DNA of 64,000 nucleotides from Candidatus Competibacter sp. Its GTDB lineage: Bacteria; Pseudomonadota; Gammaproteobacteria; Competibacterales; Competibacteraceae. Made by a program: the position numbers and the translations under genes. The notes beneath the pieces were generated by a model, which saw nothing but the letters and a program-made list of their open reading frames with translations, was not told the DNA's origin and did no database searches. How positions within the stretch are numbered: position 1 is the first letter of the stretch; each line of letters opens with the position of its first letter. Shown here one piece after another: positions 1-64,000 of this stretch. Location of the stretch: positions 1 to 64,000 of the forward strand of contig JARSSH010000050.1 in NCBI GenBank assembly GCA_029624815.1. The letters are read 5' to 3'.

Positions 1-707
1 CACGTCACTCGCTGATCTCATTAAATCTTATGGAAATTGTTGCCCATGACTATAGTGCTGGGAAACACACGGGTCACGCTGGATGCCATGGGCTGCCAGA
101 AAAACATCGCACAACGCATCGTGGATCGCGAAGCCGACTATCTGCTGGTGCTCAAAGCGAACCACGGCAACGACTACGCCGCCGTGCGGGATCATTTCGA
201 ACGGCACTGTTTTGGACGAGGCGCCACCGTTAGGCCCGCGCTGGACGCTTTTGATGAGGGGCATGGCCGGCTAGTCCGCCGAAGGGTCTTCGCCGATCCT
301 CAAGCCGCCTCGCTGGAAACGCTCAAAGATTGGCCCAGGCTCAAGACGGTGCTAGCGGTCGAGGCGATTCGCGGCGTCAACGGCAGCGACCAGGTCAAGG
401 CCGAAATTCGTGACTTCCTCTCCAGCTTCGCGGGCGATCCCTCAATTCTAGCGCAAGCCATCCGCCGTCACTGGTCCATCGAAAACAATTTGCATTGGGT
501 GCTGGATGTCACCTTTCGAGAGGATGACTGCCGGATTCGCGATGCTATCGCCGCCCGCAACTTCGCCCTCCTGCGCAAAATCGCCATCAACTTGCTCACC
601 CAGGATCGTTCCACTAAAGCCAGCTTACGAAGCAAACGCAAAAAGGCCGCCTGGGATGACAACTATATGTTGCAGCTCCTCCAAACCCATTTCATGCGTT
701 AGCCCTG
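1..707 (+). mobile_element. Partial ISAs1-family insertion sequence (right part)
   Basis: The stretch carries the C-terminal part of an ISAs1-type transposase and appears to end at about 707 with the bases gcgttagccctg, just after the transposase stop. The neighbouring group II intron maturase frame loses homology at the same point, which supports a junction there. The left end is not visible: upstream of base 37 the transposase frame contains stop codons at 13-15 and 22-24. The element is therefore either decayed or truncated near the window edge. The terminal repeat identity is from memory of the family and was not checked. Confidence 0.7.
37..702 (+). pseudogene. ISAs1-family transposase, C-terminal fragment
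   Basis: This is a DDE transposase fragment of about 221 residues; full ISAs1 transposases are usually near 370. Visible family landmarks are the DAMGCQK block near residue 18, YLLVLKANHG near residue 35, and HWSIENNLHWVLDV near residue 155, which contains the catalytic glutamate. The first catalytic aspartate and the N-terminal associated domain are missing. The nominal start is a TTG at 37; homology continues slightly upstream through in-frame stops, so no real start exists here. The gene is unlikely to be functional alone. It runs toward the minus-strand intron maturase remnant, which it truncates. Confidence 0.8.
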
Positions 708-1012
708 AGGCGCCAGTAGCTCTTCGAGCTCATGCCCGTCCAGATCGCGGCACGCTTCGGCGTTCCCAGGGCCAGCAGATGGTGGATGCGGTTACGCACC
801 CCGCGCCACTGTTTCCAGTAGCACATGCGGATGCGTCGCCGCGGCCAGTGGTCCAGCTCGGGAATTGGCCGGTAGTAGTCCGAGATGCCGAAGTAGCCCA
901 TCCAACCACGGACATATTCGGCGAGCGTCTTGAGCCGGTAGTCCATGGACACGCCCCAACTCCGACCGGTGAGCTTGCGCAGCCGGTGACGGAAGTCCTG
1001 GTAGGCGCGCTG
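708..1012 (-). pseudogene. ltrA: Group II intron maturase, C-terminal fragment
   Basis: The frame encodes the maturase (X/GIIM) domain, with the recognisable blocks RKLTGRSWGVSMDYRL, YVRGWMGYFGIS and SKSYWRL. It is the continuation of the reverse transcriptase fragment at 2242-3174: removing the IS3 element and one copy of its target repeat joins the two pieces in frame (...WSERV-QRAYQDF...). The usual C-terminal stretch after SKSYW is missing, and a stop arises inside the adjoining ISAs1 end at about 692. Non-functional as it stands. Confidence 0.85.
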
Positions 1013-1015
1013 TAC
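1013..1015. repeat. Target-site duplication TAC, left copy
   Basis: The 3-bp direct repeat flanks the IS3 element; the partner copy is at 2242-2244. Three base pairs is a normal duplication length for IS3 elements. The codon GTA (minus strand) is shared by both halves of the interrupted maturase. Confidence 0.8.
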
Positions 1016-1039
1016 TGCCCCAAAAAAGACTTCCGTCGG

Positions 1040-1897
1040 TTAAGAGAGTAGAGCGGCCCTCTCGTCAGCCAAGACGGCGGCGGGAGTGCGATACTCCAAA
1101 CGACCATGTAATCGTTGTTCGTTATACCAATGCAGGAAGGCGGGCAACAGGGCCTTGAGGTCGGCCAAGGTCTTGACCTCGTGGCGAAAGACGAATTCGT
1201 GCTTGAAGGTGCGGTTCAAGCGTTCGAGGATGCCCATGCCACCGACTTGGGCCACGCGGCAGCGAACCCACTGTCCGATGCTCCGGCAGACCTGCTGGAA
1301 GTGGCCGGAAGTAAAGTCCGAACCGGCATCACTCTGGATCAGGCGCGGTCCGGCGAGTCCAAGGGCTGTTAAGTGTTGATGACCCTCCAGCAAGGTCGCC
1401 GCCGCCCGTTCCCGGCTCAGGGTGGAGGCGGCACGGGCCGCCACGCACTGACGGGTTTTCACGTCCTCCACGAGATAGACCCAGGCCACGCCATCGTCCA
1501 GGCGAAACCGGGTGGCGTCCATCTGGAGCCGCCGTCCTTCAGGCCAGTCGTGTTCGGCGACGACCGCCGGTGTTGGACGCTTCTTTTTGCTGGGAGGTGG
1601 TGGTTGCAAACCCCACTCGCCCATCAATCGTCGAACCCGCTCGCGCCCGATGGGTCGGTGTCGTTGCCGGAGGGTCTGGTAGACTCGCCGATAACCGTAG
1701 GTCGGCTCCGCCGTTGCGACCGCTTGAACCCGAGCACTCGCTCGCGCCTGGACCCGCGCCCGATGGCGCCGTGCCGCGCCCACCCGTGGATAATCCCGTA
1801 ACCGCCAATACGGTTGTCCGACCACGCGCATGAATCCTTTGAGCGAGATCCGTGTTTGATAGTGATGATAAAGCCGCGCCAGGGACTTCCTGTTCAA
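1040..1897 (-). CDS. IS3-family transposase OrfB (DDE integrase domain)
   Basis: OrfB supplies the catalytic core that cuts and joins the IS ends. It has an HTH_21-like region (residues 40-95, with YGYRRVYQTLRQR) and an rve integrase core. The catalytic residues are visible: D in LQMDATRF (about 127), D in SDAGSDFTS (about 190) and E in GILERLNRTFKHEF (about 225). The length of 285 residues is normal. The only possible independent start is a TTG at 1897, inside the end of orfA. It is probably made as an OrfAB fusion by -1 slippage on the A8 run at 1908-1915, which leads from orfA directly into this frame. Confidence 0.92.
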   Translation of the reverse strand: MNRKSLARLYHHYQTRISLKGFMRVVGQPYWRLRDYPRVGAARRHRARVQARASARVQAVATAEPTYGYRRVYQTLRQRHRPIGRERVRRLMGEWGLQPPPPSKKKRPTPAVVAEHDWPEGRRLQMDATRFRLDDGVAWVYLVEDVKTRQCVAARAASTLSRERAAATLLEGHQHLTALGLAGPRLIQSDAGSDFTSGHFQQVCRSIGQWVRCRVAQVGGMGILERLNRTFKHEFVFRHEVKTLADLKALLPAFLHWYNEQRLHGRLEYRTPAAVLADERAALLS

Positions 1898-2181
1898 AAC
1901 CGGGAAATTTTTTTTAGAATCTCCATCTCCAGCGCCTTCTCGCCCAGCAATCTCTTCAGTTGGCCGTTCTCCGCTTCCAGCCGCTGATCCGCTGTCCGCG
2001 TCCTGGCGCCGTTTAACCCTTGGCGACCCGCTTCCAGAAATTGTTCTTTCCAGCGATAAATTTGATTCTCGTTGACACCCCGTTGGCGGCTGATCTCCGC
2101 GACGCTCTGACGTCCGCTTAAAACCGCCAGCACGATGGCCAACTTTTCCTCAACGCTCCAACTCTTGCGTTGCTTCCCCAT
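1894..2181 (-). CDS. IS3-family transposase OrfA (helix-turn-helix)
   Basis: This 95-residue protein is the DNA-binding part of the IS3 transposase. It starts with the HTH block KLAIVLAVLSGRQSVAEISR, continues with NENQIYRWKEQFLEAG, and ends in a leucine-zipper-like helix (LEAENGQLKRLLGEKALEME) that mediates multimerisation in this family. The ATG at 2181 is preferred because GGAGG lies 5 nt upstream; a GTG at 2193 overlaps that ribosome site. Its 3' end overlaps orfB by 4 bp. Confidence 0.9.
   Translation of the reverse strand: MGKQRKSWSVEEKLAIVLAVLSGRQSVAEISRQRGVNENQIYRWKEQFLEAGRQGLNGARTRTADQRLEAENGQLKRLLGEKALEMEILKKISRF
1908..1915 (-). other. Probable -1 programmed frameshift site (A8 run) in the IS3 element
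   Basis: The minus strand reads CTAAAAAAAATTTCCCGG just before the orfA stop codon. Slipping back one base on the A run passes from the orfA frame (KKISRF-stop) into KNFPVL and on into orfB without a stop. A-rich slippery runs at this position are well established in IS3 elements. I saw no obvious downstream stem-loop but did not fold the RNA. Confidence 0.75.
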
Positions 2182-2241
2182 CATGACCTCCACTTAAAGT
2201 CTCTTCAGTTTGACTTCTCATGGAAGAAATTCTTGGGGCAC

Positions 2242-3174
2242 TACACGCTCAGACCAGCGCAGCTTGCCTCCCCGGAAGGTAAAGCCGAGGAATTCGCACT
2301 CGCTGGTCTCGACCACACGGCTTTTGTGCGGGTTGACCACCCGCTTGAGGGTTCCGGTCAAAAAGCGCGACACGCTCGCCATGACCCGTTCACCCGCGCG
2401 ATGGCTCCGCACGAGGATCAACAGATCGTCCGCGTAGCGGACGAACCGATGCCCCCGCCCCTCCAATTCCTTGTCCAGGTCATCCAGCAGGATATTGGCC
2501 AGCAAGGGCGACAGTGGCCCACCTTGCGGCGTACCGATCACCGTTGCGTCAAGGGTATCCCCGACCCGCACACCCGCCCGCGGATACTCGCCGATCAGTG
2601 CCAGCAGCCCTTTATCGCGGACCTTGCGGCCCACTCGGGCCATCAGGACATCGTGCCGGACCGTGTCGAAGAACTTCGCCAAGTCCAGATCGACGGCAAT
2701 CCGGTAGCCATCACCGATGTAGGTTTGTACCCGCCTGAGTGCTCCGTGGGCGGAGCGTCCTGGCCGGAAGCCAAAACTCGAATCCGAGAATCCTGGATCG
2801 AAGATCGGTCCCAGAACTTGCGCAATGGCCTGCTGGATGATGCGGTCTGTCACCGTCGGGATGCCGAGCGGGCGCTCGCCACCGTCGGGCTTGGGGATCG
2901 TCACCCGTCGTACCGGCACTGGCCGGTACGTGCCATCACGCAAGGCTTGGCGGATCGCCGGCCAGTTCGAACGTGCGAACTCCGGGAAGTCCTCGACGCG
3001 CATCCCATCCACACCAGGAGCGCCCTGGTTGGCCTTCACCCGCCTCCATGCCCGTCGCATGTTCTCGCTTTCCAGCACCCGCTCCATCAGGTCGTCGTGC
3101 AAGGCTGGCTGCGTGACCTCACGCCGCGACGCGTCTCCCCCGGACGGGTTCGACGACGCGCGCGAGCAATCCAC
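2242..3174 (-). pseudogene. ltrA: Group II intron reverse transcriptase, N-terminal fragment
   Basis: About 311 residues of a group II intron-encoded protein remain before the IS3 element. All reverse transcriptase blocks are recognisable: GAPGVDGM (RT0/1), IPKPDGGERPLGIP (RT1/2), the catalytic VDLDLAKFFDTV, GTPQGGPLSPLLANI, and the YADD active site in RFVRYADDLLIL, then FLGFTFRGGKLRW (RT7). The stop comes from the IS end (VPQEFLP). The catalytic palm is therefore intact, but the maturase domain needed for splicing is on the other side of the IS. The start ATG at 3174 gives a normal N-terminus. Confidence 0.9.
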
Positions 3175-3636
3175 GGCTCCGCCTTGTCTTCTCCTGTTCG
3201 GCCCTTCATCGCGCCGCCCGTCCGCGGGCGGGCAATTACTATGGCCTCGGCTGACTTCTGTCCCGTCACGCCGAACGTTGCCGTCCGGCGCGCTGCCCGA
3301 GTCGCGGTAGGGTCCGGTGGTGATTCCCGCCCTTTCGGGCTGGCCCGCAGTCCGGCTCCCCTGGCGACCACAGCCCCCGTAGGGTTCGATGGCCTATCCA
3401 GCCCTTTCGGACTGGGCCTCAGTTCGACTCCCATAGCGGTACGGGCTGCATGCGGGACAGATCTCCCCGGATAAGGACATGAACTTTCCGTGCACAACCG
3501 CCGCATTTACCCTATCCCCTGCACCTGGCGGGCTTCGTCACCTTGTGCTGACTCGCCCGGGGACTGAGCCTTCCATGCGGTTTCTGTCCGTCGGCTCGCA
3601 CGTTTGCACTCGGGCTTCCTCCAGACAGACCCTCAC
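3175..3636 (-). ncRNA. Group II intron 5' RNA domains upstream of the reverse transcriptase
   Basis: The gap upstream of the reverse transcriptase ORF has no coding gene but is rich in short GC stems with GAAA-type loops. Minus-strand examples are CAGTCCGAAAGGGCTGG and GCCAGCCCGAAAGGGCGG. It also holds phrases I associate with bacterial group II introns, such as GACGGGACAGAAGTCAGC shortly before the ORF. This would be domains I-IV of the intron RNA. Open reading frames here have no recognisable product. The 5' boundary is either 3601 (GTGCG) or 3636 (GTGAG). Confidence 0.65.
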
Positions 3637-3651
3637 GGGGCTGCCCTTGCC

Positions 3652-3727
3652 GGCGGATCAAGCCGACATCGGCCGTCAAAGCCTTCGGCTTTTCCGACCT
3701 CGCGGCTTATCCGCCGCCCCGTTAGCC
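3652..3727 (+). other. attC-like recombination site (partial) upstream of the first toxin-antitoxin cassette
   Basis: An imperfect hairpin pairs GGCGGATCAAGCCG (3652-3665) with CGGCTTATCCGCC (3703-3715). There is one unpaired C (3659), as expected of the extrahelical base in an attC L'' arm. Inside it TCGG/CCGA and AAAGCC-TTC-GGCTTT (3678-3692) form the apical stem, separated by an unequal internal loop. It ends at the core-like GTTAGCC (3721-3727). The matching R'' arm would lie where the group II intron begins, so the site looks invaded by the intron. No integrase gene is in the window. Confidence 0.5.
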
Positions 3728-3731
3728 ATGG

Positions 3732-3760
3732 TTGACAACATGTATCCCATAGGATACAAT
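3732..3760 (+). promoter_or_regulatory. Sigma-70-type promoter with an inverted-repeat operator for the HigBA-like module
   Basis: A perfect -35 TTGACA (3732-3737) is followed after 17 bp by TACAAT (3755-3760). A perfect inverted repeat, GTATCC-CATA-GGATAC (3742-3757), covers the spacer and most of the -10, a good position for autorepression by the antitoxin. The toxin ATG at 3766 is only 5 nt past the -10, so the transcript would be leaderless or nearly so. Confidence 0.8.
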
Positions 3761-3765
3761 GCTTC

Positions 3766-4064
3766 ATGCGTATACGAACAACACTGATCTACCGAGATTG
3801 GATCAATGCACTCAAGGATCGTGCCGCACGAGCGAGAATCCAAGTGCGCGTTGATCGTTTAGCCCATGGAAATCCCGGCCAGCATCGGCATCTGACACAA
3901 GGCATCTCAGAACTCAAAGTCGATGTGGGTCCAGGTTATCTCGGGTGTATTACACCCAGCGAGGCGAAGAACTCATCATCTTGCTTGTCGGTGGTGACAA
4001 AACATCCCAACAACAAGATATCGCCTTGGCTCAAGAGCTTGCGCGCAATCTTCAGGAGCCATAG
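3766..4064 (+). pseudogene. HigB/RelE-like toxin, frameshifted
   Basis: The first 58 codons encode the N-terminal part of a RelE/HigB-type 'addiction module killer' protein (TLIYRDWINALKDRAARARI, then LTQGISELKVDVGPGY). The frame is then lost: after GGT TAT the DNA reads CTCGGGTGTAT where CGGGTGTAT is expected. Removing one TC of the TCTC at 3939-3942 restores RVYYTQRGEELIILLVGGDK and continues to a stop at 4062-4064. That is 2 nt before the antitoxin start, exactly as these operons are built. The 2-bp duplication therefore inactivates the toxin unless a sequencing error is involved. Without repair the frame runs on to 4089 with an unrelated tail. Confidence 0.85.
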
Positions 4065-4066
4065 TC

Positions 4067-4384
4067 ATGCATCAATTCATCTCTACTGAAAAAACCGTCA
4101 CCAAAACGGTGGCCTACGATGTTGCAGAACAACTCCGAACGCCCGAAGAAATGGCGGCCTATCTGGATGCTTGGCTGACTGAAGCGCCTGAAGACATTTC
4201 GGGCATCGCACGTGCGCTAGGTGACATTGCGCGAGCCAAAGGCATGGCGCAGGTGGCCAAAGAGGCTGGACTGAGCAGAGAAAGTCTTTACAAAGCGCTT
4301 AGTGGCAACGGCAACCCCAGCTTTGCAACCATTCTAAAAGTCACCAAAGCACTGGGTATCGGGCTGCACGCCGGCGTAGCATAA
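4067..4384 (+). CDS. HigA-like antitoxin (XRE family, addiction module antidote)
   Basis: This 105-residue protein has a short N-terminal dimerisation or toxin-binding part (residues 1-50) and a Cro/CI-type helix-turn-helix (about 55-100, with GMAQVAKEAGLSRESLYKAL and NPSFATILKVTKALGIGL). It should neutralise the upstream RelE/HigB-like toxin and repress the operon through the inverted repeat at 3742-3757. The toxin-first order is typical of HigBA. The antitoxin is intact while the toxin is frameshifted. Base composition is visibly more AT-rich than the surrounding chromosome, in line with transfer. Confidence 0.88.
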   Translation: MHQFISTEKTVTKTVAYDVAEQLRTPEEMAAYLDAWLTEAPEDISGIARALGDIARAKGMAQVAKEAGLSRESLYKALSGNGNPSFATILKVTKALGIGLHAGVA

Positions 4385-4393
4385 AACCACCAT

Positions 4394-4454
4394 GGCTAAC
4401 TATCGGTTCAACACGGATCGCCTTCGGCGACCGCGTTACCCTATTCGTTATACC
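4394..4454 (+). other. attC-like site between the two toxin-antitoxin cassettes
   Basis: The site starts with GGCTAAC (4394-4400), 9 bp after the antitoxin stop, and ends with GTTATACC (4447-4454). A central hairpin CGG-A-TCGCC-TTC-GGCGA-CCG (4414-4433) has one bulged A. Outer arms pair partly, with an unpaired C at 4409. CCATGGCTAAC (4390-4400) is the exact reverse complement of GTTAGCCATGG at 3721-3731, the start of this module. That is the expected relation between the 5' end of a gene cassette and the R'' core of its own attC. Confidence 0.55.
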
Positions 4455-4464
4455 TAAAAAGCAT

Positions 4465-4494
4465 TTGACGAATCGTACGCTAAGGCGTACGCTA
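4465..4494 (+). promoter_or_regulatory. Probable promoter and operator of the YefM/YoeB module
   Basis: TTGACG (4465-4470) is spaced 17 bp from TACGCT (4488-4493); the -10 is a weak match. The spacer and -10 hold two direct copies of CGTACGCTA (4474-4482 and 4486-4494), plausible sites for autorepression by the antitoxin. The promoter lies inside the second cassette, so the module would not rely on an upstream promoter. Confidence 0.5.
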
Positions 4495-4513
4495 CCTCGG
4501 TTTGGAGGTGTCC

Positions 4514-4756
4514 ATGACCATGTTAAATGCCACCGAAGCGCGTTCTAAGCTATACAGCCTTATCGATGAGGCGGCGATATCGCACCAACCTATTGTAATT
4601 AAAGGAAAAAGATCGAACGCGATCCTTATATCCGAGGACGATTGGAACTCGATCAATGAGACCTTATATCTTATTTCAATCCCCGGGATGCGTGACTCCA
4701 TCCGCAAGGGAATGGAAGAGAATGTCGAGAAATGTAGCAAGGATTTAGATTGGTGA
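4514..4756 (+). CDS. yefM: YefM/Phd-family antitoxin
   Basis: This antitoxin of about 80 residues begins MTMLNATEARSKLYSLIDEA, the standard Phd/YefM N-terminal DNA-binding fold. KGKRSNAILISEDDWNSINET follows, then a flexible C-terminal toxin-binding tail. The ATG at 4514 is chosen because GGAGGTG (4504-4510) precedes it; an in-frame ATG at 4520 is the alternative. It overlaps the toxin start by 4 bp, so the two are translationally coupled. The gene is more AT-rich than flanking chromosomal genes. The expected role is to neutralise the downstream endoribonuclease and autorepress via the CGTACGCTA repeats. Confidence 0.9.
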   Translation: MTMLNATEARSKLYSLIDEAAISHQPIVIKGKRSNAILISEDDWNSINETLYLISIPGMRDSIRKGMEENVEKCSKDLDW

Positions 4757-5016
4757 CGTGGGAATTACGCTATACGAAGTTGGCTCAAAAGGATGCGAAA
4801 AAGCTCGCTTCGGTTAATCTAAAGAATAAGGCAATGGAGTTGCTGAATGTTATTTCAGAAAATCCATTTCAAAATCCACCGCCCTATGAAACGCTGGTTG
4901 GCGATTTAGCGGGTGCTTATTCTAGGCGTATTAATATTCAGCATCGCCTTGTGTATCAAGTTTTAGAACAAGAAAAAATCGTAAAAATTTTGCGTATGTG
5001 GTCGCACTACGAGTAA
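4753..5016 (+). CDS. yoeB: YoeB-family mRNA endoribonuclease toxin
   Basis: The 87-residue protein has the RelE/YoeB fold: WELRYTKLAQKDAKKL at the N-terminus, the central PPYETLVGDLAGAYSRRIN, and the C-terminal HRLVYQV...KILRMWSHYE, which carries the conserved His/Tyr end of Txe/YoeB toxins. The GTG at 4753 shares GTGA with the antitoxin stop; a TTG at 4750 is also possible. YoeB toxins cut mRNA at the ribosomal A site. Unlike the upstream toxin this one appears intact. The attC-like core GGTATAAC begins 2 bp after its stop. Confidence 0.92.
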   Translation: MTWELRYTKLAQKDAKKLASVNLKNKAMELLNVISENPFQNPPPYETLVGDLAGAYSRRINIQHRLVYQVLEQEKIVKILRMWSHYE

Positions 5017-5017
5017 C

Positions 5018-5040
5018 GGTATAACAAAGCGCTCAAATAC
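5018..5040 (+). other. attC-like R''-L'' arm after the YefM/YoeB module
   Basis: GGTATAAC (5018-5025) is the exact reverse complement of GTTATACC (4447-4454), the start of this cassette. The following AAAGCGCTCAA resembles the L'' arm of attC sites such as the Vibrio cholerae repeats. I could not find a convincing L'-R' partner downstream. A weak candidate, CTTGCGCATGTCGCTAC, lies near 5085-5101. The second half is probably degenerate or deleted. Confidence 0.45.
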
Positions 5041-5160
5041 GTTCCAGGTCTTTGGTCCTCCACCGGACAGTCAAGGCCGCTTGGCTTGCGCATGTCGCTA
5101 CGCGCCATTTTATGCAACGATCAAAACTGTCCGAACTATCGATCCTCAGGAGAAGCTTGC

Positions 5161-5283
5161 ATGGCCGCGCTTGAAGTTGTGAAGATCGACATGAAACAAA
5201 TGACGGCGATTCCCCAAGAGACCAGCCAGACCTGCTGGCTGCCGGGCCGAGCCAAGCCTGGAAGCGCCCGCCATGCGCGATGA
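5161..5283 (+). pseudogene. Short ORF, possible N-terminal remnant of a papain-like or C39-like protease
   Basis: An ATG at 5161 after AGGAG (5149-5153) opens a 40-codon frame reading MAALEVVKIDMKQMTAIPQE, then TSQTCWLPGRAKPG. The pattern of a Q-x3-Cys-Trp near the N-terminus recalls papain-like or C39-like cysteine proteases, but nothing of the remaining fold is present. The frame then runs into the start of the next gene. It may be a truncated gene left behind at the edge of the cassette region, or chance. Function is not established. Confidence 0.25.
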
Positions 5284-5596
5284 CGACCGCGAAGAAGACC
5301 CGCATGACCCGGAGTCGCCGCGACCGCCCAGCAAAAGCCAACGCAAGCGGGACGCGACCGCATTGCAGGATTTAGGCGAACATCTGGTGAAACTCACCCC
5401 GACGCAGTTGAGGCGGGTGCCGCTGTCGGAAGACTTGTTGGCGGCGGTGCGAACGGCGCAGGCCATCCCGCAACGGGGGGCGCGCAAGCGGCAACTGCAA
5501 TGGATCGGTAAGCTGATGCGGCGGCTGGATGATCTCGAAACGAGCGCGATCCGCGCCGCGCTGGCTACCGTTCAACACCGTACCGCCAGAACTTGA
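5273..5596 (+). CDS. darP: DarP/YjgA (DUF615) ribosome-associated protein, C-terminally short
   Basis: The 107 residues match the N-terminal half of DarP, a factor that helps 50S subunit maturation in gammaproteobacteria. The SKSQRKRDATALQDLGEHLV block (about 20-40), VPLSEDLLAAVRTA and RKRQLQWIGKLMRRLD are all typical. The family is normally about 170-185 residues. Here the frame stops after IRAALATVQHRTART, where the C-terminal helical half should begin, and I see no continuation in another frame before the efflux gene. So either the gene is truncated or this lineage has a short form. Confidence 0.75.
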   Translation: MRDDDREEDPHDPESPRPPSKSQRKRDATALQDLGEHLVKLTPTQLRRVPLSEDLLAAVRTAQAIPQRGARKRQLQWIGKLMRRLDDLETSAIRAALATVQHRTART

Positions 5597-5639
5597 GCAT
5601 TCGTAACCGCCCACTCCCCCTCTCACCGGAGAGCCTGTT

Positions 5640-6821
5640 CTGACCCAAGCACCGCTGTCCTGGCTGCTCCTGCTTGGCGCGCTGACCGCTTTCGCGCCGA
5701 TGTCGATCGACATGTATCTGCCCAGCCTGCCGGCCATCGCCGCCGCGTTCGCCGCCGATCCCGCCGCCGCTCAATACACCCTGGCCAGTTTCTTTATCGG
5801 GCTGGCGCTGGGCCAAGCCGTCTACGGCCCGCTCGCCGACCGCTACGGCCGCAAGCCGCCGCTATATGCCGGACTGACGCTCTACATCGTGGCTTCGATC
5901 GGCTGCGCGTTGGCGCCCGACATCGCCACGCTGACCGTGCTGCGGTTCGTGCAGGCGACAGGCGGTTGCGCCGGCGTGGTGATCGCGCGGGCCGTGGTGC
6001 GCGACCGTTTCGACGCGCGGACCTCGGCCAAGATCTATTCGCTGTTGATGCTGGTGATGGGATTGGCGCCGATTCTGGCCCCCATCATGGGTGGCTGGAT
6101 TTTGACGCTGGCGAGCTGGCGCGCGATTTTTGGAGTGCTGGCCCTGTTCGGATTCGCCACGCTGATGCTCAGTTGGCGCCACCTGCCGGAAACTCGGCCG
6201 GCCGATACCTTGGGCAGCGCCGGAATCGGCGCGGCCTTGCGGGTCTATGGCGCGCTGTTGCGCGACCGGCGCTTCGTCGGCTATGCCCTGAGCGGCGGCC
6301 TCGCGCTGGGCGGCATGTTCGCCTACATCACCGGATCGCCGCATGCGTTCATCGAACTGTACGGCGTGCCGGCACAGTCCTTCGGTTGGCTATTCGGACT
6401 CAACGCGCTGGGGCTGATCGCCAGCTCGCAGTACAACCGCCGGCTGCTGAGCCATCACAGCGCCGACGCAATCCTACGTCGCGCTAACCGCACAACCGTG
6501 CTGCTGGGTTTGGCGTTGCTGGCGGTCGCGGCCAGCGGCCGGGGTGGCCTGCCGGCGCTGCTGATACCGCTGTTCGGCTATATCGCCAGCCTCGGCTTCA
6601 CCGGACCGAACGCGATGGCCTGCGCGCTGGCCGATCAGGGCGGTCGCGCCGGCAGCGCCTCGGCCTTGATCGGCACGCTGCAATTCGCGGTGGCGACGGT
6701 TTCCAGCATGCTGGTCGGACTGCTGGGCAATGGCTCGGTGCTGCCGATGGCGGCGGTCATCGCCGGTTGCGGCGTGCTGGCCTACGGCGCGCATCGGCTG
6801 CTGGTCGGGGACGGGAAATGA
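5640..6821 (+). CDS. Bcr/CflA-family MFS drug efflux transporter
   Basis: This is a 12-helix major facilitator of the Bcr/CflA subfamily, a proton-driven exporter of drugs or small metabolites in the inner membrane. Landmarks are PMSIDMYLPSLPAIA at helix 1 and the motif A loop GPLADRYGRKPP. The nearest ATG (5700) would cut off helix 1 (SWLLLLGALTAFAP), which is encoded just upstream in the same frame. That frame has no ATG, GTG or TTG back to a stop at 5604. A CTG at 5640, 6 nt after GGAGAG (5628-5633), is the best start and gives about 393 residues. The substrate cannot be told. Confidence 0.85.
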   Translation: MTQAPLSWLLLLGALTAFAPMSIDMYLPSLPAIAAAFAADPAAAQYTLASFFIGLALGQAVYGPLADRYGRKPPLYAGLTLYIVASIGCALAPDIATLTVLRFVQATGGCAGVVIARAVVRDRFDARTSAKIYSLLMLVMGLAPILAPIMGGWILTLASWRAIFGVLALFGFATLMLSWRHLPETRPADTLGSAGIGAALRVYGALLRDRRFVGYALSGGLALGGMFAYITGSPHAFIELYGVPAQSFGWLFGLNALGLIASSQYNRRLLSHHSADAILRRANRTTVLLGLALLAVAASGRGGLPALLIPLFGYIASLGFTGPNAMACALADQGGRAGSASALIGTLQFAVATVSSMLVGLLGNGSVLPMAAVIAGCGVLAYGAHRLLVGDGK

Positions 6822-6902
6822 TGGATCGGGAGTTGCCCCCGGCGACCGTGCTTCGCCAGACCGGTGGATGCCCGCCTCCTGCCGCGGCTTCAAGCTGACG
6901 CC

Positions 6903-7850
6903 ATGTCTCCTCATCATCGTCGCGCCCTGACCCTGAGCATCGTCCTGGCCGCGCTGCTGTATCTGGGTTTCGTGCTGTTCGCCGACCGGGAGGCCGTGTT
7001 CGCCGCCTTGCGGCGAGTGAGTCCGCCGGTACTGTCAACGATTTTCGTGCTATCCCTGCTTAACTATCTGCTGCGTTTCTGGCGCTGGCGGCGCTACATG
7101 GCCGCGTTCGGCCACGCCCTGCCATGGCGGCGGCACTTCCTCTACTACCTGGCGGGCTTTGCCCTGACCGTGACGCCCGGCAAGGCCGGCGAGGCGGTGC
7201 GGTCGCTGTATCTGCGCGGTCATGGCGTGAGCCATGCCCAGAGCCTGGCGGCGCTGTTCGTGGAACGGTTGCTGGACGTGCTGGCCATGAGCCTGCTGGC
7301 GCTACTGCTGCTGTTGGCCCGGCCCGATTACGCCGGGTTGGTGGCGATGGCCTGGGTGCTGACCCTGGGGCTGGGCTGGCTGCTTACTCGCGCATGGTTA
7401 CCGGGAAAATTGCGGGCATGGGGACAGCATCATCGCCACGCGCATCAGTTCGATCGGCTGGCGCGCTTGCTCGGTTCGGCGACGGAATTGTTGCGGCCGG
7501 GTTACTTTTCATTCGGATTGGGGCTGGGCGTGCTGTCCTGGGGGCTGGAAGGATTATCCTTGTCTTTGATTGCTCGGGATGTCGGTGTCGGCGTCAGCGT
7601 GGAAACGGGAATCGGCATCTACGCTGTCGCGGTGCTGGCCGGGGCGCTGTCGTTCCTGCCCGGCGGCTTGGGCGGCGCCGAGGCGGTGATGGGCGCACTA
7701 CTGGTGGCCTTCGGCGCGGACGGCCCGGCGGCGGTGGCGATTACGTTGCTGTGCCGGATCGCGACGCTATGGTTCGCGGTGGCGCTGGGCGGCTTGGCCG
7801 TCGGGGTGTTGGGCATCGGCAACGACAGGGCCGGTGGTCCTGCTCCATGA
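6903..7850 (+). CDS. Lysylphosphatidylglycerol synthase-like / UPF0104 membrane protein (flippase-like)
   Basis: The 315-residue protein has about 8 membrane helices and the family features of the AglD/LPG-synthase transmembrane domain: LRFWRWRRYM near residue 50, TVTPGKAGEAVRSLYL near 85, and LSFLPGGLGGAEAVMGALL near 255. Members of this fold are linked to lipid or lipid-linked sugar translocation. It overlaps the next gene (ATGA) and heads a four-gene operon resembling polyprenyl-phosphate-arabinose synthesis. A role in presenting that lipid-linked sugar at the periplasmic side is plausible but inferred. The ATG at 6903 is preferred to 6864 because homology starts near RRALTLSIVL. Confidence 0.8.
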   Translation: MSPHHRRALTLSIVLAALLYLGFVLFADREAVFAALRRVSPPVLSTIFVLSLLNYLLRFWRWRRYMAAFGHALPWRRHFLYYLAGFALTVTPGKAGEAVRSLYLRGHGVSHAQSLAALFVERLLDVLAMSLLALLLLLARPDYAGLVAMAWVLTLGLGWLLTRAWLPGKLRAWGQHHRHAHQFDRLARLLGSATELLRPGYFSFGLGLGVLSWGLEGLSLSLIARDVGVGVSVETGIGIYAVAVLAGALSFLPGGLGGAEAVMGALLVAFGADGPAAVAITLLCRIATLWFAVALGGLAVGVLGIGNDRAGGPAP

Positions 7851-9277
7851 AAAGCCCACCCCCTCTCTGCATCGATCTCGACGGCACCCTGCTGAATTCC
7901 GATCTGTTGCTGGAAGCAGCCCTGATCCAGATCAAGCAAGCACCCCGATCAATGCCGTGCTGGCCGCGCTGGCTGGCCGGCGGCAAAGCCAACTTCAAGG
8001 CGGAAATCGCCGCGCGGGTAGATCTCGATATTGACACCCTGCCCTACAACCCGGACCTGTTGGCCTGGCTCCGCGAACAGCGGCAACGGGGCCGGAAACT
8101 GGTGCTGGTCACTGCTTCGCATCGGAAATTCGCCGAGCAGGTAGCCCACCATCTCGGCCTATTCGAGGAAGTGCTGGCAACCGACGGCGACCGCAATCTG
8201 GCGGGTTCCCGCAAGGCCGAGGCCCTGGTGGCCCGCTACGGCGAGCAGGGTTTCGACTACGCCGGCAACGCCGCCGTGGATCTCGCCGTCTGGAAACACG
8301 CCCGCCGCGCGCTCGTGGTCAACGCCCCGCCGTCGGTTGCTGCTCGAGCCCGCGCGGTCTGTGCGGTGGAGCGGGTCTTCGACTCGAATGAATCTCCATG
8401 GCGGCATTGGGGCAAGGCGCTGCGCCTGCATCAATGGCTGAAGAACCTGCTCATCTTCGTACCCCTGGCCGCCGGCCACGCTTGGAATCAACCCGCCACG
8501 CTGGCGCTGGCGCTGCTGGCCTTCGTCAGTTTCGGCTTGTGCGCCTCCAGCGTCTACCTCCTCAACGATCTGCTCGACCTCGGTTCCGATCGTCGCCATC
8601 CGCGCAAGCGTCAGCGCCCTTTCGCCGCCGGCAAGCTGCCCATCCTGCAAGGCGTGATCGCCATCCCCCTGCTGCTCATCGCCGCGTTTGGCCTGAGCCT
8701 GCCCATCAACCCGCCCGCGTTCACCGCCGCGCTGGCCACCTACTACGTTTTTACCCTGGCCTACTCGCTGCGGCTCAAGCAAACCCTGATGCTCGACGTC
8801 ATCGTATTGGCCGGGCTGTATACCCTGCGGATCGTCGCCGGCGCGGCGGCGGCGAATCTCATGCCCTCGTTTTGGCTACTGGCCTTCTCGATGTTCCTGT
8901 TCCTCAGCCTGGCTCTGGTCAAGCGCTACGCCGAACTGCAAACCCTGCGCGAGCAAGGCGAATTGAGCGCCAGCGGCCGAGGTTATCATGTGGACGATCT
9001 GGGCATCCTGCAAAGTTTGGGCACAGCCGCCGGCTATCTGGCGGTGCTGGTGCTGGCGCTGTACGTCAACAGCGAAACCAGCCGCGCGCTGTACGGCCAG
9101 CCGATGGTGATCTGGCTGCTCTGTCCGGCGCTGCTCTACTGGATCAGCCGGGTCTGGCTGCTCGCCCATCGCGGCGAGATGCACGACGACCCAATCGTCT
9201 TCGCCCTGACCGACTCCCACAGTCGCTACATGTTGCTGGCCTGTGCGTTCATTTTTCTGGGCGCGATGCCGAGGTGA
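7847..9277 (+). CDS. HAD phosphatase fused to UbiA-family prenyltransferase (DPPR synthase-like)
   Basis: This 476-residue fusion has an N-terminal HAD hydrolase (residues 1-185, nucleophile motif CIDLDGTLLNSD) and a C-terminal UbiA domain (about 190-476). The UbiA domain has the two Asp-rich sites NDLLDLGSDRRHPRKRQRP and YSLRLKQTLMLDVIVLAG and about 8 helices. In mycobacteria the separate proteins Rv3806c (UbiA, adds phosphoribose to decaprenyl phosphate) and Rv3807c (phosphatase) do the first two steps toward decaprenyl-phospho-arabinose. Here one polypeptide could do both. It overlaps both neighbours by 4 bp, and the following genes encode DprE1- and DprE2-like enzymes, which supports that pathway. 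Confidence 0.85.
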   Translation: MKSPPPLCIDLDGTLLNSDLLLEAALIQIKQAPRSMPCWPRWLAGGKANFKAEIAARVDLDIDTLPYNPDLLAWLREQRQRGRKLVLVTASHRKFAEQVAHHLGLFEEVLATDGDRNLAGSRKAEALVARYGEQGFDYAGNAAVDLAVWKHARRALVVNAPPSVAARARAVCAVERVFDSNESPWRHWGKALRLHQWLKNLLIFVPLAAGHAWNQPATLALALLAFVSFGLCASSVYLLNDLLDLGSDRRHPRKRQRPFAAGKLPILQGVIAIPLLLIAAFGLSLPINPPAFTAALATYYVFTLAYSLRLKQTLMLDVIVLAGLYTLRIVAGAAAANLMPSFWLLAFSMFLFLSLALVKRYAELQTLREQGELSASGRGYHVDDLGILQSLGTAAGYLAVLVLALYVNSETSRALYGQPMVIWLLCPALLYWISRVWLLAHRGEMHDDPIVFALTDSHSRYMLLACAFIFLGAMPR

Positions 9278-10629
9278 ACGCCATCGTGTCCGCCACCGCG
9301 CCGGGCAGTTGGGGCCGTTACCCGCCCTCCAAGCCGCGCCAGGTTCTGCACTGCCGCGACCCGCGAACGCTCATCCTGCCGGCGGAACCCTTGTCTTGCC
9401 TGCCTTTCGGCAACGGTCGCAGTTACGGCGATGTCTGCCTGAACGACGGTGGCGCCCTGCTCTGCACACGGAAACTGGACCGCTTTATCGCCTTCGATCC
9501 GGTCATGGGATCGTTACGGGCGGAAGCCGGCGTATTGCTTTCGGAAATTCTGGCGCTGGTCGTCCCGCAAGGCTGGTTTTTGCCGGTTACCCCCGGCACC
9601 CGGTTTGTCACCCTGGGCGGAGCCGTGGCCAATGATGTGCATGGCAAGAACCACCATGTCGCCGGCAGTTTCGGCGGTCACGTCCGCGCCTTTGAACTGC
9701 TGCGCTCCGACGGCGAGCACCGGCTTTGCACGCCGACGCACCACGCCGACTGGTTCCGGGCGACGGTCGGCGGGCTCGGCCTGACCGGGCTGATCGCCTG
9801 GGTGGAAATCCAGTTGCAACGCATCGCCAACCCCTGGATCGTGGCCGAGAACCGCCGCTTTGCCAATCTGGACGAGTTCCTGGCGCTCAACGACGACTAC
9901 GAGGCGCGCTATCCCTACATCGTGTCCTGGATCGATTGCGCCGCCCAAGGTCGGGCGCTGGGCCGGGGAATTTACATGGCCGGCATGCATGCGCCACCCG
10001 GTCTGATGAAATCGCCGCCCGCGGAACCTCGCGCGTTGACCGTACCGTTCGCGCCGCCGGTCTCGCTGATCAACAACTTGAGCGTGCGCGGGTTCAACCG
10101 GCTCTACTATCGTCTGCCGCGTCCGGCGCGTGGATTGACGCCGTATCAACCGTTCTTCCATCCGCTGGACAAGCTGCTGGAGTGGAACCGGCTGTACGGG
10201 CGACGGGGCTTTTTTCAATACCAGTGCGTCATCCCCCCCGCCGACGCCCGCGAAGCCTTGCGGGAAATTCTGGCCCGCGTCGCCGCCAGCGGTCAGGGTT
10301 CGATGCTGGCGGTGCTCAAGCGCTTCGGCGACAAGACATCGGGCGGCTTGCTGTCTTTCCCTCGGCCCGGCGTGACCCTGGCGCTGGATTTTCCCAACCG
10401 GGGCCGGGAGACGCTTGATCTGCTGGAGCGGCTCGACGAGGTCACCCGGCAGGCCGATGGAGCGGTCTATCCCGCCAAGGATGCCCGAATGAGCGGCGAC
10501 AGCTTCCGCCAGTATTACCCACGCTGGGAAGCATTCAGCCGCCATATCGATCCCCGCTTCTCCTCCAGTTTCTGGCGGCGGGTCATGGCTGACCGAACTT
10601 CACGGGAAACGACATGCGCAATATCTTGA
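9274..10629 (+). CDS. FAD-linked oxidase, DprE1-like (decaprenylphospho-ribose 2'-oxidase homologue)
   Basis: The 451-residue protein has an N-terminal PCMH-type FAD-binding domain, with the block LPFGNGRSYGDVCLNDGG near residue 45 and VTLGGAVANDVHGKNHHVAG near 110. A C-terminal substrate domain follows. The GNGRSYGD motif and HGKNHH are shared with DprE1, which oxidises the 2'-OH of polyprenyl-phospho-ribose in the first half of the epimerisation to arabinose. The GTG at 9274 overlaps the previous stop; a GTG at 9286 is possible. It overlaps the next SDR gene by 16 bp, so the pair is probably co-translated like DprE1/DprE2. Confidence 0.85.
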   Translation: MNAIVSATAPGSWGRYPPSKPRQVLHCRDPRTLILPAEPLSCLPFGNGRSYGDVCLNDGGALLCTRKLDRFIAFDPVMGSLRAEAGVLLSEILALVVPQGWFLPVTPGTRFVTLGGAVANDVHGKNHHVAGSFGGHVRAFELLRSDGEHRLCTPTHHADWFRATVGGLGLTGLIAWVEIQLQRIANPWIVAENRRFANLDEFLALNDDYEARYPYIVSWIDCAAQGRALGRGIYMAGMHAPPGLMKSPPAEPRALTVPFAPPVSLINNLSVRGFNRLYYRLPRPARGLTPYQPFFHPLDKLLEWNRLYGRRGFFQYQCVIPPADAREALREILARVAASGQGSMLAVLKRFGDKTSGGLLSFPRPGVTLALDFPNRGRETLDLLERLDEVTRQADGAVYPAKDARMSGDSFRQYYPRWEAFSRHIDPRFSSSFWRRVMADRTSRETTCAIS

Positions 10630-11354
10630 TCATCGGCGCCACTTCGGCCATCGCCGAAGCCACCGCCCGCCGTTTCGCCGCCGCTGGCGCCCGCTTCCAC
10701 CTGGTCGGGCGCAATGCCGAAAAACTCGCCGCGATCGCCCGCGATTTGGAAATTCGCTCCGGTCAGCCAGTCGCATGGGAAAGCCTCGACCTCGATCGAC
10801 TGGATTTGCATCCGGCCCTGCTGGAGCGGGCCGAACACGCGCTCGGCGGTATCGACGTGGCATTGATCGCCCACGGGATCCTGCCCGATCAAGCCGCATG
10901 CCAGCAGTCGGTCGAAAAAACCCTGGCGGCGATCCACACGAATGCCCTGAGCGTGATCAGCCTGGCGACGCTGCTGGCCAACGACTTTGAAATGCGCGGG
11001 CGTGGAACGCTGATCGCCATCGGCTCGGTCGCCGGCGACCGGGGCCGGCAAAGCAACTACGTCTATGGCGCCGCCAAGGGCATGGTGAATCTGTTCCTGC
11101 AAGGGTTGCGTAACCGCTTGAGCAAAAAAGGCGTCCAGGTGATTACCATCAAGCCGGGGTTCGTGGACACGCCAATGACCGCCGCGTTCGAGAAAAAGGG
11201 CCCGCTCTGGGCGCAGCCCGACCAGATCGCGAAGGGCATCGTCGCCGCCGTCGAGCGTGGCCGGGATGAGGCGTATCTGCCCGGTCTCTGGCGTTGGATC
11301 ATGCTGGTGATCCGACATATCCCCGAGGGGATATTCAAGCGGTTAAGGCTTTGA
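10614..11354 (+). CDS. Short-chain dehydrogenase, DprE2-like
   Basis: This 246-residue SDR should reduce the 2'-keto intermediate made by the upstream oxidase, completing ribose-to-arabinose epimerisation on a polyprenyl carrier. The cofactor loop GATSAIAEATARRF (residues 8-21) replaces the usual TGxxxGxG, as in DprE2-type proteins. The catalytic Ser lies in IGSVAGDRG and the Tyr/Lys in YVYGAAKG (YxxxK). A C-terminal hydrophobic stretch (WIMLVIRHIPEGIF) suggests membrane association. It is the last gene of the operon before a 13-bp gap. Confidence 0.85.
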   Translation: MRNILIIGATSAIAEATARRFAAAGARFHLVGRNAEKLAAIARDLEIRSGQPVAWESLDLDRLDLHPALLERAEHALGGIDVALIAHGILPDQAACQQSVEKTLAAIHTNALSVISLATLLANDFEMRGRGTLIAIGSVAGDRGRQSNYVYGAAKGMVNLFLQGLRNRLSKKGVQVITIKPGFVDTPMTAAFEKKGPLWAQPDQIAKGIVAAVERGRDEAYLPGLWRWIMLVIRHIPEGIFKRLRL

Positions 11355-11367
11355 CTGGGGGAGACTC

Positions 11368-11820
11368 TTGAAAATCTGGATCGACGCGGACGCCTGCCCG
11401 GCGCCGGTGAAAATCATCGTATTCCGCGCCTCGCAACGGGTCGGCGTACCGGTCACCCTGGTCGCCAACCAACGGCTGCAAACGCCGCCTTCGCCTTTGA
11501 TCACGGCGGTGCAGGTCAGCCGGGGCTTCGACGAGGCCGACGATTACATCGTGCGACAGGCCACCGCCAGCGACTTGGTCGTTACCGCCGATATCCCGCT
11601 GGCGGCACGCCTGGTGGAACGGGGTGTGCCGGCGCTCAACCCGCGCGGCGAGCTGTACACTCAGGACAACGTGCGGGAGCGGCTGGCCCTGCGCAACCTC
11701 AAGGAAGAACTGCGCTCGGCGGGCACGCCAACCGGCGGTCCACCGCCTTACAACGACCGCGACAAGCAGGCGTTCGCCAACGGTCTGGATCGCTGGCTGG
11801 CGCGCCGCCGGACCCGTTAG
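11368..11820 (+). CDS. UPF0178 (YaiI/DUF188) family protein
   Basis: The 150-residue protein matches the UPF0178 family from end to end: MKIWIDADACPAPVKIIVFR at the start (PIN-like fold, acidic residues at 6 and 8), a GFDEADDYIV block, VVTADIPLAARL, and LNPRGELYT. The family is widespread and has no firmly established function. The TTG at 11368 is accepted because GGGGGAG lies shortly upstream and the N-terminus is complete. The end overlaps the convergent MFS gene by 4 bp. Confidence 0.88.
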   Translation: MKIWIDADACPAPVKIIVFRASQRVGVPVTLVANQRLQTPPSPLITAVQVSRGFDEADDYIVRQATASDLVVTADIPLAARLVERGVPALNPRGELYTQDNVRERLALRNLKEELRSAGTPTGGPPPYNDRDKQAFANGLDRWLARRRTR

Positions 11821-13064
11821 CGGGTTTTCCCCATCCACCCACTCCCCAACGCCAACCAAATCCAGGTCATCCCCTGCCCCGCCAGCACCAGCCCGAACGC
11901 CCAGCGATACCCCACGTCCGCATAGCCGCCGCCCGCCAGCGGCCAGTGGTTGACGATGGCGCCCATGCCCCACTGTCCGGCGAACGCGGCCACGAACACC
12001 AGCAGGTTCAGCGCCGTGTTGACCCGCCCCGACAGCGCCGCTGGAAAAGATTGCGACAGCACCGCATAGCTCAACACCCCGCTGGTGCCGAAGAACCCGA
12101 ACAACACCCACAACGGCAGCAGCGGTCCCCAACCAAGCAGAATCGCCAGTTGCACCCCCATGAACAACACCATCCCGCCGGCGGACACCGCCAGCGGTGG
12201 GATGCCGTGGCGAGTCAAGCGATAAGCCAGTTGCCCCATGCCCAGAAAACCCGCCACCATCGCCGCCGCGATCCAGAATAAATGGCTGGCCGCCGTCACC
12301 TTATCCAAACCGGACACGTCGCGCAGCCAGGGGCCGGCCCACAAGCCCTGAATCGCCAGGAACGACGCCTGCGACAGCACGGCGCATGGCGCGACCCGCC
12401 AGAACACCGGATCGCGGAACAAACCCACCGTCTCCCGCCACTGCGTCCGCCAATCGCCGCTCACCGCCGCTTCGTCGCTCTCCCGTTCCGGCGCCACCAG
12501 CAGCAAAAGAACCGCAACCAGGAAACTCAAGCCCGCCAGCACGACGAACAAGCCACGCCAGTCGGTCAGTTTCAGCGCGGCCTCCACCGGCGCGGTCGCG
12601 ACCAGCGCCCCCAAGCCGCCGGCCGCCAGCACCCAGCCGTTGACCGCCGGCAACCGCGCGGCCGGAAACCACAGCACGAAGGCCTTGAAACTGGCCATCA
12701 GACAGGCCGACACGCCCAAGCCGATCAAACCCCGCCCCACGATCAACTCCATCGCGCTACCGCTGACCGCGAACAGCCCGGCGCCGGCCGCCGCGAACAA
12801 CAGCAGCGTCGCCTCCACCCGGCGTGGCCCGAACCGGTCCAGCAAGAGGCCCAGCGGCAGTTGAAACGCGGCGAAGGTCAGAAAATAGACGCTGGTCAGC
12901 AGACCGAGATCGGTGGCGTCCAGCCGCAATTCAGCGACCAGATAGGGCGAAAGCACCGCGTTGATGGTGCGGTACAGATAGGACAAAAAATAACCGGCGG
13001 CGAACGGCAGAAAAATCCGCGCCGCCACGGCGCGGGCCGACAACGCCGCCGCGCCGTGGCTCAT
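11817..13064 (-). CDS. MFS transporter
   Basis: This 415-residue, 12-helix major facilitator has RTINAVLSPYLVAEL in the first periplasmic segment, the motif A-like loop GLLLDRFGPRRVEATLL, and a charged central loop (APERESDEAAVSGDWRTQW). The shape resembles organic-anion or sugar-phosphate-type carriers, but the substrate cannot be called. The ATG at 13064 overlaps the stop of the thiopurine methyltransferase gene (ATGA), so the two genes form a coupled pair. The frame extends far upstream but that part is a shadow of the methyltransferase. Confidence 0.85.
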   Translation of the reverse strand: MSHGAAALSARAVAARIFLPFAAGYFLSYLYRTINAVLSPYLVAELRLDATDLGLLTSVYFLTFAAFQLPLGLLLDRFGPRRVEATLLLFAAAGAGLFAVSGSAMELIVGRGLIGLGVSACLMASFKAFVLWFPAARLPAVNGWVLAAGGLGALVATAPVEAALKLTDWRGLFVVLAGLSFLVAVLLLLVAPERESDEAAVSGDWRTQWRETVGLFRDPVFWRVAPCAVLSQASFLAIQGLWAGPWLRDVSGLDKVTAASHLFWIAAAMVAGFLGMGQLAYRLTRHGIPPLAVSAGGMVLFMGVQLAILLGWGPLLPLWVLFGFFGTSGVLSYAVLSQSFPAALSGRVNTALNLLVFVAAFAGQWGMGAIVNHWPLAGGGYADVGYRWAFGLVLAGQGMTWIWLALGSGWMGKTR

Positions 13065-13744
13065 TGCCCGGATACCGGCATGGCCTCCGCGCGCTGGCGC
13101 AGCCGATAGACCCGCTCCAATAGCCAGCTCAGGCCCCGCTCCCGCCAGCGCGACTCCTCCGCCAGCGCGTCGCGGGTGTCGAGTAACTCCACCTCGCGCG
13201 TCGCCTGGTACAGCGCCCGCACCTCGACATCGCCAACCGCGAACGGCGGCCCGGCCAACACGCTTTGGTCGTACTCCAGCGTCACCAGCAGCATCGGCGT
13301 CCCCGCTGGCAGGATCGCATCGAGATGGCGAGTGTAGCGCTCGCGCATCGGCGGCGGCAGCGCGATCAACGAGGCGCGGTCGTAAACGCCGGCGCAACCG
13401 GCCAGATGATGCGGCCCCAGATCGAAGAAATCGCCGAGCAGAATACGAATTTCATCCGCCTCCCAGATCTCGAACGCCCCTTCTCGCCAGCGCTTCGGCG
13501 TCAGCCCGTTCTCGGCAAAAAACGCCTCGACCGCGAGCGGGCTGAGTTCCACCCCGGTCACCGAATGGCCTTCGCCGGCCAGCCACAGCAGATCGCGGCT
13601 CTTGCCGCACAGCGGGGCGAATACCCGCTGGCCGGGGCGCAGACCGAGCCGGCTCCAGAATTGCTGGAGATGAACGTTGATATCCTGTTGGTGGAAGCCG
13701 ATCTCGCTTCGTTCCCAGCGCTCGTGCCAAAAATTCGGTTCCAT
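13061..13744 (-). CDS. tpm: Thiopurine S-methyltransferase
   Basis: The 227-residue SAM-dependent methyltransferase starts MEPNFWHERWERSEIGFHQ, the typical bacterial TPMT N-terminus, followed by RVFAPLCGKSRDLLWLAGEGH (SAM site, residues 40-60) and VTGVELSPLAVEAFF. Bacterial TPMT also methylates selenium and tellurium species and confers tellurite tolerance in some pseudomonads. The ATG at 13744 is chosen for its fit with the family; an ATG at 13750 adds two residues. It is the first gene of a two-gene operon with the MFS transporter, so export of a methylated or toxic compound is possible. Confidence 0.92.
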   Translation of the reverse strand: MEPNFWHERWERSEIGFHQQDINVHLQQFWSRLGLRPGQRVFAPLCGKSRDLLWLAGEGHSVTGVELSPLAVEAFFAENGLTPKRWREGAFEIWEADEIRILLGDFFDLGPHHLAGCAGVYDRASLIALPPPMRERYTRHLDAILPAGTPMLLVTLEYDQSVLAGPPFAVGDVEVRALYQATREVELLDTRDALAEESRWRERGLSWLLERVYRLRQRAEAMPVSGQ

Positions 13745-13774
13745 GATCACGCACCCATAGTGGGGTGAAAAAAG

Positions 13775-15235
13775 TCAGCCCGGCCACCAGGCGCGGGGCG
13801 TAAACAACGCGCCCGCCCCCTGCAACAGATAACGCAGATCCTTGGTGGTGCTGCGTTGGCGGGCGTAAAAGACATCGCTCATCAACCGTTCCTCGCGGGG
13901 TGCGTTGGCGGGCAGCGTCAGTTGAGTGGGACCGATCAGCCCGGCCGGCGCCTGATCGCCGACCCGCTCCCAGTCCTCCCGCCGGCTGTCGGCCAATTCC
14001 GGGGTGAGCGGTTCCGCGCCCACCAGCCGCAGATCGCCACTCACCACCGCCAGCAGGCGCGGCAGGTAGCGCAGCAGCGGAATCGAGGTTGCCCATTCCC
14101 GGACGACGAACACGCGCCGCTGGCGTGCGCCGAACTCGTCGAATTCCAGGCGGTTACCGCGCAGCCGGGTCTCGCGCAGGGGGTCGTTGAAATTCTCGGT
14201 CAACGCGGCGGCCAGCGCCAGCGGCCACAATGGCAGCGACAGCAACAGCAGCAACAGTCCCAGCAGGCGGTTCAGCGGCTCGGCCAGGGCGCCGCCCAGC
14301 GTCACCTCGCGCAAATCGGCCAGCAGGAAGGTTTCGACCACCGGCAGCACCGCCCCGGTATCGACCCGGATCAATTGGTTGCCTCGGACGATGGCGTTTT
14401 GCACATCCAACAGTTCGCCGACGTAGGTATCCGACAACACCACACTGTCGCGCAAAATGGCGTGGCGATCCACGATTACCCGGTTGGCGATGACGACTTC
14501 GCCGTACAACTCGGCGCTGGCTTCCACCCGGCAATTCCCGCCGACGAAGGCGATGCCCTGCCGCAGGCTGCGCGGCGATACCTTGGAGCGCAATCCCACG
14601 GTCAACCCTAGGGCCATGTGCCGGCCTGGCACGATCAGGCCCGGAAAGCGGCCGGCGGCGGCGTCGAGGTTGGCCTGATGATAGGCGCGCAGCGATTCCA
14701 GTCGATTCAGGGCGGCGCCGGGCAATTCCACCACCGGCCAAGTGGGGGGCATCTCCACCGACGCGGCGGACCAGCGCAGCGGCTCCAGCCCGCCCCGACC
14801 GCCGGCGCGGTGCAGGCACAGGCTGACCGGCGCACCTATCGCTCCACCGTACACCACCGGACCGCTCGCCTCGCCCGCCAAGCGTAAAAACTCACCCAGC
14901 GCCGCGCCGTGCAGCACATCGCCCCGCAAGGCGAGCAGCTCGTCCGTCAGGCGAGACCGACAGCTTTCCACCACGGCCTCCGGATCTTCCTCGCCACGAG
15001 TGAGGACGTAATCCAGCCGCATCCCCCAGCGGCCACCGTCGCCCAGCACCGCTCGCAATTCGTCGGCGAAGGGCGAAACCGCCACAATCGCCTCGCGCAG
15101 GCCGGCGGCGGCCAGCGCTTCCAGCGTATGCTCCAGCACCGCCTTACCCGTCACCGACAGCAGCGCGACGCAGGTTTGGTCGGTCAGCGGCTCCAGTTCC
15201 CGGCCCAAGCGGTCGGCGAAAATCAGTGCTTGCAT
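13775..15235 (-). CDS. NDP-sugar synthase-like / sugar transferase-like fusion protein
   Basis: The 486-residue protein has three parts. Residues 1-230 look like a sugar nucleotidyltransferase (MQALIFADRLGRELEPLTDQ, HTLEALAAAGLREAIVAVSP). Residues 240-310 form a left-handed hexapeptide-like helix (GGNCRVEASAELYGEVVIAN). After a hydrophobic segment (LLGLLLLLLSLPLWPLALAAAL), residues 330-486 resemble a bacterial sugar transferase (GDLRLVGAEPLTPE, LIGPTQL, a final DVFYARQRSTTKDL block). The signature GxGTRLxPLT of active nucleotidyltransferases is poorly kept (DRLGRELEPLT). It starts 2 bp after the stop of the true initiating transferase. It may be a regulatory or modified initiating enzyme; function is uncertain. 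Confidence 0.7.
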   Translation of the reverse strand: MQALIFADRLGRELEPLTDQTCVALLSVTGKAVLEHTLEALAAAGLREAIVAVSPFADELRAVLGDGGRWGMRLDYVLTRGEEDPEAVVESCRSRLTDELLALRGDVLHGAALGEFLRLAGEASGPVVYGGAIGAPVSLCLHRAGGRGGLEPLRWSAASVEMPPTWPVVELPGAALNRLESLRAYHQANLDAAAGRFPGLIVPGRHMALGLTVGLRSKVSPRSLRQGIAFVGGNCRVEASAELYGEVVIANRVIVDRHAILRDSVVLSDTYVGELLDVQNAIVRGNQLIRVDTGAVLPVVETFLLADLREVTLGGALAEPLNRLLGLLLLLLSLPLWPLALAAALTENFNDPLRETRLRGNRLEFDEFGARQRRVFVVREWATSIPLLRYLPRLLAVVSGDLRLVGAEPLTPELADSRREDWERVGDQAPAGLIGPTQLTLPANAPREERLMSDVFYARQRSTTKDLRYLLQGAGALFTPRAWWPG

Positions 15236-15237
15236 GG

Positions 15238-15987
15238 TCAGTAGGCCCCTCGCCCCAACAGCACGGCCGGCACGGTTTTGAGCAGGATCAGGATATCCTG
15301 CCAGAAAGAGGACGATTCGATGTACCGCACGTCGAGTTTCACCTGCTCGGGAAAGGGAATATCGGATCGGCCCGACACCTGCCAGATACAGGTGATGCCG
15401 GGGGTGACTTCCAGCCGCCGCCGATCGGCCAGGGAATATTGGTTCACCTCGCTGGGCAGCGCCGGGCGCGGCCCCACCAGCGACATGTCGCCGACCAGCA
15501 CGTTCCACAATTGCGGCAGTTCGTCGATCGAAGCCTTGCGGATGAAGCGGCCGACCTGGGTGATGCGCGGATCCTGCTTCATCTTGAAGATCACCCCGCC
15601 GCCCGATTCGTTGGCCGCCAACAGCGCTGCCTTGCGCGCCTCGGCGTCGATGTACATCGAGCGAAACTTCCACATGGTGAATAGCTTGCCCCAGCGCCCG
15701 ACCCGAATTTGCCTGAACAGCACCGGCCCCGGCGACTCCAGCCGGATCAATAACGCAACGCTCAACAGCGGCAGCGCCAGCAGCGCCAACAGCACCGCGG
15801 CGGCGGCGATGTCGAGCAGGCGCTTGAAAAAATAAGCGCCGCCAACCACCGTTTTCCAGGCCAACCGCTTGCCGTGAAAACGCAACCGTTGCCAAAAACC
15901 ATCCGGCCGGACCCGACCGTAACGACGAAGCAGCGCTTCCCGCAGTTCGGCGTTGGGTTCGGCCATCCGGTCCAATTGTTCGCTCAT
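15238..15987 (-). CDS. Undecaprenyl-phosphate sugar phosphotransferase (polyprenyl glycosylphosphotransferase)
   Basis: This 249-residue WcaJ/WbaP-type catalytic domain transfers a sugar-1-phosphate to undecaprenyl phosphate, the first committed step of the polysaccharide. All family blocks are present: FKRLLDIAAAAVLL (membrane hairpin), SPGPVLFRQIRVGRWGKLF, KFRSM, DPRITQVGRFIRKASIDELP, NVLVGDMSLVGPRPALP, and GITCIWQVSGRSDI with a terminal DVRYIESSSFWQDILILLKT. The large N-terminal membrane domain of WbaP is absent. The start at 15987 overlaps the upstream WecG-like gene (ATGA). It is the only complete copy of this domain in the cluster. Confidence 0.93.
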   Translation of the reverse strand: MSEQLDRMAEPNAELREALLRRYGRVRPDGFWQRLRFHGKRLAWKTVVGGAYFFKRLLDIAAAAVLLALLALPLLSVALLIRLESPGPVLFRQIRVGRWGKLFTMWKFRSMYIDAEARKAALLAANESGGGVIFKMKQDPRITQVGRFIRKASIDELPQLWNVLVGDMSLVGPRPALPSEVNQYSLADRRRLEVTPGITCIWQVSGRSDIPFPEQVKLDVRYIESSSFWQDILILLKTVPAVLLGRGAY

Positions 15988-17249
15988 CGCCTTGCCTCCT
16001 GGCGGGCCTGGCGCCAGACCCGATACAAGAACAGTGGATTGCCGAGAATATAACGGCGCCACATCCGGCCCGGCTCCTGCGCGAGCCGCCAGACCCATTC
16101 CAGGCCGATCTCGCGCAACCACAGCGGCGCGCGGGGAATCCGCCCGGAGTAGAAATCGAACAGCCCGCCCACGCCCATGCGGACGGGCGGGGTCAGGGCA
16201 TCATGATGATCGGCCAGCCACAACTCCTGCCGAGGTACGCCGAACGCGACCAGCAGCACTCCAGCGCCTGAGGCGTTGATGCGGGCGACGATCGTATCCT
16301 CCTCGTCCGGGCCGAAATAGCCGTGTTGCGCGCCGACGATCATCAGTCCCGGACAGCGCGCCCGCATGTTCGCGGCGACCAGCTCGGCGATGCCGGGCCG
16401 CGCGCCGAGCAGAAACAGGGAAAAACCGTCGCGAGCGGCGCGTTCGCACAACCGGGGAAACAGGTCGGTGCCATTGACGTTGGCCGCCAGCCCCAGACCG
16501 CGCATCCGGCAGCCGATCTTGACGCCGATCCCGTCCGGCAACACCCGCGCCGCCTGTTGTAGCACCGTCCGATAGCGTTCATGGGTGTAGGCGATGTTGA
16601 GGCAGTCGGGATTGACGAAAGCCAGCAGCGCTTTCTCCCCCTGTTCCATGGGAGAGGGGTTGGGGGCAAGGGCCGCTCGCGCCGCGATCCAGTCCACGGC
16701 TTCATCCATGGTGGTATTGACGATGGGAACGCCGAAGAAATCCAGCCGGGGCGGGACCGGCAGTGCCTTGCCGCCACCCACCAGTCCGGCGATCAGCGAG
16801 CGAACCACCAGTCCCAGGCTGGCGCCCACGCCCAGCCGCTCGACAAAGCGCCGGTCCAGTTCGCTTTCGGGATCGTGGGCGATGCCGGTGCGCTGTTGGA
16901 GCGGGTAGGGAGAGAACAAGCCCGGCCGCACGCTAAAGCGAATTTCCGCCTCGGCGGGAACCGCCGCCGCTTCCGCCACCGTCAAGGGGCGCGGTCCCGC
17001 GATGGCCATGTCGCCGCGCAGGACATTGAGCAGCGCCGCCAGATCGCGGCCCGGCAAAGGTCCGGCGAAAGCCAGCCGGACGAAGGAGCGGCGCTCGCGG
17101 CCAACCTGTTCGGCCCGGTCGAACAGGCGGCCAGCCCGAACCCGCGCCAGCACGGCGCGCACCAGCCACAGCGGGGCCAGCAGCACGATCAACGCCAGCG
17201 CCAGCGCCAAATCGAAACCCCGCAACCAAGACGCGGTTGCCCGGTTCAC
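15984..17249 (-). CDS. WecG/TagA/CpsF glycosyltransferase with a degenerate sugar-transferase N-domain
   Basis: The 421-residue protein is a fusion. Residues 1-165 look like a worn sugar transferase: a hydrophobic N-terminus, LLNVLRGDMAIAGPRPLTVA, and a FSVRPGLFSPYPLQ block, but no KFRSM or DPRITR motif. Residues 170-421 form a complete WecG/TagA (GT26) domain: FFGVPIVNTTMDEAVDWI, FVNPDCLNIAYTHERYR, LPDGIGVKIGCR, NGTDLFPRLCE, FLLGARPG, and AFGVPRQELWL. GT26 enzymes add the second sugar to lipid-linked intermediates. A palindromic repeat adds LAPNPSPMEQGEK (about 194-206) inside the domain. It overlaps both neighbours by 4 bp. Confidence 0.88.
   Translation of the reverse strand: MNRATASWLRGFDLALALALIVLLAPLWLVRAVLARVRAGRLFDRAEQVGRERRSFVRLAFAGPLPGRDLAALLNVLRGDMAIAGPRPLTVAEAAAVPAEAEIRFSVRPGLFSPYPLQQRTGIAHDPESELDRRFVERLGVGASLGLVVRSLIAGLVGGGKALPVPPRLDFFGVPIVNTTMDEAVDWIAARAALAPNPSPMEQGEKALLAFVNPDCLNIAYTHERYRTVLQQAARVLPDGIGVKIGCRMRGLGLAANVNGTDLFPRLCERAARDGFSLFLLGARPGIAELVAANMRARCPGLMIVGAQHGYFGPDEEDTIVARINASGAGVLLVAFGVPRQELWLADHHDALTPPVRMGVGGLFDFYSGRIPRAPLWLREIGLEWVWRLAQEPGRMWRRYILGNPLFLYRVWRQARQEARR
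16634..16673 (+). repeat. Dispersed palindromic repeat, copy 1 (inside the wecG-like gene)
   Basis: The core ccatgggagaggggttgggg, with a tttctccccctgttcc arm before it, forms a short hairpin. It inserts LAPNPSPMEQGEK into the WecG-like protein. Related copies are at about 19811, 23810, 35534 and 61107. Confidence 0.75.
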
Positions 17250-17767
17250 GGCGTCCCGTCTCCGATGGACGGGCGCGGCCGGATTTGCGCCGGCACTCCG
17301 ACGGCGAGCGAATTCGGCGGCACGTCCCGCAGCACCACCGCGTTCGCGCCAATCGCCACGTCGTCGCCGATGCGGATCGGGCCGAGGATCTTGGCTCCGG
17401 CGCCGATGTCCACCCGGTTGCCGATCACGGGAGCGCCGCGTTGATGGGTGCGCTTGAGACCGACGGTCACACCGTTGCGAATCACCACGTCGTCGCCGAA
17501 CACGGTGTCGCCGCTGACGATGATGTCGCCGAAATGCTCGATCTTGAATCGCCGCCCCACGGTCACTTCGCAGGGCAGGTCGATGCCGGTGAGAATCTGC
17601 GACAGCAGCTTGAGAATCTTGTAGAGAATCGAGAACGGCAGGCGCAACCAGCGGTTCCGAATCCGATAGCGCCAGCGGCCGAAGCGATACACGGCCATCA
17701 CCCAGAGTCCCTGTCGGGCTGGATCGTGTTCGTAGGTCCGCCAGTCTTCACGCAGGTTGTCGAACAT
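17246..17767 (-). CDS. Serine O-acetyltransferase-like hexapeptide acyltransferase
   Basis: The 173-residue protein has the CysE-type left-handed beta-helix in its C-terminal half (VGRRFKIEHFGDIIVSGDT, then IGNRVDIGAGAKILGPIRIG and DDVAIGANAVVLRDVPPNSLAVG). The short N-terminal helical region (DWRTYEHDPARQGLWVMAVY) also matches serine acetyltransferase-like proteins found in capsule clusters. In this setting it probably O-acetylates a sugar rather than serine. It is coupled to the WecG-like gene downstream. Confidence 0.88.
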   Translation of the reverse strand: MFDNLREDWRTYEHDPARQGLWVMAVYRFGRWRYRIRNRWLRLPFSILYKILKLLSQILTGIDLPCEVTVGRRFKIEHFGDIIVSGDTVFGDDVVIRNGVTVGLKRTHQRGAPVIGNRVDIGAGAKILGPIRIGDDVAIGANAVVLRDVPPNSLAVGVPAQIRPRPSIGDGTP

Positions 17768-17779
17768 GACCGCCTCTCC

Positions 17780-18769
17780 CTACCACGGCCTTGGCGGCGA
17801 AACCCGGCCGCCGTCGGTTTCCCGCCATGCCTGCTCGATCAGGGTCAGGATCGCCCGCGATTCCTCGGCCTTGGCGCGACCGCCGGCCTCTCCCCGCCGG
17901 GCATTCTTCCAGGCTCGCAGCGCGTGCCACTGCTTTTCCACCTGCTTGGCCAGCCAGGCGGTGGCCAATCCGTGTTGCTTGCGGTAGTACAGATACTCGC
18001 TGCGCAGCCGCCACAGGGTCAGTTGCGCGCCGGAGGAGGACAGCGTCAGGTGCTCCAGGGTCTTGGACGACTCGCCCCCCAGATGCACCACCGTCACATC
18101 CGGCCAGTAGCCAATCCTGTAACCCGCCGCCTTGATCCGCCGGCACAGATCCACTTCCTCGTAGTACAGGAAGAACGCCTCGTCGAAATAGCCGACCCGC
18201 TCCAGCACGTCGCGGCGGATGATCGAGAACGCGCCCGGCACCCAGTCCACCTCCGCCGGTTCGCCGGGATCGGCCCAGCTGCGATCCACCCGGCCGAAAA
18301 AGCGACTGCGCGGGAAGCGGGTGGACAATCCGGACAGGGACAGGAAGTCGTTGAGCGGCGAAGGAAACAGCCGCGCCGCAGGTTGCCAGGAATCATCCCT
18401 TCCCACCAATCGCGCCCCGCCCAGGCCGATTTTCGGATCGGCGTCCATGTGGGCCACCGCATTCCGCAGCGCGCCCGGACGCGGGAAGGCGTCGGAGTTC
18501 AGTAGCGCCACGTAACGGCCCTGGGCGATTTCAAAACCGCGATTGTTGGCGGCGGCAAAGCCAAGATTGACCTCGCTACGAATCAGACGGATTTGCGGAA
18601 ATTCGGCCGCCAACATGTCCGCCGAGCCGTCGCGCGAGGCGTTGTCCACCACGATGGCTTCATGACTCACCCCATCGGCTTCGACGGCCAGCGCGTTCAG
18701 GCATTCCCGCAGCAACTCGCGGGTGTTGAAGGACACGATGACGACGGAAACGGCGGGTTTAGCGGTCAT
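17780..18769 (-). CDS. Family 2 glycosyltransferase (rhamnosyltransferase-like)
   Basis: This 329-residue GT-A enzyme opens with VSVVIVSFNTRELLRECLNA. It has the nucleotide-binding VVDNASRDGS, the NLGFAAANNRG block, a metal-site region LLNSDAF, and WVPGAFSIIRRDVLERVGYFDEAFFLYYEEVDLCRR with the catalytic acidic residues. The pattern is typical of O-antigen or EPS rhamnosyl- and other GT2 transferases. The ATG at 18769 lies 10 bp inside the upstream gene. It is part of the long minus-strand EPS operon. Confidence 0.9.
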   Translation of the reverse strand: MTAKPAVSVVIVSFNTRELLRECLNALAVEADGVSHEAIVVDNASRDGSADMLAAEFPQIRLIRSEVNLGFAAANNRGFEIAQGRYVALLNSDAFPRPGALRNAVAHMDADPKIGLGGARLVGRDDSWQPAARLFPSPLNDFLSLSGLSTRFPRSRFFGRVDRSWADPGEPAEVDWVPGAFSIIRRDVLERVGYFDEAFFLYYEEVDLCRRIKAAGYRIGYWPDVTVVHLGGESSKTLEHLTLSSSGAQLTLWRLRSEYLYYRKQHGLATAWLAKQVEKQWHALRAWKNARRGEAGGRAKAEESRAILTLIEQAWRETDGGRVSPPRPW

Positions 18770-19976
18770 GGGGAGAAGATTCGCGGTCGGTGCGGACCCA
18801 GGCGGCGTCCTTGCGTGCGCCACGCAGCAGCGCCTTGAACAGGGTGAGCTTCCACAAAATATAGAACGGAGCGGCAGCCACCGCTTGCAGGTCGCGCCAA
18901 CCGCCGCCACCGACCCGGATCGCCGCCAGCACATGCAGGCCGACCAGCGCCAGACCGCACAACGCGTACATCCGGCTGAGGGCGAACGGCGGCAACAGCG
19001 CCAACAGCAGTAAAAGGACGTGAAACGCCAGCGGCAACAGCCACAGCTCCAGCAACGGCTCCCATTCCCGCCAGCGCCCGGCCAGAATCCCGCGCAGCAG
19101 GATCGGCGTTTGCTCGCGGATCATGCGAAAGCGACCGCCTTCCCAGCGGGCGCGCTGATGGCGCGAGGCGCGCTCGCCGCTGGGCATCGCCGACCAGACG
19201 GTGGCATGGTCCAGGAACCGCACCCGCCGGCCGCTTTGCACCAGACGGATGTGATATTCCAGATCCTCCGCCACCGACGCGGCATCGTAGGGCACCGCTT
19301 CCAGGGTGGCGCGACTCAGCCCGAAGCCGTTGCCGAGCAGCCCCACCGACAGGCCCCAGAATTCACGACCGCGCGGGCGCAGCACGTTGAACCCCCACAA
19401 TGCCACGTTCATCAGCCGGGTGCGCACGGAATCGCCGGGATTGTCCACGCAGTAGCGGCTTTGCACCGCATCCGCCCCGGTGAGGAACAGCCGTTGCGCC
19501 TCCACGAACAGCGTCGGTTCCACCCGGGTGTCGGCGTCCACCACCATGAAGACATCGAACGGCCCGGCCAGCAGTTGTCTGAAGGCGAAATCCAGCGCGT
19601 AGCCCTTGCCGCGCCGGTCGGGATCATGGCGCGTCAGCACCAGTGCCCCGGCCGCTTCGGCGCGGGCGGCGGTGTCATCCTCGCAGTTGTCGGCGACCAC
19701 CACCACGGCGAAGCGCCCAGCACCCGCGTCGCAGGCGCGCAGGCTCCGAATGCAGGCGGCGATGCCCTCGGCTTCGTTGTGAGCGGGCACGACGATGGCG
19801 AATCGCAAGCACCCCTCGTCCGCCGGCGGGAGAAAGGTTGGGGGTGAGGGTGGCCGCTGGCGGCGCGACGGCAGGATTCCGCCCACGGTCAGCATCAGCA
19901 ATTCGAATGTGCCCGGCGCGCTCAGCAGCGCCAGCAGCGCGCCAAGCAGCGCCCAGAATCCGCTGCCGTCAGCCAT
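18759..19976 (-). CDS. Membrane family 2 glycosyltransferase with QxxRW motif
   Basis: This 405-residue inner-membrane GT2 has one N-terminal helix (residues 5-35), a cytosolic catalytic domain, and about three C-terminal helices (300-385). Motifs are AIVVPAHNEAEGI, VVVADNCEDDTA, VVDADTRVEP (DxD), EDLEYHIRLV, and HQRARWEGGR (the QxxRW signature). That set is typical of enzymes that add sugars at the membrane, as in cellulose- or N-glycan-type synthases. A palindromic repeat lies within the gene at about 19811-19852 (residues about 42-55, PPSPPTFLPPADEG), between the N-terminal helix and the catalytic domain. Confidence 0.9.
   Translation of the reverse strand: MADGSGFWALLGALLALLSAPGTFELLMLTVGGILPSRRQRPPSPPTFLPPADEGCLRFAIVVPAHNEAEGIAACIRSLRACDAGAGRFAVVVVADNCEDDTAARAEAAGALVLTRHDPDRRGKGYALDFAFRQLLAGPFDVFMVVDADTRVEPTLFVEAQRLFLTGADAVQSRYCVDNPGDSVRTRLMNVALWGFNVLRPRGREFWGLSVGLLGNGFGLSRATLEAVPYDAASVAEDLEYHIRLVQSGRRVRFLDHATVWSAMPSGERASRHQRARWEGGRFRMIREQTPILLRGILAGRWREWEPLLELWLLPLAFHVLLLLLALLPPFALSRMYALCGLALVGLHVLAAIRVGGGGWRDLQAVAAAPFYILWKLTLFKALLRGARKDAAWVRTDRESSPHDR
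19811..19852 (+). repeat. Dispersed palindromic repeat, copy 2 (inside a GT2 gene)
   Basis: acccctcgtccgccggcggg followed by agaaaggttgggggtgaggg is a diverged copy with an apical cgccggcg palindrome. It is read through in frame in the N-terminal linker of the membrane glycosyltransferase. Confidence 0.7.
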
Positions 19977-21246
19977 GGCCGCGCTCCCCGCCCAATCGCC
20001 GACGGAAAATCGCCGCCAATCGATCGATATTGCGACGCAGGTTGTATTTGTCCTCGACCCGCGCCCGACCGGCTTTGCCCAGGCGCTGGCGCAGTTCCGC
20101 GTCGTCCATCAAGCGGGCGATGGCCACCGCCAGCCCCTCGGCGTCGGACGGCGCCACCAGTAAGCCGTCTTGACCGTCGCGAATCAGTTCGGGGATACCG
20201 GTAATGAAGGTGGTCACGCAGGGGATGGTCATCGCCATCGCTTCCATCAGCACCACCGGAATGCCCTCGGCGAAGCTGGCCAGCGCGAACAGGTCGGCGG
20301 CGGCGTACAGCGCGCGGATGCGATCCTGATTGACCGCGCCCTCGAACACCACCACGCCGCCCAGACCGCGCTCGGTGACGATCCGCTCCAACGTCGCCCG
20401 GTCGGGACCGTCGCCGACGAAGCGCAATCGCGGGTCGCGACCGTCGGCGCGCAGGCGGGCGATGGCGTCCAGCAGGATGGCCTGACCCTTGGCGGGGGTC
20501 AACCGGCCCACGCAGATGATCTCGAACGGATGGGGATCGACCCGAAACGGGCGGGGCGCGAACAGCGCGGGATCGACGCCCAGCGGCGAAATCTCGAACT
20601 TGTTCCAGTGATCCGGCGACGACAGCTTCATCAACTGGCTGCGGGCGTACTGGCCGATGCAGCAGATGAAGGAAGCGCCGGCGATCTTCTCGGCCAGATA
20701 ATAGCCGGGCGCGTCATAAAACTCGTCCGGTCCATGCACCGTCATCGAGAAGGCGATGGGATAAATTCGGCTGGCGATCAGCGCCACGGTGGCGGCCGGC
20801 GTGGCGAAATGGACATGCAGATGCGTCAGTTTCTCGCGCGCCATCCAGCGGCCGATCATCAGCGCCTCGGCGAAGTAAAAGAGGCCGTAGGCCAGCTTCT
20901 TAAGATCCGTCCCGCCCAACCGCAAGGCGAACTTCAAACCCCGGAAGAAACCGCCAGGCCGGGTCGCCAGGGTCGCCAGTTTGGCGGTCACCGCTCCCGG
21001 CAGGCCGTGCCGCTTGACGTAATAGGTCCGCTCCATTTCGGCCCGCTCGGCGGCGGTCAGCTTCTCCGGCGGCTGGTCGGGCGGATTGATCGACGCCACC
21101 GCGATCTCGAAGCCGAGTTCGCGCAACCGCAATACCTCGCGCAGGATGAAAGTATGGGACACCGCCGGATAACGGCTGACCAGATAGGCCAGGCGAACCG
21201 GGGGCCGTGATGCGGCTCTCCCTTTATCGTTGTGGGTATCGTTCAT
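19969..21246 (-). CDS. Family 4 glycosyltransferase
   Basis: The 425-residue GT-B enzyme has the N-terminal acceptor domain (RLAYLVSRYPAVSHTFILRE) and a C-terminal GT1/GT4 domain (about 220-400). The C-terminal domain includes ICVGRLTPAKGQAILLDAIA and SFAEGIPVVLMEAMAMTIP, the latter containing the conserved E-x7-E pair. The N-terminal phrase is common to colanic-acid-type (WcaL) glycosyltransferases. The start at 21246 is preceded by GAGGATCA. It precedes and overlaps the GT2 gene by 8 bp. Confidence 0.9.
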   Translation of the reverse strand: MNDTHNDKGRAASRPPVRLAYLVSRYPAVSHTFILREVLRLRELGFEIAVASINPPDQPPEKLTAAERAEMERTYYVKRHGLPGAVTAKLATLATRPGGFFRGLKFALRLGGTDLKKLAYGLFYFAEALMIGRWMAREKLTHLHVHFATPAATVALIASRIYPIAFSMTVHGPDEFYDAPGYYLAEKIAGASFICCIGQYARSQLMKLSSPDHWNKFEISPLGVDPALFAPRPFRVDPHPFEIICVGRLTPAKGQAILLDAIARLRADGRDPRLRFVGDGPDRATLERIVTERGLGGVVVFEGAVNQDRIRALYAAADLFALASFAEGIPVVLMEAMAMTIPCVTTFITGIPELIRDGQDGLLVAPSDAEGLAVAIARLMDDAELRQRLGKAGRARVEDKYNLRRNIDRLAAIFRRRLGGERGHG

Positions 21247-21275
21247 TGATCCTCCTTAACTCTTTATGCCGGGAA

Positions 21276-21998
21276 TCAGGACCAGCGCCAAGCTTGCCAG
21301 CGCCAATCGGCGCCCTCCGCCGCCACGGCCCCGCTCCAGCCGACCTCCAGCGGCAGGTTCAGCACGCTCCATTCTCGATCCAAGGCATCCCGCAGACTGA
21401 CCCGACCGTCCGGCAATTCACCATCCGGGAAACAAACTTCCAGATTTCGCAAACCGCTGGCCAAACCACCGCCCAGCGCTTTGGCGACCGCTTCCTTACG
21501 GGTCCAGCAGTTGAAAAAGGCTTCCCGGAACCGTTCCGCCGGCAGCGTCTGGAACGCCGCCCATTCGCGCGGCGTACAAATCCGCTCGGCCACCGGCGCA
21601 TCGCTCACCACTCGATCCAGGCACTCCAGATCGACGCCCACCTCGCGGTGAGCGACCGCATACAGCGCCCGACCGCCGCTGTGCGCCAGGTTAAAACACA
21701 GGCCGGCACCGGCCTCCTCACCCATCAGCCTGGGCTTGCCGCGCGGCCCGCAGGCGAAACGCAGCGCCGCCGCGGGTCGATTCAGATACGCACCCAGCAG
21801 TTCCCGCAACAGGCCACGCCCGGCGATAAAACGATCCCGGTGTTCGGGAAAATGGAACCGCGCCGCCCGTTCCCGCTCGTCCGTCGCCAGCGCCGTCGCC
21901 AAATCCGCCCATCGTTCTCTCGGCCGATCCAGCTCCGCCAGCCATAAATGAATTTCGTCGGCGGCCAAAACGACCGGTGGATGGCGGCTATTCATCAT
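21276..21998 (-). CDS. 4'-phosphopantetheinyl transferase (Sfp/HetI type)
   Basis: The 240-residue protein contains both signature regions of Sfp-type phosphopantetheinyl transferases: HREVGVDLECLDRV (GVDxE, Mg binding, residues 120-133) and FFNCWTRKEAVAKALGGGL (WxxKEA, residues 165-185). RGLLRELLGAYL and LCFNLAHSGGRALYAV also fit. Such enzymes load the phosphopantetheine arm onto carrier proteins. The gene sits between two EPS glycosyltransferase genes and overlaps the end of the upstream one by 11 bp. No carrier-protein, PKS or NRPS gene is in the window. Two adjacent ATGs (21998, 21995) are both possible. Confidence 0.9.
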   Translation of the reverse strand: MMNSRHPPVVLAADEIHLWLAELDRPRERWADLATALATDERERAARFHFPEHRDRFIAGRGLLRELLGAYLNRPAAALRFACGPRGKPRLMGEEAGAGLCFNLAHSGGRALYAVAHREVGVDLECLDRVVSDAPVAERICTPREWAAFQTLPAERFREAFFNCWTRKEAVAKALGGGLASGLRNLEVCFPDGELPDGRVSLRDALDREWSVLNLPLEVGWSGAVAAEGADWRWQAWRWS

Positions 21999-23259
21999 CG
22001 GCCAGCAATCGCCGATACAACTCCACCGCCGCATCGACCTTGGCCTCCCAGCCATAACGCTCCCGCGCCCGCCGCAACCCTTCCTCGCCGCGCGCCCGCC
22101 ATGCCCCCGGCTGGGCCACGACATCGCGGAACACCTCGACCAAACCGCCGACCACCGCCTCCCGTCCGGTCGGCGGCAGGGTGCGCCCCACGGCGTCGTC
22201 CACAATCTCCGCCGGCCCGCCGAAGGCCACCGCCGTCACCGGCCGGGCGCAGGCCATCGCCTCCAATAAAACCGCGCCGCCTGACTCGCGCACCGACGGC
22301 AAGCAAAACAGATGCGCCGCCCGCATCTCGGCGGCCACGGCGGCGGCAGACAAATTCTCGGTGACAAACCGCACCCGGCCGGCCAGACCGCGCGCCGCCG
22401 CTTCCGCGCGCAAATCCGCTTCCAGCGGCCCGCCGCCGACCAGCACGGCGTCCACCGCCATCTCGCCCGCCACCCGTTGCATGGCTTCCAACAGCATGGT
22501 GATGCCCTTGAACGGCACCAGACGCCCGACGAACGCCAGCCGCAGCGGTCGGTCTGGCCCCGGTGGCTCCGGCCAGGGTCCAGGTGAAAAAACGTTCAGA
22601 TCGACGCCGTTTTCCAGCATCGGCACGCAGCGGGGACGATGACGCGGGACGATGCCGTCCATCGTTGCCTGGGTGGCGGTCAGAATCGCCGCCGCGTTTC
22701 GGCTGGAGCCCGCCAGCGCGTCCACCAACCCGCCCAGCTTGCGCACCGGATACAGCCAGGCCGCATCGGCGCGCATGATGTCCGGAAAGTGCGCCGGGTT
22801 GCCCAAACCGCCGTTCCACGGTCCCAGCACCACCGGCCGCCCCAGCTTGTGCAGGCGCGTCGCGGCCATCGGCGACACCGGCGTCACCGCATGAACGATA
22901 TCCCAATCCGCGCCCGCCGCCCGTCGCCGCCGTAATTCCTTGAGCGTCGCCCTGTCGTACATGTAAAAATCGGCCGAGGACACCAGGAACACCGCGTGCT
23001 GACTCTGGCGGAACAAGCGCGCCGCCAGACGGTACAGCGGCCCGGCGAACCATTCGGTATCGATGTAGATCACCTCCGAACCCGGCAGCGGCGCGCCGGC
23101 CGCCTCCAGGGCCGGACGGTTGCGGACGTGCGTGACCAGCGTCACCGGCAGTCGCCGGACCAACCGGGAATACCAGTGCCAACCGATCTGCGACACCGAC
23201 CCCATGCCCGGCCCGCACTGATACGCCGACAACAGCAGGCGTGGCGCTTTTTCGCTCAT
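21988..23259 (-). CDS. Family 4 glycosyltransferase
   Basis: This 423-residue GT-B enzyme begins PRLLLSAYQCGPGMGSVSQIG, a start seen in GT4 enzymes of EPS clusters. It has WNGGLGNPAHFP in the middle, FVGRLVPFKGITMLLEAMQ at the start of the donor domain, and PSVRESGGAVLLEAMACARP with the E-x7-E motif near residue 325. The frame stays open upstream of 23259, but those codons lack family similarity, so the ATG at 23259 is preferred. The divergent thioesterase gene starts 143 bp away, and that gap would hold both promoters. Confidence 0.9.
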   Translation of the reverse strand: MSEKAPRLLLSAYQCGPGMGSVSQIGWHWYSRLVRRLPVTLVTHVRNRPALEAAGAPLPGSEVIYIDTEWFAGPLYRLAARLFRQSQHAVFLVSSADFYMYDRATLKELRRRRAAGADWDIVHAVTPVSPMAATRLHKLGRPVVLGPWNGGLGNPAHFPDIMRADAAWLYPVRKLGGLVDALAGSSRNAAAILTATQATMDGIVPRHRPRCVPMLENGVDLNVFSPGPWPEPPGPDRPLRLAFVGRLVPFKGITMLLEAMQRVAGEMAVDAVLVGGGPLEADLRAEAAARGLAGRVRFVTENLSAAAVAAEMRAAHLFCLPSVRESGGAVLLEAMACARPVTAVAFGGPAEIVDDAVGRTLPPTGREAVVGGLVEVFRDVVAQPGAWRARGEEGLRRARERYGWEAKVDAAVELYRRLLADDE

Positions 23260-23402
23260 GAGCGGGCGTCCATCATCGCAACGCTCATGCGAAAAGCACG
23301 CCGTTTCCCTACACTTCCCGCCGGGCCGGCGACACCCGCGCGGGTTCCACCCGCCGGCCGGCGAATCGACTCTCTCTTCACCATCCTCACTGGAGCGCAC
23401 GC

Positions 23403-23807
23403 ATGAGCCACAGCATCGACATCAAGGTGCGAGGCTACCACCTCGACCTGTTCCGTCACGTCAACAACGCCCGTTATCTGGAATTTCTGGAGGAAGCCCG
23501 CTGGAGTCTGCTGGAAAACCGGGGCAACCTGGATCTGTTGGAGCAACACGGTTACGCCTTCGCCGTGGTCAACATCAACATCAACTACCGTCGCGCCGCC
23601 TTCATGGGGGAAATCCTGCAAATCGCCACCTCGGTGAAAACCATTGGCGCCCGCAGTTGCGTGATGCGCCAACTGGTCACCCTCAAGGGCGCCGATATTG
23701 TGGTTGCCGACGCCGATGTCACCTTCGTCATCGTCGATACCCGCACCGAGAAGGCCGCGCCGCTGGAGGGCGAACTGCGGGCGGCGATGGAACGGCTGGC
23801 GCATTAG
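23403..23807 (+). CDS. Hotdog-fold acyl-CoA thioesterase (FadM/YbgC-like)
   Basis: The 134-residue protein has the 4-hydroxybenzoyl-CoA thioesterase-type signature GYHLDLFRHVNNARYLEFLE (residues 11-30), whose Asp is catalytic in the family. NININYRRAAFMGE follows and then a C-terminal beta sheet. It should hydrolyse an acyl-CoA or acyl carrier thioester. It is the only plus-strand gene in this part of the EPS cluster, and its 3' end overlaps galE by 4 bp. With the phosphopantetheinyl transferase nearby it hints at acyl-carrier chemistry, which is inference. Confidence 0.88.
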   Translation: MSHSIDIKVRGYHLDLFRHVNNARYLEFLEEARWSLLENRGNLDLLEQHGYAFAVVNININYRRAAFMGEILQIATSVKTIGARSCVMRQLVTLKGADIVVADADVTFVIVDTRTEKAAPLEGELRAAMERLAH

Positions 23808-24817
23808 CCACCCTCCTCATCCCGACCCTCTCCCATAGGGAAAGGGCGTGCTTGTCGCGTCTCCCAGCGCCAGGCGTGGGCGACGATGTCGTTCAGATCC
23901 GCGTACCGCGGCTCCCATCCCAGTTCGGCCCGCGCCCGCCCGGAATCGGCCACCAGCCGCGCCGGATCGCCCGGCCGGCGCTCGCCGTACACTACCGGGA
24001 TCTCGCGCCCGGTGACGACGCGGGCGGTTTCGATCACTTCCCGCACCGAAAAGCCGTTGCCGTTGCCGAGATTGAAGGCGGCGCTGGCGGCTCCGTCCCA
24101 CAAGCGTTGCAACGCCAGGAGATGCGCCTCGCACAGATCGGTGACATGGATGTAGTCGCGGATACAGGTGCCGTCCGGCGTGTCGTAATCGATTCCAAAT
24201 ACGGTGATGTTCGGCCGACGGCCGGCGGCCGCTTGCAGCACCAGTGGAATCAGATGGGTTTCCGGCTCGTGGCGCTCACCCAGTTCGCCATCGGGGTCGG
24301 CGCCGGCCGCGTTGAAGTAGCGCAGGCAGACCGCTTTTAAGCCATAGGCCGTGTCATAATCCTGCAACATCTGCTCGACCATCCATTTGCCCCGTCCGTA
24401 GGGGTTGATGGGGTGCTTGGGATGATCCTCGTCGATGGGCGTCCGCAGCGGTTCGCCGAAAATCGCCGCCGTGGAAGAGAAAATGAAATGCTTGACCCGG
24501 TGCGAGACCATCGCATCCAGCAGGTACTGGGTCTTGAACACGTTGTTGAGGTAGTACTTGGCTGGCTCGCGCACCGACTCGCCGACCTGAATATGGGAGG
24601 CGAAATGCAGCACGCCGTCGAAGCGCGAGGTCCGGATCAACTCGTCCAGCATATCCCGCTCGCCCAAATCGCCCAGCACGAAGCGCCCGCCCTTGACCGC
24701 GTCGCGATGGCCGGCGGACAGGTTGTCCAATACCGTCACCTCGAACCCGCGCTGGCACAGCAGCTTGACCATATGAGAGCCGATATAACCCGCTCCGCCA
24801 ACCACGAGCACGCGCAT
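23804..24817 (-). CDS. galE: UDP-glucose 4-epimerase
   Basis: This 337-residue extended SDR interconverts UDP-glucose and UDP-galactose (or the GlcNAc pair) for the cluster. It has the NAD loop VVGGAGYIGSHMVKLL (GxxGxxG), DNLSAGHRDAV, the catalytic SSTAAIFGEP (Ser/Thr) and NPYGRGKWMVEQ (YxxxK), then LRYFNAAGADPDGELGE. The last dozen residues (FPMGEGRDEEGG) are encoded by a copy of the palindromic repeat, so the repeat has replaced or extended the natural C-terminus. It converges on the thioesterase gene. Confidence 0.95.
   Translation of the reverse strand: MRVLVVGGAGYIGSHMVKLLCQRGFEVTVLDNLSAGHRDAVKGGRFVLGDLGERDMLDELIRTSRFDGVLHFASHIQVGESVREPAKYYLNNVFKTQYLLDAMVSHRVKHFIFSSTAAIFGEPLRTPIDEDHPKHPINPYGRGKWMVEQMLQDYDTAYGLKAVCLRYFNAAGADPDGELGERHEPETHLIPLVLQAAAGRRPNITVFGIDYDTPDGTCIRDYIHVTDLCEAHLLALQRLWDGAASAAFNLGNGNGFSVREVIETARVVTGREIPVVYGERRPGDPARLVADSGRARAELGWEPRYADLNDIVAHAWRWETRQARPFPMGEGRDEEGG
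23810..23848 (+). repeat. Dispersed palindromic repeat, copy 3 (3' end of galE)
   Basis: ccgaccctctcccataggga and the adjoining aaagggcg arm form the hairpin. It encodes the last residues of GalE and covers the junction with the convergent thioesterase gene, so it could also act as a bidirectional transcript end. Confidence 0.7.
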
Positions 24818-24915
24818 GGGGCTTTTCCTCCTCGCTTTTCGGTGCTTCCACGTTACAATTAAAACTACCCTTCCAATCATAGCGTGAATACCGGTTCGCC
24901 GCACCCGGACCCCCG

Positions 24916-26511
24916 ATGACCGCCAGCGACGCCCAGCAGCAGTTCAAGAATCGCCTGTCCCAGAACGCCGTGGCTCAACTGGCCGCCAAGCTGCTCTACA
25001 TGCTCAGCCGGGTCGGGCTGCCGCCGTTCATCCTGAGTTATGTCAGCCTGGAGGAATACGGCATCTGGGCAACCTGCTTCATCGTCATCGGCTATCTGGG
25101 CATGAGCACCTTCGGCATCGCCAACGTTTACATCCGCTACACCGCCGAATACCACGCCCGCCACGATACCGAGGCGATCAACCGCCTGCTCAGCACCGGC
25201 CTGGCCGTGACGATTCCGGTTTGCGCGATGCTGCTGGCGCTGCTGGGACTGGGGATGCCGGCGCTACTGGATTTGTTCAAGGTCGCTCCGCACCTGCGCG
25301 AAACCGCCGCCGTGCTGATCTTCGCCACCGCCGCGGCGATGATGCTCGACCTGAGCTTCGGCGCATTCAGCCATGTGCTGAACGGGTTGCAACGGATGGT
25401 GCGACAGACCGGCATCTGGGTGGCGAGTTTTTTGCTGGAAACCGTGCTGATCGTCGGCCTGCTGCTGGCCGGACTGGGGGTGTACGCGCTGCTGTGGGCT
25501 TTCGTCATCCGCTACCTGCTGGCGACCTGGCTCAGCGCCCGCGCCTGCTTCCAGGTTCTGCCCGGCCTGAGTCTCGGGCCGCGTCATTTCGACCGTGGCC
25601 TGTTGGCGCTGTTCTACCATTTCGGCGGCGTGGTGCAGATTTCCGGCCTGCTGAGCATGATCCTGTATTCCATCGAGAAGGTGATCGCCGGCGCGTTTAT
25701 CGGGGTGCGCGCCACCGGCCTGTTCGATCTGGGCGAAAAGCTGCCGGTCATGTCCAGCCAGATCACTTCGGCCTTGAACACGGTGTTTCTGCCGGCGGCG
25801 ACCCACCTGCACAGCCTCGGACAGATGGAGGAACTGGCCAAACTGTACCTGAAGGGCTCACGCTACATCAGCCTGCTGACCGGCCTGATCATGGGCTTCC
25901 TGGCCGGTTTCGCCGCGCCGCTGATGACCGCCTGGCTCGGTCCGGCCGAGGAGTTTCGGATAACCGCCTTCATCATGGCCTGGTTCACCCTGCCGTTTCA
26001 GACCCACGTCACCACTGGCCCCTGCACCGCGCTGCATTACGGCGCCAATCGACCCGCCCGCACCTTGTTCTACCCGCTGAGCCAGGCAGCGCTAGTCGCG
26101 CTGCTGGTGGGCGGCGCGTTTCTGGCGCTGGGAGTCACCATTCCCGCCATCACCTACGGAGTCGCCGCCGCCATGACCTTGAGCGGCTGGGCCTACATGG
26201 CCTATTCCAACCGCTTTCTCCAGGTTGCGCTGGGAACCTATGTCTGGCGGGTGATCGTCCCCGGCCTGATTCCCTACGGCTTCGGGCTGGCGCTGGCCGG
26301 ATTGAGCGCGCCCTGGTTCGCCGCCGCCGGTTCCGACCGCTGGTCCCTGCTGGGCCGGCTGACGGTCTGCGGCCTGCTGTACACCGTGGTAACGACCGCC
26401 TTTCTGTACCGGGCGATGTGCGACTGGGGCGAACGGGAATACCTGCGCCGCCAATTGGGGCATACCTTGAGTGGGTTCATCGCCAAAGCGACCGGGAGAA
26501 AAGTGGCATGA
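24916..26511 (+). CDS. Wzx-like polysaccharide flippase (MATE/MOP superfamily)
   Basis: The 531-residue membrane protein has 12-14 predicted helices and the general look of the MOP superfamily. The N-terminal RLSQNAVAQLAAKLLYMLSR leads into repeated helix pairs; LGLPPFI-like and GANRPARTLFYPLSQ regions are typical. It should flip the undecaprenyl-linked repeat unit to the periplasm. It diverges from galE, with 98 bp between the starts, and is coupled (ATGA) to the downstream hexapeptide acyltransferase. No short catalytic motif defines the family, so the call rests on topology and context. Confidence 0.85.
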   Translation: MTASDAQQQFKNRLSQNAVAQLAAKLLYMLSRVGLPPFILSYVSLEEYGIWATCFIVIGYLGMSTFGIANVYIRYTAEYHARHDTEAINRLLSTGLAVTIPVCAMLLALLGLGMPALLDLFKVAPHLRETAAVLIFATAAAMMLDLSFGAFSHVLNGLQRMVRQTGIWVASFLLETVLIVGLLLAGLGVYALLWAFVIRYLLATWLSARACFQVLPGLSLGPRHFDRGLLALFYHFGGVVQISGLLSMILYSIEKVIAGAFIGVRATGLFDLGEKLPVMSSQITSALNTVFLPAATHLHSLGQMEELAKLYLKGSRYISLLTGLIMGFLAGFAAPLMTAWLGPAEEFRITAFIMAWFTLPFQTHVTTGPCTALHYGANRPARTLFYPLSQAALVALLVGGAFLALGVTIPAITYGVAAAMTLSGWAYMAYSNRFLQVALGTYVWRVIVPGLIPYGFGLALAGLSAPWFAAAGSDRWSLLGRLTVCGLLYTVVTTAFLYRAMCDWGEREYLRRQLGHTLSGFIAKATGRKVA

Positions 26512-27137
26512 AAGCGTTATTGCGGCGCATCCTGCGCTATCTGGCGTTCGAGCACGGTCGGGCGGTCGGCTGGTACAAACGGTTCTGCAATCCTGGCGGC
26601 GACGAATGGGCGGCCTGGCTCAAGCGTCGGGGCGTGCTGTACGCCATCGGCGAACACTGTTCGATTCAGACCAACGTCACCATTGCCGATCCGACCTACA
26701 CCCGACTGGGCAACAACGTCCGCCTGACCGGCTGCACCCTATTCGGCCACGACGGCTCGGTGAACATGCTCAACCGCGCCTATGGGCTGAAACTGGACCG
26801 GGTGGGCAAGATCGATATCCGCGACAACGTCTTCATCGGCCACGGCGCGATTATTTTGCCGGGCGTCACCATCGGCCCCAACGCCATCGTCGCCGCCGGT
26901 TCGGTGATCAACCGCGACGTGCCGCCGGGCAGCATCGTCGCCGGCACGCCGGCCCGGGTGGTGGGAGACATCGACCGGCTGGTGGCCCGGCTTCGGCAAG
27001 ACACCGCGCGGCTGCCGTGGGCCGACATCCTGGCCCGCCGCGACGGCGCGTTCGACCTGGCGCTGCAAAACGAACTGGATCGGGTTCGCATCCCGTATTT
27101 CTTTGGCGGCGACATCGGCTCGCCGCCGGCCGCCTAA
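26508..27137 (+). CDS. Hexapeptide-repeat acyltransferase (LbH, maltose/galactoside acetyltransferase-like)
   Basis: The 209-residue protein contains a left-handed beta-helix: IGEHCSIQTNVTIAD, LGNNVRLTGCTLFGHDGS, then IDIRDNVFIGHGAIILPGVT and the typical end VIVAAGSVINRDVPPGSIV-like block followed by AGTPARVVG. It probably O-acetylates a sugar in the polysaccharide. The insertion around LNRAYGLKLDRVGK and the C-terminal helical tail are longer than in minimal acetyltransferases. It starts within the flippase stop and its 3' end overlaps the convergent coiled-coil gene by 4 bp. Confidence 0.87.
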   Translation: MKALLRRILRYLAFEHGRAVGWYKRFCNPGGDEWAAWLKRRGVLYAIGEHCSIQTNVTIADPTYTRLGNNVRLTGCTLFGHDGSVNMLNRAYGLKLDRVGKIDIRDNVFIGHGAIILPGVTIGPNAIVAAGSVINRDVPPGSIVAGTPARVVGDIDRLVARLRQDTARLPWADILARRDGAFDLALQNELDRVRIPYFFGGDIGSPPAA

Positions 27138-28123
27138 GCGCTCCGCTCGCGCTGCATGCGCAGCAAACGATCCATCAATTGTTCGATCTCGGCTTCCAGC
27201 GCGCTTTGCTCCAGTTCCGTCTGACGGTTGCGCGCCGCCAACTTTTCTTCCATCTGCTGGCGCTCCCGCTGGGCCTGCTCCAACTGCTGGCGCAATTCGC
27301 GCATCTGCTGGTCGGCCACATCGCTCAGGCGGGATGACTGGATCTCGACACCCGCCGCCATCGCCTGTTCCCGCAAGACCCGGCGTTCGGCCTGCAACCG
27401 CTCCAGTTGCTCTTGCATCGCTTGCCGCTCTTCCTCCCAGGCCAGCCGCTGCCGGTTCAATTCCTCCGCCGTCGCCGTCTTGATCCGTTCCGCCAAACGC
27501 GAGCTGTCCGGCGGCAGGCCGAGACTGGCACGGGCGCTCTCGTCTTCCAAGGTATTGACCTGAATCTGCAAGGCCAGCCGCTCGCGCTCCCACGACTCCT
27601 GCTGTTGCTCCAGGCGCTCGCTCAGCGCCGCCTTGTCCTGCCGCAGCACTCGCAACTGCTCCTCGAACTGGCTGTTGTGCAGCAACAGGCTCTGCCGCTC
27701 CCGATCCCATTGTTCGCTGTCCCGCGCGAAACGATCCTGCAGCGCCGCATGCTCCCGCTCAAGGCGCTCGATGGCGCCGCGCAGCTTGGCGGTCTCGCGC
27801 AGATGAGTTTGCTGCTGCTGGTCACGGCCGGTTTGCAAATCGACGCATTGCCGCTTCAGTGCGGCATAACGTTCACGCTCCTGCGCCAGGTCGCCTTCGA
27901 GCCGGCTTTGCTGCTTCTGATGCTGCTGGCGAGCCTGGTAGACGGCCGTCCGCTCGTTCTGCAAGGCGTCTTGCAGCTCGCTGTGCTTCGCTTGGCCTTC
28001 GGCGAGCTCCGCCTGAGTCTGGGCCAGATTCCGCCGCAGGATTCGGTAGGGCAACAGGTAGATCGCCATGCCGCCGAAGCCAACAATCGCTCCAATGACC
28101 AGATAAATCATGATGTCGGCCAT
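27134..28123 (-). CDS. Membrane-anchored coiled-coil protein, function unknown
   Basis: The 329-residue protein has one N-terminal helix (ADIMIYLVIGAIVGFGGMAI), then almost 280 residues of Gln/Glu/Arg-rich heptads, broken once near residue 195 by ARASLGLPPDSSRL. It ends with EAEIEQLMDRLLRMQRERSA. I do not recognise a family. Topology suggests a cytoplasmic rod tethered to the inner membrane. The ATG at 28123 puts the membrane helix at the N-terminus; a GTG at 28138 adds five residues. It follows, on the same strand, the membrane-anchored response regulator, so the two may work together, for example as scaffold and switch for the EPS machine. Confidence 0.75.
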   Translation of the reverse strand: MADIMIYLVIGAIVGFGGMAIYLLPYRILRRNLAQTQAELAEGQAKHSELQDALQNERTAVYQARQQHQKQQSRLEGDLAQERERYAALKRQCVDLQTGRDQQQQTHLRETAKLRGAIERLEREHAALQDRFARDSEQWDRERQSLLLHNSQFEEQLRVLRQDKAALSERLEQQQESWERERLALQIQVNTLEDESARASLGLPPDSSRLAERIKTATAEELNRQRLAWEEERQAMQEQLERLQAERRVLREQAMAAGVEIQSSRLSDVADQQMRELRQQLEQAQRERQQMEEKLAARNRQTELEQSALEAEIEQLMDRLLRMQRERSA

Positions 28124-28194
28124 AATCGATTCACTCACTAAATGGTGAGTCTAGTCGCGACCTTGGCCAGATTCGGCGCGAGGCGCCCACTTTT

Positions 28195-29313
28195 TCAACG
28201 CAGCACATACACCAGCACCGCTGCTCCAATACCGGCCGCCGCCGCACACCCCGCCGCCAGACGAACGCTCCGCCGAAGGTCGCGCTGGGCGTCCGCCCAC
28301 AACAGACGCGCCGTTTGTTCGGCCGCGGCCGCCGCGTTGGCCACCGTCGCCGCGTCAGCCTGGCCAACGGTTGACTCGGCGGCCGACTTGGCGGCCGCGG
28401 CGGCCTGCGACGCCACCTCCCGCGCCACCTTGACCGCGGCTTCGCGGGCATCGTCGCCGGCTTTTTGCGTGGCATCGACAAAGCGCAGGCTCAGTTGCCG
28501 GACCAACCGGCCGGACAGTTCGTGCATCTGATCCTGGCATATCTGGCCCGCCACCTCCCTTACCAGTTTCTCAAGATCGGTTCGCGCTTCGCGCCGGTGG
28601 GTCTCCAGCCGCTGCTCCATCAGCGGCAAGATCCACGCTCGCAACGTCGCTTCGCTGGGCTGGGTTTCGTGCGGTTCCGGCGGTTGCCATGCCGCCAGTC
28701 GTTCCGCGCAAACGCGGGTGGCGATCTGGCCGCACGTTTCCTGTTGGCTGGTTTCCAGATCCCGCCGCAGCTTGGCGACCACATCGTTGATCAGCGGCAA
28801 CACCTGCGTCTCGATCGCCTCGTAGAAAACCTGTTCGGCTTTCTCGAGGGCGATCGCGCCAACCCCATCAACCGTCATGCCCGCGGCGGTCGGCGGCGCA
28901 ACGGGCTCCGGCGAACCGGGCGAGGCGATGTTGGCGGCATCGAACAGCGCGCTCAACTCTTCGAGGATCGCGCCGAGGGTCTCGGGCATCGCCGGCTTGC
29001 TCAGCACACCGATGGCGCCGGCCGCCCGGGCTTCGTCTTGATAGGAGGGTTCGTCCTTCGAGGTATACATTGCCACCGGAATCGAGGCGGTGGCGGGACT
29101 GCTCTTGATCTGCCGTACAGCCATCAGGCCATCCATGCCGGGCATGGTATAGTCCATGAAGATCGCATCCGGCCGTTGGGCACGCAGATAGCTCAACGCC
29201 TCCTCAGCCGATTCCACGGTATCCACGGTCATGCCAAAGCCCTGCAACATCTTGCGCAACATCAGCCGCGCCGACTTGGAGTCATCTACAACAAGGACAT
29301 GTCGGACTGGCAT
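28195..29313 (-). CDS. Response regulator with long helical region and C-terminal membrane anchor
   Basis: Residues 1-125 are a complete CheY-type receiver: VLVVDDSKSARLMLRKML (acidic pair), FMDYTMPGMDGL with the phospho-acceptor Asp, the MYTSKDE switch region and a SKP lysine. Then comes a helical, Ala/Gln-rich stretch (about 160-345). A single hydrophobic segment at the very C-terminus (AAGCAAAAGIGAAVLVYVL) looks like a tail anchor. A receiver tethered by its C-terminus is unusual. No kinase is adjacent; the nearest are the kinases at 44.8-48.7 kb. The output is unknown and probably mechanical or scaffold-like. Confidence 0.82.
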   Translation of the reverse strand: MPVRHVLVVDDSKSARLMLRKMLQGFGMTVDTVESAEEALSYLRAQRPDAIFMDYTMPGMDGLMAVRQIKSSPATASIPVAMYTSKDEPSYQDEARAAGAIGVLSKPAMPETLGAILEELSALFDAANIASPGSPEPVAPPTAAGMTVDGVGAIALEKAEQVFYEAIETQVLPLINDVVAKLRRDLETSQQETCGQIATRVCAERLAAWQPPEPHETQPSEATLRAWILPLMEQRLETHRREARTDLEKLVREVAGQICQDQMHELSGRLVRQLSLRFVDATQKAGDDAREAAVKVAREVASQAAAAAKSAAESTVGQADAATVANAAAAAEQTARLLWADAQRDLRRSVRLAAGCAAAAGIGAAVLVYVLR

Positions 29314-29389
29314 AGACCCTCCTGGTTTTTTCTGTACAGACTAACAGGATTTCCCGAAGTTAAAAACGATCCCGACGAACCGGCGACGC

Positions 29390-30478
29390 TTACGCGGGGC
29401 GCGGGCGCAGCGTCTTGCGATGGTAATAATCCATGACGATCGCGCAGTATACTGCGAACGCAACAAAGGGTAGCACAATCCGCGCCATACCCTCGACCAC
29501 CACCAGACGGTCGAGCCAATTCAGCGCCGGCAGTACGAAAGTGTGCGCGGTGTAAATAGGCAATGACGCCTGACCGAACAAGGCCAGCGGATAAGTCAGT
29601 TTTTTCTCGCGCGCGCCCATCTGGAGTCCCAGCACGACGAAACCGGAAAGCAATAAAAATGCCGGGCCGGCGAAAAACAGCCAATACCAAACGCGCGGCG
29701 GTGTTTTGACCGTGCCGGAGACGATGGCATGCAGGCTGAGTTCGCCGCTTGCCAAGCCCAACGCGAAACCGGCCGCGGCCAGCGCCAGCGCGACCGGCGC
29801 CAATCGTCGCAAAAAAGTCCATTCCTGACCCAAGCGGACCGCTTGGCGCAACTGGATGCCGACCGGAATCGCCATGATGGCGCTGCCGGACAGTTGCAAA
29901 TAGCCATACGGCCCGGACAGCAAATTCAGCCGCAGGTATTCCCGCACGCCCAACGCCGGGTCCAGCGGCCAGAACGACAACCACAGCAGCGCCAGCGCCC
30001 AGTGCGCGATGCCCAGCAGCAAGGCGTTGCGCAGCGGGGTCCGCCCCAGCGCACGCAGCCAGAGCGGCACCGACACCAGCGCCAGCGCGTAGTAGTTTAG
30101 AATGCTGTAGGTTTTGAACAGCCAATGGCTGAAATCGTAATCGCCAGCCAGCCATAAATTGATGTAGTCCGGCACGCAAATCAGCAGCGCGCACAGCGCC
30201 AGCAGACGGGAGCGGGCATGCACCGCCTCCAGTACCCGGACGCGATCCGGACCCTGGAAGCGATCGTGGTACACGAAACCAACCGTGACGCCGAACACCA
30301 GAATGAAGGTGGTGGTGGCGAACCGGCCCAGAAACAATACCGGCTCCGCCAAGGGTTCGAGCGCCGGCAGCCGTTGAAACACGCCGGGGCCGAAATGCAT
30401 GATCATCATCGAAATAATGGCGAGGGCGCGGGTTTCGTCGATCGCGGTAAAGCGGGGTGTCCATAGGGGTTTGGACAT
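29390..30478 (-). CDS. Multi-pass membrane acyltransferase (DUF1624/HGSNAT-like)
   Basis: The 362-residue protein has about ten helices and starts PRFTAIDETRALAIISMMIMH. The R-A-x-A-I-x-x-M-x-x-H pattern in helix 1 is shared by acyltransferase-3 and heparan-glucosaminide N-acetyltransferase-like proteins. The C-terminal LPIYTAHTFVLPALNW block fits too. These proteins carry acyl groups across the membrane to sugars. It sits beside an OpgC-like gene on the other strand, with 148 bp between the starts. The acyl donor and acceptor are unknown. Confidence 0.75.
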   Translation of the reverse strand: MSKPLWTPRFTAIDETRALAIISMMIMHFGPGVFQRLPALEPLAEPVLFLGRFATTTFILVFGVTVGFVYHDRFQGPDRVRVLEAVHARSRLLALCALLICVPDYINLWLAGDYDFSHWLFKTYSILNYYALALVSVPLWLRALGRTPLRNALLLGIAHWALALLWLSFWPLDPALGVREYLRLNLLSGPYGYLQLSGSAIMAIPVGIQLRQAVRLGQEWTFLRRLAPVALALAAAGFALGLASGELSLHAIVSGTVKTPPRVWYWLFFAGPAFLLLSGFVVLGLQMGAREKKLTYPLALFGQASLPIYTAHTFVLPALNWLDRLVVVEGMARIVLPFVAFAVYCAIVMDYYHRKTLRPRPA

Positions 30479-30626
30479 GATGCGGCTCCTGCAATCAGGA
30501 ATTCGTTGCGCCGAAAGGTTGTCCGATGATTGTAATCTCTTCTAGCGCGCGAAGGTAACGGGCAAGCCTAGGCCGGCGAGCGATTTCGAAACCGACAACT
30601 TTGGGTGTTTTCACAAAAAGGCGGAC

Positions 30627-31733
30627 ATGGAACGCAATTTAGGATTGGATGTGCTGCGCGGGTTATTATTGGTCATCATGGCCATCAATCATATACCCAA
30701 CCCTCTGCGGGAATATACGATACAACCGATTGGCTTTGTGTCGGCCGCCGAAGGGTTTATTTTTCTATCGGCTTTCGTTTTTGGATCGATCATCAAAAAA
30801 CGTCTTGAGCGAAATGACTTATCAGGGCTCAATTTTTTGATCCGAAACCGCGCTAAAAAAATTTATCTTGCCCATATCATGACTCTAATTTTTGCATTTT
30901 TCGTTATCGGCCAGTTTTGCCATATCGAGCCGGTTCACAATATTCTCGGTTATTATTGCGACGATCCATTGAGTGCGATGCTTGGCTCCCTGCTACTGCT
31001 GTATCAACCACCGCTATTGGATATCCTGCCGCTGTATGTCATTCTTCTCTTATATACTTTCACCCTTGTGAAGCTGGTTATCCGCCACGGCTGGCCGCCG
31101 ATTCTCCTGCTTAGCCTGGCTATTTGGGTATTGGCGCAATTCGGGATGAAAGACCATCTAGCACGGCTGATGTCTCATCAGACCACGACCTATCTTGGCG
31201 CCTTCGATCCATTTTCCTGGCAACTACTCTGGGTTCTTGGCCTCGCTTGGGGTTATGCCCATGGACACGCTTCAACCCAGCGGATCGAACCACCGCGCCT
31301 GTTGGGTATTGCCTCGATCGCTCTATCCCTATTCTTCTTTTGTTGGCGCAACCCGCTTATCCCTTTTTCGATCAATCTTGGCTCTTTTGAGTGGATTCTC
31401 GATAAATGGCGACTGGGTCCATTACGCTTACTGAACTTCTTTAGCGTAATGGGCGTCATTCTGTGGATCAACCGGCATCTATCGCCGGAAATTCTGAATA
31501 GCCTAAAACCTTTGGCTCACTTGGGCAAAAACATGCTTCCCCTGTTTTGCCTACATGTTTGCTTCAGCATTGTTACGATCAGTATCGTCGAGCATCGCCA
31601 ATTGTCGGATTGGTGGTGCTATCTGTTTTTGCTACTGCAATTGACCCTCTTGTATTCAGTCGCGCAAATACTCGGGCTTTTCTCCAATAAGCCGACTTCT
31701 CTCCTCAAACCCTTGGCCCAGCGCAATCCATAA
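30627..31733 (+). CDS. OpgC-family membrane acyltransferase
   Basis: This 368-residue, roughly ten-helix protein starts RNLGLDVLRGLLLVIMAINH and continues with GFVSAAEGFIFLSAFVFGSI, both typical of OpgC, which succinylates osmoregulated periplasmic glucans. The C-terminal KPLAHLGKNMLPLFCLHVCFS also fits. Its codons and bases are clearly more AT-rich than neighbouring genes, so it was probably acquired separately. The start ATG follows AAGGCGGAC. No opgG/opgH genes are in the window, so here it may decorate the exopolysaccharide instead. Confidence 0.85.
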   Translation: MERNLGLDVLRGLLLVIMAINHIPNPLREYTIQPIGFVSAAEGFIFLSAFVFGSIIKKRLERNDLSGLNFLIRNRAKKIYLAHIMTLIFAFFVIGQFCHIEPVHNILGYYCDDPLSAMLGSLLLLYQPPLLDILPLYVILLLYTFTLVKLVIRHGWPPILLLSLAIWVLAQFGMKDHLARLMSHQTTTYLGAFDPFSWQLLWVLGLAWGYAHGHASTQRIEPPRLLGIASIALSLFFFCWRNPLIPFSINLGSFEWILDKWRLGPLRLLNFFSVMGVILWINRHLSPEILNSLKPLAHLGKNMLPLFCLHVCFSIVTISIVEHRQLSDWWCYLFLLLQLTLLYSVAQILGLFSNKPTSLLKPLAQRNP

Positions 31734-31750
31734 GCAAATCGGCAACGAGC

Positions 31751-32593
31751 ATGGCGTTCATTGACTCATCCTTGACCCCCGCCTTCTGGCGACGCCTGAG
31801 CCAGCGCTGGCCACCGCGCATGCCGGCGCTCATCCTGATTGCAGCAGTGTTTCTGAGCGCGCTGTCATTTTGGCAATTGCAAACCGATCACTGGGAAGCC
31901 GCGATCCGTGCGTTTGAGACGGAGGATCGTCTCCGGCCGCCGCAACCCGGTCGGGTGGTGTTCGTGGGCAGTTCCAGCATCCGGTTTTGGCACACACTGG
32001 CCGCCGACATGGCGCCGATCCCGGTGCTGAACCGGGGATTCGGTGGCTCGCGGTTGCACGACATACTGCGTTACAGCGACCGCATTATCCTGCCCTACCA
32101 ACCGCGGGCGGTGGTGGTTTACGGCGGAGAAAACGACCTTGGCGGTCGCTGGTCCCGGCCGGAAACGGTGCTGGAGCGCTTCCAGCGACTGGTCGAGCAT
32201 TTGCGTCAGACCGACCCGGCCTTGCCGATTCTGTTGCTGGCGATCAAGCCCTCGCCCTACTACCAGCAGCGCTTGTCGCAGCAGGTCGAGGCCAACCAGC
32301 GGCTGCGCGCCTATTGCGAGGCGACGCCGGGCCTGCGCTTCATCGACGTGGCCAGCCCCCTGCTTGGCGCCGACGGTCGGCCCCGGCCCGAGTTGTTCCA
32401 AGACGGCCTGCATCTCAACGCCGCCGGCTACCGGCTGTGGCGGGAACGGGTGCGGCCGGCGCTGCTGGCCGCGCTGGACCTCAACTCAGAATCCGCCGGA
32501 AGCGGTACGGCGCCGGCGGCGGGCGCGGCGCCAAAACCGCTCCCATCGTCTGCTCCCGCCCCGCGTGTAAATAGCCTTCCGCCCAGCCCGTAA
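31751..32593 (+). CDS. Membrane-anchored SGNH/GDSL hydrolase
   Basis: The 280-residue protein has an N-terminal membrane segment (MPALILIAAVFLSALSFW, about 24-41) and an SGNH hydrolase domain. Block I is VVFVGSSSIRFW (Ser nucleophile), block II NRGFGGSRLHD, block III VVYGGENDLG (Asn), and block V DGLHLNAAGYRLW (Asp/His). It probably removes acyl groups from sugars in the periplasm, counterbalancing the two adjacent acyltransferases. The last 37 residues (Ala/Pro/Ser-rich) lie antisense to the 3' end of the polymerase gene, with a 113-bp overlap, and are beyond the conserved fold. Confidence 0.87.
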   Translation: MAFIDSSLTPAFWRRLSQRWPPRMPALILIAAVFLSALSFWQLQTDHWEAAIRAFETEDRLRPPQPGRVVFVGSSSIRFWHTLAADMAPIPVLNRGFGGSRLHDILRYSDRIILPYQPRAVVVYGGENDLGGRWSRPETVLERFQRLVEHLRQTDPALPILLLAIKPSPYYQQRLSQQVEANQRLRAYCEATPGLRFIDVASPLLGADGRPRPELFQDGLHLNAAGYRLWRERVRPALLAALDLNSESAGSGTAPAAGAAPKPLPSSAPAPRVNSLPPSP

Positions 32594-33869
32594 TCAAAAA
32601 CAGCAGCGCCACGGTCTGGTTGCCCATGTACACCGTGGCCACCGACACGATGTAGACCACGTATATCCCCACCAGGGTAAACGCCAGCGAACTGCCCAGC
32701 GGTTGCGGGTTGGGCTGGCGCATGGCATGCACCATCAGGCGGATCGACATCCCCAGCAACACGGTCATGAACAGGGTGAACGCAACGACGCCGTGCATCA
32801 GAAACAGCAGCAAATAGTAATTGTCGATGGACGGCTGGCCCGGCACCTTGGGCCATTTGATCAAGCCCCAACCCCAGACGGCCTCTTCCTTGGCGATGTC
32901 CATGTAGTTTTCGATCAATTCCAGGCGATAGGCGGCGGTTTCCTGATTCTCGGTGAGCGCGTTTTCCCGCCCGACGCCGGCCCATTGCAGGAACCAGAGA
33001 AATCCCGGCAGACAAACGCCAAAGATGAACACCAGCAGAATGCCGACGCCGATCCAGCGATTGCGCATGCGCCCGATGAACACCACCACCCCGGCCACGA
33101 TCCCGGCCAGCCACGGCCCCTTAACCAGGGTGATGAGCGCGCCACCCAGCAGGCCCAGGGTATAGATCTGGGCTTCCGTCAACTTGGGCCAGGGCACCCA
33201 TTTGAACCAGGGGTGACGCGGTTCGGTCCAGGCCCCGCTCCACTCCAGCCAGCGCTGGATTCGGTAGCCCGCCACCATCATGATGCCGGCCAGAATCGCG
33301 TGACCATAAGGACCGGCGGTGCGCGCCAGCCCCCAGCGAAAGGTAATGATCCAGCCCAAACCCTGCCCCGAGAAAAACGGTCCCAGCAGTTTCTGCCAGG
33401 GATTGACGCCGAAGCGCGCTTCGTACAGACAGATGATGGCGACGATGAACAGGCACATCACGATTTTCTTGGCGAACTCCACCCGCGCGCCCAGCGGCTC
33501 GACCAGACTCTTGGCCAACACGTAGGGGATGACCACCGAGGACAGCATGGCGAACATCAGGTTCTGGGCGTCGTTGTAGCCCGAGGCGCGGTACTCGGAA
33601 TAGGAGATCACCCCGGCAAGACCGAAGATCACCAGATCGAAGGGCGAAAACCGGTAACCCGGCGCACCCCGCGCCAGAAACACCAGGAAGATGGCCACCG
33701 CCGCCGCCTGATTGGCGGTCGGGTCGGGCAGGCCGGGGGCGATCCAGCGATAGTAGTCCGGAATCAGCAGCAGCGCCGGCAGATAGACATGGAGAAAAGC
33801 AAATTGCGGCGAGCGATGGAACGCAAAATAAGCGGCCAGCAATCCTGGAATCAGGGCAAGGATCGCCAT
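32481..33869 (-). CDS. O-antigen polymerase/ligase-like membrane protein (Wzy-like)
   Basis: The 462-residue protein has about 11-12 helices with a large extracytoplasmic loop near residues 280-345 (RENALTENQETAAYRLELIE, NYMDIAKEEAVWGWGLIKWP). The pattern RxEL...W-G-x-G is typical of Wzy/WaaL-type polymerases and ligases. FRWGLARTAGPYGHAILAGI in the middle also fits EPS polymerases. It should join lipid-linked repeat units in the periplasm. Its 3' end runs 113 bp into the convergent SGNH hydrolase gene. Polymerase versus ligase cannot be separated by sequence alone; the context favours polymerase. Confidence 0.85.
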   Translation of the reverse strand: MAILALIPGLLAAYFAFHRSPQFAFLHVYLPALLLIPDYYRWIAPGLPDPTANQAAAVAIFLVFLARGAPGYRFSPFDLVIFGLAGVISYSEYRASGYNDAQNLMFAMLSSVVIPYVLAKSLVEPLGARVEFAKKIVMCLFIVAIICLYEARFGVNPWQKLLGPFFSGQGLGWIITFRWGLARTAGPYGHAILAGIMMVAGYRIQRWLEWSGAWTEPRHPWFKWVPWPKLTEAQIYTLGLLGGALITLVKGPWLAGIVAGVVVFIGRMRNRWIGVGILLVFIFGVCLPGFLWFLQWAGVGRENALTENQETAAYRLELIENYMDIAKEEAVWGWGLIKWPKVPGQPSIDNYYLLLFLMHGVVAFTLFMTVLLGMSIRLMVHAMRQPNPQPLGSSLAFTLVGIYVVYIVSVATVYMGNQTVALLFLITGWAEGYLHAGREQTMGAVLAPRPPPAPYRFRRILS

Positions 33870-33902
33870 GGTCGAGGCTCGGAATTTCAGGGCTTCAAGG
33901 GT

Positions 33903-34520
33903 TCAGGGTTCGGGCGGCGACGCGATCCCCTGCCCCTGGCCACCGCGCAGCAACCGGGCCGGCACGCCTCCCACCACCGCGCCCGCCGCCACCTCGCGAG
34001 TGACCACCGCATTGGCGCCGACCACCGCCCCATCGCCGATGGTCACGCCGGGCAATACCGTCGCGCCGCGCCCGATCCAGACGTTGCGGCCGATGCGGAC
34101 CGGCGCGGCGGCGTGTCCGGAACGGCGGATGGCCCGCCCGCCGCCAAAGCGGTGGTTGGCGTCGCGCAGGCTGACGTATTCGCCGATCAGCGTGCCGGCG
34201 CCGATGCTCACTTCGCGGAATGCCACCACATGCACGCCGCGCGACATCACCACATGGTCGCCGATGACGATCCGCCCCGTTTCCTGGGTTTCCAGATACA
34301 GCCCCGGATAGAGCAACAGGTGCTTGCCCAACTCGACGCAGCCAACGCCGCGCACCTCGGCCACGCCCATGATCACCACCGAGGGATCCACCGGCCCGGC
34401 GATGCTGGCCCGCAGCCGGGCGTGCGCCCAGAGCCGCCGCGCCGATTCGCCCACCGTCGCCGCCAGCCGCGCCAGCGGCGTCAGCGCGCCGGCCAGCAGC
34501 CGCTTCACCGTTCCGCTCAT
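33903..34520 (-). CDS. Hexapeptide-repeat O-acetyltransferase
   Basis: The 205-residue protein is a LbH acetyltransferase of the WcaF/NodL/Maa type: GHVVMSRG-like turns (IGDHVVMSRGVHVVAF), LIGEYVSLRDANHRFGGG with the catalytic-type His, IRIGRNVWIGRGAT-like block, then IGDGAVVGANAVVTREVAAG and VVGGVPARLL. It probably acetylates a sugar residue of the polysaccharide. The start ATG is at 34520, 19 bp after the stop of the upstream GT2 gene on the same strand. Confidence 0.9.
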   Translation of the reverse strand: MSGTVKRLLAGALTPLARLAATVGESARRLWAHARLRASIAGPVDPSVVIMGVAEVRGVGCVELGKHLLLYPGLYLETQETGRIVIGDHVVMSRGVHVVAFREVSIGAGTLIGEYVSLRDANHRFGGGRAIRRSGHAAAPVRIGRNVWIGRGATVLPGVTIGDGAVVGANAVVTREVAAGAVVGGVPARLLRGGQGQGIASPPEP

Positions 34521-34539
34521 CGCCCGCCTCCGCCTTTGC

Positions 34540-35586
34540 CTACTTGTACTCGATCAGGCCGCGCCGCCGGCCGCGCCAGCGATCCCGGTAATAGCCCAGT
34601 TGGCCGATCAGGATGGGAATCTGCTGTACATGGGAATGCAGTCCGTACAGCAACCGGGTCAGCGGATCGCGGCTTTTCCATCCCACCTTGAGCGCGGTCC
34701 GTAGCGCCAGCGCCAGCCACAGGCCAAGCACCAGCAGCGGAATCGCCAACCCGCCACGCAGCAAACCGGCCACGGCGACCGGCAGCGACAGCAGCAGCAC
34801 GCCGGCATGTACCCGGTTGCGTTTAAGCTCGCGCTCCCACAGCGGAGTATCGGTCGCGCGAAAACGCTCGGCCACCTCGGCGTAGGCATGACCGGCCCGC
34901 ACCGCGCGCCGCCAGTACTGCCGCCAGCGGGTCATCGCCAGGTCGTGGCCGGTCATCGGCCGATCCACATGCAGGATCAGGCCGCCGCGCGCCCGCAAGC
35001 GCCGACACAAGTCCGGCTCCTCGCCGGCGATCAGGGTGGCGTCGAAACCGTCCACTGCCTCCAATGCCTCGCACCGCATCAGCGCGTCGCCGCCGCAGAA
35101 CTCGCTCGGCCCCGGCGGGTAGACCCAGTCCAGGTCCAGCACCCGGTTGTACAGCGACGCTTCCGGGCGGATCTCGCGGCGATGGCCCCAAACCACCACC
35201 ACCTTCGGGTTCTGGAATTCCGGCAGCGAGTCGATCACGAAACGCGGATGCAGGAGGGTGTCGCCGTCCAGGAACAGCACCAGCGGCGCCCGCGCCGCCC
35301 GCCAGCCGGCGTTGCGGCCCAGCGCCGCCGACGGCCGCTCCGGATGCACGACGATGACGGCCGCGCCCAGGGCCGCCGCCCGCTCCGGGCTGCCGTCGGT
35401 GGAGGCGGAATCCACGTAAATCAGTTCCACCGGCCCGCCGGGATCGGCCATGGCCCGCACCGACTCCAGGCAGCGCGTCAGTCGCTCGCCTTCGTTGCGG
35501 CCGATCACCACCACCGACAGCGCCGGGAATATCCTCCCCTCGCCCCGAGTGGGAGAGGGGTCGGGGGTCAGGGGGGATTCAATCAT
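34540..35586 (-). CDS. Family 2 glycosyltransferase with C-terminal membrane segments
   Basis: The 348-residue GT2 has ALSVVVIGRNEGERLTRCLE, VDSASTDGSPE, LFLDGDTLLHP (DxD), FCGGDALMRCEALEAVDGFD and LIAGEEPDLCRRLRARGG, then hydrophobic segments (VLLLSLPVAVAGLLRGG). The N-terminal residues ESPLTPDPSPTRGEGR are encoded by a copy of the palindromic repeat, so the natural start was probably shorter or displaced. It overlaps the upstream GT4 gene by 8 bp. Confidence 0.88.
   Translation of the reverse strand: MIESPLTPDPSPTRGEGRIFPALSVVVIGRNEGERLTRCLESVRAMADPGGPVELIYVDSASTDGSPERAAALGAAVIVVHPERPSAALGRNAGWRAARAPLVLFLDGDTLLHPRFVIDSLPEFQNPKVVVVWGHRREIRPEASLYNRVLDLDWVYPPGPSEFCGGDALMRCEALEAVDGFDATLIAGEEPDLCRRLRARGGLILHVDRPMTGHDLAMTRWRQYWRRAVRAGHAYAEVAERFRATDTPLWERELKRNRVHAGVLLLSLPVAVAGLLRGGLAIPLLVLGLWLALALRTALKVGWKSRDPLTRLLYGLHSHVQQIPILIGQLGYYRDRWRGRRRGLIEYK
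35534..35575 (+). repeat. Dispersed palindromic repeat, copy 4 (5' end of a GT2 gene)
   Basis: ctcccctcgccccgagtggg followed by agaggggtcgggggtcaggg. On the minus strand it encodes SPLTPDPSPTRGEG at the N-terminus of the glycosyltransferase. Confidence 0.8.
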
Positions 35587-36640
35587 CGTCCACCTCCGCC
35601 AACAGGCGTGCGTAATCGGCCAACCGCTCGGTCTGGGAAAAGCGGGTCGCCAGGGCCCGGTCGCCACCCGCCACCCAGCGATTCAAGCGCTCGGCCGGAG
35701 CGGCTTGCAATTCCCGCAACCGGGCCGCCAGCGATTCGACGTCGTCGGCGTGGAACCGGCCGCCGGACACGCCCTCCTCGACCAGCAGCGCCGCGCCGCC
35801 GCTGTCCGGCGCCAGCACCGGCGCCCCGGCGGCCATCGCTTCCAGGATCGCCAGTCCGAAGGGTTCGCTCGGGCACAGATGCAGCAGCAGATCGGCGGCG
35901 GCCAGTTCGGCGGCGACCGTTTCGGTGAAGCCGGGAAAGGCCACGTTGGGATTTCGCGCCGCCGCTCGGGCGCGCAGCGTTTCCAGATCCCAGCCGGTGC
36001 CGAAGATACGGAACGACAGCGTATTCAAGTCCGGATGGCGGTCGAGCGCGTCCAGCAACAGATCCACGCGCTTGATCGGGTCGATGCGCGACACGATGAC
36101 GACGTTGCGCACTCCATCGCCGGCGAACGGCGGCCGGCGCGGTGCGTTTCGCACCCGCTCGTCGGTGAGAAAGTTTTCGATCACCCGGATCTTGCCGGGC
36201 GCGACGCCGTTGGCGATCAGCCGCTCCCGGACGAAGTCGGACACCGCCACCAGCACTGCGCCGGTCGGATTCAGCAGCCGCTTGCGGCCGTAGCTGAGAC
36301 GTTCGTCGGCGCCGCCATGCACCAGATGCACATGCACCGACTTGCGTCGGTACCCGGCGTTCAGGATCAGGAACGCCAGCGAATGCACCACGCCGGTGGC
36401 CACGAACGCCACTCGCCGATGCCGGGCCAGCCACGGCCGCAGGCGGCGGGCAAACTCGCGCGGGCTGGCGAACGACTCGCCGGGAATCCCCAGTCGCGCG
36501 GCCTCGGCCAGCGCCGGCCCCGGCGGCGCCAGCAGCACCGGGGCGAAGCGCTCGCGCAAGCCTTCGAGCGTGGCCAGCGCCATCCGCTCGGTGCCGTAGA
36601 GGTTGCCGCTGTGCAGTGCGTATACCAGAGGCGTGGTCAT
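35579..36640 (-). CDS. Family 4 glycosyltransferase
   Basis: This 353-residue GT-B enzyme starts LVYALHSGNLYGTERMALAT. It has VVIVSRIDPIKRVDLLLDAL at the start of the donor-binding domain and CPSEPFGLAILEAMAAGAP carrying the E-x7-E pair, near residue 245. It transfers a sugar from a nucleotide donor during assembly of the repeat unit. It lies directly downstream of the co-polymerase gene (27-bp gap) in the same operon. Confidence 0.9.
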   Translation of the reverse strand: MTTPLVYALHSGNLYGTERMALATLEGLRERFAPVLLAPPGPALAEAARLGIPGESFASPREFARRLRPWLARHRRVAFVATGVVHSLAFLILNAGYRRKSVHVHLVHGGADERLSYGRKRLLNPTGAVLVAVSDFVRERLIANGVAPGKIRVIENFLTDERVRNAPRRPPFAGDGVRNVVIVSRIDPIKRVDLLLDALDRHPDLNTLSFRIFGTGWDLETLRARAAARNPNVAFPGFTETVAAELAAADLLLHLCPSEPFGLAILEAMAAGAPVLAPDSGGAALLVEEGVSGGRFHADDVESLAARLRELQAAPAERLNRWVAGGDRALATRFSQTERLADYARLLAEVDDD

Positions 36641-36667
36641 GAGCTTTCCTGCCGTTGTGATGGGAGT

Positions 36668-38920
36668 TCAGGCGACCGGCGACGGCTTGATCCGGTTCTT
36701 CCTGAATTTGAACAGACGCCCAACCTTGCCCCATTTGGATGCGCGCTGGCCGGTTTCCGTCGCACCCGCGGTGGCCGCGCCGATATTAAGGTGCGCCTGG
36801 ATCAATCGGTTGGCGGCCTCTTCGCTCTCCCGATATTTCCGCACCATTTCCGCGTAGTAGCCGCCGCCCTTATAAACTCGCAGACCGGTGACGATCGCTC
36901 CGAACACTCGCGGGTTGGCTTTCTCCAGCAGGCGCACCGCTCGCTTCATCTCGCCCGGCAGGGTGTGGCGGGCCTGCACCAACAGCAGCATGGCGTCGGC
37001 GTAACGCGCCAGATACTCGGTATCGGCCGACAGCAGCACCGGCGGCGTATCCAGCAGGACGATATCGTAGCGTTCCAGCAGCGGGTCCAATGCCTGGGAA
37101 AACCGGTCGTAAAGCGGTAGATGCCGCTGCAACGCCAACCCCACCGGAATGCGATCCGGCAAATCCCCTTCCGCCGGCAGAATGACCCGATCCAGCGTCG
37201 CCTCGCCGTTCAGCAGGTCGATCAGGCCCGGCGTCAGCGGCCCGCCCATGTAGCGCTGGTCGGGCTTGAGCGCGTTGGCCTCGACCGCGATCACCCGCAG
37301 GCCGTCGCGGGCGAACCCGCGCGCCAGATCGAGGATCAATCCGGTCACGCCGCCGCCGGCCCTGACCGCGGTAAGCGCGATGCGGCGGGTATCGTGTTCG
37401 TGCTTTTCCTGGCCCAGCGCCAGGGTCAGGCGCCGCATCTGGTCGATCCACACCAAGCGGTTTTGCGCCTCCCGCTGGTCGAGCAGGGCGGCAAGCGGCG
37501 CGAAGCCCAGCAGGCGGTGCGCCTGCGCGGCGGTCTTGATGCGGCGGTCCGTGAAATCGAGGGCGACCGGCACGATCAGACCCAGACCGATCGCCGCCAC
37601 CAGCGCCAGCGCGACCGGCTTCCTCGGCCCGCCGCCAGTCGGATGATCGGGCGGCAACGCCTGCGACTGCAAGCGCAGGAACCCCGGCGCTTCCGCTTCC
37701 AGGGTCAGAAAGTCGATCCGCTCGGAAACCGCGTTCAACTGCGACTGGAGCCGATCCATATCCTGGGCCACCGCCATCCCTTCGTTGAAGTGGGTGATGA
37801 ACCAGTTGGCGCGTTCCTGAATACCCTGGCGCTGGACGGCCAGCGCCTGCTCGACCTGCCGCGCCTCGCGCAGGGCGGTGCGCCGCTGCTCCAGCAATTG
37901 GGTTCGGGTCGCTTCCATCACATTGGTGGTGGCGGTCTGCACATCCTGCTCCAGATCGCGCAGCTTGCGTTCGGCGACGGCCCGCAGCGGGTGCTGGGGC
38001 GACAGGCCGCTGATCTCGTTCAGCAATTCGCCGCGCCGCGCCCACAAATGATATTTCAGGCTGTTCAAGCCGCTGTCGTTGGCCACGATCTGCAAGGCCG
38101 CCGCCTCCAGCGCCAGCCGGGCCGCCGCTCCCTCCTTGGGATCGTAGGCATCCAACGCCGCCTGGGCGACAATCAGCTTGCGGTGGGCTTCATCCAGCGC
38201 GGTGCTGCTCTCTTGCAGCAGGCGTTCGTAGGGGTTCTGGGTCTTGCCGTCGAAGCCGGTCACCCCCAGCAGCTCGGCCAGTTCCGTGCGCCGGACCGAT
38301 TTTTCCTGAATGACCCTGTCCAGCGTCTTCTGCCGCCCCCGCAGATTGGCCAGCCGCTCGTCGCTGGCGTACAGATCCTCCTTCTTCATGGTCTCCAAAT
38401 AAACCCGCAGCAGGGTATTGAGCGTCTCCGCCAGCCCGTCGGCCTGATTGCCTTCCAGCGTCGCGCTGATCAGATAGGTGTTCTTGATCGCCCGGGCGCT
38501 CAGCGCCTTGATCAAGCGCAGGGCCGCCTTGCGCTCGCTGAGTTCCGGAGGTTGCCACATCGTCCGGTACGGCCCCAACTGGGCCAGCGTCTCGCGGACG
38601 ATGTCGTAGCGGCCGATGTTGCGGACCTGCTGCTCGACGTACTGCTGGTACTGGCTGTTGGACTGGAACTCCAGTTCCTGGTCGCTTTTCAGCACCTTGG
38701 CGAAGCGCGGCGCCACGTAGATCGAGGCGAACACCTCGTAGGTGTAGGCTCTCGATTTATACCAGGCTAGCGGCGCGCCGATCGCCGCCACCACGATCAT
38801 CAGGGTCAAGGCCAAGCGGCGGTGATCGCGGATGCTGACCAGCGGCATGAAGGCGCCGCTGGGCGGCAACGGCGGGGGCGCGGCGGGCGCGTCCTGGGCC
38901 GCACGGTTCGACTCGGTCAT
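36668..38920 (-). CDS. Wzc-like polysaccharide co-polymerase with a degenerate tyrosine-kinase domain
   Basis: The 750-residue protein has the expected order. There is a first helix (LALTLMIVVAAIGAPLAW), a large periplasmic coiled-coil domain with Wzz features, a second helix (PVALALVAAIGLGLIVPVAL, about 450), and a cytosolic BY-kinase-like domain. The kinase site is damaged: where Wzc has a Walker A with GK(T/S), this reads ALTAVRAGGGVTGLILDL, with no lysine. The Walker A' aspartates are replaced (VIAVEANALKP), while Walker B is kept (IVLLDTPPVLLS). A few C-terminal tyrosines remain (YKGGGYYAEMVRKYRE). It may set chain length without kinase activity. It overlaps the wza gene by 4 bp. Confidence 0.88.
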   Translation of the reverse strand: MTESNRAAQDAPAAPPPLPPSGAFMPLVSIRDHRRLALTLMIVVAAIGAPLAWYKSRAYTYEVFASIYVAPRFAKVLKSDQELEFQSNSQYQQYVEQQVRNIGRYDIVRETLAQLGPYRTMWQPPELSERKAALRLIKALSARAIKNTYLISATLEGNQADGLAETLNTLLRVYLETMKKEDLYASDERLANLRGRQKTLDRVIQEKSVRRTELAELLGVTGFDGKTQNPYERLLQESSTALDEAHRKLIVAQAALDAYDPKEGAAARLALEAAALQIVANDSGLNSLKYHLWARRGELLNEISGLSPQHPLRAVAERKLRDLEQDVQTATTNVMEATRTQLLEQRRTALREARQVEQALAVQRQGIQERANWFITHFNEGMAVAQDMDRLQSQLNAVSERIDFLTLEAEAPGFLRLQSQALPPDHPTGGGPRKPVALALVAAIGLGLIVPVALDFTDRRIKTAAQAHRLLGFAPLAALLDQREAQNRLVWIDQMRRLTLALGQEKHEHDTRRIALTAVRAGGGVTGLILDLARGFARDGLRVIAVEANALKPDQRYMGGPLTPGLIDLLNGEATLDRVILPAEGDLPDRIPVGLALQRHLPLYDRFSQALDPLLERYDIVLLDTPPVLLSADTEYLARYADAMLLLVQARHTLPGEMKRAVRLLEKANPRVFGAIVTGLRVYKGGGYYAEMVRKYRESEEAANRLIQAHLNIGAATAGATETGQRASKWGKVGRLFKFRKNRIKPSPVA

Positions 38921-39927
38921 TCTCCACTCGCGTTGTTCGCAAGGGACTGAATGCTGAGCAGCAAGGCGAACGGATTGATCTGCTTGAGAATATAACCGAT
39001 CTTGGCGATGCCCCGGCGCGGCACGTACACGATGTCGCCCTCCTCCAGCGCCACGTTCAGGGTGCGATCCGGCGCCAGCACCCGATCCAGCGCCACCTCC
39101 TGATTCAAACCCTGGCCGGGACGGATCAGGCGAATCTCGTCGGTGTTGGCGTCGATGTTCGGTCCGCCGGCCTGACCCAGCGCGTCCAGAAACGACATCT
39201 TGGGAGTCAAGCGGTACACGCCCGGCTTGTTCACCTCGCCCAGCACGTACACGGTGGTGTCGTAGGCATCGGGGATATAGACGATGTCGTTGCGCCTGAG
39301 GCGGATGTTCAACGACAGATCCCCGTTCAACAGCCGCTTGAGATCCAGCCAAAGAATTTTATTGCCCCGCAGCACCGCGCAGCGGGTCAGCACCTGTTCC
39401 GGCCGCAGAATGGGGAAGCCGCCGGCCCGCGACAGAACCTCGATCAGGGTGGGGTTGTCCTCGAAATGCACCACGCCGGGATGCTCGACCCGGCCCAGCA
39501 CCACCACGCGGTTGCTGGTGTATTCGTCGATGCGGACGGTGATGTACACATCCAGATAATAGGTCGAGAGGGCGCGCTTGATCGACTCGGCGGCCTGATC
39601 GCGGTTCAGGTCCAGCATCCGGATCGTGCCGGAGAACGGCAGGGTGATGTTGCCGTCCGGCCCCACCGTATGCTGACCCGACAGCTCCGGGCGCCCCGCC
39701 ACGATCACGGTCAGCTTGTCGCCCGGACCGATCAGGTACTGATTGGGCACCTCCGATTCGAACTGGCGCACGATCTCGGCGCTGGAGAAAGTGGCGCGCT
39801 TCTCCGGAACCTCAAACGCCGCCGGCGACTCCGTCGTACCCGGCTTGGCCACCGGCGGAACCGAGTGCTCCGTCGCGCACCCCAGCAGGGTCATGGCCAG
39901 CATCAGGGCCGGAAGGCGGTTGGTCAC
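38917..39927 (-). CDS. wza: Wza-like outer-membrane polysaccharide export lipoprotein
   Basis: The 336-residue protein has a lipoprotein signal (LPALMLAMTLLGCATE, cysteine at about 17). A polysaccharide-export domain follows (YLIGPGDKLTVIVAGRPELSG, VGPDGNITLPFSG), then SLBB domains (VVVLGRVEHPGVVHFEDNP, TVYVLGEVNKPGVYRLTP). It forms the outer-membrane channel that works with the co-polymerase encoded just downstream. The C-terminal amphipathic helix may be INPFALLLSIQSLAN. It is the first exporter gene after the partner-switching module, 6 bp from the STAS gene. Confidence 0.92.
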   Translation of the reverse strand: MTNRLPALMLAMTLLGCATEHSVPPVAKPGTTESPAAFEVPEKRATFSSAEIVRQFESEVPNQYLIGPGDKLTVIVAGRPELSGQHTVGPDGNITLPFSGTIRMLDLNRDQAAESIKRALSTYYLDVYITVRIDEYTSNRVVVLGRVEHPGVVHFEDNPTLIEVLSRAGGFPILRPEQVLTRCAVLRGNKILWLDLKRLLNGDLSLNIRLRRNDIVYIPDAYDTTVYVLGEVNKPGVYRLTPKMSFLDALGQAGGPNIDANTDEIRLIRPGQGLNQEVALDRVLAPDRTLNVALEEGDIVYVPRRGIAKIGYILKQINPFALLLSIQSLANNASGE

Positions 39928-39933
39928 ACCCGC

Positions 39934-40269
39934 TCAGCGCAGGCGGGCCAACGCCGCCGCTTCGTCGTCGAAAATCGAGAACACCTGTTGCAGGCGGGTC
40001 AGCTCGATCAGGGAACGCACGGTCGGGCTCAGATTCAGCAGCGCCACATCTCCGTTCTTGAGGCGGGTCGCCTTGAAGACCGAGATCAGCACCGACAGGC
40101 CGCTGGAATCCATGAAACCCACGTCCGCCAGATCCAGCACCAACTTGCCGCTCCCCTGCTCGACGGTCGTCAGCAGCTTTTGCCGGACCTGCGGCACGTC
40201 GGCCATCACCAGCCGCCCCGCTAGCGCAATGATGTCGATACCTTCGACATTGCGATGTGTCAGAACCAT
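39934..40269 (-). CDS. STAS-domain anti-sigma factor antagonist
   Basis: This 111-residue SpoIIAA/RsbV-type protein reads IIALAGRLVMADVPQVRQKL, VLDLADVGFMDSSGLSVLIS (the DSSG motif holds the phosphorylatable serine) and ends in a typical helix. Unphosphorylated STAS proteins bind the anti-sigma kinase and free its target. Here the kinase and phosphatase are encoded just upstream on the same strand. The ATG at 40269 is preferred; a TTG at 40284 adds five residues. Confidence 0.92.
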   Translation of the reverse strand: MVLTHRNVEGIDIIALAGRLVMADVPQVRQKLLTTVEQGSGKLVLDLADVGFMDSSGLSVLISVFKATRLKNGDVALLNLSPTVRSLIELTRLQQVFSIFDDEAAALARLR

Positions 40270-40320
40270 AAACAATTGCCCCAATTGGTTTTGTTACGTA
40301 AATGCCATAGAGCCCACCAG

Positions 40321-40782
40321 CTAGGCCGATTGGCGCGCGGCGGCCCCAGCGAGCGTCCGGCTCATCGACAAGGTATTGACGCCATCCCGAACCTGGTATT
40401 CCACTTCGTCCATGCATGCCTTGATGATCTCCAGGCCGCGGGTGCGCAAGGTCCAGGTATCGGGGTCCGCCGGATCGGGGTCGGCGAAGCCTCGGGCCGA
40501 CGCCAGACGCTCCGGCGGCATGGCCTGGCCCCGGTCGCTCACCCGCAGGCCGAAGCGTTCCGGCGTGAGCTCGAACTCCACCCATACCCGGTGGGCCGGC
40601 TCGAAGCCATAGGCGTGTTCGACCACGTTGTTGACGGCTTCCACCATGGCCAGCTCAACCTTGGCCAGTTCCTCGGCCGGCAGCCTGAGCAAGGAACACA
40701 GTCCGTGCAGGGCGCGGCTTAGCAACTCGATGCATTCGGGCCGGCTCTCAATGCTCAGGCTGATGATCCGTGTCATGGCCAT
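40321..40782 (-). CDS. Anti-sigma regulatory factor kinase (RsbW-like GHKL ATPase)
   Basis: The 153-residue single-domain GHKL ATPase has the N box AMVEAVNNVVEHAYGF (residues 45-60), the G1-like SDRGQAM, and a G2-like TRGLEIIKACMDEVEY. The family phosphorylates the STAS partner on serine and binds a sigma factor or another target. Its stop lies 51 bp before the STAS start, and its start overlaps the phosphatase gene by 10 bp, so all three are co-expressed. Confidence 0.9.
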   Translation of the reverse strand: MAMTRIISLSIESRPECIELLSRALHGLCSLLRLPAEELAKVELAMVEAVNNVVEHAYGFEPAHRVWVEFELTPERFGLRVSDRGQAMPPERLASARGFADPDPADPDTWTLRTRGLEIIKACMDEVEYQVRDGVNTLSMSRTLAGAAARQSA

Positions 40783-41987
40783 GGCTCGCGCTCCAGTATC
40801 AGCAAAGTGACGTCATCCTGGTGGTTATCGTCGCCCTTCCACTCCCGCAGGGCTTGGCCGACGCATTCGGTCACGGCGGCGGCCGGTAGTTCCGCCGTCT
40901 GTTCGAGCAAGTCCCGCAGGCGCTGCTCGGAGAACATCTCATCGGTCTCGCTGGCGCATTCGGTGATGCCGTCCGAGTACAGAAACAACCGGTCGCCATG
41001 CGCCAGATCCACCTGCAAAGTCTCGTATTCGACCTCGGGCAGCATGCCCACCGGAAACCCGCCGCCGCCCACCATTTCGGTTCGCCGGCCGGCATGGCGC
41101 AGGCAGATCGGCCGGGGATGGCCGGCTTGGGTCAGGGTGACTCGCCCCGACCGCAAATCCAGATTACCGTAAATCATGGTGAAGTATAGAACCGGATCGA
41201 TCCCCGATTGAAACCGCTGGTTCAACTCCGCCACCACTCGCCGCGGAATCGCCTCCGCATCCCGATCGAGGCCCTGGCGACGCAACCGTTTTTCCTCCGC
41301 TCCCCCCGACAACACCCGGCTTAGGGTGAAAGACAGCAGCGCCGCCGGCACGCCGTGGCCCGCCACATCCAACTGGTAGAAGCTCAATTGCTCCTCGCCC
41401 AGTTTGAAATAGTCGAACATGTCGCCCGCCACGAACGAACTGGGCTGGAACAGCCATTCCACCGCGATGCCCGGCATGCGCAACGGCGGCGGCAGCAGCG
41501 CCTTTTGCATGGCGGCGGCCGATTCCAGGTCGTGGCGGATGGTGGCGTAGGCCTCGGAGAGGGTGCGGTTGATCTCGTTGAGATGACGATTGCGCTCGCC
41601 CAGTTCCGCTTCGAGCCGCAGAATGCGCTCGCCGGCGCGGACCCGCACCCGCAGTTCCTCTTGATAGACCGGTTTGACCATGAAATCGTCGGCGCCGGCG
41701 TCCATGCCCTGGATCAGCGAGGGTTTATCCTCGCGGCCGGTCAACAGGATAAAATAGACATAGCTGGAAAATTCGGTGGCCCGCACCCGGCAGCACAACT
41801 CCGGCCCGGTCAAGCCTGGCATCATCCAGTCGCTAATGACCAGACGGATCTCCTCTCGCTGCAAAATCGCCCACGCTTCCGCGCCATCGTGAGCCAGCGT
41901 CACCTCGTAATCCCAGCGCCGCAGCATTGCGGCGATGATCCGCAGGACGCTCGGATCGTCATCCACCACTAGAATGCGCATGTTCAT
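40773..41987 (-). CDS. Receiver-PP2C (SpoIIE-type) phosphatase, partner-switch regulator
   Basis: The 404-residue protein has a CheY receiver (1-120; LVVDDDPSVLRII, ISDWMMPGLTGPEL with phospho-Asp, LLTGRED, MVKPV), a linking coiled coil (125-165), and a SpoIIE/RsbU-type PP2C domain. The PP2C domain includes FVAGDMFDYF, LDVAGHGVPAALLS, GGGFPVGML, LFLYSDGITECA and DDVTLLILE. Metal-binding aspartates look complete. It should dephosphorylate the STAS protein in response to receiver phosphorylation, linking a two-component input to the EPS locus. It is the first gene of the three-gene module and of the long minus-strand run. Confidence 0.93.
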   Translation of the reverse strand: MNMRILVVDDDPSVLRIIAAMLRRWDYEVTLAHDGAEAWAILQREEIRLVISDWMMPGLTGPELCCRVRATEFSSYVYFILLTGREDKPSLIQGMDAGADDFMVKPVYQEELRVRVRAGERILRLEAELGERNRHLNEINRTLSEAYATIRHDLESAAAMQKALLPPPLRMPGIAVEWLFQPSSFVAGDMFDYFKLGEEQLSFYQLDVAGHGVPAALLSFTLSRVLSGGAEEKRLRRQGLDRDAEAIPRRVVAELNQRFQSGIDPVLYFTMIYGNLDLRSGRVTLTQAGHPRPICLRHAGRRTEMVGGGGFPVGMLPEVEYETLQVDLAHGDRLFLYSDGITECASETDEMFSEQRLRDLLEQTAELPAAAVTECVGQALREWKGDDNHQDDVTLLILEREPWP

Positions 41988-42180
41988 CGGGTATCGTACC
42001 GCTTGTGGATCAACGCGGCGGCCAGCGACCCCACGCCGATCCGAACGCGAACGGGGAGATCTTGCCGGGAGTCATCATTATTGTGATTTTAGCGCCTGTT
42101 ATTTGTGTCCTTATTAGAACACGCCCTTGCGAGCATGAATACACTTTTTGCCCCTTAAACGTGTCGGGAGAACTCATTCA
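41988..42180. promoter_or_regulatory. Divergent promoter region between the partner-switch/EPS genes and copA
   Basis: The 193-bp gap separates two divergent transcription units and is locally AT-rich (around 42075-42115), so both promoters probably lie here. I could not assign -35/-10 elements with confidence. I saw no clear CueR-type dyad ahead of the copper ATPase. A GGGAGA ribosome site lies at 42167-42172, ahead of the ATG at 42181. Confidence 0.4.
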
Positions 42181-44427
42181 ATGACACCCGGATCGCCCAT
42201 TCAGTCCTTGCGTCTAGCCGTCAACGGCATGAGTTGCGCCGGTTGCGTCGCCGCCGTGGAAATCGCCCTGCGTGGGGTGCCCGGCGTGACCGAGGCCAGC
42301 GTCAATTTCGTCGAACGCACCGCCCAAATCAGCGGCGATGCATCCCTGCCCACACTGATTCGGGCGATTCGGGAGGCCGGCTACGACGCCGCCGAACTGC
42401 GCGACGACGCCGCCGAGGCCGAGCGCGACGCCGCCGAACAGGCTCATTACCGCCGCCTGATCCGCAACACCGCCGTCGCTGGCGCCTTGGCCGCGCCCCT
42501 GATGCTGGCCGAAATGGCCGGCTGGCTGCCGGCGCTGGCCAGCCCGGCCGGCCGATGGTTCTGGATCGCGACCGGCCTGCTGACCTTGGCGGCGATGGTC
42601 TACAGCGGCGGCCACTTCTTCGGCGGCGCCTGGCGCCAGTTCCGTCATCACAACGCCAACATGGACACCCTGATCGCGCTGGGCACCGGCGCCGCCTGGC
42701 TGTATTCGATGCTGGTGGCGCTGTTTCCCACCCGCGTGCCCAGCCTGGCCCAGCACGCCTATTTCGAGGCGGCGGTCACCATCATCGCCCTGATCAATCT
42801 CGGTTCCGCGTTGGAGAGCCGAGCGCGTGGCAAAGCCTCGACCGCCATCCAGCGCCTGCTCGGCCTGCGGCCGAAAACCGCCCGACGGGTCGAGGATGGT
42901 CAGGAGCGGGATGTCCCCATCGAATCCCTGCGGATCGGCGACCTGATCCGGGTGCGGCCGGGCGAGAAAATCCCGGTGGACGGCGCGGTCAGCGACGGCC
43001 GCTCGACCGTGGACGAATCGATGCTGACCGGCGAAGCGCTGCCGGTGCTCAAGCAGACCGGCGACGCCGTGACCGGCGGCACGGTCAATCAAACCGGAAC
43101 CTTCGTGTTCCGCGCCGCCCGGGTCGGCGAGGACACGGTGCTGGCCCACATCGTCGCCAGCGTGCGACAGGCGCAAAACAGCAAGCCGCCGATCGGCCGG
43201 CTGGCCGACCGGGTCGCCGCCGTGTTCGTCCCCTCGGTGCTGATCGTGGCCGTCCTCACCGCGCTGGCCTGGTTCAATGTCGGCCCCGAACCCCGGATCG
43301 GCTATATCCTGGTCGCCAGCCTGACCGTGCTGATCATCGCCTGCCCCTGCGCGCTGGGGCTGGCCACGCCGATCTCGATCATGGTCGGGGTCGGCAAGGC
43401 CGCCGAGCACGGCATTCTGATCCGCGACGGCGAAGCCTTGCAGCGGGTCGGTCAACTCACCACCGTGGTGCTGGACAAGACCGGCACCGTCACCGCCGGG
43501 CGGCCGACGGTCACCGCCGTGATCGCTCTGCCCGGCTTTCGGGAGGACGAGATCTTCACGCTGGCCGCCGGCCTGGAAACCGGCTCCGAGCATCCGCTGG
43601 CCCAGGCGATTCTGAACGCCGCCCGCGAACGCGGCTTGAGCCTTCCATCGCTGGAGCGATTCGAAGCCATCGCCGGCCAGGGCGCCAGCGGCACGGCGAA
43701 CGGCCGGGCGCTGCTGGCCGGCAACCGCCGTTTGCTGGAAACGCAGGGCATCGACACCGCCCCACTCCAGGCCGAAGCCGAACGGCTGGCCGCCCAGGGG
43801 CAGACGCCGGTGTTCGTCGCCGCCGACGGCCGGGCCGCCGGCCTCGTCGCCGTGGCCGACCCCATCAAGCCGGATTCCGCCGCCGCCGTCCGCCGCCTGC
43901 GGGAACTGGGTCTGAACGTGGTGCTGCTAACCGGCGACCACGCCGCCACCGCCCGCGCCATCGCCGCGCGGGCCGGCATCGAGGATATCCACGCCGAAAC
44001 GCCGCCGACCGGGAAGGCTGACGTCATCGCCGCTTTGCAGGCGCGCGGCGAGGTGGTCGGCATGGTCGGCGACGGCATCAACGATGCTCCGGCGCTGGCC
44101 CAGGCCGATGTGGGCCTGGCGATGGGCGCCGGCGCCGACGTCGCCATCGAAAGCGCCGGCATCACCCTGGTGCGCGGCTCCCTGCATGGCATCGCCGACG
44201 CCGTGGCGCTCTCACGCGCCACCCTGAGTAACATCAAGCAGAATCTATTCGGCGCTTTCCTTTACAATACTCTGGGAATTCCGCTCGCGGCGGGCGCGCT
44301 CTACCCCGCGACCGGATGGTTGCTCAACCCGATGCTGGCTGGCGCGGCCATGGCGTTGTCGTCGTTTACCGTCGTCAGCAACGCCAACCGGCTGCGCGGT
44401 TTCCAGCCGCGAGGCAAACCGACATGA
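42181..44427 (+). CDS. copA: Copper-translocating P1B-type ATPase
   Basis: The 748-residue ATPase exports Cu(I) from the cytoplasm. It has one N-terminal metal-binding domain ([19 protein letters not shown], GMxCxxC), the membrane CPC motif in [14 protein letters not shown], the phosphorylation motif [11 protein letters not shown], the TGEA actuator loop ([12 protein letters not shown]), the HP motif (SEHPLAQAI), and [20 protein letters not shown]. The C-terminal helix has NANRLR, also typical. The ATG at 42181 follows GGGAGA; upstream codons in the frame are not part of the family. It overlaps a tiny downstream membrane-protein gene by 4 bp. Confidence 0.96.
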
Positions 44428-44504
44428 TCTCACTCGCCGTCAATCTGGCCGGACTGGGGCTGATCGCCTTCATCGTCTGGTGGTTCTGGCTGGCTCGGCC
44501 ATGA
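44424..44504 (+). CDS. Tiny single-helix membrane protein downstream of copA
   Basis: A 26-codon ORF is coupled to copA by an ATGA overlap and itself overlaps the next gene start (ATGA at 44501-44504). The product, [20 protein letters not shown] plus FWLARP, is one Trp-rich helix with a short positive tail. Double overlap in a tight operon argues that it is translated. The size and layout recall the small helix proteins tied to metal ATPases and cbb3 oxidase assembly (CcoS-like), but no homology can be claimed. Confidence 0.65.
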
Positions 44505-44821
44505 AGCGGTCGCTGCCCGCCAAACCGTCCTGGCTGGGCCGGCTGGGGCTGGCCGCAACCTCGCTGCTGGCCGTGGCGGTCGGCTTCGCCGTCGCCTCGG
44601 TGCTGCTCGTCGTCCTCCTGGTAGCCGGGCTGGCGGCCGGCGGCTGGCTGTGGTGGCGACTCCGCCGCTTGGCCCGCCAAACGCAAGGGGCCGCTCCCGA
44701 CTTCATCGACGGAGAATACACGGTGGAGCCGGGGCCACCCCTGCTGGAGGATCGTCGGACAGCGCCGGTCGAGGTTGAGGTTGCGGAGCGACCCACCGCC
44801 GCCTCGCGCACCGCGTCGTGA
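44501..44821 (+). CDS. Small membrane protein, function unknown
   Basis: The 106-residue protein has two closely spaced hydrophobic stretches (GLAATSLLAVAVGFAVASVL and VLLVAGLAAGGWLWW, residues 14-48), then a basic patch (RLRRLARQ) and an acidic, Pro-rich cytosolic tail. I recognise no family. It overlaps the tiny protein upstream and the histidine kinase downstream by 4 bp each, so it belongs to the operon from copA to the kinase. Confidence 0.6.
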   Translation: MKRSLPAKPSWLGRLGLAATSLLAVAVGFAVASVLLVVLLVAGLAAGGWLWWRLRRLARQTQGAAPDFIDGEYTVEPGPPLLEDRRTAPVEVEVAERPTAASRTAS

Positions 44822-46746
44822 ACGCCGCCCCGGCAGCCGAGCCGCTCGCCCGGCGCATCTTCGCCGAACAGGTCCGGCTGCTATACGCCCAGGCCCCGCT
44901 CGGCACGGTCGCCAGCCTGCTGATCGCGCCCATGCTGGCGCTCATCCACTGGGACATCGTACCGCGCACGGTGCTGTTGGGCTGGCTGGCCCTGCTGGAA
45001 GCGACTCTCCTGGTCCGGCTGGCGCTGGTCGTCGCCTTCCAGCGCCGCCGGGATCCGGACGCCGACGCCGAGCGCTGGGCCAGACGCTATTCCTGGGCCT
45101 GCGCCGCCAGTGGCGTCTGCTGGGGCGGTTGCGTCGTCCTGCTGACCCTCGCGCCGCCCCTGACGTACCAAACCTTCACCGCGCTGATGCTGGGCGGCGT
45201 GCTGATGGGCGGCGCGCTGACCATGACGCCGGTGCTGGTCACCTACGTGGCCTACGCCCTGCCGCTGATGCTGCCGCCGGTGCTCTGGCTACTGCTGCGA
45301 GACGATCCGCTGCGCGCCGCCATGGGCGCCGCCGGCATCCTGTACCTGCTGCTGGCGCTGGGCGCCGCCCATCACTATCACCGGACGCTCGTCCGCTCGC
45401 TGCGGCTGGCGCTGGAAAACGCCGGGCTGGCCCAATCCTTCGCCGCCGCCAAGGAACAGGCCGAGGCGGGCAACCGGCAACTGGCCGAGCAACAGGCGGC
45501 GCTGCGAAGCAGCGTGGACGCCATGCGCGAGCTGTACGAGGTCATTTCCATCCCGCGCCGCCACCCCGGCGACCGGATTCAAGCCATGCTGGCCATGGGC
45601 TGCCAGCGCTTCGGGCTGACGATCGGCATCCTGTCCCATGTCGAGGATGACCGCTACGAAATCGTCCAGGTCATCACGCCTGGCGGCGAAATCAGGCGGG
45701 GAGACGTCTTCGCCCTCGGCGATACCTATTGCCGCGATACCCTGCGCGCCCGGGAGCCGCTGGGCTTCGAACACGCCTCGGCCAGCGACTGGCGCCAGCA
45801 TCCCTGTTATCCGAAGCTCAAGCTGGAAGCCTATCTGGGCACACCGGTGCAGGTCGGCGAGCATATCTACGGCACGCTCAACTTCTCCAACTTCCAGCCG
45901 AGATCGACGCCGTTCGCCGCCGTGGACCGCGAGTTGATCCAACTCATGGCGCGCTGGGTGGGCAGCGCCCTCGAACAGGAGCAGATGGCCGCGGCCGCTC
46001 AGCGGCAACAAACCCTGCTGGCCCACGCCTCTCGCCTCAACACCCTGGGCGAAATGGCCTCCGGGCTGGCGCACGAGATCAATCAGCCGATCACCGCCAT
46101 TTCCCTGTACGCCGAGACCGGCCTGACCCGCTTGCGCAACGGCCCGGACGAACCGGCCGAACTGCGGGAAACCCTGGAGAAAATCGCCGCTCAGAGTGCT
46201 CGGACCCACGCCATCATCCAGCAGGTTCGCCATTTCGCCCGCCAGAGCAAACCGCAATATCTGACGGTGCGAGTCAGCGCCCTGCTCGACGATATCGCCG
46301 ACTTCCTGGACATGGAAACCCGCCGCTATCATGTCGTGCTCCGCCAGGACATCGGCCCGGACTTGCCGCCCGTACTGGCCGACCCCCTGCAAGTCCAGCA
46401 GGTGATCCTCAATCTGGTGCGCAACGCGGTGGACGCCACCGGCGCGATCGACGGCCCGCGCGTCGTTCTCCTTTCCGCCCGCCCCGAACCGGATGGAGTC
46501 GAACTCGCGGTTCAGGACAACGGCCCTGGCCTGGATCCCAACCTGCTCAGGCAATTGCCGCACCCCTTTTTCACCACCAAGCCCGATGGCCTGGGTCTGG
46601 GGCTATCGATCAGCCAATCCATCGTCGAAGCCCACGGCGGCCGACTATGGGCCACGCCCAACCGGGACGCCGGCGCCACCTTCCACTTCACCCTGCCCGC
46701 CGCCGCCCGGATCCATCGCCCCGAACGGGTGAAATTCGCCCTCTAA
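44818..46746 (+). CDS. Membrane sensor histidine kinase with GAF domain
   Basis: The 642-residue kinase has an N-terminal membrane sensor of about 5-6 helices (28-190) and a linker coiled coil. A GAF domain follows (about 255-390; VITPGGEIRRGDVFALGDTY, LGTPVQVGEHIYGTLNFSN). It ends with a HisKA domain (EMASGLAHEINQPITAISLY, phospho-His) and HATPase_c (NLVRNAVDATG, VQDNGPGLDPN, LGLGLSISQSIV). The HEINQP type of H box is typical of FixL/TodS-like kinases that pair with FixJ/TodT regulators. One such regulator is encoded two genes downstream. The signal is unknown; genomic linkage to copA suggests metal or redox status. Confidence 0.92.
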   Translation: MNAAPAAEPLARRIFAEQVRLLYAQAPLGTVASLLIAPMLALIHWDIVPRTVLLGWLALLEATLLVRLALVVAFQRRRDPDADAERWARRYSWACAASGVCWGGCVVLLTLAPPLTYQTFTALMLGGVLMGGALTMTPVLVTYVAYALPLMLPPVLWLLLRDDPLRAAMGAAGILYLLLALGAAHHYHRTLVRSLRLALENAGLAQSFAAAKEQAEAGNRQLAEQQAALRSSVDAMRELYEVISIPRRHPGDRIQAMLAMGCQRFGLTIGILSHVEDDRYEIVQVITPGGEIRRGDVFALGDTYCRDTLRAREPLGFEHASASDWRQHPCYPKLKLEAYLGTPVQVGEHIYGTLNFSNFQPRSTPFAAVDRELIQLMARWVGSALEQEQMAAAAQRQQTLLAHASRLNTLGEMASGLAHEINQPITAISLYAETGLTRLRNGPDEPAELRETLEKIAAQSARTHAIIQQVRHFARQSKPQYLTVRVSALLDDIADFLDMETRRYHVVLRQDIGPDLPPVLADPLQVQQVILNLVRNAVDATGAIDGPRVVLLSARPEPDGVELAVQDNGPGLDPNLLRQLPHPFFTTKPDGLGLGLSISQSIVEAHGGRLWATPNRDAGATFHFTLPAAARIHRPERVKFAL

Positions 46747-46776
46747 CCCAAAGGAATCCCGCCGGAAAGCCGCACC

Positions 46777-48729
46777 ATGGCGCATCTCGATAAAGTTGCT
46801 CTCCGAAGCATCTTCCGTCTCCGACCCCGCGCCTTGCCGGCTCCGGAAGATCCGGTCGCGCCACCGTCGGAGTCGCGGCGAAAGCGCCTGCATCGCTTCG
46901 GCGCCTATCCCGTGCTCATCACCTCGATCTACATCGGCGGCGGCCTGCTCTGGGTGCTGGGTGGCGATCCGCTGCTAAGCGCGTGGCTGGCCGAGGCGGG
47001 CCCTCCGCCCGTGCTGGGGCCGCTCGCCAATATCCTGGTGGTCGCCGCCAGCGGCGGCCTGCTGTACCGACTGCTGCGCTTCCATGTCAGAACGGCGCAC
47101 CGTGCCCACCTGGCCCAAGACATGCGGCTGGCGGAGTTCATCGAAATGATCACCGACGTGGCCTTCATCAAGGATCGCGAAGGCCGCTATCTGCTGATCA
47201 ACTCGGCGGGCGCCCGCCTGGTCGGACGGCCCCTGACCGAATGCCTGGGCCAGGACGATCGCGCGCTGTTTCCCGCCGAAATCGCCCCGAAGCTAATGCA
47301 GGCGGACCGCAGGATCATCGCCAGCGGCCACCTGCTGGGCAGTGAGGACACGTTCGATATCCGTGGCGAACGGCGCACCTTCCAATCGACCAAATGGCCT
47401 TATCGCGACGCCGACGGCCGCATCGTCGGCGTGATCGGCATCGCCCGCGACATCACCGCGCGCAAACAGGCCGAGGAACAGTCGTGGCGCGCCCGCGACG
47501 CGATGGAAACCCGGGTACGGGAGCGCACCGCCGAACTGGTGGCCGCCAATCGGACCCTGGAGCGGTCGATCGCCGCCCGCGTGCAAACCGAAATCGCCCT
47601 GCGCGACAGCGAAGAACGCTTTCGCCAGCTCGCCGAGCACATCCGCGAGGTGTTTTGGGTGTACGACATCGCGCAAGAACGGCTGCTGTACGTCAGCCCG
47701 GCCTACGAAGAAATCTGGGGGCGCGCCGTGCAAAATTTTCAGGAACGGCCGCTGGACTGGCTGGAAGCCGTCCACCCCAACGACCGCGCACGCATTCAGG
47801 CGGCGCACACCGCCAAGCTGGAATTGGGCCGGCTCGACGAAGAGTACCGCATCGTCCGCCCGGATGGCGCGGTCCGCTGGATCTGGGATCGTGGCTTTCC
47901 CATCCGCGACGCGGCCGGTTATGTGTATCGCATCGCCGGGCTGGCCGAGGACATCACCGCCCGCAAGCTGGCCGACGATCAACTGCGCCGGCAGCAAGTG
48001 GAACTGGCCAAGATGTCGCGGCTCAGCCTGGCGGTCGAGCTGGCCTCCAACCTGGCTCACGAGCTCAACCAGCCGCTGGCCGCCATCGTCGCCTACACCC
48101 AGGCGTGCCTAACCCTGCTGCGGGAGGATGCCACCGACCCCCGCGAGTTGACCGGCACGCTGGAGGAAGTGGTCAATCAGGGATTGCGGGCGGGCGGCAT
48201 CATCCGCCATCTGCGTGGATTGGTGCAAAGACATCCGGCCGCCCAAACCGAAATCGACCTCAACGCCCTGCTCCGCGCGGTGATTCATTACGCACAACTG
48301 GAGCTGCGCCAGGCCGACATCACGGTGCGCCTGGAACTGACGGAACCGCTACCGGCCATCCTGGCCGACGACATACAAATCCAGTTGGCGGTGCTCTACC
48401 TGATGCGCAACGCCATCGAAGCCATGCAGGGCTCGGGCAACGAACCGCGTGAACTGTTGCTGCGCACCGCCCCTCTCGACACCGGAACCGTGCTCGCCAC
48501 CGTCCGCGACACCGGACACGGCTTCAGCCCGGAAGCGACCGAACGACTGTTTCAACCCTTTTTCACCACCAAGCCCGGCGGCATGGGGTTGGGGCTATCG
48601 GTCAGCCGCTCGCTGATCGAATCCCAGGGTGGACGGGTGTGGGCCACCCCCAATCCCGACCGTGGAGCCTCGTTCCATTTCACCTTGCCGGTTTACACGC
48701 ACTACCGATGGCCATCCACACCCGCATGA
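46777..48729 (+). CDS. PAS-domain sensor histidine kinase
   Basis: The 650-residue kinase has two N-terminal helices (about 45-105), PAS1 (about 115-235; LAEFIEMITDVAFIKDREGR, ends DITARKQAEEQ), a coiled coil (235-275), PAS2 with PAC (about 280-405; EERFRQLAEHIREVFWVYDI, FPIRDAAGYVYRIAGLAEDI), HisKA (SNLAHELNQPLAAIVAYTQA) and HATPase_c (YLMRNAIEAMQ, VRDTGHGFSP, GLGLSVSRSLIE). The HELNQP box again fits the FixL class. It overlaps the regulator gene by 4 bp, so it is the primary partner. The KPGGMGLGLS and ATPNPDRGASFHF ends match those of the upstream kinase, suggesting paralogy. Confidence 0.93.
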   Translation: MAHLDKVALRSIFRLRPRALPAPEDPVAPPSESRRKRLHRFGAYPVLITSIYIGGGLLWVLGGDPLLSAWLAEAGPPPVLGPLANILVVAASGGLLYRLLRFHVRTAHRAHLAQDMRLAEFIEMITDVAFIKDREGRYLLINSAGARLVGRPLTECLGQDDRALFPAEIAPKLMQADRRIIASGHLLGSEDTFDIRGERRTFQSTKWPYRDADGRIVGVIGIARDITARKQAEEQSWRARDAMETRVRERTAELVAANRTLERSIAARVQTEIALRDSEERFRQLAEHIREVFWVYDIAQERLLYVSPAYEEIWGRAVQNFQERPLDWLEAVHPNDRARIQAAHTAKLELGRLDEEYRIVRPDGAVRWIWDRGFPIRDAAGYVYRIAGLAEDITARKLADDQLRRQQVELAKMSRLSLAVELASNLAHELNQPLAAIVAYTQACLTLLREDATDPRELTGTLEEVVNQGLRAGGIIRHLRGLVQRHPAAQTEIDLNALLRAVIHYAQLELRQADITVRLELTEPLPAILADDIQIQLAVLYLMRNAIEAMQGSGNEPRELLLRTAPLDTGTVLATVRDTGHGFSPEATERLFQPFFTTKPGGMGLGLSVSRSLIESQGGRVWATPNPDRGASFHFTLPVYTHYRWPSTPA

Positions 48730-49352
48730 ACGAAAACGAAATCGCTCCCACCGTTTTTCTCATCGACGACGACCAGGCGGTGCGTGACGCGGTCGGCCTG
48801 CTGCTGCGGGCAACCGGACTGAACGTGGAATCCTTCGCCAGCGCCACCGACTTTCTCAAAGCCGACCGTGTCCGGCGGCCCGGCTGCCTGCTGCTGGACG
48901 TGCGTATGCCGGGCATGAGCGGTCTGGATCTACAAAAGCAGTTGCGGGATCAGGGCCATCGAATTCCGATCATCTTCATGACCGGCCATGGCGATGTGCC
49001 CATGGCGACTCGGGCAATGAAGACCGGGGCTTTCGATTTCGTCGAAAAGCCGTTTCAGGGACAAACCCTGCTGGCGCGAGTCCGGGACGCGCTGGAATGC
49101 GATGCCCGCGAGCGCTGCCGCCAAGCTCAACGCAACGAGGCGGCGGCGCGGCTGGCCCGACTGTCGCCTCGCGAGCGAGAGGTGCTGGAGCGGGTAGCGG
49201 CCGGCCAGTACAACAAGGTGATCGCCGCCAAACTCGGCATCAGCCTGTCCACGGTGGAAATCCACCGCAAGCGCGTCATGGAAAAACTGCGGGCGGACTC
49301 GCTTTCCGACCTGATCCGAACACTGGCGCTGCTGGACGACGGGGACTCGTAG
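48726..49352 (+). CDS. FixJ/TodT-type response regulator (REC-LuxR HTH)
   Basis: The 208-residue regulator has a receiver (VFLIDDDQAVRDAVGLLLRA; LLLDVRMPGMSGLDL with phospho-Asp; FMTGHGDVPMATRAMKTGA; FVEKPF) and a LuxR/GerE HTH (LSPREREVLERVAAGQYNKV, LGISLSTVEIHRKRVMEKL). It should activate transcription after phosphorylation by the upstream kinase(s). The ATG at 48726 overlaps the kinase stop; ATG 48708 in the same frame is possible. An IS4-family element is inserted 132 bp downstream of the stop. Confidence 0.95.
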   Translation: MNENEIAPTVFLIDDDQAVRDAVGLLLRATGLNVESFASATDFLKADRVRRPGCLLLDVRMPGMSGLDLQKQLRDQGHRIPIIFMTGHGDVPMATRAMKTGAFDFVEKPFQGQTLLARVRDALECDARERCRQAQRNEAAARLARLSPREREVLERVAAGQYNKVIAAKLGISLSTVEIHRKRVMEKLRADSLSDLIRTLALLDDGDS

Positions 49353-49473
49353 CTCACCGCTCGACCGCCGGGCTGGCGATTGTTTGGCCCAGCGCCAGGC
49401 CGTGAGGGCGCCGCTCGACGGGTTCGGCATTGGCGCCCGGCTGGACGCGTCCACCGATGCTCCCCCGCCACCC

Positions 49474-49484
49474 CACCTCCGACC
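49474..49484. repeat. 11-bp target-site duplication of the IS4 element (left copy)
   Basis: CACCTCCGACC occurs directly before the left inverted repeat and again at 50797-50807 directly after the right one. Eleven base pairs is within the range reported for IS4-family elements. It marks the insertion as a simple, single transposition event. Confidence 0.92.
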
Positions 49485-50796
49485 CTTACAAGTGTAGGTT
49501 TTTCCGGAAAGAGCAAGCGAGACATAAAGTTGCGATAAAATAGCTGATAGGGAAATCGCCTGATTACCGGAGGAACCGTCATGCCTCGCGCCCCCGAACT
49601 GGAGCAATGGCGCACCGAAATTGCCAAGCACTTTCCCCATCTCAGCCAGCCAATGGTGATGGGATTGGCTCCGTGGAGTTTGGGCATGATCCTTGTGCGC
49701 TCCTGTGGTTTGACGGCGATCACCGACTGGTGGTCGTGCCGACTCGGTCAGCCCTTCCACACCGTGCGGGAACGCTTGCGCGATAGCTATCGCGAAGCGG
49801 AGGCGAAAGCCGGGGGGCATCGGGCCGAGCTCGACCTGAGGGCCTGTTGGGCGCCGTGGTGCACTTGGGTCTTGGACGGGTGGTCCGGCACCCAACTGGC
49901 CGTGGCTTTGGATGCGACCACCCTGGGCCAACGCTTTGTGCTCTTGGTCATCCGTGTGGTTTATCGGGGGTGTGCCGTGCCGCTCATCTGGAAGGTCTTG
50001 CCGGCGGGCTGCAAACACCCGTGGAAGCCGGAGTGGCTGGCGTTGTTACAGGTCTTGCGCGGGCGGGTTTCACCGACTTGGACGGTCATCGTCCTCGCCG
50101 ACCGGGGGTTGTATGCGAAGTGGTTGTTCGAGACCCTCGTTCAGATGGGATGGCATCCGATGCTTCGGGTCAATGTCGGCGGTTCGTTTCGCCCCGAAGG
50201 GTGGTATCACTGGGTGCCGTTTCGCCAGTTCGTTCTGGCGGTCGGTGATCGCTGGCAAGGCTCCGGGACCGCCTTTACCCACCCCAAGACGCGCCTGAAC
50301 TGTACGCTGTGAGGCTGCTGGGAGGTCGGTCACGACGCCCCATGGCTGATCTTAACCAACATTTCGCCACAAGCGGCCGAGGCGTGTTGGTACGGGTTGC
50401 GCGCATGGATTGAGCAAGGCTTCAAAAAGATCAAGGGCGGCGGGTGGCAATGGCAGTATACGCGGATGACCGACCCGAACCGGGCGAAACGCCTGTGGTT
50501 GGCGATCGCCATCGCGACGTGGTGGTTGCTCTCCATCGGCGGTGAGGCCGAAGCGACCCTCCCGACCGCGACGTTTCCGCCCGTGCCCGGTTCGCCTCGA
50601 CAGCAAGGTCGACGCTGGCGGCTGGTGGGCGTCTTCCGGCATGGTTGGTCGCTCATTATGGCGGCACTCTTCAAGCATCAAGATCTACCCACCGGGCATG
50701 GCTGCCCTGAACCATGGCCCACCTGCTCCACCGTCCCTCATGGCCCACCGTTGGCTATGTCCGTAGGAGAACCATGAAAAAACCTACACTTGTAAG
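49485..50796 (+). mobile_element. IS4-family insertion sequence, 1312 bp
   Basis: Perfect 19-bp terminal inverted repeats (CTTACAAGTGTAGGTTTTT at 49485-49503 and its complement at 50778-50796) enclose one transposase frame, and an 11-bp direct repeat flanks the element. The transposase carries the Y-x2-R-x3-E-x6-K signature of the IS4 family but contains one in-frame TGA, so this copy is probably inactive on its own. The element sits between the FixJ-type regulator and pta. Confidence 0.95.
49581..50777 (+). pseudogene. IS4-family transposase with an in-frame nonsense codon
   Basis: The frame runs from ATG 49581 to a TGA at 50310-50312 and then continues, in the same frame, to a stop at 50775-50777 next to the right IS end, about 398 codons in all. 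The two pieces join smoothly (...KTRLNCTL-stop-GCWEVGHDAPWLIL...). DDE residues are visible: VALDATTLGQ, VLADRGLYAKWLF, and YGLRAWIEQGFKKIK, which fits the YREK signature exactly. The nonsense mutation removes the catalytic glutamate, so the protein is inactive unless TGA is read through. Confidence 0.92.
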
Positions 50797-50898
50797 CACC
50801 TCCGACCCCGCGCGCTCCAAGCCGTGCTAGGCGCTGGCGGCCGAACGGGTATATGCTACGCTGCACCGCAACATCACTGACCCCACGAGGGAACGGTC

Positions 50899-53061
50899 AT
50901 GGCCACCGCTATTCTTGTCGTCCCCACCGAACAACGCGTCGGGCTGACCACCGTCGCCCTGGGCCTCGTGCATGCGCTCGACCGCAAGGGCATTCCGGTC
51001 GGTTTCTGCAAACCCATCGGTCAGCCGCACGCCACCGACACCGGACCGGAGCGCTCGACCCGACTGGCGCGCGCCGTCACCAGCCTGAACCCGCCCGAAC
51101 CGATCCCGGTCGCCGAAGCGGAAAGCCTGCTCGGCCACAACCGGGAAAACATCCTGCTGGAGGAGGTGATCGCCCGCTACGAGCGCGCGGCCCAGAAAGC
51201 CAGCGTGGTCATCGTCGAAGGCTTGGTGGATACCGAGGAACGGTCCTACGGCACGCATCTGAATGCCAGAATGGCGCAAAGCCTGGATGCCAAGATCATC
51301 GTTGTCGCCGCCCCCGGCCGCGACAGACCGCGCCAGGTGGCCGATCTGGTGGAAGTGGTGGCTCAAGCCTACGGCGGCATTCGTCACGAGCGGATGATCG
51401 GTTGCATCGTCAATCTGCTGGACGCGCCGGTGGACCCCACCGGCCATATCCGTTTCGATTTCAGCCGCGCCGAGGATAGCCTCGACCAGGGCCACGAGGC
51501 CGAACTACAAGCCGAGTGCGCCCGACGCTGGCCGGAGAGCTTCAAGCTGCTGGGGTGTATTCCCTGGCAGCGCGAGCTGATCGCGCCGCGGGTGCAGGAC
51601 ATCATGCACATGATCGGCGCGCAAATCCTCAACGAAGGCCAGTTGGACCGCCGCGTCACCCATGTCGTGCTGGGCGCCCGCACCCTGGCCAACAGTTGTC
51701 AGGATTTGCGCGCCGGCGCGATGGTGATCATGCCCGGCGACCGCGAGGATTTGCTGCTGGCCACCTGCATGGCGGCAATCAGTGGCACCCATGTCGCGGC
51801 CGTGCTGCTCACCGGCGGCATCAAACCCGACCCGCGGGTGTGGAAACTGTGCGGCCCGGCGTTCGACGCCGGTCTGCCGGTGCTGACCATCCCCTACAGC
51901 ACCATGCAATCGGTGCTGTACCTGCCCTACATCAACCTGGAAATCCCGCTCGACGACCACAAGCGGATGCAGCGGGCGGTGGAAACGGTCGCCTCGCACA
52001 TCAGCCTGGACTGGCAGGAACCGCTACTGAGCGCGATCGGGGAACGGCGGCTCAGCCCGCCGGCCTTCCGCCACATGCTGGTGGAGCGCGCCCGCCGCGC
52101 CAACAAGCGCATCGTTCTACCCGAGGGCAACGAACCGCGCACCATCGAGGCGGCGATCATCTGCCACCAGCGCGGCATCGCCCGCTGCGTGCTGATGGGC
52201 GACGCCGGCCGCATGCACCGGCTGTCGGCCCGCCGCGGCATGATCATCCCGCCCGACATCGAGATCATCGATCCCACCCAGATCGACCGGCGCTATATCG
52301 ACGCCATGGTGGAATTGCGCCAGGACAAGGGGCTGAGTCCCGGACTGGCCGATGAGCAACTGCACGACGCGGTCGTGCTGGGCACCATGATGCTGCAACT
52401 GGGCGAAGTGGATGGCTTGGTATCGGGCGCGGTGCATACCACCGCCAATACCATCCGCCCGGCCCTGCAACTGATCAAGACCGCGTCCGGGGTTAAGCTG
52501 GTGTCGTCGATCTTCTTCATGTGCCTGCCGGAGCAGGTGCTGGTCTACGGCGACTGCGCCATCAACATCGATCCCAACGCCGAGGAGCTGGCCGACATCG
52601 CCATTCAAAGCGCCGATTCGGCCCAGGCTTTCGGCATCCCGCCGCGCGTGGCGATGCTCAGCTACAGTACGGGTGCTTCCGGCGCCGGCGGCAACGTGGA
52701 AAAGGTCAAGGAAGCCACCCGCATCGCCCGCGAGCGGCGGCCGGATCTGCTGATCGACGGCCCCTTGCAATACGACGCGGCGGCGATCAAGGCGGTGGCT
52801 CAGAGCAAGGCGCCTGACAGTCAGGTCGCCGGTCGGGCCACGGTGTTCATCTTCCCCGACCTCAACGCCGGCAATACGACGTATAAAGCGGTACAGCGCA
52901 GCGCCGATGTAATCAGCATCGGCCCGATGCTGCAAGGACTGCGCAAGCCGGTGAACGATCTGTCGCGCGGGGCGCTGGTGGAAGACATCGTGTTCACGGT
53001 CGCCCTGACCGCGATCCAGGCCGAACAGGCGGCGGAGCGCGCGAACCCCGTCCGGCGCTGA
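50899..53061 (+). CDS. pta: Phosphate acetyltransferase (long form)
   Basis: This 720-residue enzyme interconverts acetyl-CoA and acetyl phosphate. It has the three-part layout of the long enterobacterial type: an N-terminal P-loop-like region (VVPTEQRVGLTTVALGLVHA; cf. E. coli Pta), a central DRTGG domain (about 210-330), and the catalytic PTA_PTB domain (about 390-710; ANKRIVLPEGNEPRTIEAA, VSGAVHTTANTIRPALQLI, SYSTGASGAGGNVEKVKEAT, DGPLQYDAAAIKAVA, VFIFPDLNAGNTTYKAVQR). Acetate kinase (ackA) is not adjacent in this window. Acetyl phosphate made here could feed the many response regulators, but that is speculation. Confidence 0.96.
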   Translation: MATAILVVPTEQRVGLTTVALGLVHALDRKGIPVGFCKPIGQPHATDTGPERSTRLARAVTSLNPPEPIPVAEAESLLGHNRENILLEEVIARYERAAQKASVVIVEGLVDTEERSYGTHLNARMAQSLDAKIIVVAAPGRDRPRQVADLVEVVAQAYGGIRHERMIGCIVNLLDAPVDPTGHIRFDFSRAEDSLDQGHEAELQAECARRWPESFKLLGCIPWQRELIAPRVQDIMHMIGAQILNEGQLDRRVTHVVLGARTLANSCQDLRAGAMVIMPGDREDLLLATCMAAISGTHVAAVLLTGGIKPDPRVWKLCGPAFDAGLPVLTIPYSTMQSVLYLPYINLEIPLDDHKRMQRAVETVASHISLDWQEPLLSAIGERRLSPPAFRHMLVERARRANKRIVLPEGNEPRTIEAAIICHQRGIARCVLMGDAGRMHRLSARRGMIIPPDIEIIDPTQIDRRYIDAMVELRQDKGLSPGLADEQLHDAVVLGTMMLQLGEVDGLVSGAVHTTANTIRPALQLIKTASGVKLVSSIFFMCLPEQVLVYGDCAINIDPNAEELADIAIQSADSAQAFGIPPRVAMLSYSTGASGAGGNVEKVKEATRIARERRPDLLIDGPLQYDAAAIKAVAQSKAPDSQVAGRATVFIFPDLNAGNTTYKAVQRSADVISIGPMLQGLRKPVNDLSRGALVEDIVFTVALTAIQAEQAAERANPVRR

Positions 53062-53065
53062 TCCT

Positions 53066-53662
53066 TCACTCCCGCTCGAACACTTCCACCCGGGCCGGAG
53101 GCAGATTGCTCCAGACGATTTTGCTGGACCGCCGCCGGAAGCGAGGCAACAGGCGGGGATGGGTGCCGCGCAGATCGTAGGTGTATTGCACCAGCAGCCC
53201 ACCGGCATCGAGCAGGGTTTCGAACTGGTGACTGACGGCGCGGGTGACGGCGGGTGGCAAGGAACGCAGGGGCAGACTGGACACGATGCCGCCGACGCCC
53301 CGCGAGCGGTCGTGGCCCAGCAATTGCGTCAGTTGGGCGGCGTCTCCCTGCACGATTCGCAATTGCGGAAAACGCTGGCGCAGGTGATTGGCCAGCGTCG
53401 GCGAACGCTCGATCACCACCAGCTTCCAGGGCGGCACCCCGTGCTTAAGCAGGGCGGCGGTCACCGCGCCGGTTCCCCCACCCAGTTCCACCACCAGTCC
53501 GTCCCGATCCAGCGGCACCCGCGAGGCCATGCAACTCGCCAGCGCCGGCGCGCTGGGGCAGGCCGCCCCCATGGCGCGCGGGTTGGCCCAGACTTCCCGC
53601 GTGAACAACGCCAGTGACGCGGCGCCGGGGTTTTGCATCAACACCTTCACCAAACGCTTCAT
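53066..53662 (-). CDS. SAM-dependent methyltransferase (phospholipid N-methyltransferase / KsgA-like)
   Basis: The 198-residue Rossmann methyltransferase has DGLVVELGGGTGAVTAALLKHG (motif I, residues 54-75), WKLVVIERSPTLANHLRQRF and LRIVQGDAAQL (motif II/III), and GIVSSLPLRSLP in place of the usual NPPY. That set is typical of PmtA-like phosphatidylethanolamine N-methyltransferases annotated as rRNA adenine dimethylase-like. It could methylate a phospholipid head group. Its stop faces that of pta, with 4 bp between. The start ATG is at 53662. Confidence 0.82.
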   Translation of the reverse strand: MKRLVKVLMQNPGAASLALFTREVWANPRAMGAACPSAPALASCMASRVPLDRDGLVVELGGGTGAVTAALLKHGVPPWKLVVIERSPTLANHLRQRFPQLRIVQGDAAQLTQLLGHDRSRGVGGIVSSLPLRSLPPAVTRAVSHQFETLLDAGGLLVQYTYDLRGTHPRLLPRFRRRSSKIVWSNLPPARVEVFERE

Positions 53663-53980
53663 ACCCTACCTAGTTTCAAAATCCAGAGAACCGCTCATCG
53701 ATCGGAACGTTGCGTTATTGCGCGATGGCGACCGGAACGTTCGCCCAGAGGAAAGCACCGCCGCGCCGGCAACGAATGTGACAGTTGACCGACCGGGCGC
53801 GGGCATTGTAATCGATATCCGACGCTTTGATAGGGGAATATCGATCATGGCGGGCGGCGCACCGAAAATCGGTTCGACAGGCCGCCTATAAAGCGGAACA
53901 TCGGGGAATGGGTGATCGGAAGGGGCCGGATGGATAGGCGGACACGGTGACCGCCGGCCGGACCGGCGGTTCGAACGACG
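53663..53980. other. 318-bp intergenic region with no recognised gene
   Basis: The region must hold the promoter of the minus-strand methyltransferase and the 3' end of the duplicated-repeat gene. Short frames here have no recognisable product. A hairpin lies at 53950-53970 (listed separately). AT-rich words such as TTGTAATCGATATCC near 53805-53820 could be promoter elements, but I cannot assign them. Confidence 0.4.
53950..53970 (-). terminator. GC-rich hairpin, possible terminator of the duplicated-repeat gene
   Basis: ACCGCCGG (53950-53957), a 5-nt loop, then CCGGCGGT (53963-53970) form a perfect 8-bp stem just downstream, on the minus strand, of the stop codon at 53981. No T-run follows, so it is not a classic intrinsic terminator. 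It may stall or protect the 3' end. Confidence 0.45.
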
Positions 53981-54379
53981 TCAGGAGGGATCGCGCAACT
54001 GTTCCTGTTCGGCCTCGAACAAGACCGATGCGATTTGATGCAAGCCCTCTTCCTCGGCCAATTCGGAAATCTCCTCCCACGGAGCGCCGCGATCGATGGC
54101 GGCGGCGGTCTTGCTGCCTTCTGGCAATTCCTGGCGGGCGCCTTGCACGAACGCGTCGGTGGCCGTCGCGGGGTCTTCCATCGCGGCCGAACCACTCCGC
54201 AGCGCTTCCTGTTCGGCCTCGAACAACACCGAGACCAACTTATGCAAACCTTCTTTCTCGGCCAGTTCGGAAATCTCCTCCAAGCTGGCGTTGCGATCGA
54301 TGGCGATGGCGGTCTCGCTGCCATCGGGCAGATCGTCCCGGTACGACTGGAGCATTTGTGCGATATTTTTCATCTCCAC
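53981..54379 (-). CDS. Unknown protein made of two tandem 48-residue repeats
   Basis: The 132-residue acidic, soluble protein consists of two copies of one unit: residues about 13-60 (RDDLPDGSETAIAIDRNASL, then EEISELAEKEGLHKLVSVLF, EAEQEALR) and about 81-128 (RQELPEGSKTAAAIDRGAPW, EEISELAEEEGLHQIASVLF, EAEQEQLR). About 35 of 48 positions are identical, and the DNA is also repeated (for example cctgttcggcctcgaacaa near 54006 and 54207). Each unit should form helices with an amphipathic pattern. No signal peptide or membrane segment. I recognise no family. It stands alone between divergent and convergent neighbours. Confidence 0.75.
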   Translation of the reverse strand: MEMKNIAQMLQSYRDDLPDGSETAIAIDRNASLEEISELAEKEGLHKLVSVLFEAEQEALRSGSAAMEDPATATDAFVQGARQELPEGSKTAAAIDRGAPWEEISELAEEEGLHQIASVLFEAEQEQLRDPS

Positions 54380-54720
54380 GAGCAGAACTCCTGATAGTGG
54401 CTGACAAATCAGTTTGATTGGCGGGCAAGTCTATTATGGAGACGGCGAAAAAACCAACATTGGAGCCGCGTTGCCCACGCCGATCCCGCGCTTCGGACCC
54501 GATCGAGGCCCGATGCATCGAAGCCGAACGAACCCCAATCGCTCCGCGATGACCCCGCCTGCTCGGGCGGCGCGGCGCGATCCGCAAGGTTTTACAGTTT
54601 TTAAGGTTGGTTTCAGGCGTGCCCCGTAAAGTGCGCCCCAAGTCGCGACGGACCCGTCAATCCGAACCGACGACTCAGACCACCGTTGCCGAATTCATCC
54701 GATAATCGAGGTATTGCTCC
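54380..54720. other. 341-bp divergent intergenic region
   Basis: The gap separates the duplicated-repeat gene (minus) and the PepSY operon (plus), so it should carry both promoters. CTGACAAATCAG (54401-54412) is near-palindromic and an AT-rich patch (TCTATTATGG) follows at about 54431-54440; I cannot resolve -35/-10 pairs. A short open frame (54414-54629) is rich in Arg and Pro and looks like chance. Confidence 0.4.
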
Positions 54721-55044
54721 ATGATCGCTCGCCAATCCCTGCTCGGAGCCACCGCTTTCGCGCTCGCCACCGCCTTCGCCGCCACCGCCTTCGCCGCCGA
54801 AACCAAGGATGCCGCGCCAACGAGCGCCAGCCCGCCGGCCGCCGCGGCAACCGCCGGCATCACCAAGGAACAAGCCGTCGAGATGGCGTTAAAGGCGCAT
54901 CCGGGTGAAGTCACCAAGGCTTACAAGGACGGAAAGAATGGCAAGGAGACCTGGGAAGTAAAAATCAAGGGCGACGACGGCAAGAAATGGGAGGTGTATT
55001 ACGACATCAAGACCGGGAAGCTGATCGCCGCGGAGGGAAATTGA
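54721..55044 (+). CDS. Secreted PepSY-domain protein
   Basis: The 107-residue protein has a Sec signal peptide (LLGATAFALATAFAATAFAAE, cleavage near residue 26), an Ala/Pro/Ser linker, and a PepSY domain (about 45-107; GITKEQAVEMALKAHPGEVT, WEVKIKGDDGKKWEVYYDIK, TGKLIAAEGN). PepSY domains are small periplasmic modules often linked to protease inhibition or redox and metal sensing. It precedes cytochrome b561, a second PepSY protein and a two-component system on the same strand, suggesting one operon. Confidence 0.9.
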   Translation: MIARQSLLGATAFALATAFAATAFAAETKDAAPTSASPPAAAATAGITKEQAVEMALKAHPGEVTKAYKDGKNGKETWEVKIKGDDGKKWEVYYDIKTGKLIAAEGN

Positions 55045-55144
55045 GGTTACAGGGATGCGAGGTTGAAACCTGACGCCCCGAAACCGAAAACCCGTAAATT
55101 TTGCCTCCGCCGCGCGGCGGAGGCTCCAACCGCGCCGCGAGTTT

Positions 55145-55762
55145 ATGGCCATGACCAACCATCATTCCACCGAGATCACTGTTTGGGATCCGCTGATCCG
55201 CCTGTTTCACTGGACCCTGGTGGCCGCGTTCTGCGCCGCCTATTTCACCCAGAGCGAGTGGTTCGAGGAGTTCCAGGATCGCCTGGACGGCGAGTGGCTG
55301 CAAACCGTCCACGTCTGGGCTGGCTACACCATCGCCGGACTGCTGCTGTTTCGTCTGTTCTGGGGCTTTATCGGACCGCGCCATGCCCGGTTCGCCGACT
55401 TCGTGCATGGGCCACGCACCACTCTGTCCTATCTCAAACAGGTGCTGACTCTACGCGCGCCCCGCCATCTGGGCCATAATCCAGCCGGCGGCGCCATGAT
55501 TGCGGTTCTGTTGCTGAGCCTGACCACCGCCGTCACCGCCGGCCTGCTGCTGTACGGCGCCGACAACGGTCTGGGTCCGCTGGCCGGTTTGCTGGCGGAC
55601 AGCCACGAAAACACCATCCACCTCTTCAAGGAAATCCACGAATTTTTCGCCAACTTCACCCTCGCGCTGATCGCCGGACATTTGATCGGGGTGGTCTGGG
55701 AAAGTCTGCTACACCGCGAAAATCTGGCCCGCGCCATGGTAACCGGACGCAAGCGCGCCTGA
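55145..55762 (+). CDS. Cytochrome b561-type membrane protein
   Basis: The 205-residue protein is a four-helix di-heme b561/CybB-type electron carrier in the inner membrane. It starts with VWDPLIRLFHWTLVAAFCAA (heme His in helix 1) and continues with LQTVHVWAGYTIAGLLLFRL (helix 2 His). A third helix is ALLLLSLTTAV-like, and it ends with HLFKEIHEFFANFTLALIAG followed by HLIGVVWESLLHRENLARAM. The histidines expected as heme ligands are present. It probably passes electrons between quinol and a periplasmic partner. Flanking PepSY proteins fit a conserved gene neighbourhood. Confidence 0.92.
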   Translation: MAMTNHHSTEITVWDPLIRLFHWTLVAAFCAAYFTQSEWFEEFQDRLDGEWLQTVHVWAGYTIAGLLLFRLFWGFIGPRHARFADFVHGPRTTLSYLKQVLTLRAPRHLGHNPAGGAMIAVLLLSLTTAVTAGLLLYGADNGLGPLAGLLADSHENTIHLFKEIHEFFANFTLALIAGHLIGVVWESLLHRENLARAMVTGRKRA

Positions 55763-55795
55763 CCCCCTCATAATATCGTTCGCGAAACCGCGCCC

Positions 55796-56122
55796 ATGCA
55801 CCGTCCCGTCGGACTCATCGCCACCCTGCTGCTGGCCGCGGGCTTGCTGGCGGCGGGTCCGCTGACGGCCGGGCGCGGCCACGACGAGATCCGCCGCTTG
55901 CGCGGCGCCGGGCAAATCCTGTCGCTGGAAACCCTCATCGCCAACCATCGCATCCGGCATCCTGGCGGCCAACTGCTGGAAGCGGAACTGGAATTCGAAC
56001 ACGGCCACTATGTCTACGACCTCAAATTCCTGGACGACGACGGCGTGGTGCGGGAGTTCGAATACGATGCCCGCACCGGCGCACTGTGGCATTTTGAGCG
56101 TGAAGAACATCTTGAAAAGTAA
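55796..56122 (+). CDS. Secreted PepSY-domain protein
   Basis: The 108-residue protein has a signal peptide (GLIATLLLAAGLLAAGPLTA) and a PepSY domain (DEIRRLRGAGQILSLETLIA, LLEAELEFEHGHYVYDLKFL, VREFEYDARTGALWHFE). It differs from the upstream PepSY protein in sequence. It lies 9 bp before the response regulator start, so it is almost surely co-transcribed with the two-component system. It may act as a periplasmic modulator of the sensor kinase. Confidence 0.9.
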   Translation: MHRPVGLIATLLLAAGLLAAGPLTAGRGHDEIRRLRGAGQILSLETLIANHRIRHPGGQLLEAELEFEHGHYVYDLKFLDDDGVVREFEYDARTGALWHFEREEHLEK

Positions 56123-56131
56123 AGGTGAGCG

Positions 56132-56803
56132 ATGCGCCTGCTATTGGTCGAGGACGATGCGTTGCTGAGCGGCCGGTTACGCGGCGAACTGCAACGGGCC
56201 GGTTTCGCCGTCGATGTGGCGGACAACGGTGTGGACGCCGGCTTCATGGGCGAGTCCGAACCCTACGATATAGTGGTGCTGGATATCGGGTTGCCCGACC
56301 GCTCCGGGCTGGACGTGCTGCGCGGCTGGCGCGCGGTCGGCCATCCGATGCCGGTGCTGATCCTGACCGCCCGCGACGCCTGGCATGAAAAAGTGGACGG
56401 CTTCAAGGCTGGCGCCGACGACTACCTGAGCAAACCGTTTCATACCGCCGAACTGATCGCCCGCTTGCGTGCATTACTACGGCGCGGCATCGCCCGGTCG
56501 CCCGGCCCGCTGCAAGCAGCCGGACTGGAACTGGACGAAGACGCCCAAACCGTGCGGGTGACCGCCGCCGACGCCACCTTCGAACTGACCGGCACCGAGT
56601 TCCGCCTGCTGCGCTACCTCATGCTGCACCCCGGCCGGGTGCTGTCGAAAAGCCGGCTGGTCGAACACGTCTACGATTTCGACGCCGAGCGCGACAGCAA
56701 CGTGCTGGAGGTCTATATCAACCGACTGCGTCGCAAGCTTGGCCGCGATCTGATCGCCACCCGTCGCGGTCAGGGCTACGTGTTCGGCGGCGACAGGGCA
56801 TGA
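56132..56803 (+). CDS. OmpR/PhoP-family response regulator
   Basis: The 223-residue regulator has a receiver ([37 protein letters not shown] with phospho-Asp; [26 protein letters not shown]) and a winged-helix DNA-binding domain ([46 protein letters not shown]). PhoP/QseB-like. It overlaps the sensor kinase by 4 bp. Likely targets include this operon itself, but no direct-repeat site was identified. Confidence 0.95.
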
Positions 56804-58167
56804 TCTCGCTGCAAGCCCGGTTGTCGGCCGGCTTGATTCTGGCGCTGACCCTGTTGATGGTGCTGGCGGTCGCCCTTGGCGGCTACTCGTTGTCGCGACT
56901 GGCCGAGAATTTCGTCGCCAGCCGGCTGGAGCACGACCTGGAAACCCTGCTGGCGGCCCTGGATTTCGACCCCGCCGGCCAACCTCGTCTGGCCGCCGAC
57001 CGAATCGGCGCGTCCTTTCGCCAACCCTACTCGGGACACTACTACCAGATCGAAGCGCCCGGCGGCGAACTCCGTTCCCGCTCCCTGTGGGACGCCAATC
57101 TATCGCTGCCGCCACTGGCGGCCGACCGCGTCGCCCGCGGCTTCGTCACCGGCCCGCAGGATCGACAACTGCTACTGGTCGGACGGACATTCCGGGTCCA
57201 GGATCGGCCCGTCGCCATCGCCGTGACCGAGGATTTCACGCCGGTGCGCCAGGGTATCCAAAAAATCTTGCTGGAATTTATCCTGGTCGCGCTGGTGCTG
57301 TTCGCCGCGCTGTTACTGTTCCAACGGCGGATCGTGCGGCGCGGCCTGACGCCGCTGGAGCGGATCCGCCGGGATCTGCCGCGGCTGGCCCGCGGCGAGA
57401 TCGCGCAACTGCCGGCCGACGCTCCGGCCGAAGTGCAACCGCTGGTGGCCGAGCTGAACCGCCTGCTGGACCTGCTGGAACAACGTCAGCGGCGGGCCCG
57501 TCACGCGCTGGGCAACCTGGCTCACGCCGTGAAAACCCCATTGACCGCGCTGGCCCAGATCGCCGAGCAACCGCTCCCGCCCGAGGACAACGCCGACTGG
57601 CAGGCATTGCGCCAGCAAATCCAGCAGATCCGCGCCCTGACCGAACGCGAACTCAAGCGGGCGCGGATCGTCGGCGGCGGCACGCCCGGCCAACGCGTGC
57701 TGCTGGAACGGGAGGTCGCCGATCTGATCGAGACTTTGCGTCGCATCCACCGCGACCGACGCCTGCGAATCGATCTGCGGATTCCATCCGACGGCGCCTT
57801 TCCCTGCGACCGCGACGACCTGCTGGAACTGCTGGGCAATCTGCTCGACAACGCCTGGCAGTGGGCGGCGACCACGGTGCGTTTGACCGCCAGCGTCACC
57901 GAACGGGAACTGTGCCTGCGCGTGGAAGACGACGGGCCGGGCTGCCCGCCGGAACAAATGGAACTGCTGCGACAGCGGGGGGTGCGCATCGACGAATCCC
58001 GCGCCGGACACGGCTTGGGGCTGGCCATCGCCGGCGACATCGTCCGGCAGTACGGCGGCGCGCTAAGGCTGGACCGCTCAGCGGCGCTGGGCGGCCTGAT
58101 GGCGGAGGTGGCGCTACCGCAACCCACCATCGCCCGCCAACCCGAAATCAGTACGCCTCGAACGTAA
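56800..58167 (+). CDS. PhoQ-like sensor histidine kinase
   Basis: The 455-residue kinase has helix 1 ([20 protein letters not shown]), a periplasmic sensor of about 135 residues, helix 2 ([19 protein letters not shown]), a HAMP-like linker ([20 protein letters not shown]), the H box [18 protein letters not shown], the N box [26 protein letters not shown] and [18 protein letters not shown]. The H box and the DNAWQWA N box are of the PhoQ type. The periplasmic PepSY proteins are likely partners or ligands. It converges on the ExeA-FHA gene with a 20-bp overlap. Confidence 0.94.
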
Positions 58168-60940
58168 AGCGCGCCGAGCCGATCCTCAGCACGTCGCCTG
58201 CCTCCAAGGCCAGCACCTCGTTGGTGGCCAAACCGTGACAGCCCACCCGAACCGAACCCGGCTCCGCCAGGTTCTGAATCCAGTACATGCCGTCCCGGAA
58301 CAGCAATTCGGCGTGCCGGGGCGCCACGCCCGGAGCGTTGACGCGCAGGCCGGATTGCGGGGAACTACCCACCGGCAACCACTTGGGGACGTAGTAATGC
58401 ACGATCTGCCGGCGGGCGGCATCTTCGCGCTCGAACCGGGCGTAGAGCAGGGCGCCAGGGTTGCCAACCCCGTTCAACCGGGCCACCCGTTCCTGCATTT
58501 TCAGCAGATTGAGATAGCGAACCTTGAGTTTCTCCCGCAAGGCATCGGCGTCGGCCTGCCGGTCGCGCTGGTGAAGCACGTCGACCAGTTCGAGTAGATA
58601 ATGGCCGAACTTGTCGCGCGGTTGCTGGCTATCCCAATCCGGCGGCCCATGCTCGCCTTTACGATCCCAGGCCAGGGATAGCTTTAAGCGGTACAGATCG
58701 CACACATCCAGGACATCGTCGGCTTCCAGCAGGTGCCAGCTCCCGCGCTCCAGCCGCTGGCCGTTGTGGCCGGTGTAGGTATAACCCTCATCGCTGGCCG
58801 ACATCAGCGCCAGTTGGTCGCCCAGCGCGCAGATCACGCTATGCAGTCGGGAAATCCGGCTGTACTTGGGTACAAAGCCCAGGGTGAAATCGCCGAACCC
58901 GGTGCCGGCGGCGGCGCTGTGGCGACCAAAAATCATCAACGGACGCGATACCAGCTCGATGCGCGCCGCCGCCTGGGCCGAATTTTCCGGCAGCAGCAAC
59001 GCCCGCGTCAGCGGCGTGCCGCGACTCAGCGCCTGACCGCTCGCGGCGCTCGCGGCCCGCAGGCTGTAGCTGCGTTCGGGATCGGCTTCCAGTTCGAGCG
59101 GCAGCGTGCAGGCCAGAGCGCCGGCCTCGGCCTCCTCGCGCGCGGCGACCGGGTCGTCCAACAACCATTCGCTGGAAACGCTCTTGTCCAGGAGCGGATC
59201 GGGCCAGAAGCGATCGAATCGCGGCGCGTCGCCCGCCGCCGGTTCCTGCTTGCTCTCGATCGGTCGGGTGAAATCCAGCCGGATCTCGAAGCGGTTGTCG
59301 TAGGCGTGCCATTCTCCGCGATGGTCGCAAAGGTCGAGCTCCAGCCACAGTGTGGTTTGCACCGGGCCGGCGCGGGGACACCGATAGTGGATGTACACCG
59401 GTTGCGCTTCCCGGCCGTCCAGCAACCGCAGCGATGGGATCCGCCCTTCGTCGACAAACACCAGTTCGGGGCTACGCAATCGCAGACGGATTTCCCGATA
59501 CAGCCACCAACTGGGGTTGACCAGCAGCGCGCAGAGCACGTTGTCCTGCTCCGGCGCCGGGCTCACGGCAACCGCCAGGCTCACCAGCACCGGCTGCTGG
59601 GTTTCCGCCAGCCGCATGATACACCGCTGATACTCGTCCGCTTGCACCAGGCCACCGCGCGACCAGCGCAGGTAGCGATTCCGAAAATAATCCACCGCCT
59701 CTCGATCCCGCGGTGCCCGGAAATCCTGTTTGGCGGCGAGTTCGCCCAGCAACTGAGCGAACTCGCGCAGGGTGGTTGCCGCCTGTTCGGCCGCGTGCGA
59801 CGCTGGCGTGGCGGGAGGCGCGGCGTCGCCCGCCCATTCCGTCGATCGCACCAGCTTGACCTCCGCCGGAATCTCGGTGGCCGGCAGTTCGGGCGGCAGT
59901 TCGCGCGGCGCCACCGGCGCCGGCTTCGGCTCCTCCATGGCGGCGACCGCCGGCCGTTCGACCGCCAAGGATCGATCAAGGTCGAGGTCGAGGTCGAGGT
60001 CGAGGGAAAAATCCAGCGGCAGATCCAAATCAAGACGCAGATCGAAGCCGCCATCGCCCGCGGGCCCCGGCAATGTCTTGGCAGCGGCATTCCGCGGGAT
60101 CTGGGCAACCGTATCGGTCAGCAGCGGCTGGGATCGCTCGCCGAGAAAGCAGTTGGTGGCGGCTTCGTCCACCAGATCCGGCGTGATCTCGTGTCCCGAC
60201 TCCAGGCTGGCGGACAGGAACATGGCGTCGCACAACATGGCGACGACGTGCGGAACCCCATGGCTGTAGTGCCCGATGCGCTCGATAACGGCGGGCGAAA
60301 AAAGCGCTTCGCCCGTGTGGCCAGCGGTTTCGATCTGATGGTTGATAAACAGCTCGGTTTCCACGCCGCTCAGCCGTTCGAGGCTGCAACGCACCCGGGT
60401 CTGCTCATGCAAGCGCCGTAACTCGGGCCGCCCCAGCTTGCCCTCGATCTCTGGCAGACCCGCCAGCACAACTTGCAGGCGCTGGCCGGGCTCCACCGTC
60501 AACTCCACAAAACCCCGCAAGCGGTCCAGTACGTCGATAGGCAGGCGATCAGCGTCGTCGATCAGCAGGGCGACCGGTTGGTTGCGACGCGCATGCGCGG
60601 CCACGGTATCCAGCACCCGCTTGCTCTGCTGCTCGATGTCCAAACCATCGACCGGCAATTGCAGGCTGGTGCACAGATAGTTAAGGATGTCGGGAAAATC
60701 GAGGTTGGCGTTGGTCAGCAGGATAAAGGAAATATCGTCGGCTTCCGCCATGCACCGGCGCAACAACAACGTCTTACCGAGCCCGGTTTCGCCGGTCAGC
60801 AGCACGAACCCACGCTGCCCCCGGATACCATTCAGGATGTCGGCGCAAGCGCTGTCGAAGTTGTCGTTGCGGTAATAATCTTTGAGATCTTTCGGTTTGA
60901 ACGGTTTATTGTCAAAACCGAAGTAGGTGGTATACATCAC
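58148..60940 (-). CDS. ExeA-type AAA ATPase fused to FHA-like domains (930 residues)
   Basis: Residues 1-270 are an ExeA/MSHA-type AAA ATPase: YTTYFGFDNKPFKPKDLKDY, Walker A LLTGETGLGKTLLLRR (about 48), Walker B VALLIDDADRLPID, and ELFINHQIETAGHTG. A low-complexity linker follows with a run of Asp-Leu pairs (about 300-325) and Pro/Ala-rich sequence. The middle (about 400-620) has no recognised family. Residues about 665-760 look like one FHA domain (SRPLMIFGRHSAAAGTGFGD, YSRISRLHSVICAL) and 850-930 like a second ([34 protein letters not shown]). No membrane helix is obvious. It may couple ATP use to phosphothreonine recognition; its role is unknown. Confidence 0.82.
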   Translation of the reverse strand: MMYTTYFGFDNKPFKPKDLKDYYRNDNFDSACADILNGIRGQRGFVLLTGETGLGKTLLLRRCMAEADDISFILLTNANLDFPDILNYLCTSLQLPVDGLDIEQQSKRVLDTVAAHARRNQPVALLIDDADRLPIDVLDRLRGFVELTVEPGQRLQVVLAGLPEIEGKLGRPELRRLHEQTRVRCSLERLSGVETELFINHQIETAGHTGEALFSPAVIERIGHYSHGVPHVVAMLCDAMFLSASLESGHEITPDLVDEAATNCFLGERSQPLLTDTVAQIPRNAAAKTLPGPAGDGGFDLRLDLDLPLDFSLDLDLDLDLDRSLAVERPAVAAMEEPKPAPVAPRELPPELPATEIPAEVKLVRSTEWAGDAAPPATPASHAAEQAATTLREFAQLLGELAAKQDFRAPRDREAVDYFRNRYLRWSRGGLVQADEYQRCIMRLAETQQPVLVSLAVAVSPAPEQDNVLCALLVNPSWWLYREIRLRLRSPELVFVDEGRIPSLRLLDGREAQPVYIHYRCPRAGPVQTTLWLELDLCDHRGEWHAYDNRFEIRLDFTRPIESKQEPAAGDAPRFDRFWPDPLLDKSVSSEWLLDDPVAAREEAEAGALACTLPLELEADPERSYSLRAASAASGQALSRGTPLTRALLLPENSAQAAARIELVSRPLMIFGRHSAAAGTGFGDFTLGFVPKYSRISRLHSVICALGDQLALMSASDEGYTYTGHNGQRLERGSWHLLEADDVLDVCDLYRLKLSLAWDRKGEHGPPDWDSQQPRDKFGHYLLELVDVLHQRDRQADADALREKLKVRYLNLLKMQERVARLNGVGNPGALLYARFEREDAARRQIVHYYVPKWLPVGSSPQSGLRVNAPGVAPRHAELLFRDGMYWIQNLAEPGSVRVGCHGLATNEVLALEAGDVLRIGSARFTFEAY
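59981..60004 (-). repeat. Coding microsatellite giving an Asp-Leu tract
   Basis: The plus strand reads aaggtcgaggtcgaggtcga and so on, a hexamer-like (gaggtc) tandem that on the minus strand encodes repeated Asp-Leu in the linker of the ExeA-FHA protein. Repeat-number changes by whole hexamers would keep the frame and change linker length. Confidence 0.7.
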
Positions 60941-61070
60941 CCCTCCTCGACACTAACTCCTGTTCACATTCTAAAGCGCTAGGGTTTATCCCCATAGCGC
61001 TTTTCACATCATCGGCCGATCGTTGATTCGGAATCGGGTCCGGACGAAACCACCGCCAGGGTCGGCTATA

Positions 61071-61100
61071 GCAATCCTGAATCAATGGGGGTTGCTTGCC
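61071..61100 (+). repeat. 30-bp direct repeat, copy A
   Basis: gcaatcctgaatcaatgggg plus gttgcttgcc matches 27 of 30 positions at 63971-64000 in the same orientation. The two copies bracket the PHA-system and fadD-like genes, about 2.9 kb apart. The second copy reaches the window edge, so the true length is unknown. Confidence 0.85.
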
Positions 61101-61106
61101 CACCGC

Positions 61107-61166
61107 GCCCTCACCCCGCGCGGACGCGCTCCCCTCTCCCAGCGGGAGAGGGGTTGGGGCTGAGGG
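61107..61166 (+). repeat. Dispersed palindromic repeat, copy 5 (intergenic)
   Basis: This copy is the most complete and the only fully intergenic one: gccctcaccccgcgcggacg, then cgctcccctctcccagcggg, then agaggggttggggctgaggg. The stem ctctccc-agc-gggagag is perfect. It lies between the ExeA-FHA gene and the PHA-system gene, next to a second, unrelated repeat at 61071-61100. Confidence 0.85.
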
Positions 61167-61834
61167 AATTTGAATCATCCGGGCGTCCACAATCCGAATA
61201 GGATGTTATATCCCGCGCAAACCGTCAAAACATCGGCCGTCACGATTTCCACCTCAAGCCTCGCGACTCATTCCCATGGATTAACGGCGCTGTCGATGGC
61301 GACATCCACCGTTGCCCTTTTTCCAGTTTAGTTTAACACGCTCACTCCAGCCCATGCCGGCAGGTGCAACGTTCACGCGCCGTCGGGGTTGAGATCCCAG
61401 ACACCATGTCACGCGATGGCCAAATCGGATTCCTTCGATCCGTTGCGGGTCGCCGTGAAAGAGCTCGCCCGACCAGCGACGCGGATTCGGGCCCGGACGC
61501 CGTGGATTGCGCTCCCCGACCCAGCCGACGGTGTACTATTTTTTCCCGTCGTTGCCTGCTCCGACGAAGCGGGCCACGCAAAACCCGGCACGCCCCGCTG
61601 CTTGAGCGTCATCGCCATCTGGAGTTGATCGGCCGGGTGAACGGCCGATTCATTCCAGCCGCCACCTTGACGGCGCGAAAGAAGCGTATCCTCAGCATAT
61701 CCTCAATAATCCAAAGTCAAGGAAGGATTGCGGCAGACCCAGCCACGACGAAGGAGTCGGCGCCACCCCGGAATCACCGATCCGCCAAGATTCGCAACTC
61801 CATCGGTTCGCTTTGTCATTACGGGAAACACCCC

Positions 61835-62134
61835 ATGTCTCATATCGTCATCCACCGCAACCACCCGCTCACCCTCGACGAGGCACGCCAAGCCGCGGAA
61901 AACCTCGCCGTTCAACTGGCCGAGCGCTACGACCTCAACCACCACTGGCAGGACGACACGCTGTACTTCGAACGCTCCGGCGTCGGCGGCCAAGTCGAGC
62001 TGGAGCCGGGCGCATTGCGGATCAATGTGCGCCTGGGTTTTCTGCTGGCAACGCTGAAACACAAACTGGAGCAGGAAATTCACGGCCACCTGGACGAGCT
62101 GTTCCAGCAAGTCGGCCCGTCCGATCCGGTTTAA
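61835..62134 (+). CDS. Polyhydroxyalkanoic acid system family protein
   Basis: The 99-residue protein matches the PHA_gran_rgn family: SHIVIHRNHPLTLDEARQAA at the N-terminus, LAERYDLNHHWQDDTLYFER, and the C-terminal LGFLLATLKHKLEQEIHGHL. Family members are found with PHA storage genes and are thought to regulate or coat granules; the mechanism is not established. The protein supports a storage-polymer life style. It faces the fadD-like gene with 95 bp between stops. The ATG at 61835 is the family-consistent start. Confidence 0.85.
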   Translation: MSHIVIHRNHPLTLDEARQAAENLAVQLAERYDLNHHWQDDTLYFERSGVGGQVELEPGALRINVRLGFLLATLKHKLEQEIHGHLDELFQQVGPSDPV

Positions 62135-62229
62135 CCCTTGATTTCATCGCCCAAACCGGCGGCTGGGAATGATCGCGCCCACCTTTCCTCAAGGTCGATC
62201 ATCGGAGTGGATTCGGGGCTGAAAACGCT

Positions 62230-63882
62230 TCAGATCAGCTCTCGCCGCAGGATGGCGCCGACGCTGGACTTGGGCAGGCCGGCGCGAAACTCGACCTGGC
62301 GTGGCAGCTTGTAGGCAGGGAGATACTGGCGGCAATGGGCAAGAATCGCTTCGGCGTTCAATTCCATCCCCGGCTTGGGGACGACGAACGCCTTGAGCGC
62401 CTCGCCGCTTTGCTCGTCGGGCACGCCGATGCAGGCTGCCTCCAGCACCCCCGGATACCCCACCAGAACCTGCTCGATTTCGCTGGGGCAAACATTGAAG
62501 CCGGACACCAAAATCAGATCCCTCTTGCGGTCCACGATCCGGAAACAACCCCGCGGGTCCATGGTGGCGATGTCGCCGGTCAGCAACCAGCCGTCGCGAA
62601 GAGCACGGGCGGTTTCCTCGGGCCGCCGCCAATAACCGCGCATCACCTGCGGACCGCGAACGCACAGTTCTCCGCGCTCGCCCGGCGCTACTTCCCTGCC
62701 GTCCTCGTCACGGAGTTGCACTTCGGTGGACGGCACCGGCAAGCCAACGCCACCGGTGAAATCCTCGATATCGACCGGATCGACGCAGACCACCGGAGCT
62801 TCGCTCAGGCCGTAGCCCTCCAGGATCGGCACGCCGGTCAGGGTCCGCCAGCGTTCGGCCACGACCCGCCGCACCGCCGCGCCGCCGCCGACCGCCAACC
62901 GCAGCGAGGAAAAATCCAATCCCTTGAATTTGTCGTTATGGATCAGCGCGCCGAACAATGTGTTGAGCCCGCTGATCGCCGTAAATTTCCACGGGCGGAT
63001 TTCCCGCACAAACAGCGGAATGTCGTGGGGATTGGCGATCAGCACGCTCAAGCCGCCGAAATGGAGGAAGCACAGGCAGTTCGCCGTCAGGCAGAAGGGG
63101 TGATGCAGCGGCAGCGCGGTGACGACGATCTCCTCGCCCTCGCGGAGCGCCGATCCCACCCAGGCGACGATCTGCCGCACGTTGGCCAACAGGTTGCGGT
63201 GGGTCAGCATCGCCCCCTTGGCCAGGCCGGTGGCGCTGTCGGTGTATTGCAGGAAGGCCAAATCCTCGCCGGTTACCGCGACCGGCCGCAGGACGAGGCG
63301 CGCACCGTTAGCCAGCGTTTCCTTGAATCCGACCGCATTCGGCAGCACGTAATGCGGCACCTTCTTTTTGATGTGCCGGGCCACCAGATTGACCACCTTG
63401 GCCTTCCAGAACGACAGCAGGTCGCCGATCTCGGTAACGATGGCCATCCTGATTTCGGTCCGCTCGACGATCTCGGCCAATACGTGAGCGAAGTTGGCGA
63501 GGATCAGGATCGTCTTGGCTCCGGAATCCTTAAGCTGATGCTCCAGCGCACGCGGGGTATGCAGCGGATTGACGTTGACCACCACCAGTCCGGCGCGCAG
63601 CGCGCCGAACAGCGCCACCGGATATTGCAGCAGGTTAGGCAGCATGATTGCTACCCGTTCGCCCTTTTCCAGCCCCAGATCCTGTTGCAACCAGGCGGCG
63701 AACGCCCGGCTTGTCTGCTCCAGTTCGGCATACGTGATGCCATGTCCCATGTTGACGAAGGCGTTGCGCCGGCCGAACTGGCAGCAACTCCGATCAAATA
63801 TCTCGACCAGCGAGCGGTATTCATCGGGGTTGATATCCGCCGGCACCTTGGGCGGATAGCGCTTCAGCCACGGTCTTTCCAC
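62230..63882 (-). CDS. FadD-like acyl-CoA synthetase homologue lacking key catalytic residues
   Basis: The 550-residue ANL-superfamily protein aligns with FadD along its whole length (KRYPPKVPADINPDEYRSLV at the start; EGYGLSEAPVVCVDPVDIED; VDRKRDLILVSGFNVCPSEI). Two catalytic sites are altered. The phosphate-binding loop, YTGGTTGVAKGA in E. coli FadD, reads YTDSATGLAKGA. The A10 lysine that is essential for adenylation is alanine (LPKSSVGAILRREL instead of ...VGKILRREL). Fatty-acid activation is therefore doubtful. The gene is otherwise intact, so it may be a pseudoenzyme or bind acyl-AMP or acyl-CoA for regulation. The start ATG is at 63882. Confidence 0.9.
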   Translation of the reverse strand: MERPWLKRYPPKVPADINPDEYRSLVEIFDRSCCQFGRRNAFVNMGHGITYAELEQTSRAFAAWLQQDLGLEKGERVAIMLPNLLQYPVALFGALRAGLVVVNVNPLHTPRALEHQLKDSGAKTILILANFAHVLAEIVERTEIRMAIVTEIGDLLSFWKAKVVNLVARHIKKKVPHYVLPNAVGFKETLANGARLVLRPVAVTGEDLAFLQYTDSATGLAKGAMLTHRNLLANVRQIVAWVGSALREGEEIVVTALPLHHPFCLTANCLCFLHFGGLSVLIANPHDIPLFVREIRPWKFTAISGLNTLFGALIHNDKFKGLDFSSLRLAVGGGAAVRRVVAERWRTLTGVPILEGYGLSEAPVVCVDPVDIEDFTGGVGLPVPSTEVQLRDEDGREVAPGERGELCVRGPQVMRGYWRRPEETARALRDGWLLTGDIATMDPRGCFRIVDRKRDLILVSGFNVCPSEIEQVLVGYPGVLEAACIGVPDEQSGEALKAFVVPKPGMELNAEAILAHCRQYLPAYKLPRQVEFRAGLPKSSVGAILRRELI

Positions 63883-63970
63883 GGGAAGTCTCCAGTCGGC
63901 GTCCGGTTGTTCTCATTGTCGGATGGTTGGTGACCGATTACCAAACTTCACTGGGGGGAATTGCGATATG
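63883..63970 (-). promoter_or_regulatory. Upstream region of the fadD-like gene with an imperfect palindrome
   Basis: TGGTGACCGATTACCA (63928-63943) pairs at 6 of 8 positions, with TGGT...ACCA as outer arms, about 45 bp upstream of the ATG. It could be an operator of a fatty-acid regulator, but it matches neither the FadR nor the PsrA consensus closely. No promoter hexamers are assigned. Confidence 0.3.
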
Positions 63971-64000
63971 GCAATCCTGAATCCATGGTGGTTGCTTACC
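63971..64000 (+). repeat. 30-bp direct repeat, copy B
   Basis: gcaatcctgaatccatggtg plus gttgcttacc is the partner of copy A at 61071-61100. It ends exactly at the window edge and may continue. Confidence 0.85.

Follow-up and report, generated by a model that had tools for sequence, protein, structure and literature searches.

A 5'-truncated group IIC-attC intron remnant adjoining an attC-like hairpin in a Candidatus Competibacter genome

Results

An intron remnant broken by two insertion sequences

The window, by which we mean the whole stretch of 64,000 nucleotides that was analysed, begins at base 1 of its contig (C50), and the features considered here lie toward that end (Table 1). Reading of the sequence alone had proposed a group II intron on the minus strand with its reverse transcriptase (RT) gene in two pieces. 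Both points were borne out: two Rfam group II RNA families match the minus strand, and the RT domain and the maturase domain, which are separate in the window, are contiguous in the relatives, whose RT also extends beyond the cut at position 708. Between the two halves lies an IS3-family element with the ends TGTACTGCCCC...GGGGCACTACA, and the trinucleotide CGC is duplicated at its flanks (1008-1010 and 2246-2248). A second element, of the ISAs1 family, cuts the 3' part of the intron and runs off the start of the contig. What is left of the intron lacks nt 1 to ~94 at its 5' end, and nothing remains of it beyond the RT C-terminus on the 3' side.

Table 1. Coordinates of the intron remnant, the insertion sequences and the cassette features in the window
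Feature	Position	Strand	Evidence
ISAs1-family element cutting the intron 3' part	1..707	+	NF033564, 181 bits; junction 707/708
Group IIC-attC intron remnant	708..3653	-	Alignment to full-length relatives (starts 3656-3651, ends 708); Rfam D1D4-3, D1D4-1
Intron-encoded RT, C-terminal part (maturase domain X), cut short	708..1011	-	GIIM PF08388, 65 bits
IS3-family element within the RT gene	1011..2245	-	NF033516 matches; ends read directly
Intron-encoded RT, N-terminal part (RT domain)	2246..3174	-	TIGR04416 (group_II_RT_mat), 339 bits; RVT_1, 128 bits
Intron RNA just upstream of the RT ORF	3201..3292	-	Rfam group-II-D1D4-1, 64.8 bits
Intron domain I region	3476..3642	-	Rfam group-II-D1D4-3, 133.5 bits
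attC site without R'' (5' exon of the intron)	3651..3727	+	Fold, stem, genome and genus copies, exon test
HigBA-like toxin-antitoxin cassette	3722..4393	+	TIGR02683, TIGR02684
Second attC-like site (GGCTAAC ... GTTATAC)	4394..4453	+	Core-pair scan, fold
YefM/YoeB toxin-antitoxin cassette	4502..5016	+	TIGR02116, 96 bits; PF02604, 54 bits
Third attC-like site, left half (GTATAACAAAGCGCTCAA)	5019..5040	+	Read directly; no partner arm seen

The missing 3' part was sought beyond the window. Neither the intron 3' end nor D5 nor the 3' exon was found in the rest of the assembly, and D5/D6 with the 3' boundary CCUACYCGAU, which the plasmid relatives possess, are absent from the window intron and from the rest of the assembly, the contig being cut by the IS element. 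A profile search for the En domain gave no match in the remaining part of the RT, whose C-terminus is cut; the plasmid relatives are proteins of 443 aa. The genome holds no second intact copy of the intron, and its single other RT match is distant. Because the copy has neither a 5' splice site nor the 3' domains, it is expected to be dead and should neither splice nor move.

The RT groups with class C

A class C RT had been anticipated from the sequence, and the comparisons agree with this. The best match in the PDB was GsI-IIC (343 bits, 61% identical over 272 residues), followed by the E. rectale and R. intestinalis RTs (~284 bits) and LtrA (143 bits). In a maximum-likelihood tree of 92 RTs, the window RT fell with the Ectothiorhodospira introns (100/96), and those of Thiorhodococcus and Rhabdochromatium came next; its closest relatives, represented by the Ectothiorhodospira intron L012, are ~90% identical to it. 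The introns found in class 1 integrons on enterobacterial plasmids, which lie between cassettes and antisense to them, have RTs that are 56-62% identical. Judging from the nearest solved structures, the boundary consensus of the relatives and the RNA families, the RT is of class C; the assignment is based on these three because few reference RTs of other classes were among those compared.

The ratio dN/dS was ~0.16 against Ectothiorhodospira over 307 codons, with no frameshift in the compared part before the IS element, and was 0.18 for the relatives L012 and L019. Since the gene is open apart from its breaks and dN/dS is this low, the RT was under selection until recently, and its inactivation looks recent.

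The adjoining hairpin resembles attC sites of the genus

The bulged 13-bp hairpin that had been recognised beside the intron proved real on folding (GGCGGATAAGCCG / CGGCTT-G-ATCCGCC; minimum free energy -44.6 kcal/mol with RNA parameters). The G at 3659 is extrahelical, and the bottom strand folds with a bulge, as an integron attC does. The R' core GTTAGCC (3721-3727, plus strand) has an exact GTT and a single mismatch to GTTRRRY, in RRR, and the R'' core RYYYAAC is gone at the intron junction, where copies elsewhere in the genus carry an AAC core. A search of both strands of the 64 kb gave three perfect stems of 6+7 bp with one bulge, the present hairpin among them. The stem alone is thus uncommon and not unique, and specificity comes from the GTT core and from the repeated copies.

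Near-identical copies of the hairpin that contain no intron lie at the start of contig C46 and at the end of contig C69 of the same genome, and congeners have up to 16 each. The copies are conserved through GTT and then diverge, giving cassette-like boundaries, and this divergence points to attC sites with different cassettes behind them. From these comparisons the hairpin is an attC of a genus-specific family that is exonic to the intron, in agreement with the earlier proposal that it is the 5' exon. That the hairpin might instead be a part of the intron was considered and rejected; it occurs alone elsewhere in the genome.

Both of those contigs end inside an attC (C46:1-55 and C69:44373-44429) with an overlap of ~55 nt, and the repeated attC sites probably broke the assembly at these ends. 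The right half of the window attC is this ~55-nt repeat, and the intron junction lies outside it. Because other contigs end in the repeat, the link between the attC and the HigBA cassette rests on the assembler.

The intron lacks its 5' end

Class C introns share the 5' boundary consensus GUNYGCCNRGCAUGG (PMC4028801). The common 5' end of the relatives, GTACGCCCGGCATGG, fits this consensus, and the consensus is exact in the close relatives. When the window was searched with up to 3 mismatches allowed, none was found near the hairpin, the nearest on the same strand being at 3046-3060 and 4165-4179. Homology in the window starts at nt 95 of the L012 intron, and nt 1-94 are absent. As read from the assembly, the junction between intron and attC lies at ~3653/3652, with a few bases compatible with both sides. 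The possibility that the first intron-like bases at the hairpin are the true 5' end was rejected, ~94 nt being missing. The sequence-only reading, which had placed the intron directly against the attC, is essentially right and needs one correction: the hairpin is exonic and adjoins the intron, but the intron does not truly begin at the junction, where nt ~95 abuts the hairpin. Of the two outcomes named beforehand as contradicting that reading, an RT outside class C and an intronic hairpin, neither was observed.

Another locus, L080, has three IIC-attC introns (at 353, 2383 and 4412) in exact head-to-tail tandem behind one attC-like hairpin, which suggests repeated insertion at the same exon. 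The sequence ...CCCGAT|GTACGCCC... between the tandem copies confirms both intron boundaries for the lineage. Neither boundary was found in the window copy. Because truncation makes both boundary tests fail, the copy is termed a fragment of the class C family and not a complete member.

Relatives of the intron sit behind attC hairpins

According to published work, IIC-attC introns target TTGT|T within the R'' of the bottom strand of attC (PMC7923331). We scored the 5' exons of the relatives for a bulged stem 8 nt before GTGTACG and for an upstream partner arm that follows an AAC core. The test covered 60 distinct relatives whose 5' exon could be read, with shuffled exons as a control. This strict test was passed by 36 of the 60 relatives, as against 0.56% of the shuffles, the count being highest at an offset of 8, and was failed by the other 24. 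The window exon passed it at offset 8 with 0 mismatches. With GTACG taken as the intron start, 10 nt separate the TTGT|T point from the bulge. Of these, 6 or more remain in the window, so that the kept exon ends at most 4 nt from the expected insertion point, R'' and the intron 5' end both being missing. The intron occupies the bottom strand of the attC, where it runs antisense to the cassettes with the hairpin as its 5' exon, and the spacing is that of the relatives. Orientation and position thus fit IIC-attC insertion, as had been argued from the sequence. Targeting of attC hairpins by this lineage is constant across many phyla in the comparison of relatives. At three other loci (L032:1248/3769, L040:948/3759 and L073:961/2344) there are two intron copies, and a separate hairpin exon precedes each of them.

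For many class C introns the insertion site follows a transcription terminator (PMC4424553, PMC4028801), and the hairpin could on that account be read as an intrinsic terminator and the intron as a terminator-targeting member of the class. We regard this as very improbable: the hairpin copies terminate in GTTRRRY-like cores with unrelated sequence beyond them, a congener genome holds as many as 16 copies, the hairpin in the window precedes toxin-antitoxin cassettes, and close relatives pass the attC exon test. It also seems improbable, if somewhat less so, that the intron was inserted elsewhere and that its truncated 5' part was joined to the attC by a chance rearrangement. Such an event would be compatible with the absence of both the true 5' end and the 3' exon, but the nearest relatives are found at attC hairpins, and both orientation and spacing are canonical here.

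A probable decayed array of toxin-antitoxin cassettes

Beyond the hairpin lie two toxin-antitoxin cassettes and two further attC-like sites (Table 1). In the first cassette the antitoxin gene (4067-4384, plus strand) is intact, and the HigB-like toxin ORF (3766-4089) matches its family model of 95 positions over residues 2-58 only. Its later part seems to continue in another frame, and a frameshift in the toxin gene is therefore probable. The array probably ends near 5040, where the third attC-like site seems to be halved; the yjgA/darP-like ORF that starts at 5273 would lie beyond that end.

A clear IntI gene is present on contig C54 with attC-like sites beside it. Another contig of the same genome, C42, encodes an IntI-like integrase of 528 aa (L101:7420-9003) with ~200 extra N-terminal residues, in which Pfam matches begin at residue 216, and attC-like sites lie beside this gene at 10091-10149 and 10605-10733. 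A congener has an IntI-like integrase of ~530 aa (L146). The earlier suggestion that the intron is one more sign of an integron array holds up, and the intron with its attC lends further support to reading 3651 to ~5040 as a decayed integron cassette array.

Discussion

Insertion at the attC and origin of the truncation

Taken together, these data make it very probable that a IIC-attC intron was inserted at the bottom strand of the attC beside R'' and was then truncated at its 5' end, split by one IS element and cut at its 3' side by another. Established at the locus are the class C RT, the exonic hairpin of attC type, the antisense orientation, the canonical spacing, the 5' truncation and both IS elements; we infer that the intron reached this particular attC by retrohoming, and also the order in which the breaks arose. 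In the proposed course of events, a group IIC-attC intron would have entered the folded bottom strand of the attC adjoining R'', and such an entry would leave the intron antisense to the cassettes with the hairpin as its 5' exon. The copy would then have lost, or would never have received, the first ~94 intron nt and a few exon bases including R''; the IS3-family element would have split the intron and the ISAs1-family element would have cut its 3' side. Intact relatives would splice, and their movement would proceed through reverse splicing at TTGT|T next to the hairpin and then reverse transcription. Against this explanation, the exact insertion point is unreadable because the R'' half and the intron 5' end are both gone, and the 3' exon is absent from the assembly. 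The insertion took away the R'' half of this attC, and the preceding cassette would be expected to be immobilised as a result.

Recombination by IntI is an unlikely origin of the junction. IntI crosses over at G|TT of R', and the junction lies at L''/R''.

How the intron came to lack its 5' end can be explained in two ways. In the first, a full-length intron was inserted and a later deletion of ~100 bp over the 5' junction took nt 1-94 and R''. We give this nearly an even chance. The locus is decaying in other ways, having received two IS insertions; the dN/dS of ~0.16 and the lack of a frameshift before the IS element indicate selection until recently; and 5' truncation is rare among the relatives. 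On the other hand, one end of the deletion must by chance fall a few bases from the exon-intron boundary.

In the second, the insertion itself was aborted: synthesis of the cDNA ended ~94 nt before the intron 5' end, and repair through CCG/CGG microhomology linked it to a nearly intact attC exon, so that the copy was dead on arrival. This is somewhat short of an even chance in our view, and it is a refinement of insertion at the attC bottom strand, not an opponent of it. Beyond the bulge 6 or more exon nt survive, and insertion normally takes place at 10 nt, so that almost no target was lost, and the few junction bases compatible with both sides are as such repair would leave them. However, 5' truncation is rare in the family, with one other clear case among the 79 checkable copies. 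The flush junction leans towards an aborted insertion, but weakly, because an intact hairpin was needed for the locus to be noticed. No clear case of 5' truncation flush with an attC was found among the 79 copies. The other clearly truncated intron, L138, has no clear attC adjoining it, and the 5' end of L068 is obscured by an assembly gap. Tentatively, the junction may be a fossil of aborted retrohoming, comparable to the 5' truncation of LINEs, at the hairpin target.

Comparison with known systems

The plasmid-borne introns in class 1 integrons (L105, L106, L107 and L109, corresponding to WP_071681923, WP_069625236, BBV68889 and WP_048336621), for whose type the name S.ma.I2 is found in the reference list of one source (PMC4424553), resemble the window intron in their class C RT, the hairpin exon on the attC bottom strand, the antisense orientation and the Rfam families D1D4-3 and D1D4-1. 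They differ in being full length, with a GTACGCC... 5' end and D5, whereas the window copy has neither and is split by an IS element. The closest relatives, the introns of Ectothiorhodospira (L012-L016) and Thiorhodococcus drewsii (L019), have the same RNA as that in the window but still possess nt 1-94 as well as the 3' end ...CCCGAT, both of which are missing from the window copy. GsI-IIC (PDB 6ar1) likewise has a class C RT and falls outside the immediate clade of the window RT in the tree.

A similar remnant has been described. UHB.F1 is a 5'-truncated IIC-attC intron in a cassette array from a soda lake and, going by its description, is like the window copy in being truncated at the 5' end, antisense and within an array that has toxin-antitoxin cassettes; unlike the window copy, it retains D5 and D6 (PMC7923331). 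Most copies of group II introns in bacteria are truncated or inactivated (PMC4424553), and the intron in the window is an ordinary relic of the known IIC-attC lineage, related to the introns of purple sulfur bacteria.

Follow-up and report, generated by a model that had tools for sequence, protein, structure and literature searches.

A four-gene operon of Candidatus Competibacter that would make and flip a polyprenyl-phospho-pentofuranose donor with a predicted MprF-fold protein

We analyzed a window of 64,000 nucleotides of contig JARSSH010000050.1 from Candidatus Competibacter sp. (Competibacteraceae), and all coordinates are given in the numbering of this window. Between positions 6903 and 11354 four genes follow each other with overlaps of 4, 4 and 16 base pairs (Table 1). 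The initial annotation had described them as a flippase-like protein (hereafter FLIP), a HAD-UbiA fusion, a DprE1-like oxidase and a DprE2-like SDR, and both the coordinates and the families were confirmed. A GTG at 6864 is a possible alternative start for FLIP. The order yjgA-like gene, MFS gene and FLIP is also found, as judged by eye, at loci L121-L124, and the MFS transporter is probably a syntenic neighbour outside the pathway. The HAD-UbiA, DprE1-like and DprE2-like genes keep their order in most family relatives, with protein identities of about 69-90% in the nearer ones, which argues that the gene set is not due to chance.

Table 1 Genes at the locus, in window coordinates
Gene	Coordinates	Strand	Family and proposed role
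Bcr/CflA MFS transporter	5700..6821	+	TIGR00710, 319 bits; upstream of FLIP
FLIP	6903..7850	+	MprF-type (LPG_synthase_TM, COG0392-like) membrane protein; proposed lipid-linked pentofuranose translocase
HAD-UbiA fusion	7847..9277	+	Putative phosphoribose phosphatase (HAD) and polyprenyl-phosphate phosphoribosyltransferase (UbiA)
DprE1-like FAD oxidase	9274..10629	+	GTG start; FAD_binding_4; proposed oxidation of the lipid-P-ribose 2'-OH
DprE2-like SDR	10614..11354	+	adh_short; proposed 2-keto reduction

In a profile search, the single 476-residue frame of the fusion gene matched both UbiA (77 bits) and HAD (PF12710, 42 bits), and it passed the NCBIfam model NF006088 (PRK08238 family) with 681 bits for a cut-off of 351. 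The protein is 38% identical to Rv3806c (8j8j) over 181 aligned residues and combines an NDxxDxxxD motif with a fused HAD phosphatase. Residues N240, D241, D244, D248, K199 and K311 are retained in the UbiA half, and these residues, together with R360 of the UbiA half and D10 and D12 of the HAD half, are invariant among 18 sequences. The position of Gln135 of Rv3806c is occupied by a Thr, which counts against the function that we propose below. The suggestion that the mycobacterial Rv3806c and Rv3807c are fused here stands as a statement on function but not on orthology, because Kelly et al. describe Rv3807c as unrelated to HAD-family phosphatases (PMC11127046). A fusion of the two orthologues is thus ruled out, and the PF12710 domain would be a functional stand-in. 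Nor is the fusion new, since Citrobacter ORF15, a HAD-UbiA protein with the same domain arrangement, is reported to make farnesyl-P-ribofuranose from PRPP (Kelly 2024, PMC11127046).

The oxidase scored 358 bits against the NCBIfam equivalog NF053785 (cut-off 500) and the reductase 194 bits against NF053786 (cut-off 250). Because both scores lie under the NCBI curated cut-offs, we label the two proteins DprE1-like and DprE2-like and not equivalogs. Over 431 positions the DprE1-like protein shares 40% identity with DprE1 of M. tuberculosis, and it keeps K418, H132, Y60, W230, Q334, Q336 and K367 (M. tuberculosis numbering). Residues K418, H132, Y60, Q334, Q336 and K367, which we take to matter for activity, are invariant in 21 DprE1-like sequences. 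The UbiA Asp-rich residues and the DprE1 substrate residues, whose loss would have spoken against the initial annotation, are therefore conserved at the sequence level. The best solved relative of the DprE2-like protein is DprE2 (21gq_C, E 7.7e-36), and an S-Y-K motif is visible by eye.

FLIP, a protein of 315 residues that stops after the TM domain, matched PF03706 with 165.5 bits. A search of the PDB sequences with the FLIP profile gave no match, and its relation to MprF came from the fold search only, in which the predicted model (pLDDT 84.5) aligned with six MprF entries (Z 22.4-23.6, rmsd 4.4-4.8, 288-292 residues), the first unrelated row having a Z of 5.5. FLIP is thus predicted to carry the MprF lipid-translocase fold of the TMD1 type. 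The C-terminal aminoacyl-PG synthase domain of bifunctional MprF is absent from FLIP (NF033480, 49 bits for a cut-off of 600), and residues E260 and R285 are invariant in 20 sequences. Fold and family are shared with the MprF flippase domain and with COG0392/UPF0104 proteins, for which (AglD C-terminus) lipid or saccharide flipping was suggested previously (PMC5898192, PMC11980842). MprF-type translocases can however be promiscuous, the P. aeruginosa MprF being reported to scramble many lipids (PMC11980842), so that the fold match leaves the substrate of FLIP unfixed.

We propose that the UbiA half would convert polyprenyl phosphate and PRPP into polyprenyl-P-(5-phospho)ribose, from which the HAD half would take off the 5-phosphate. 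The DprE1-like protein would then oxidise C2 and the DprE2-like protein re-reduce it to give polyprenyl-P-D-arabinofuranose, which FLIP, as an MprF-fold lipid translocase, would move to the periplasmic leaflet for use by a GT-C transferase encoded elsewhere. We infer each of these reactions in the host, as we do the transferase and its acceptor. The operon probably makes and flips the donor for a system that attaches pentofuranose outside the cytoplasm. A polyprenyl-phosphate pentofuranose donor in a Gram-negative bacterium had been put forward from the start, and the conserved active-site residues of UbiA and DprE1 support it. This donor, most likely carrying D-Araf, is well supported since HAD-UbiA proteins of this kind have been characterised and DprE1/E2 homologues mark Araf systems; a D-Araf glycan in the host is a prediction. 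The type of pathway is known, the FLIP family is unexpected in it and no gene of the operon encodes the enzyme that would use the sugar.

A GT-C arabinosyltransferase, which the initial annotation had proposed to look for in the genome, was not found in or beside the operon. The genome gave no PMT or GT87 match when searched with PF09594, PF02366 and three candidate proteins, five queries in all, and its sole PMT_2 match is a GtrA-GT-C fusion on contig 3. This fusion is a possible but unsupported dedicated transferase and was set aside because the same kind occurs in relatives devoid of DprE1, such as G012, which has neither HAD-UbiA nor DprE1, and because it adjoins arn-like genes in several genomes (judged by eye). 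The search for an ArnC-type donor synthase in the same genome gave weak GT2 matches only. In sister genomes, AT-rich and mutually unrelated multi-membrane genes flank or interrupt the constant donor genes, and they are probably GT-C transferases; L004 8695-9906, L133 7513-9144 and L132 9500-11287 are such inserted genes. Since the single-sequence AlphaFold model of one candidate (L133) reached a pLDDT of 43, the grounds for this label are where the genes lie, how large they are, their predicted membrane segments and, in a single case, a PMT_2 match; homologues of the L133 candidate amounted to two weak matches in 369 genomes of the class. It is conceivable, if rather unlikely, that the module is stranded here, its transferase having been lost and the donor being unused or taken by the contig-3 fusion. 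The operon of sister genome G005 (L004) indeed holds two transferase-like genes, neither of which is in the window, and the fusion has no PMT_2 competitor. However, the four genes are intact and widely conserved in the family, GT-C proteins may escape profile searches because of their strong divergence, and the fusion type of G012 does without the donor enzymes.

The distribution of FLIP was compared with that of DprE1 in 39 family genomes. DprE1 is present in 24 of them, 19 of which also carry FLIP. None of the 15 genomes lacking DprE1 has FLIP (Fisher 7.7e-7), or 2/15 with the inclusion of a 58-residue piece and of a 48% match that an in-frame stop interrupts (7.6e-5); both values ignore kinship among the genomes. 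Presence of the two genes is mixed within four genera, and they lie on separate contigs in 9 of the 19 genomes with both. G028, which lacks HAD-UbiA and DprE1, retains the first 58 codons of FLIP, at precisely the place where synteny with its relative G027 puts the gene. FLIP also adjoins DprE1/E2 in 9 of 21 loci of <60% identity. FLIP thus follows DprE1 through co-occurrence and co-loss, often unlinked, an observation that is new here; our searches of open-licence PMC papers yielded no link of MprF-type proteins to DprE1 pathways. DprE1 occurs without FLIP in G015, G019, G021, G022 and G035, and in G021 a GtrA stands in place of FLIP. G019 and G035 are incomplete genomes and G015 holds a piece of DprE1 only. 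We consider it unlikely that FLIP is a mere neighbour serving another lipid such as aminoacyl-phosphatidylglycerol. Its fold and the broad scrambling by the P. aeruginosa member would allow this, and in other genomes FLIP adjoins an MFS gene and unrelated genes. Against it stand the missing synthase domain, the tracking of DprE1 even when unlinked, the shortening in place in a genome without DprE1, and the fact that no cluster among those compared combined FLIP with a GtrA or SMR protein.

That the oxidase-reductase pair gives another epimer, for example at C3, or a keto sugar is improbable. The scores under the mycobacterial cut-offs, three pocket substitutions in the DprE1-like protein (C387 to Ala, Y314 to Phe and N385 to Thr) and the further epimerase and amine-oxidase-like protein of other clusters would agree with it, but two of the substitutions are shared by the proteobacterial sequences, F295 being invariant in 21 and A370 present in at least 90%, and Kelly et al. 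tie DprE1/E2 homologues to Araf glycans and Xylf systems to a different epimerase, ORF13 (PMC11127046). We find it very improbable that the product remains lipid-P-ribofuranose and the pair acts on another substrate: HAD-UbiA by itself is reported to yield lipid-P-Ribf in Citrobacter (PMC11127046) and G013 and G023 have HAD-UbiA without DprE1, but these copies come with an SMR/EamA transporter and no FLIP, and the four genes of the window overlap one after the other with no loss of the DprE1 residues.

Three kinds of flippase, MprF-type, GtrA and SMR-type, are mutually exclusive in the slot of the donor cluster. On the enzyme tree, swaps between the MprF type and GtrA recur, and the SMR type is weakly linked to the absence of DprE1 (two independent pairs). 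We tentatively suggest that this MprF-fold branch is a dedicated polyprenyl-phospho-D-arabinofuranose flippase, in a slot filled by GtrA elsewhere and by SMR/EamA in clusters without DprE1/E2 (presumed ribofuranose), and that unrelated AT-rich GT-C genes are exchanged around a constant donor kit. If so, the flippase family would report the sugar, and a single conserved donor could end up on a wide variety of acceptors. A lipid-linked arabinofuranose flippase has so far merely been proposed. The question is directly testable because FLIP belongs to a family of solved fold, has a natural in-place deletion and has an interchangeable partner in GtrA. Unlike MprF, FLIP is a stand-alone protein, and its joint presence and loss with DprE1 tie it to a single pathway.

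The P. aeruginosa group IV pilin system (PSPA7_6246 and its neighbours) is likewise a Gram-negative D-Araf donor pathway, and its phosphatase is unfused. The pilin and Nod-factor precedents cited for proteobacteria hold: the former is named in PMC11127046, and PMC5080398 describes the noeCHOP/noeN operon of a proteobacterium whose Nod factors bear D-Araf, with orthologues for three steps of lipid-P-Araf synthesis. By that description, the latter operon has a separate proposed phosphatase, noeN, and a transferase, NoeP, in contrast to the fused HAD here. The Citrobacter youngae O1/O2 system (ORF15/ORF14/ORF12) shares the HAD-UbiA fusion, a flippase gene and the Asp/Asn motif, and optional epimerases are said to determine its sugar (PMC11127046). 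As described there, this three-component system has an EmrE/ArnE-like flippase instead of the MprF type and ORF13 in place of the DprE1/E2-like pair, and the present operon has no GT-C. In an uncultured bacterium of wastewater sludge, the operon could serve to flag glycans that contain D-arabinose. The mycobacterial decaprenyl-P-arabinose pathway, whose rare lipid-linked sugar goes into the cell wall of tuberculosis bacteria, likewise has a phosphoribosyltransferase of the UbiA type and epimerises C2 in two steps, Rv3806c and DprE1 being 38-40% identical to the proteins here. It differs in its unrelated phosphatase Rv3807c and its proposed flippase Rv3789. The DprE1-like protein has a natural Ala where mycobacterial DprE1 has Cys387, presumably the benzothiazinone-binding position.

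The donor pathway is very likely present, with D-arabinofuranose (D-Araf) as the likeliest candidate for its sugar. The core of the finding is of a known kind because Kelly et al. (2024; PMC11127046) showed that the Citrobacter HAD-UbiA fusion ORF15 converts PRPP to lipid-phosphate-ribofuranose; in their account a predicted flippase and a GT-C transferase follow, and DprE1/E2 homologues accompany Araf glycans. The window HAD-UbiA scored 681 bits against NF006088 (cut-off 351) and is 88% identical to a Candidatus Competibacteraceae MAG protein. On alignment, Rv3806c (8j8j) N73, D74, D77, D81, K28 and K143 correspond to N240, D241, D244, D248, K199 and K311, and Gln135 is replaced by Thr303. In the structure, Mg2+ is described as bound via Asn73 and Asp77 (PMC10994848), and the motif residues tested in ORF15 are the same as the four of the window protein (PMC11127046). 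All of the 18 sequences compared share these four residues as well as D10 and D12 of the HAD half. The initial annotation had described the protein as a fusion of the Rv3806c and Rv3807c functions; this needs correcting, Rv3807c being unrelated to HAD phosphatases according to Kelly et al. (PMC11127046).

Aligned over 431 positions, the DprE1-like protein shares 40% identity with M. tuberculosis DprE1 and has K418, H132, Y60, W230, Q334, Q336 and K367 (M. tuberculosis numbering), with C387 replaced by Ala, Y314 by Phe and N385 by Thr. Ala at the C387 position (at least 90%) and Phe at Y314 (21/21) are common to a 21-sequence DprE1-like set and are therefore branch markers, not decay. Neither this protein nor its DprE2 counterpart reached the NCBI equivalog cut-offs, hence the suffix '-like'. 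The host genome comprises 3.63 Mb in 70 contigs, the window lying on contig 50.

Features of the window around the probable donor operon
Feature	Position	Remarks
Transposase-like ORFs	37-702, 1040-1897; 49764-50312	contig start; interior; by eye
Group II intron	2218-3642	- strand; two Rfam D1-D4 matches (3476-3642, 3201-3292); RT-like ORF by eye
MFS gene	5700-6821	upstream of operon
Small yjgA-like gene		upstream of operon; by eye
Four-gene donor operon	6903-11354	+ strand; successive overlaps 4, 4, 16 bp
YaiI/YqxD gene	11368-11820	downstream of operon
Large exopolysaccharide cluster	13775-41987	- strand; glycosyltransferases, Wza/Wzc-like, sugar transferases; by eye
Phosphopantetheinyl-transferase-like gene	21276-21968	inside exopolysaccharide cluster; by eye

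FLIP is a stand-alone PF03706 protein. In a fold search its structure model (pLDDT 84.5, built with 20 sequences) matched six entries of MprF with Z 22.4-23.6, and the following row had Z 5.5. E260 and R285 are invariant in 20 sequences and resemble, compared by spacing alone, the E295-R319 salt bridge described for MprF (PMC11980842). We surveyed 39 family genomes, counting full HAD-UbiA above its cut-off (25 genomes) and DprE1 at E < 1e-100 (24 genomes). FLIP matched in 21, of which 19 are among the 24 with DprE1. The other two are G024, where the match is 48% identical and has one in-frame stop, and G028, where it covers 58 residues. Co-occurrence with DprE1 gave a Fisher p of 7.7e-7 with these two scored as absent and 7.6e-5 as present, uncorrected for relatedness, and four genera (g3, g4, g9 and g13) contain mixed states. 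G028 lacks full HAD-UbiA and DprE1, and its alignment with G027 stops 104 bp into FLIP and restarts beyond the FLIP end: FLIP was lost by in-place deletion. FLIP and DprE1 lie on separate contigs in 9 of the 19 genomes; in G017 and G029 FLIP and the donor genes are truly unlinked because HAD-UbiA sits deep inside a long contig. Co-occurrence and co-loss support FLIP as the putative, unproven translocase of the donor.

Profiles for FLIP, GtrA and SMR/EamA were built from members at the surveyed loci and run against those same loci, so that assignments are partly circular; mutual exclusiveness is not. Among 21 loci below 60% identity, nine had FLIP, eight GtrA, two SMR (one without DprE1, the other with DprE1 and without DprE2) and two, both short contigs, none; no cluster of the 21 matched two kinds. 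In a fresh set of 14 of the 86 plasmid records matching HAD-UbiA, hand-picked for genus spread, the seven with DprE1 and DprE2 had GtrA (6) or none (1), and the seven without had SMR (4) or none (3). Family genomes G013 and G023 also have HAD-UbiA and SMR without DprE1. On a 40-protein HAD-UbiA tree restricted to loci with a recognised flippase, the others being dropped, the flippase label switches at least eight times, and the starred branches require at least three changes for FLIP. DprE presence switches only twice, so the link between SMR and DprE absence is weak, resting on two independent pairs. Two loci of the same bacterial family (L136, 6884-10015, and L137) have HAD-UbiA and an SMR/EamA transporter, DprE1 missing, and are presumed ribofuranose systems. 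On a Vibrio alfacsensis plasmid (L168, 8911-12172), HAD-UbiA and EamA lie beside an exosortase/PEP-CTERM polysaccharide locus.

In relatives, multi-membrane genes of 374-640 residues surround a constant donor module, at a GC of 0.27-0.47 versus 0.54-0.61 for the loci. Seven were found: two in G005 (L004) and one each in G029 (L133), G026 (L128), G017 (L132), G021 (L134) and G003 (L139). A Pfam scan of ten proteins gave a PMT_2 match in one of the seven and no match in the other six, and just three pairs among 22 candidates across all loci are recognisably related. We infer that these inserted genes are exchanged GT-C transferases. No multi-membrane transferase-type gene was found at the donor module in the window, and profile searches of its genome gave no match to PF09594 or PF02366, nor did three candidate proteins from relatives match there. 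The single PF13231 match was a GtrA-GT-C fusion on contig 3, whose neighbours are, by eye, a heptosyltransferase-like gene and another MprF-like protein. An AT-rich cassette of these three genes occurs in locus L037 (8895-13220); by eye, this type lies beside arn-like genes in G012, G017 and G018, with no ArnT seen in the G018 stretch. In G002 a copy of a transferase gene interrupted by six in-frame stops (L152, C13:72565-74694) lies near a DprE1 fragment; this is a second, decayed cluster.

The exopolysaccharide cluster holds the surface-glycan genes nearest to the operon, and next to one Azoarcus cluster is a protein that carries an N_methyl motif of the pilin type; such neighbours, with other pilin-like ones, hint at a putative acceptor. 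By eye, the donor operon likewise adjoins the first genes of an exopolysaccharide cluster in loci L004 and L012. In Rhodobacteraceae loci the cluster adjoins, by eye, Flp-pilin-like genes. In loci L029, L030, L032 and L034 (~7000-14500), HAD-UbiA, DprE1/E2 and FLIP adjoin, by eye, a CpaB-like gene and Flp-pilin-like genes encoding 61-63 aa (sequences for L029, L030 and L034), where Tad-pilin arabinosylation is possible.
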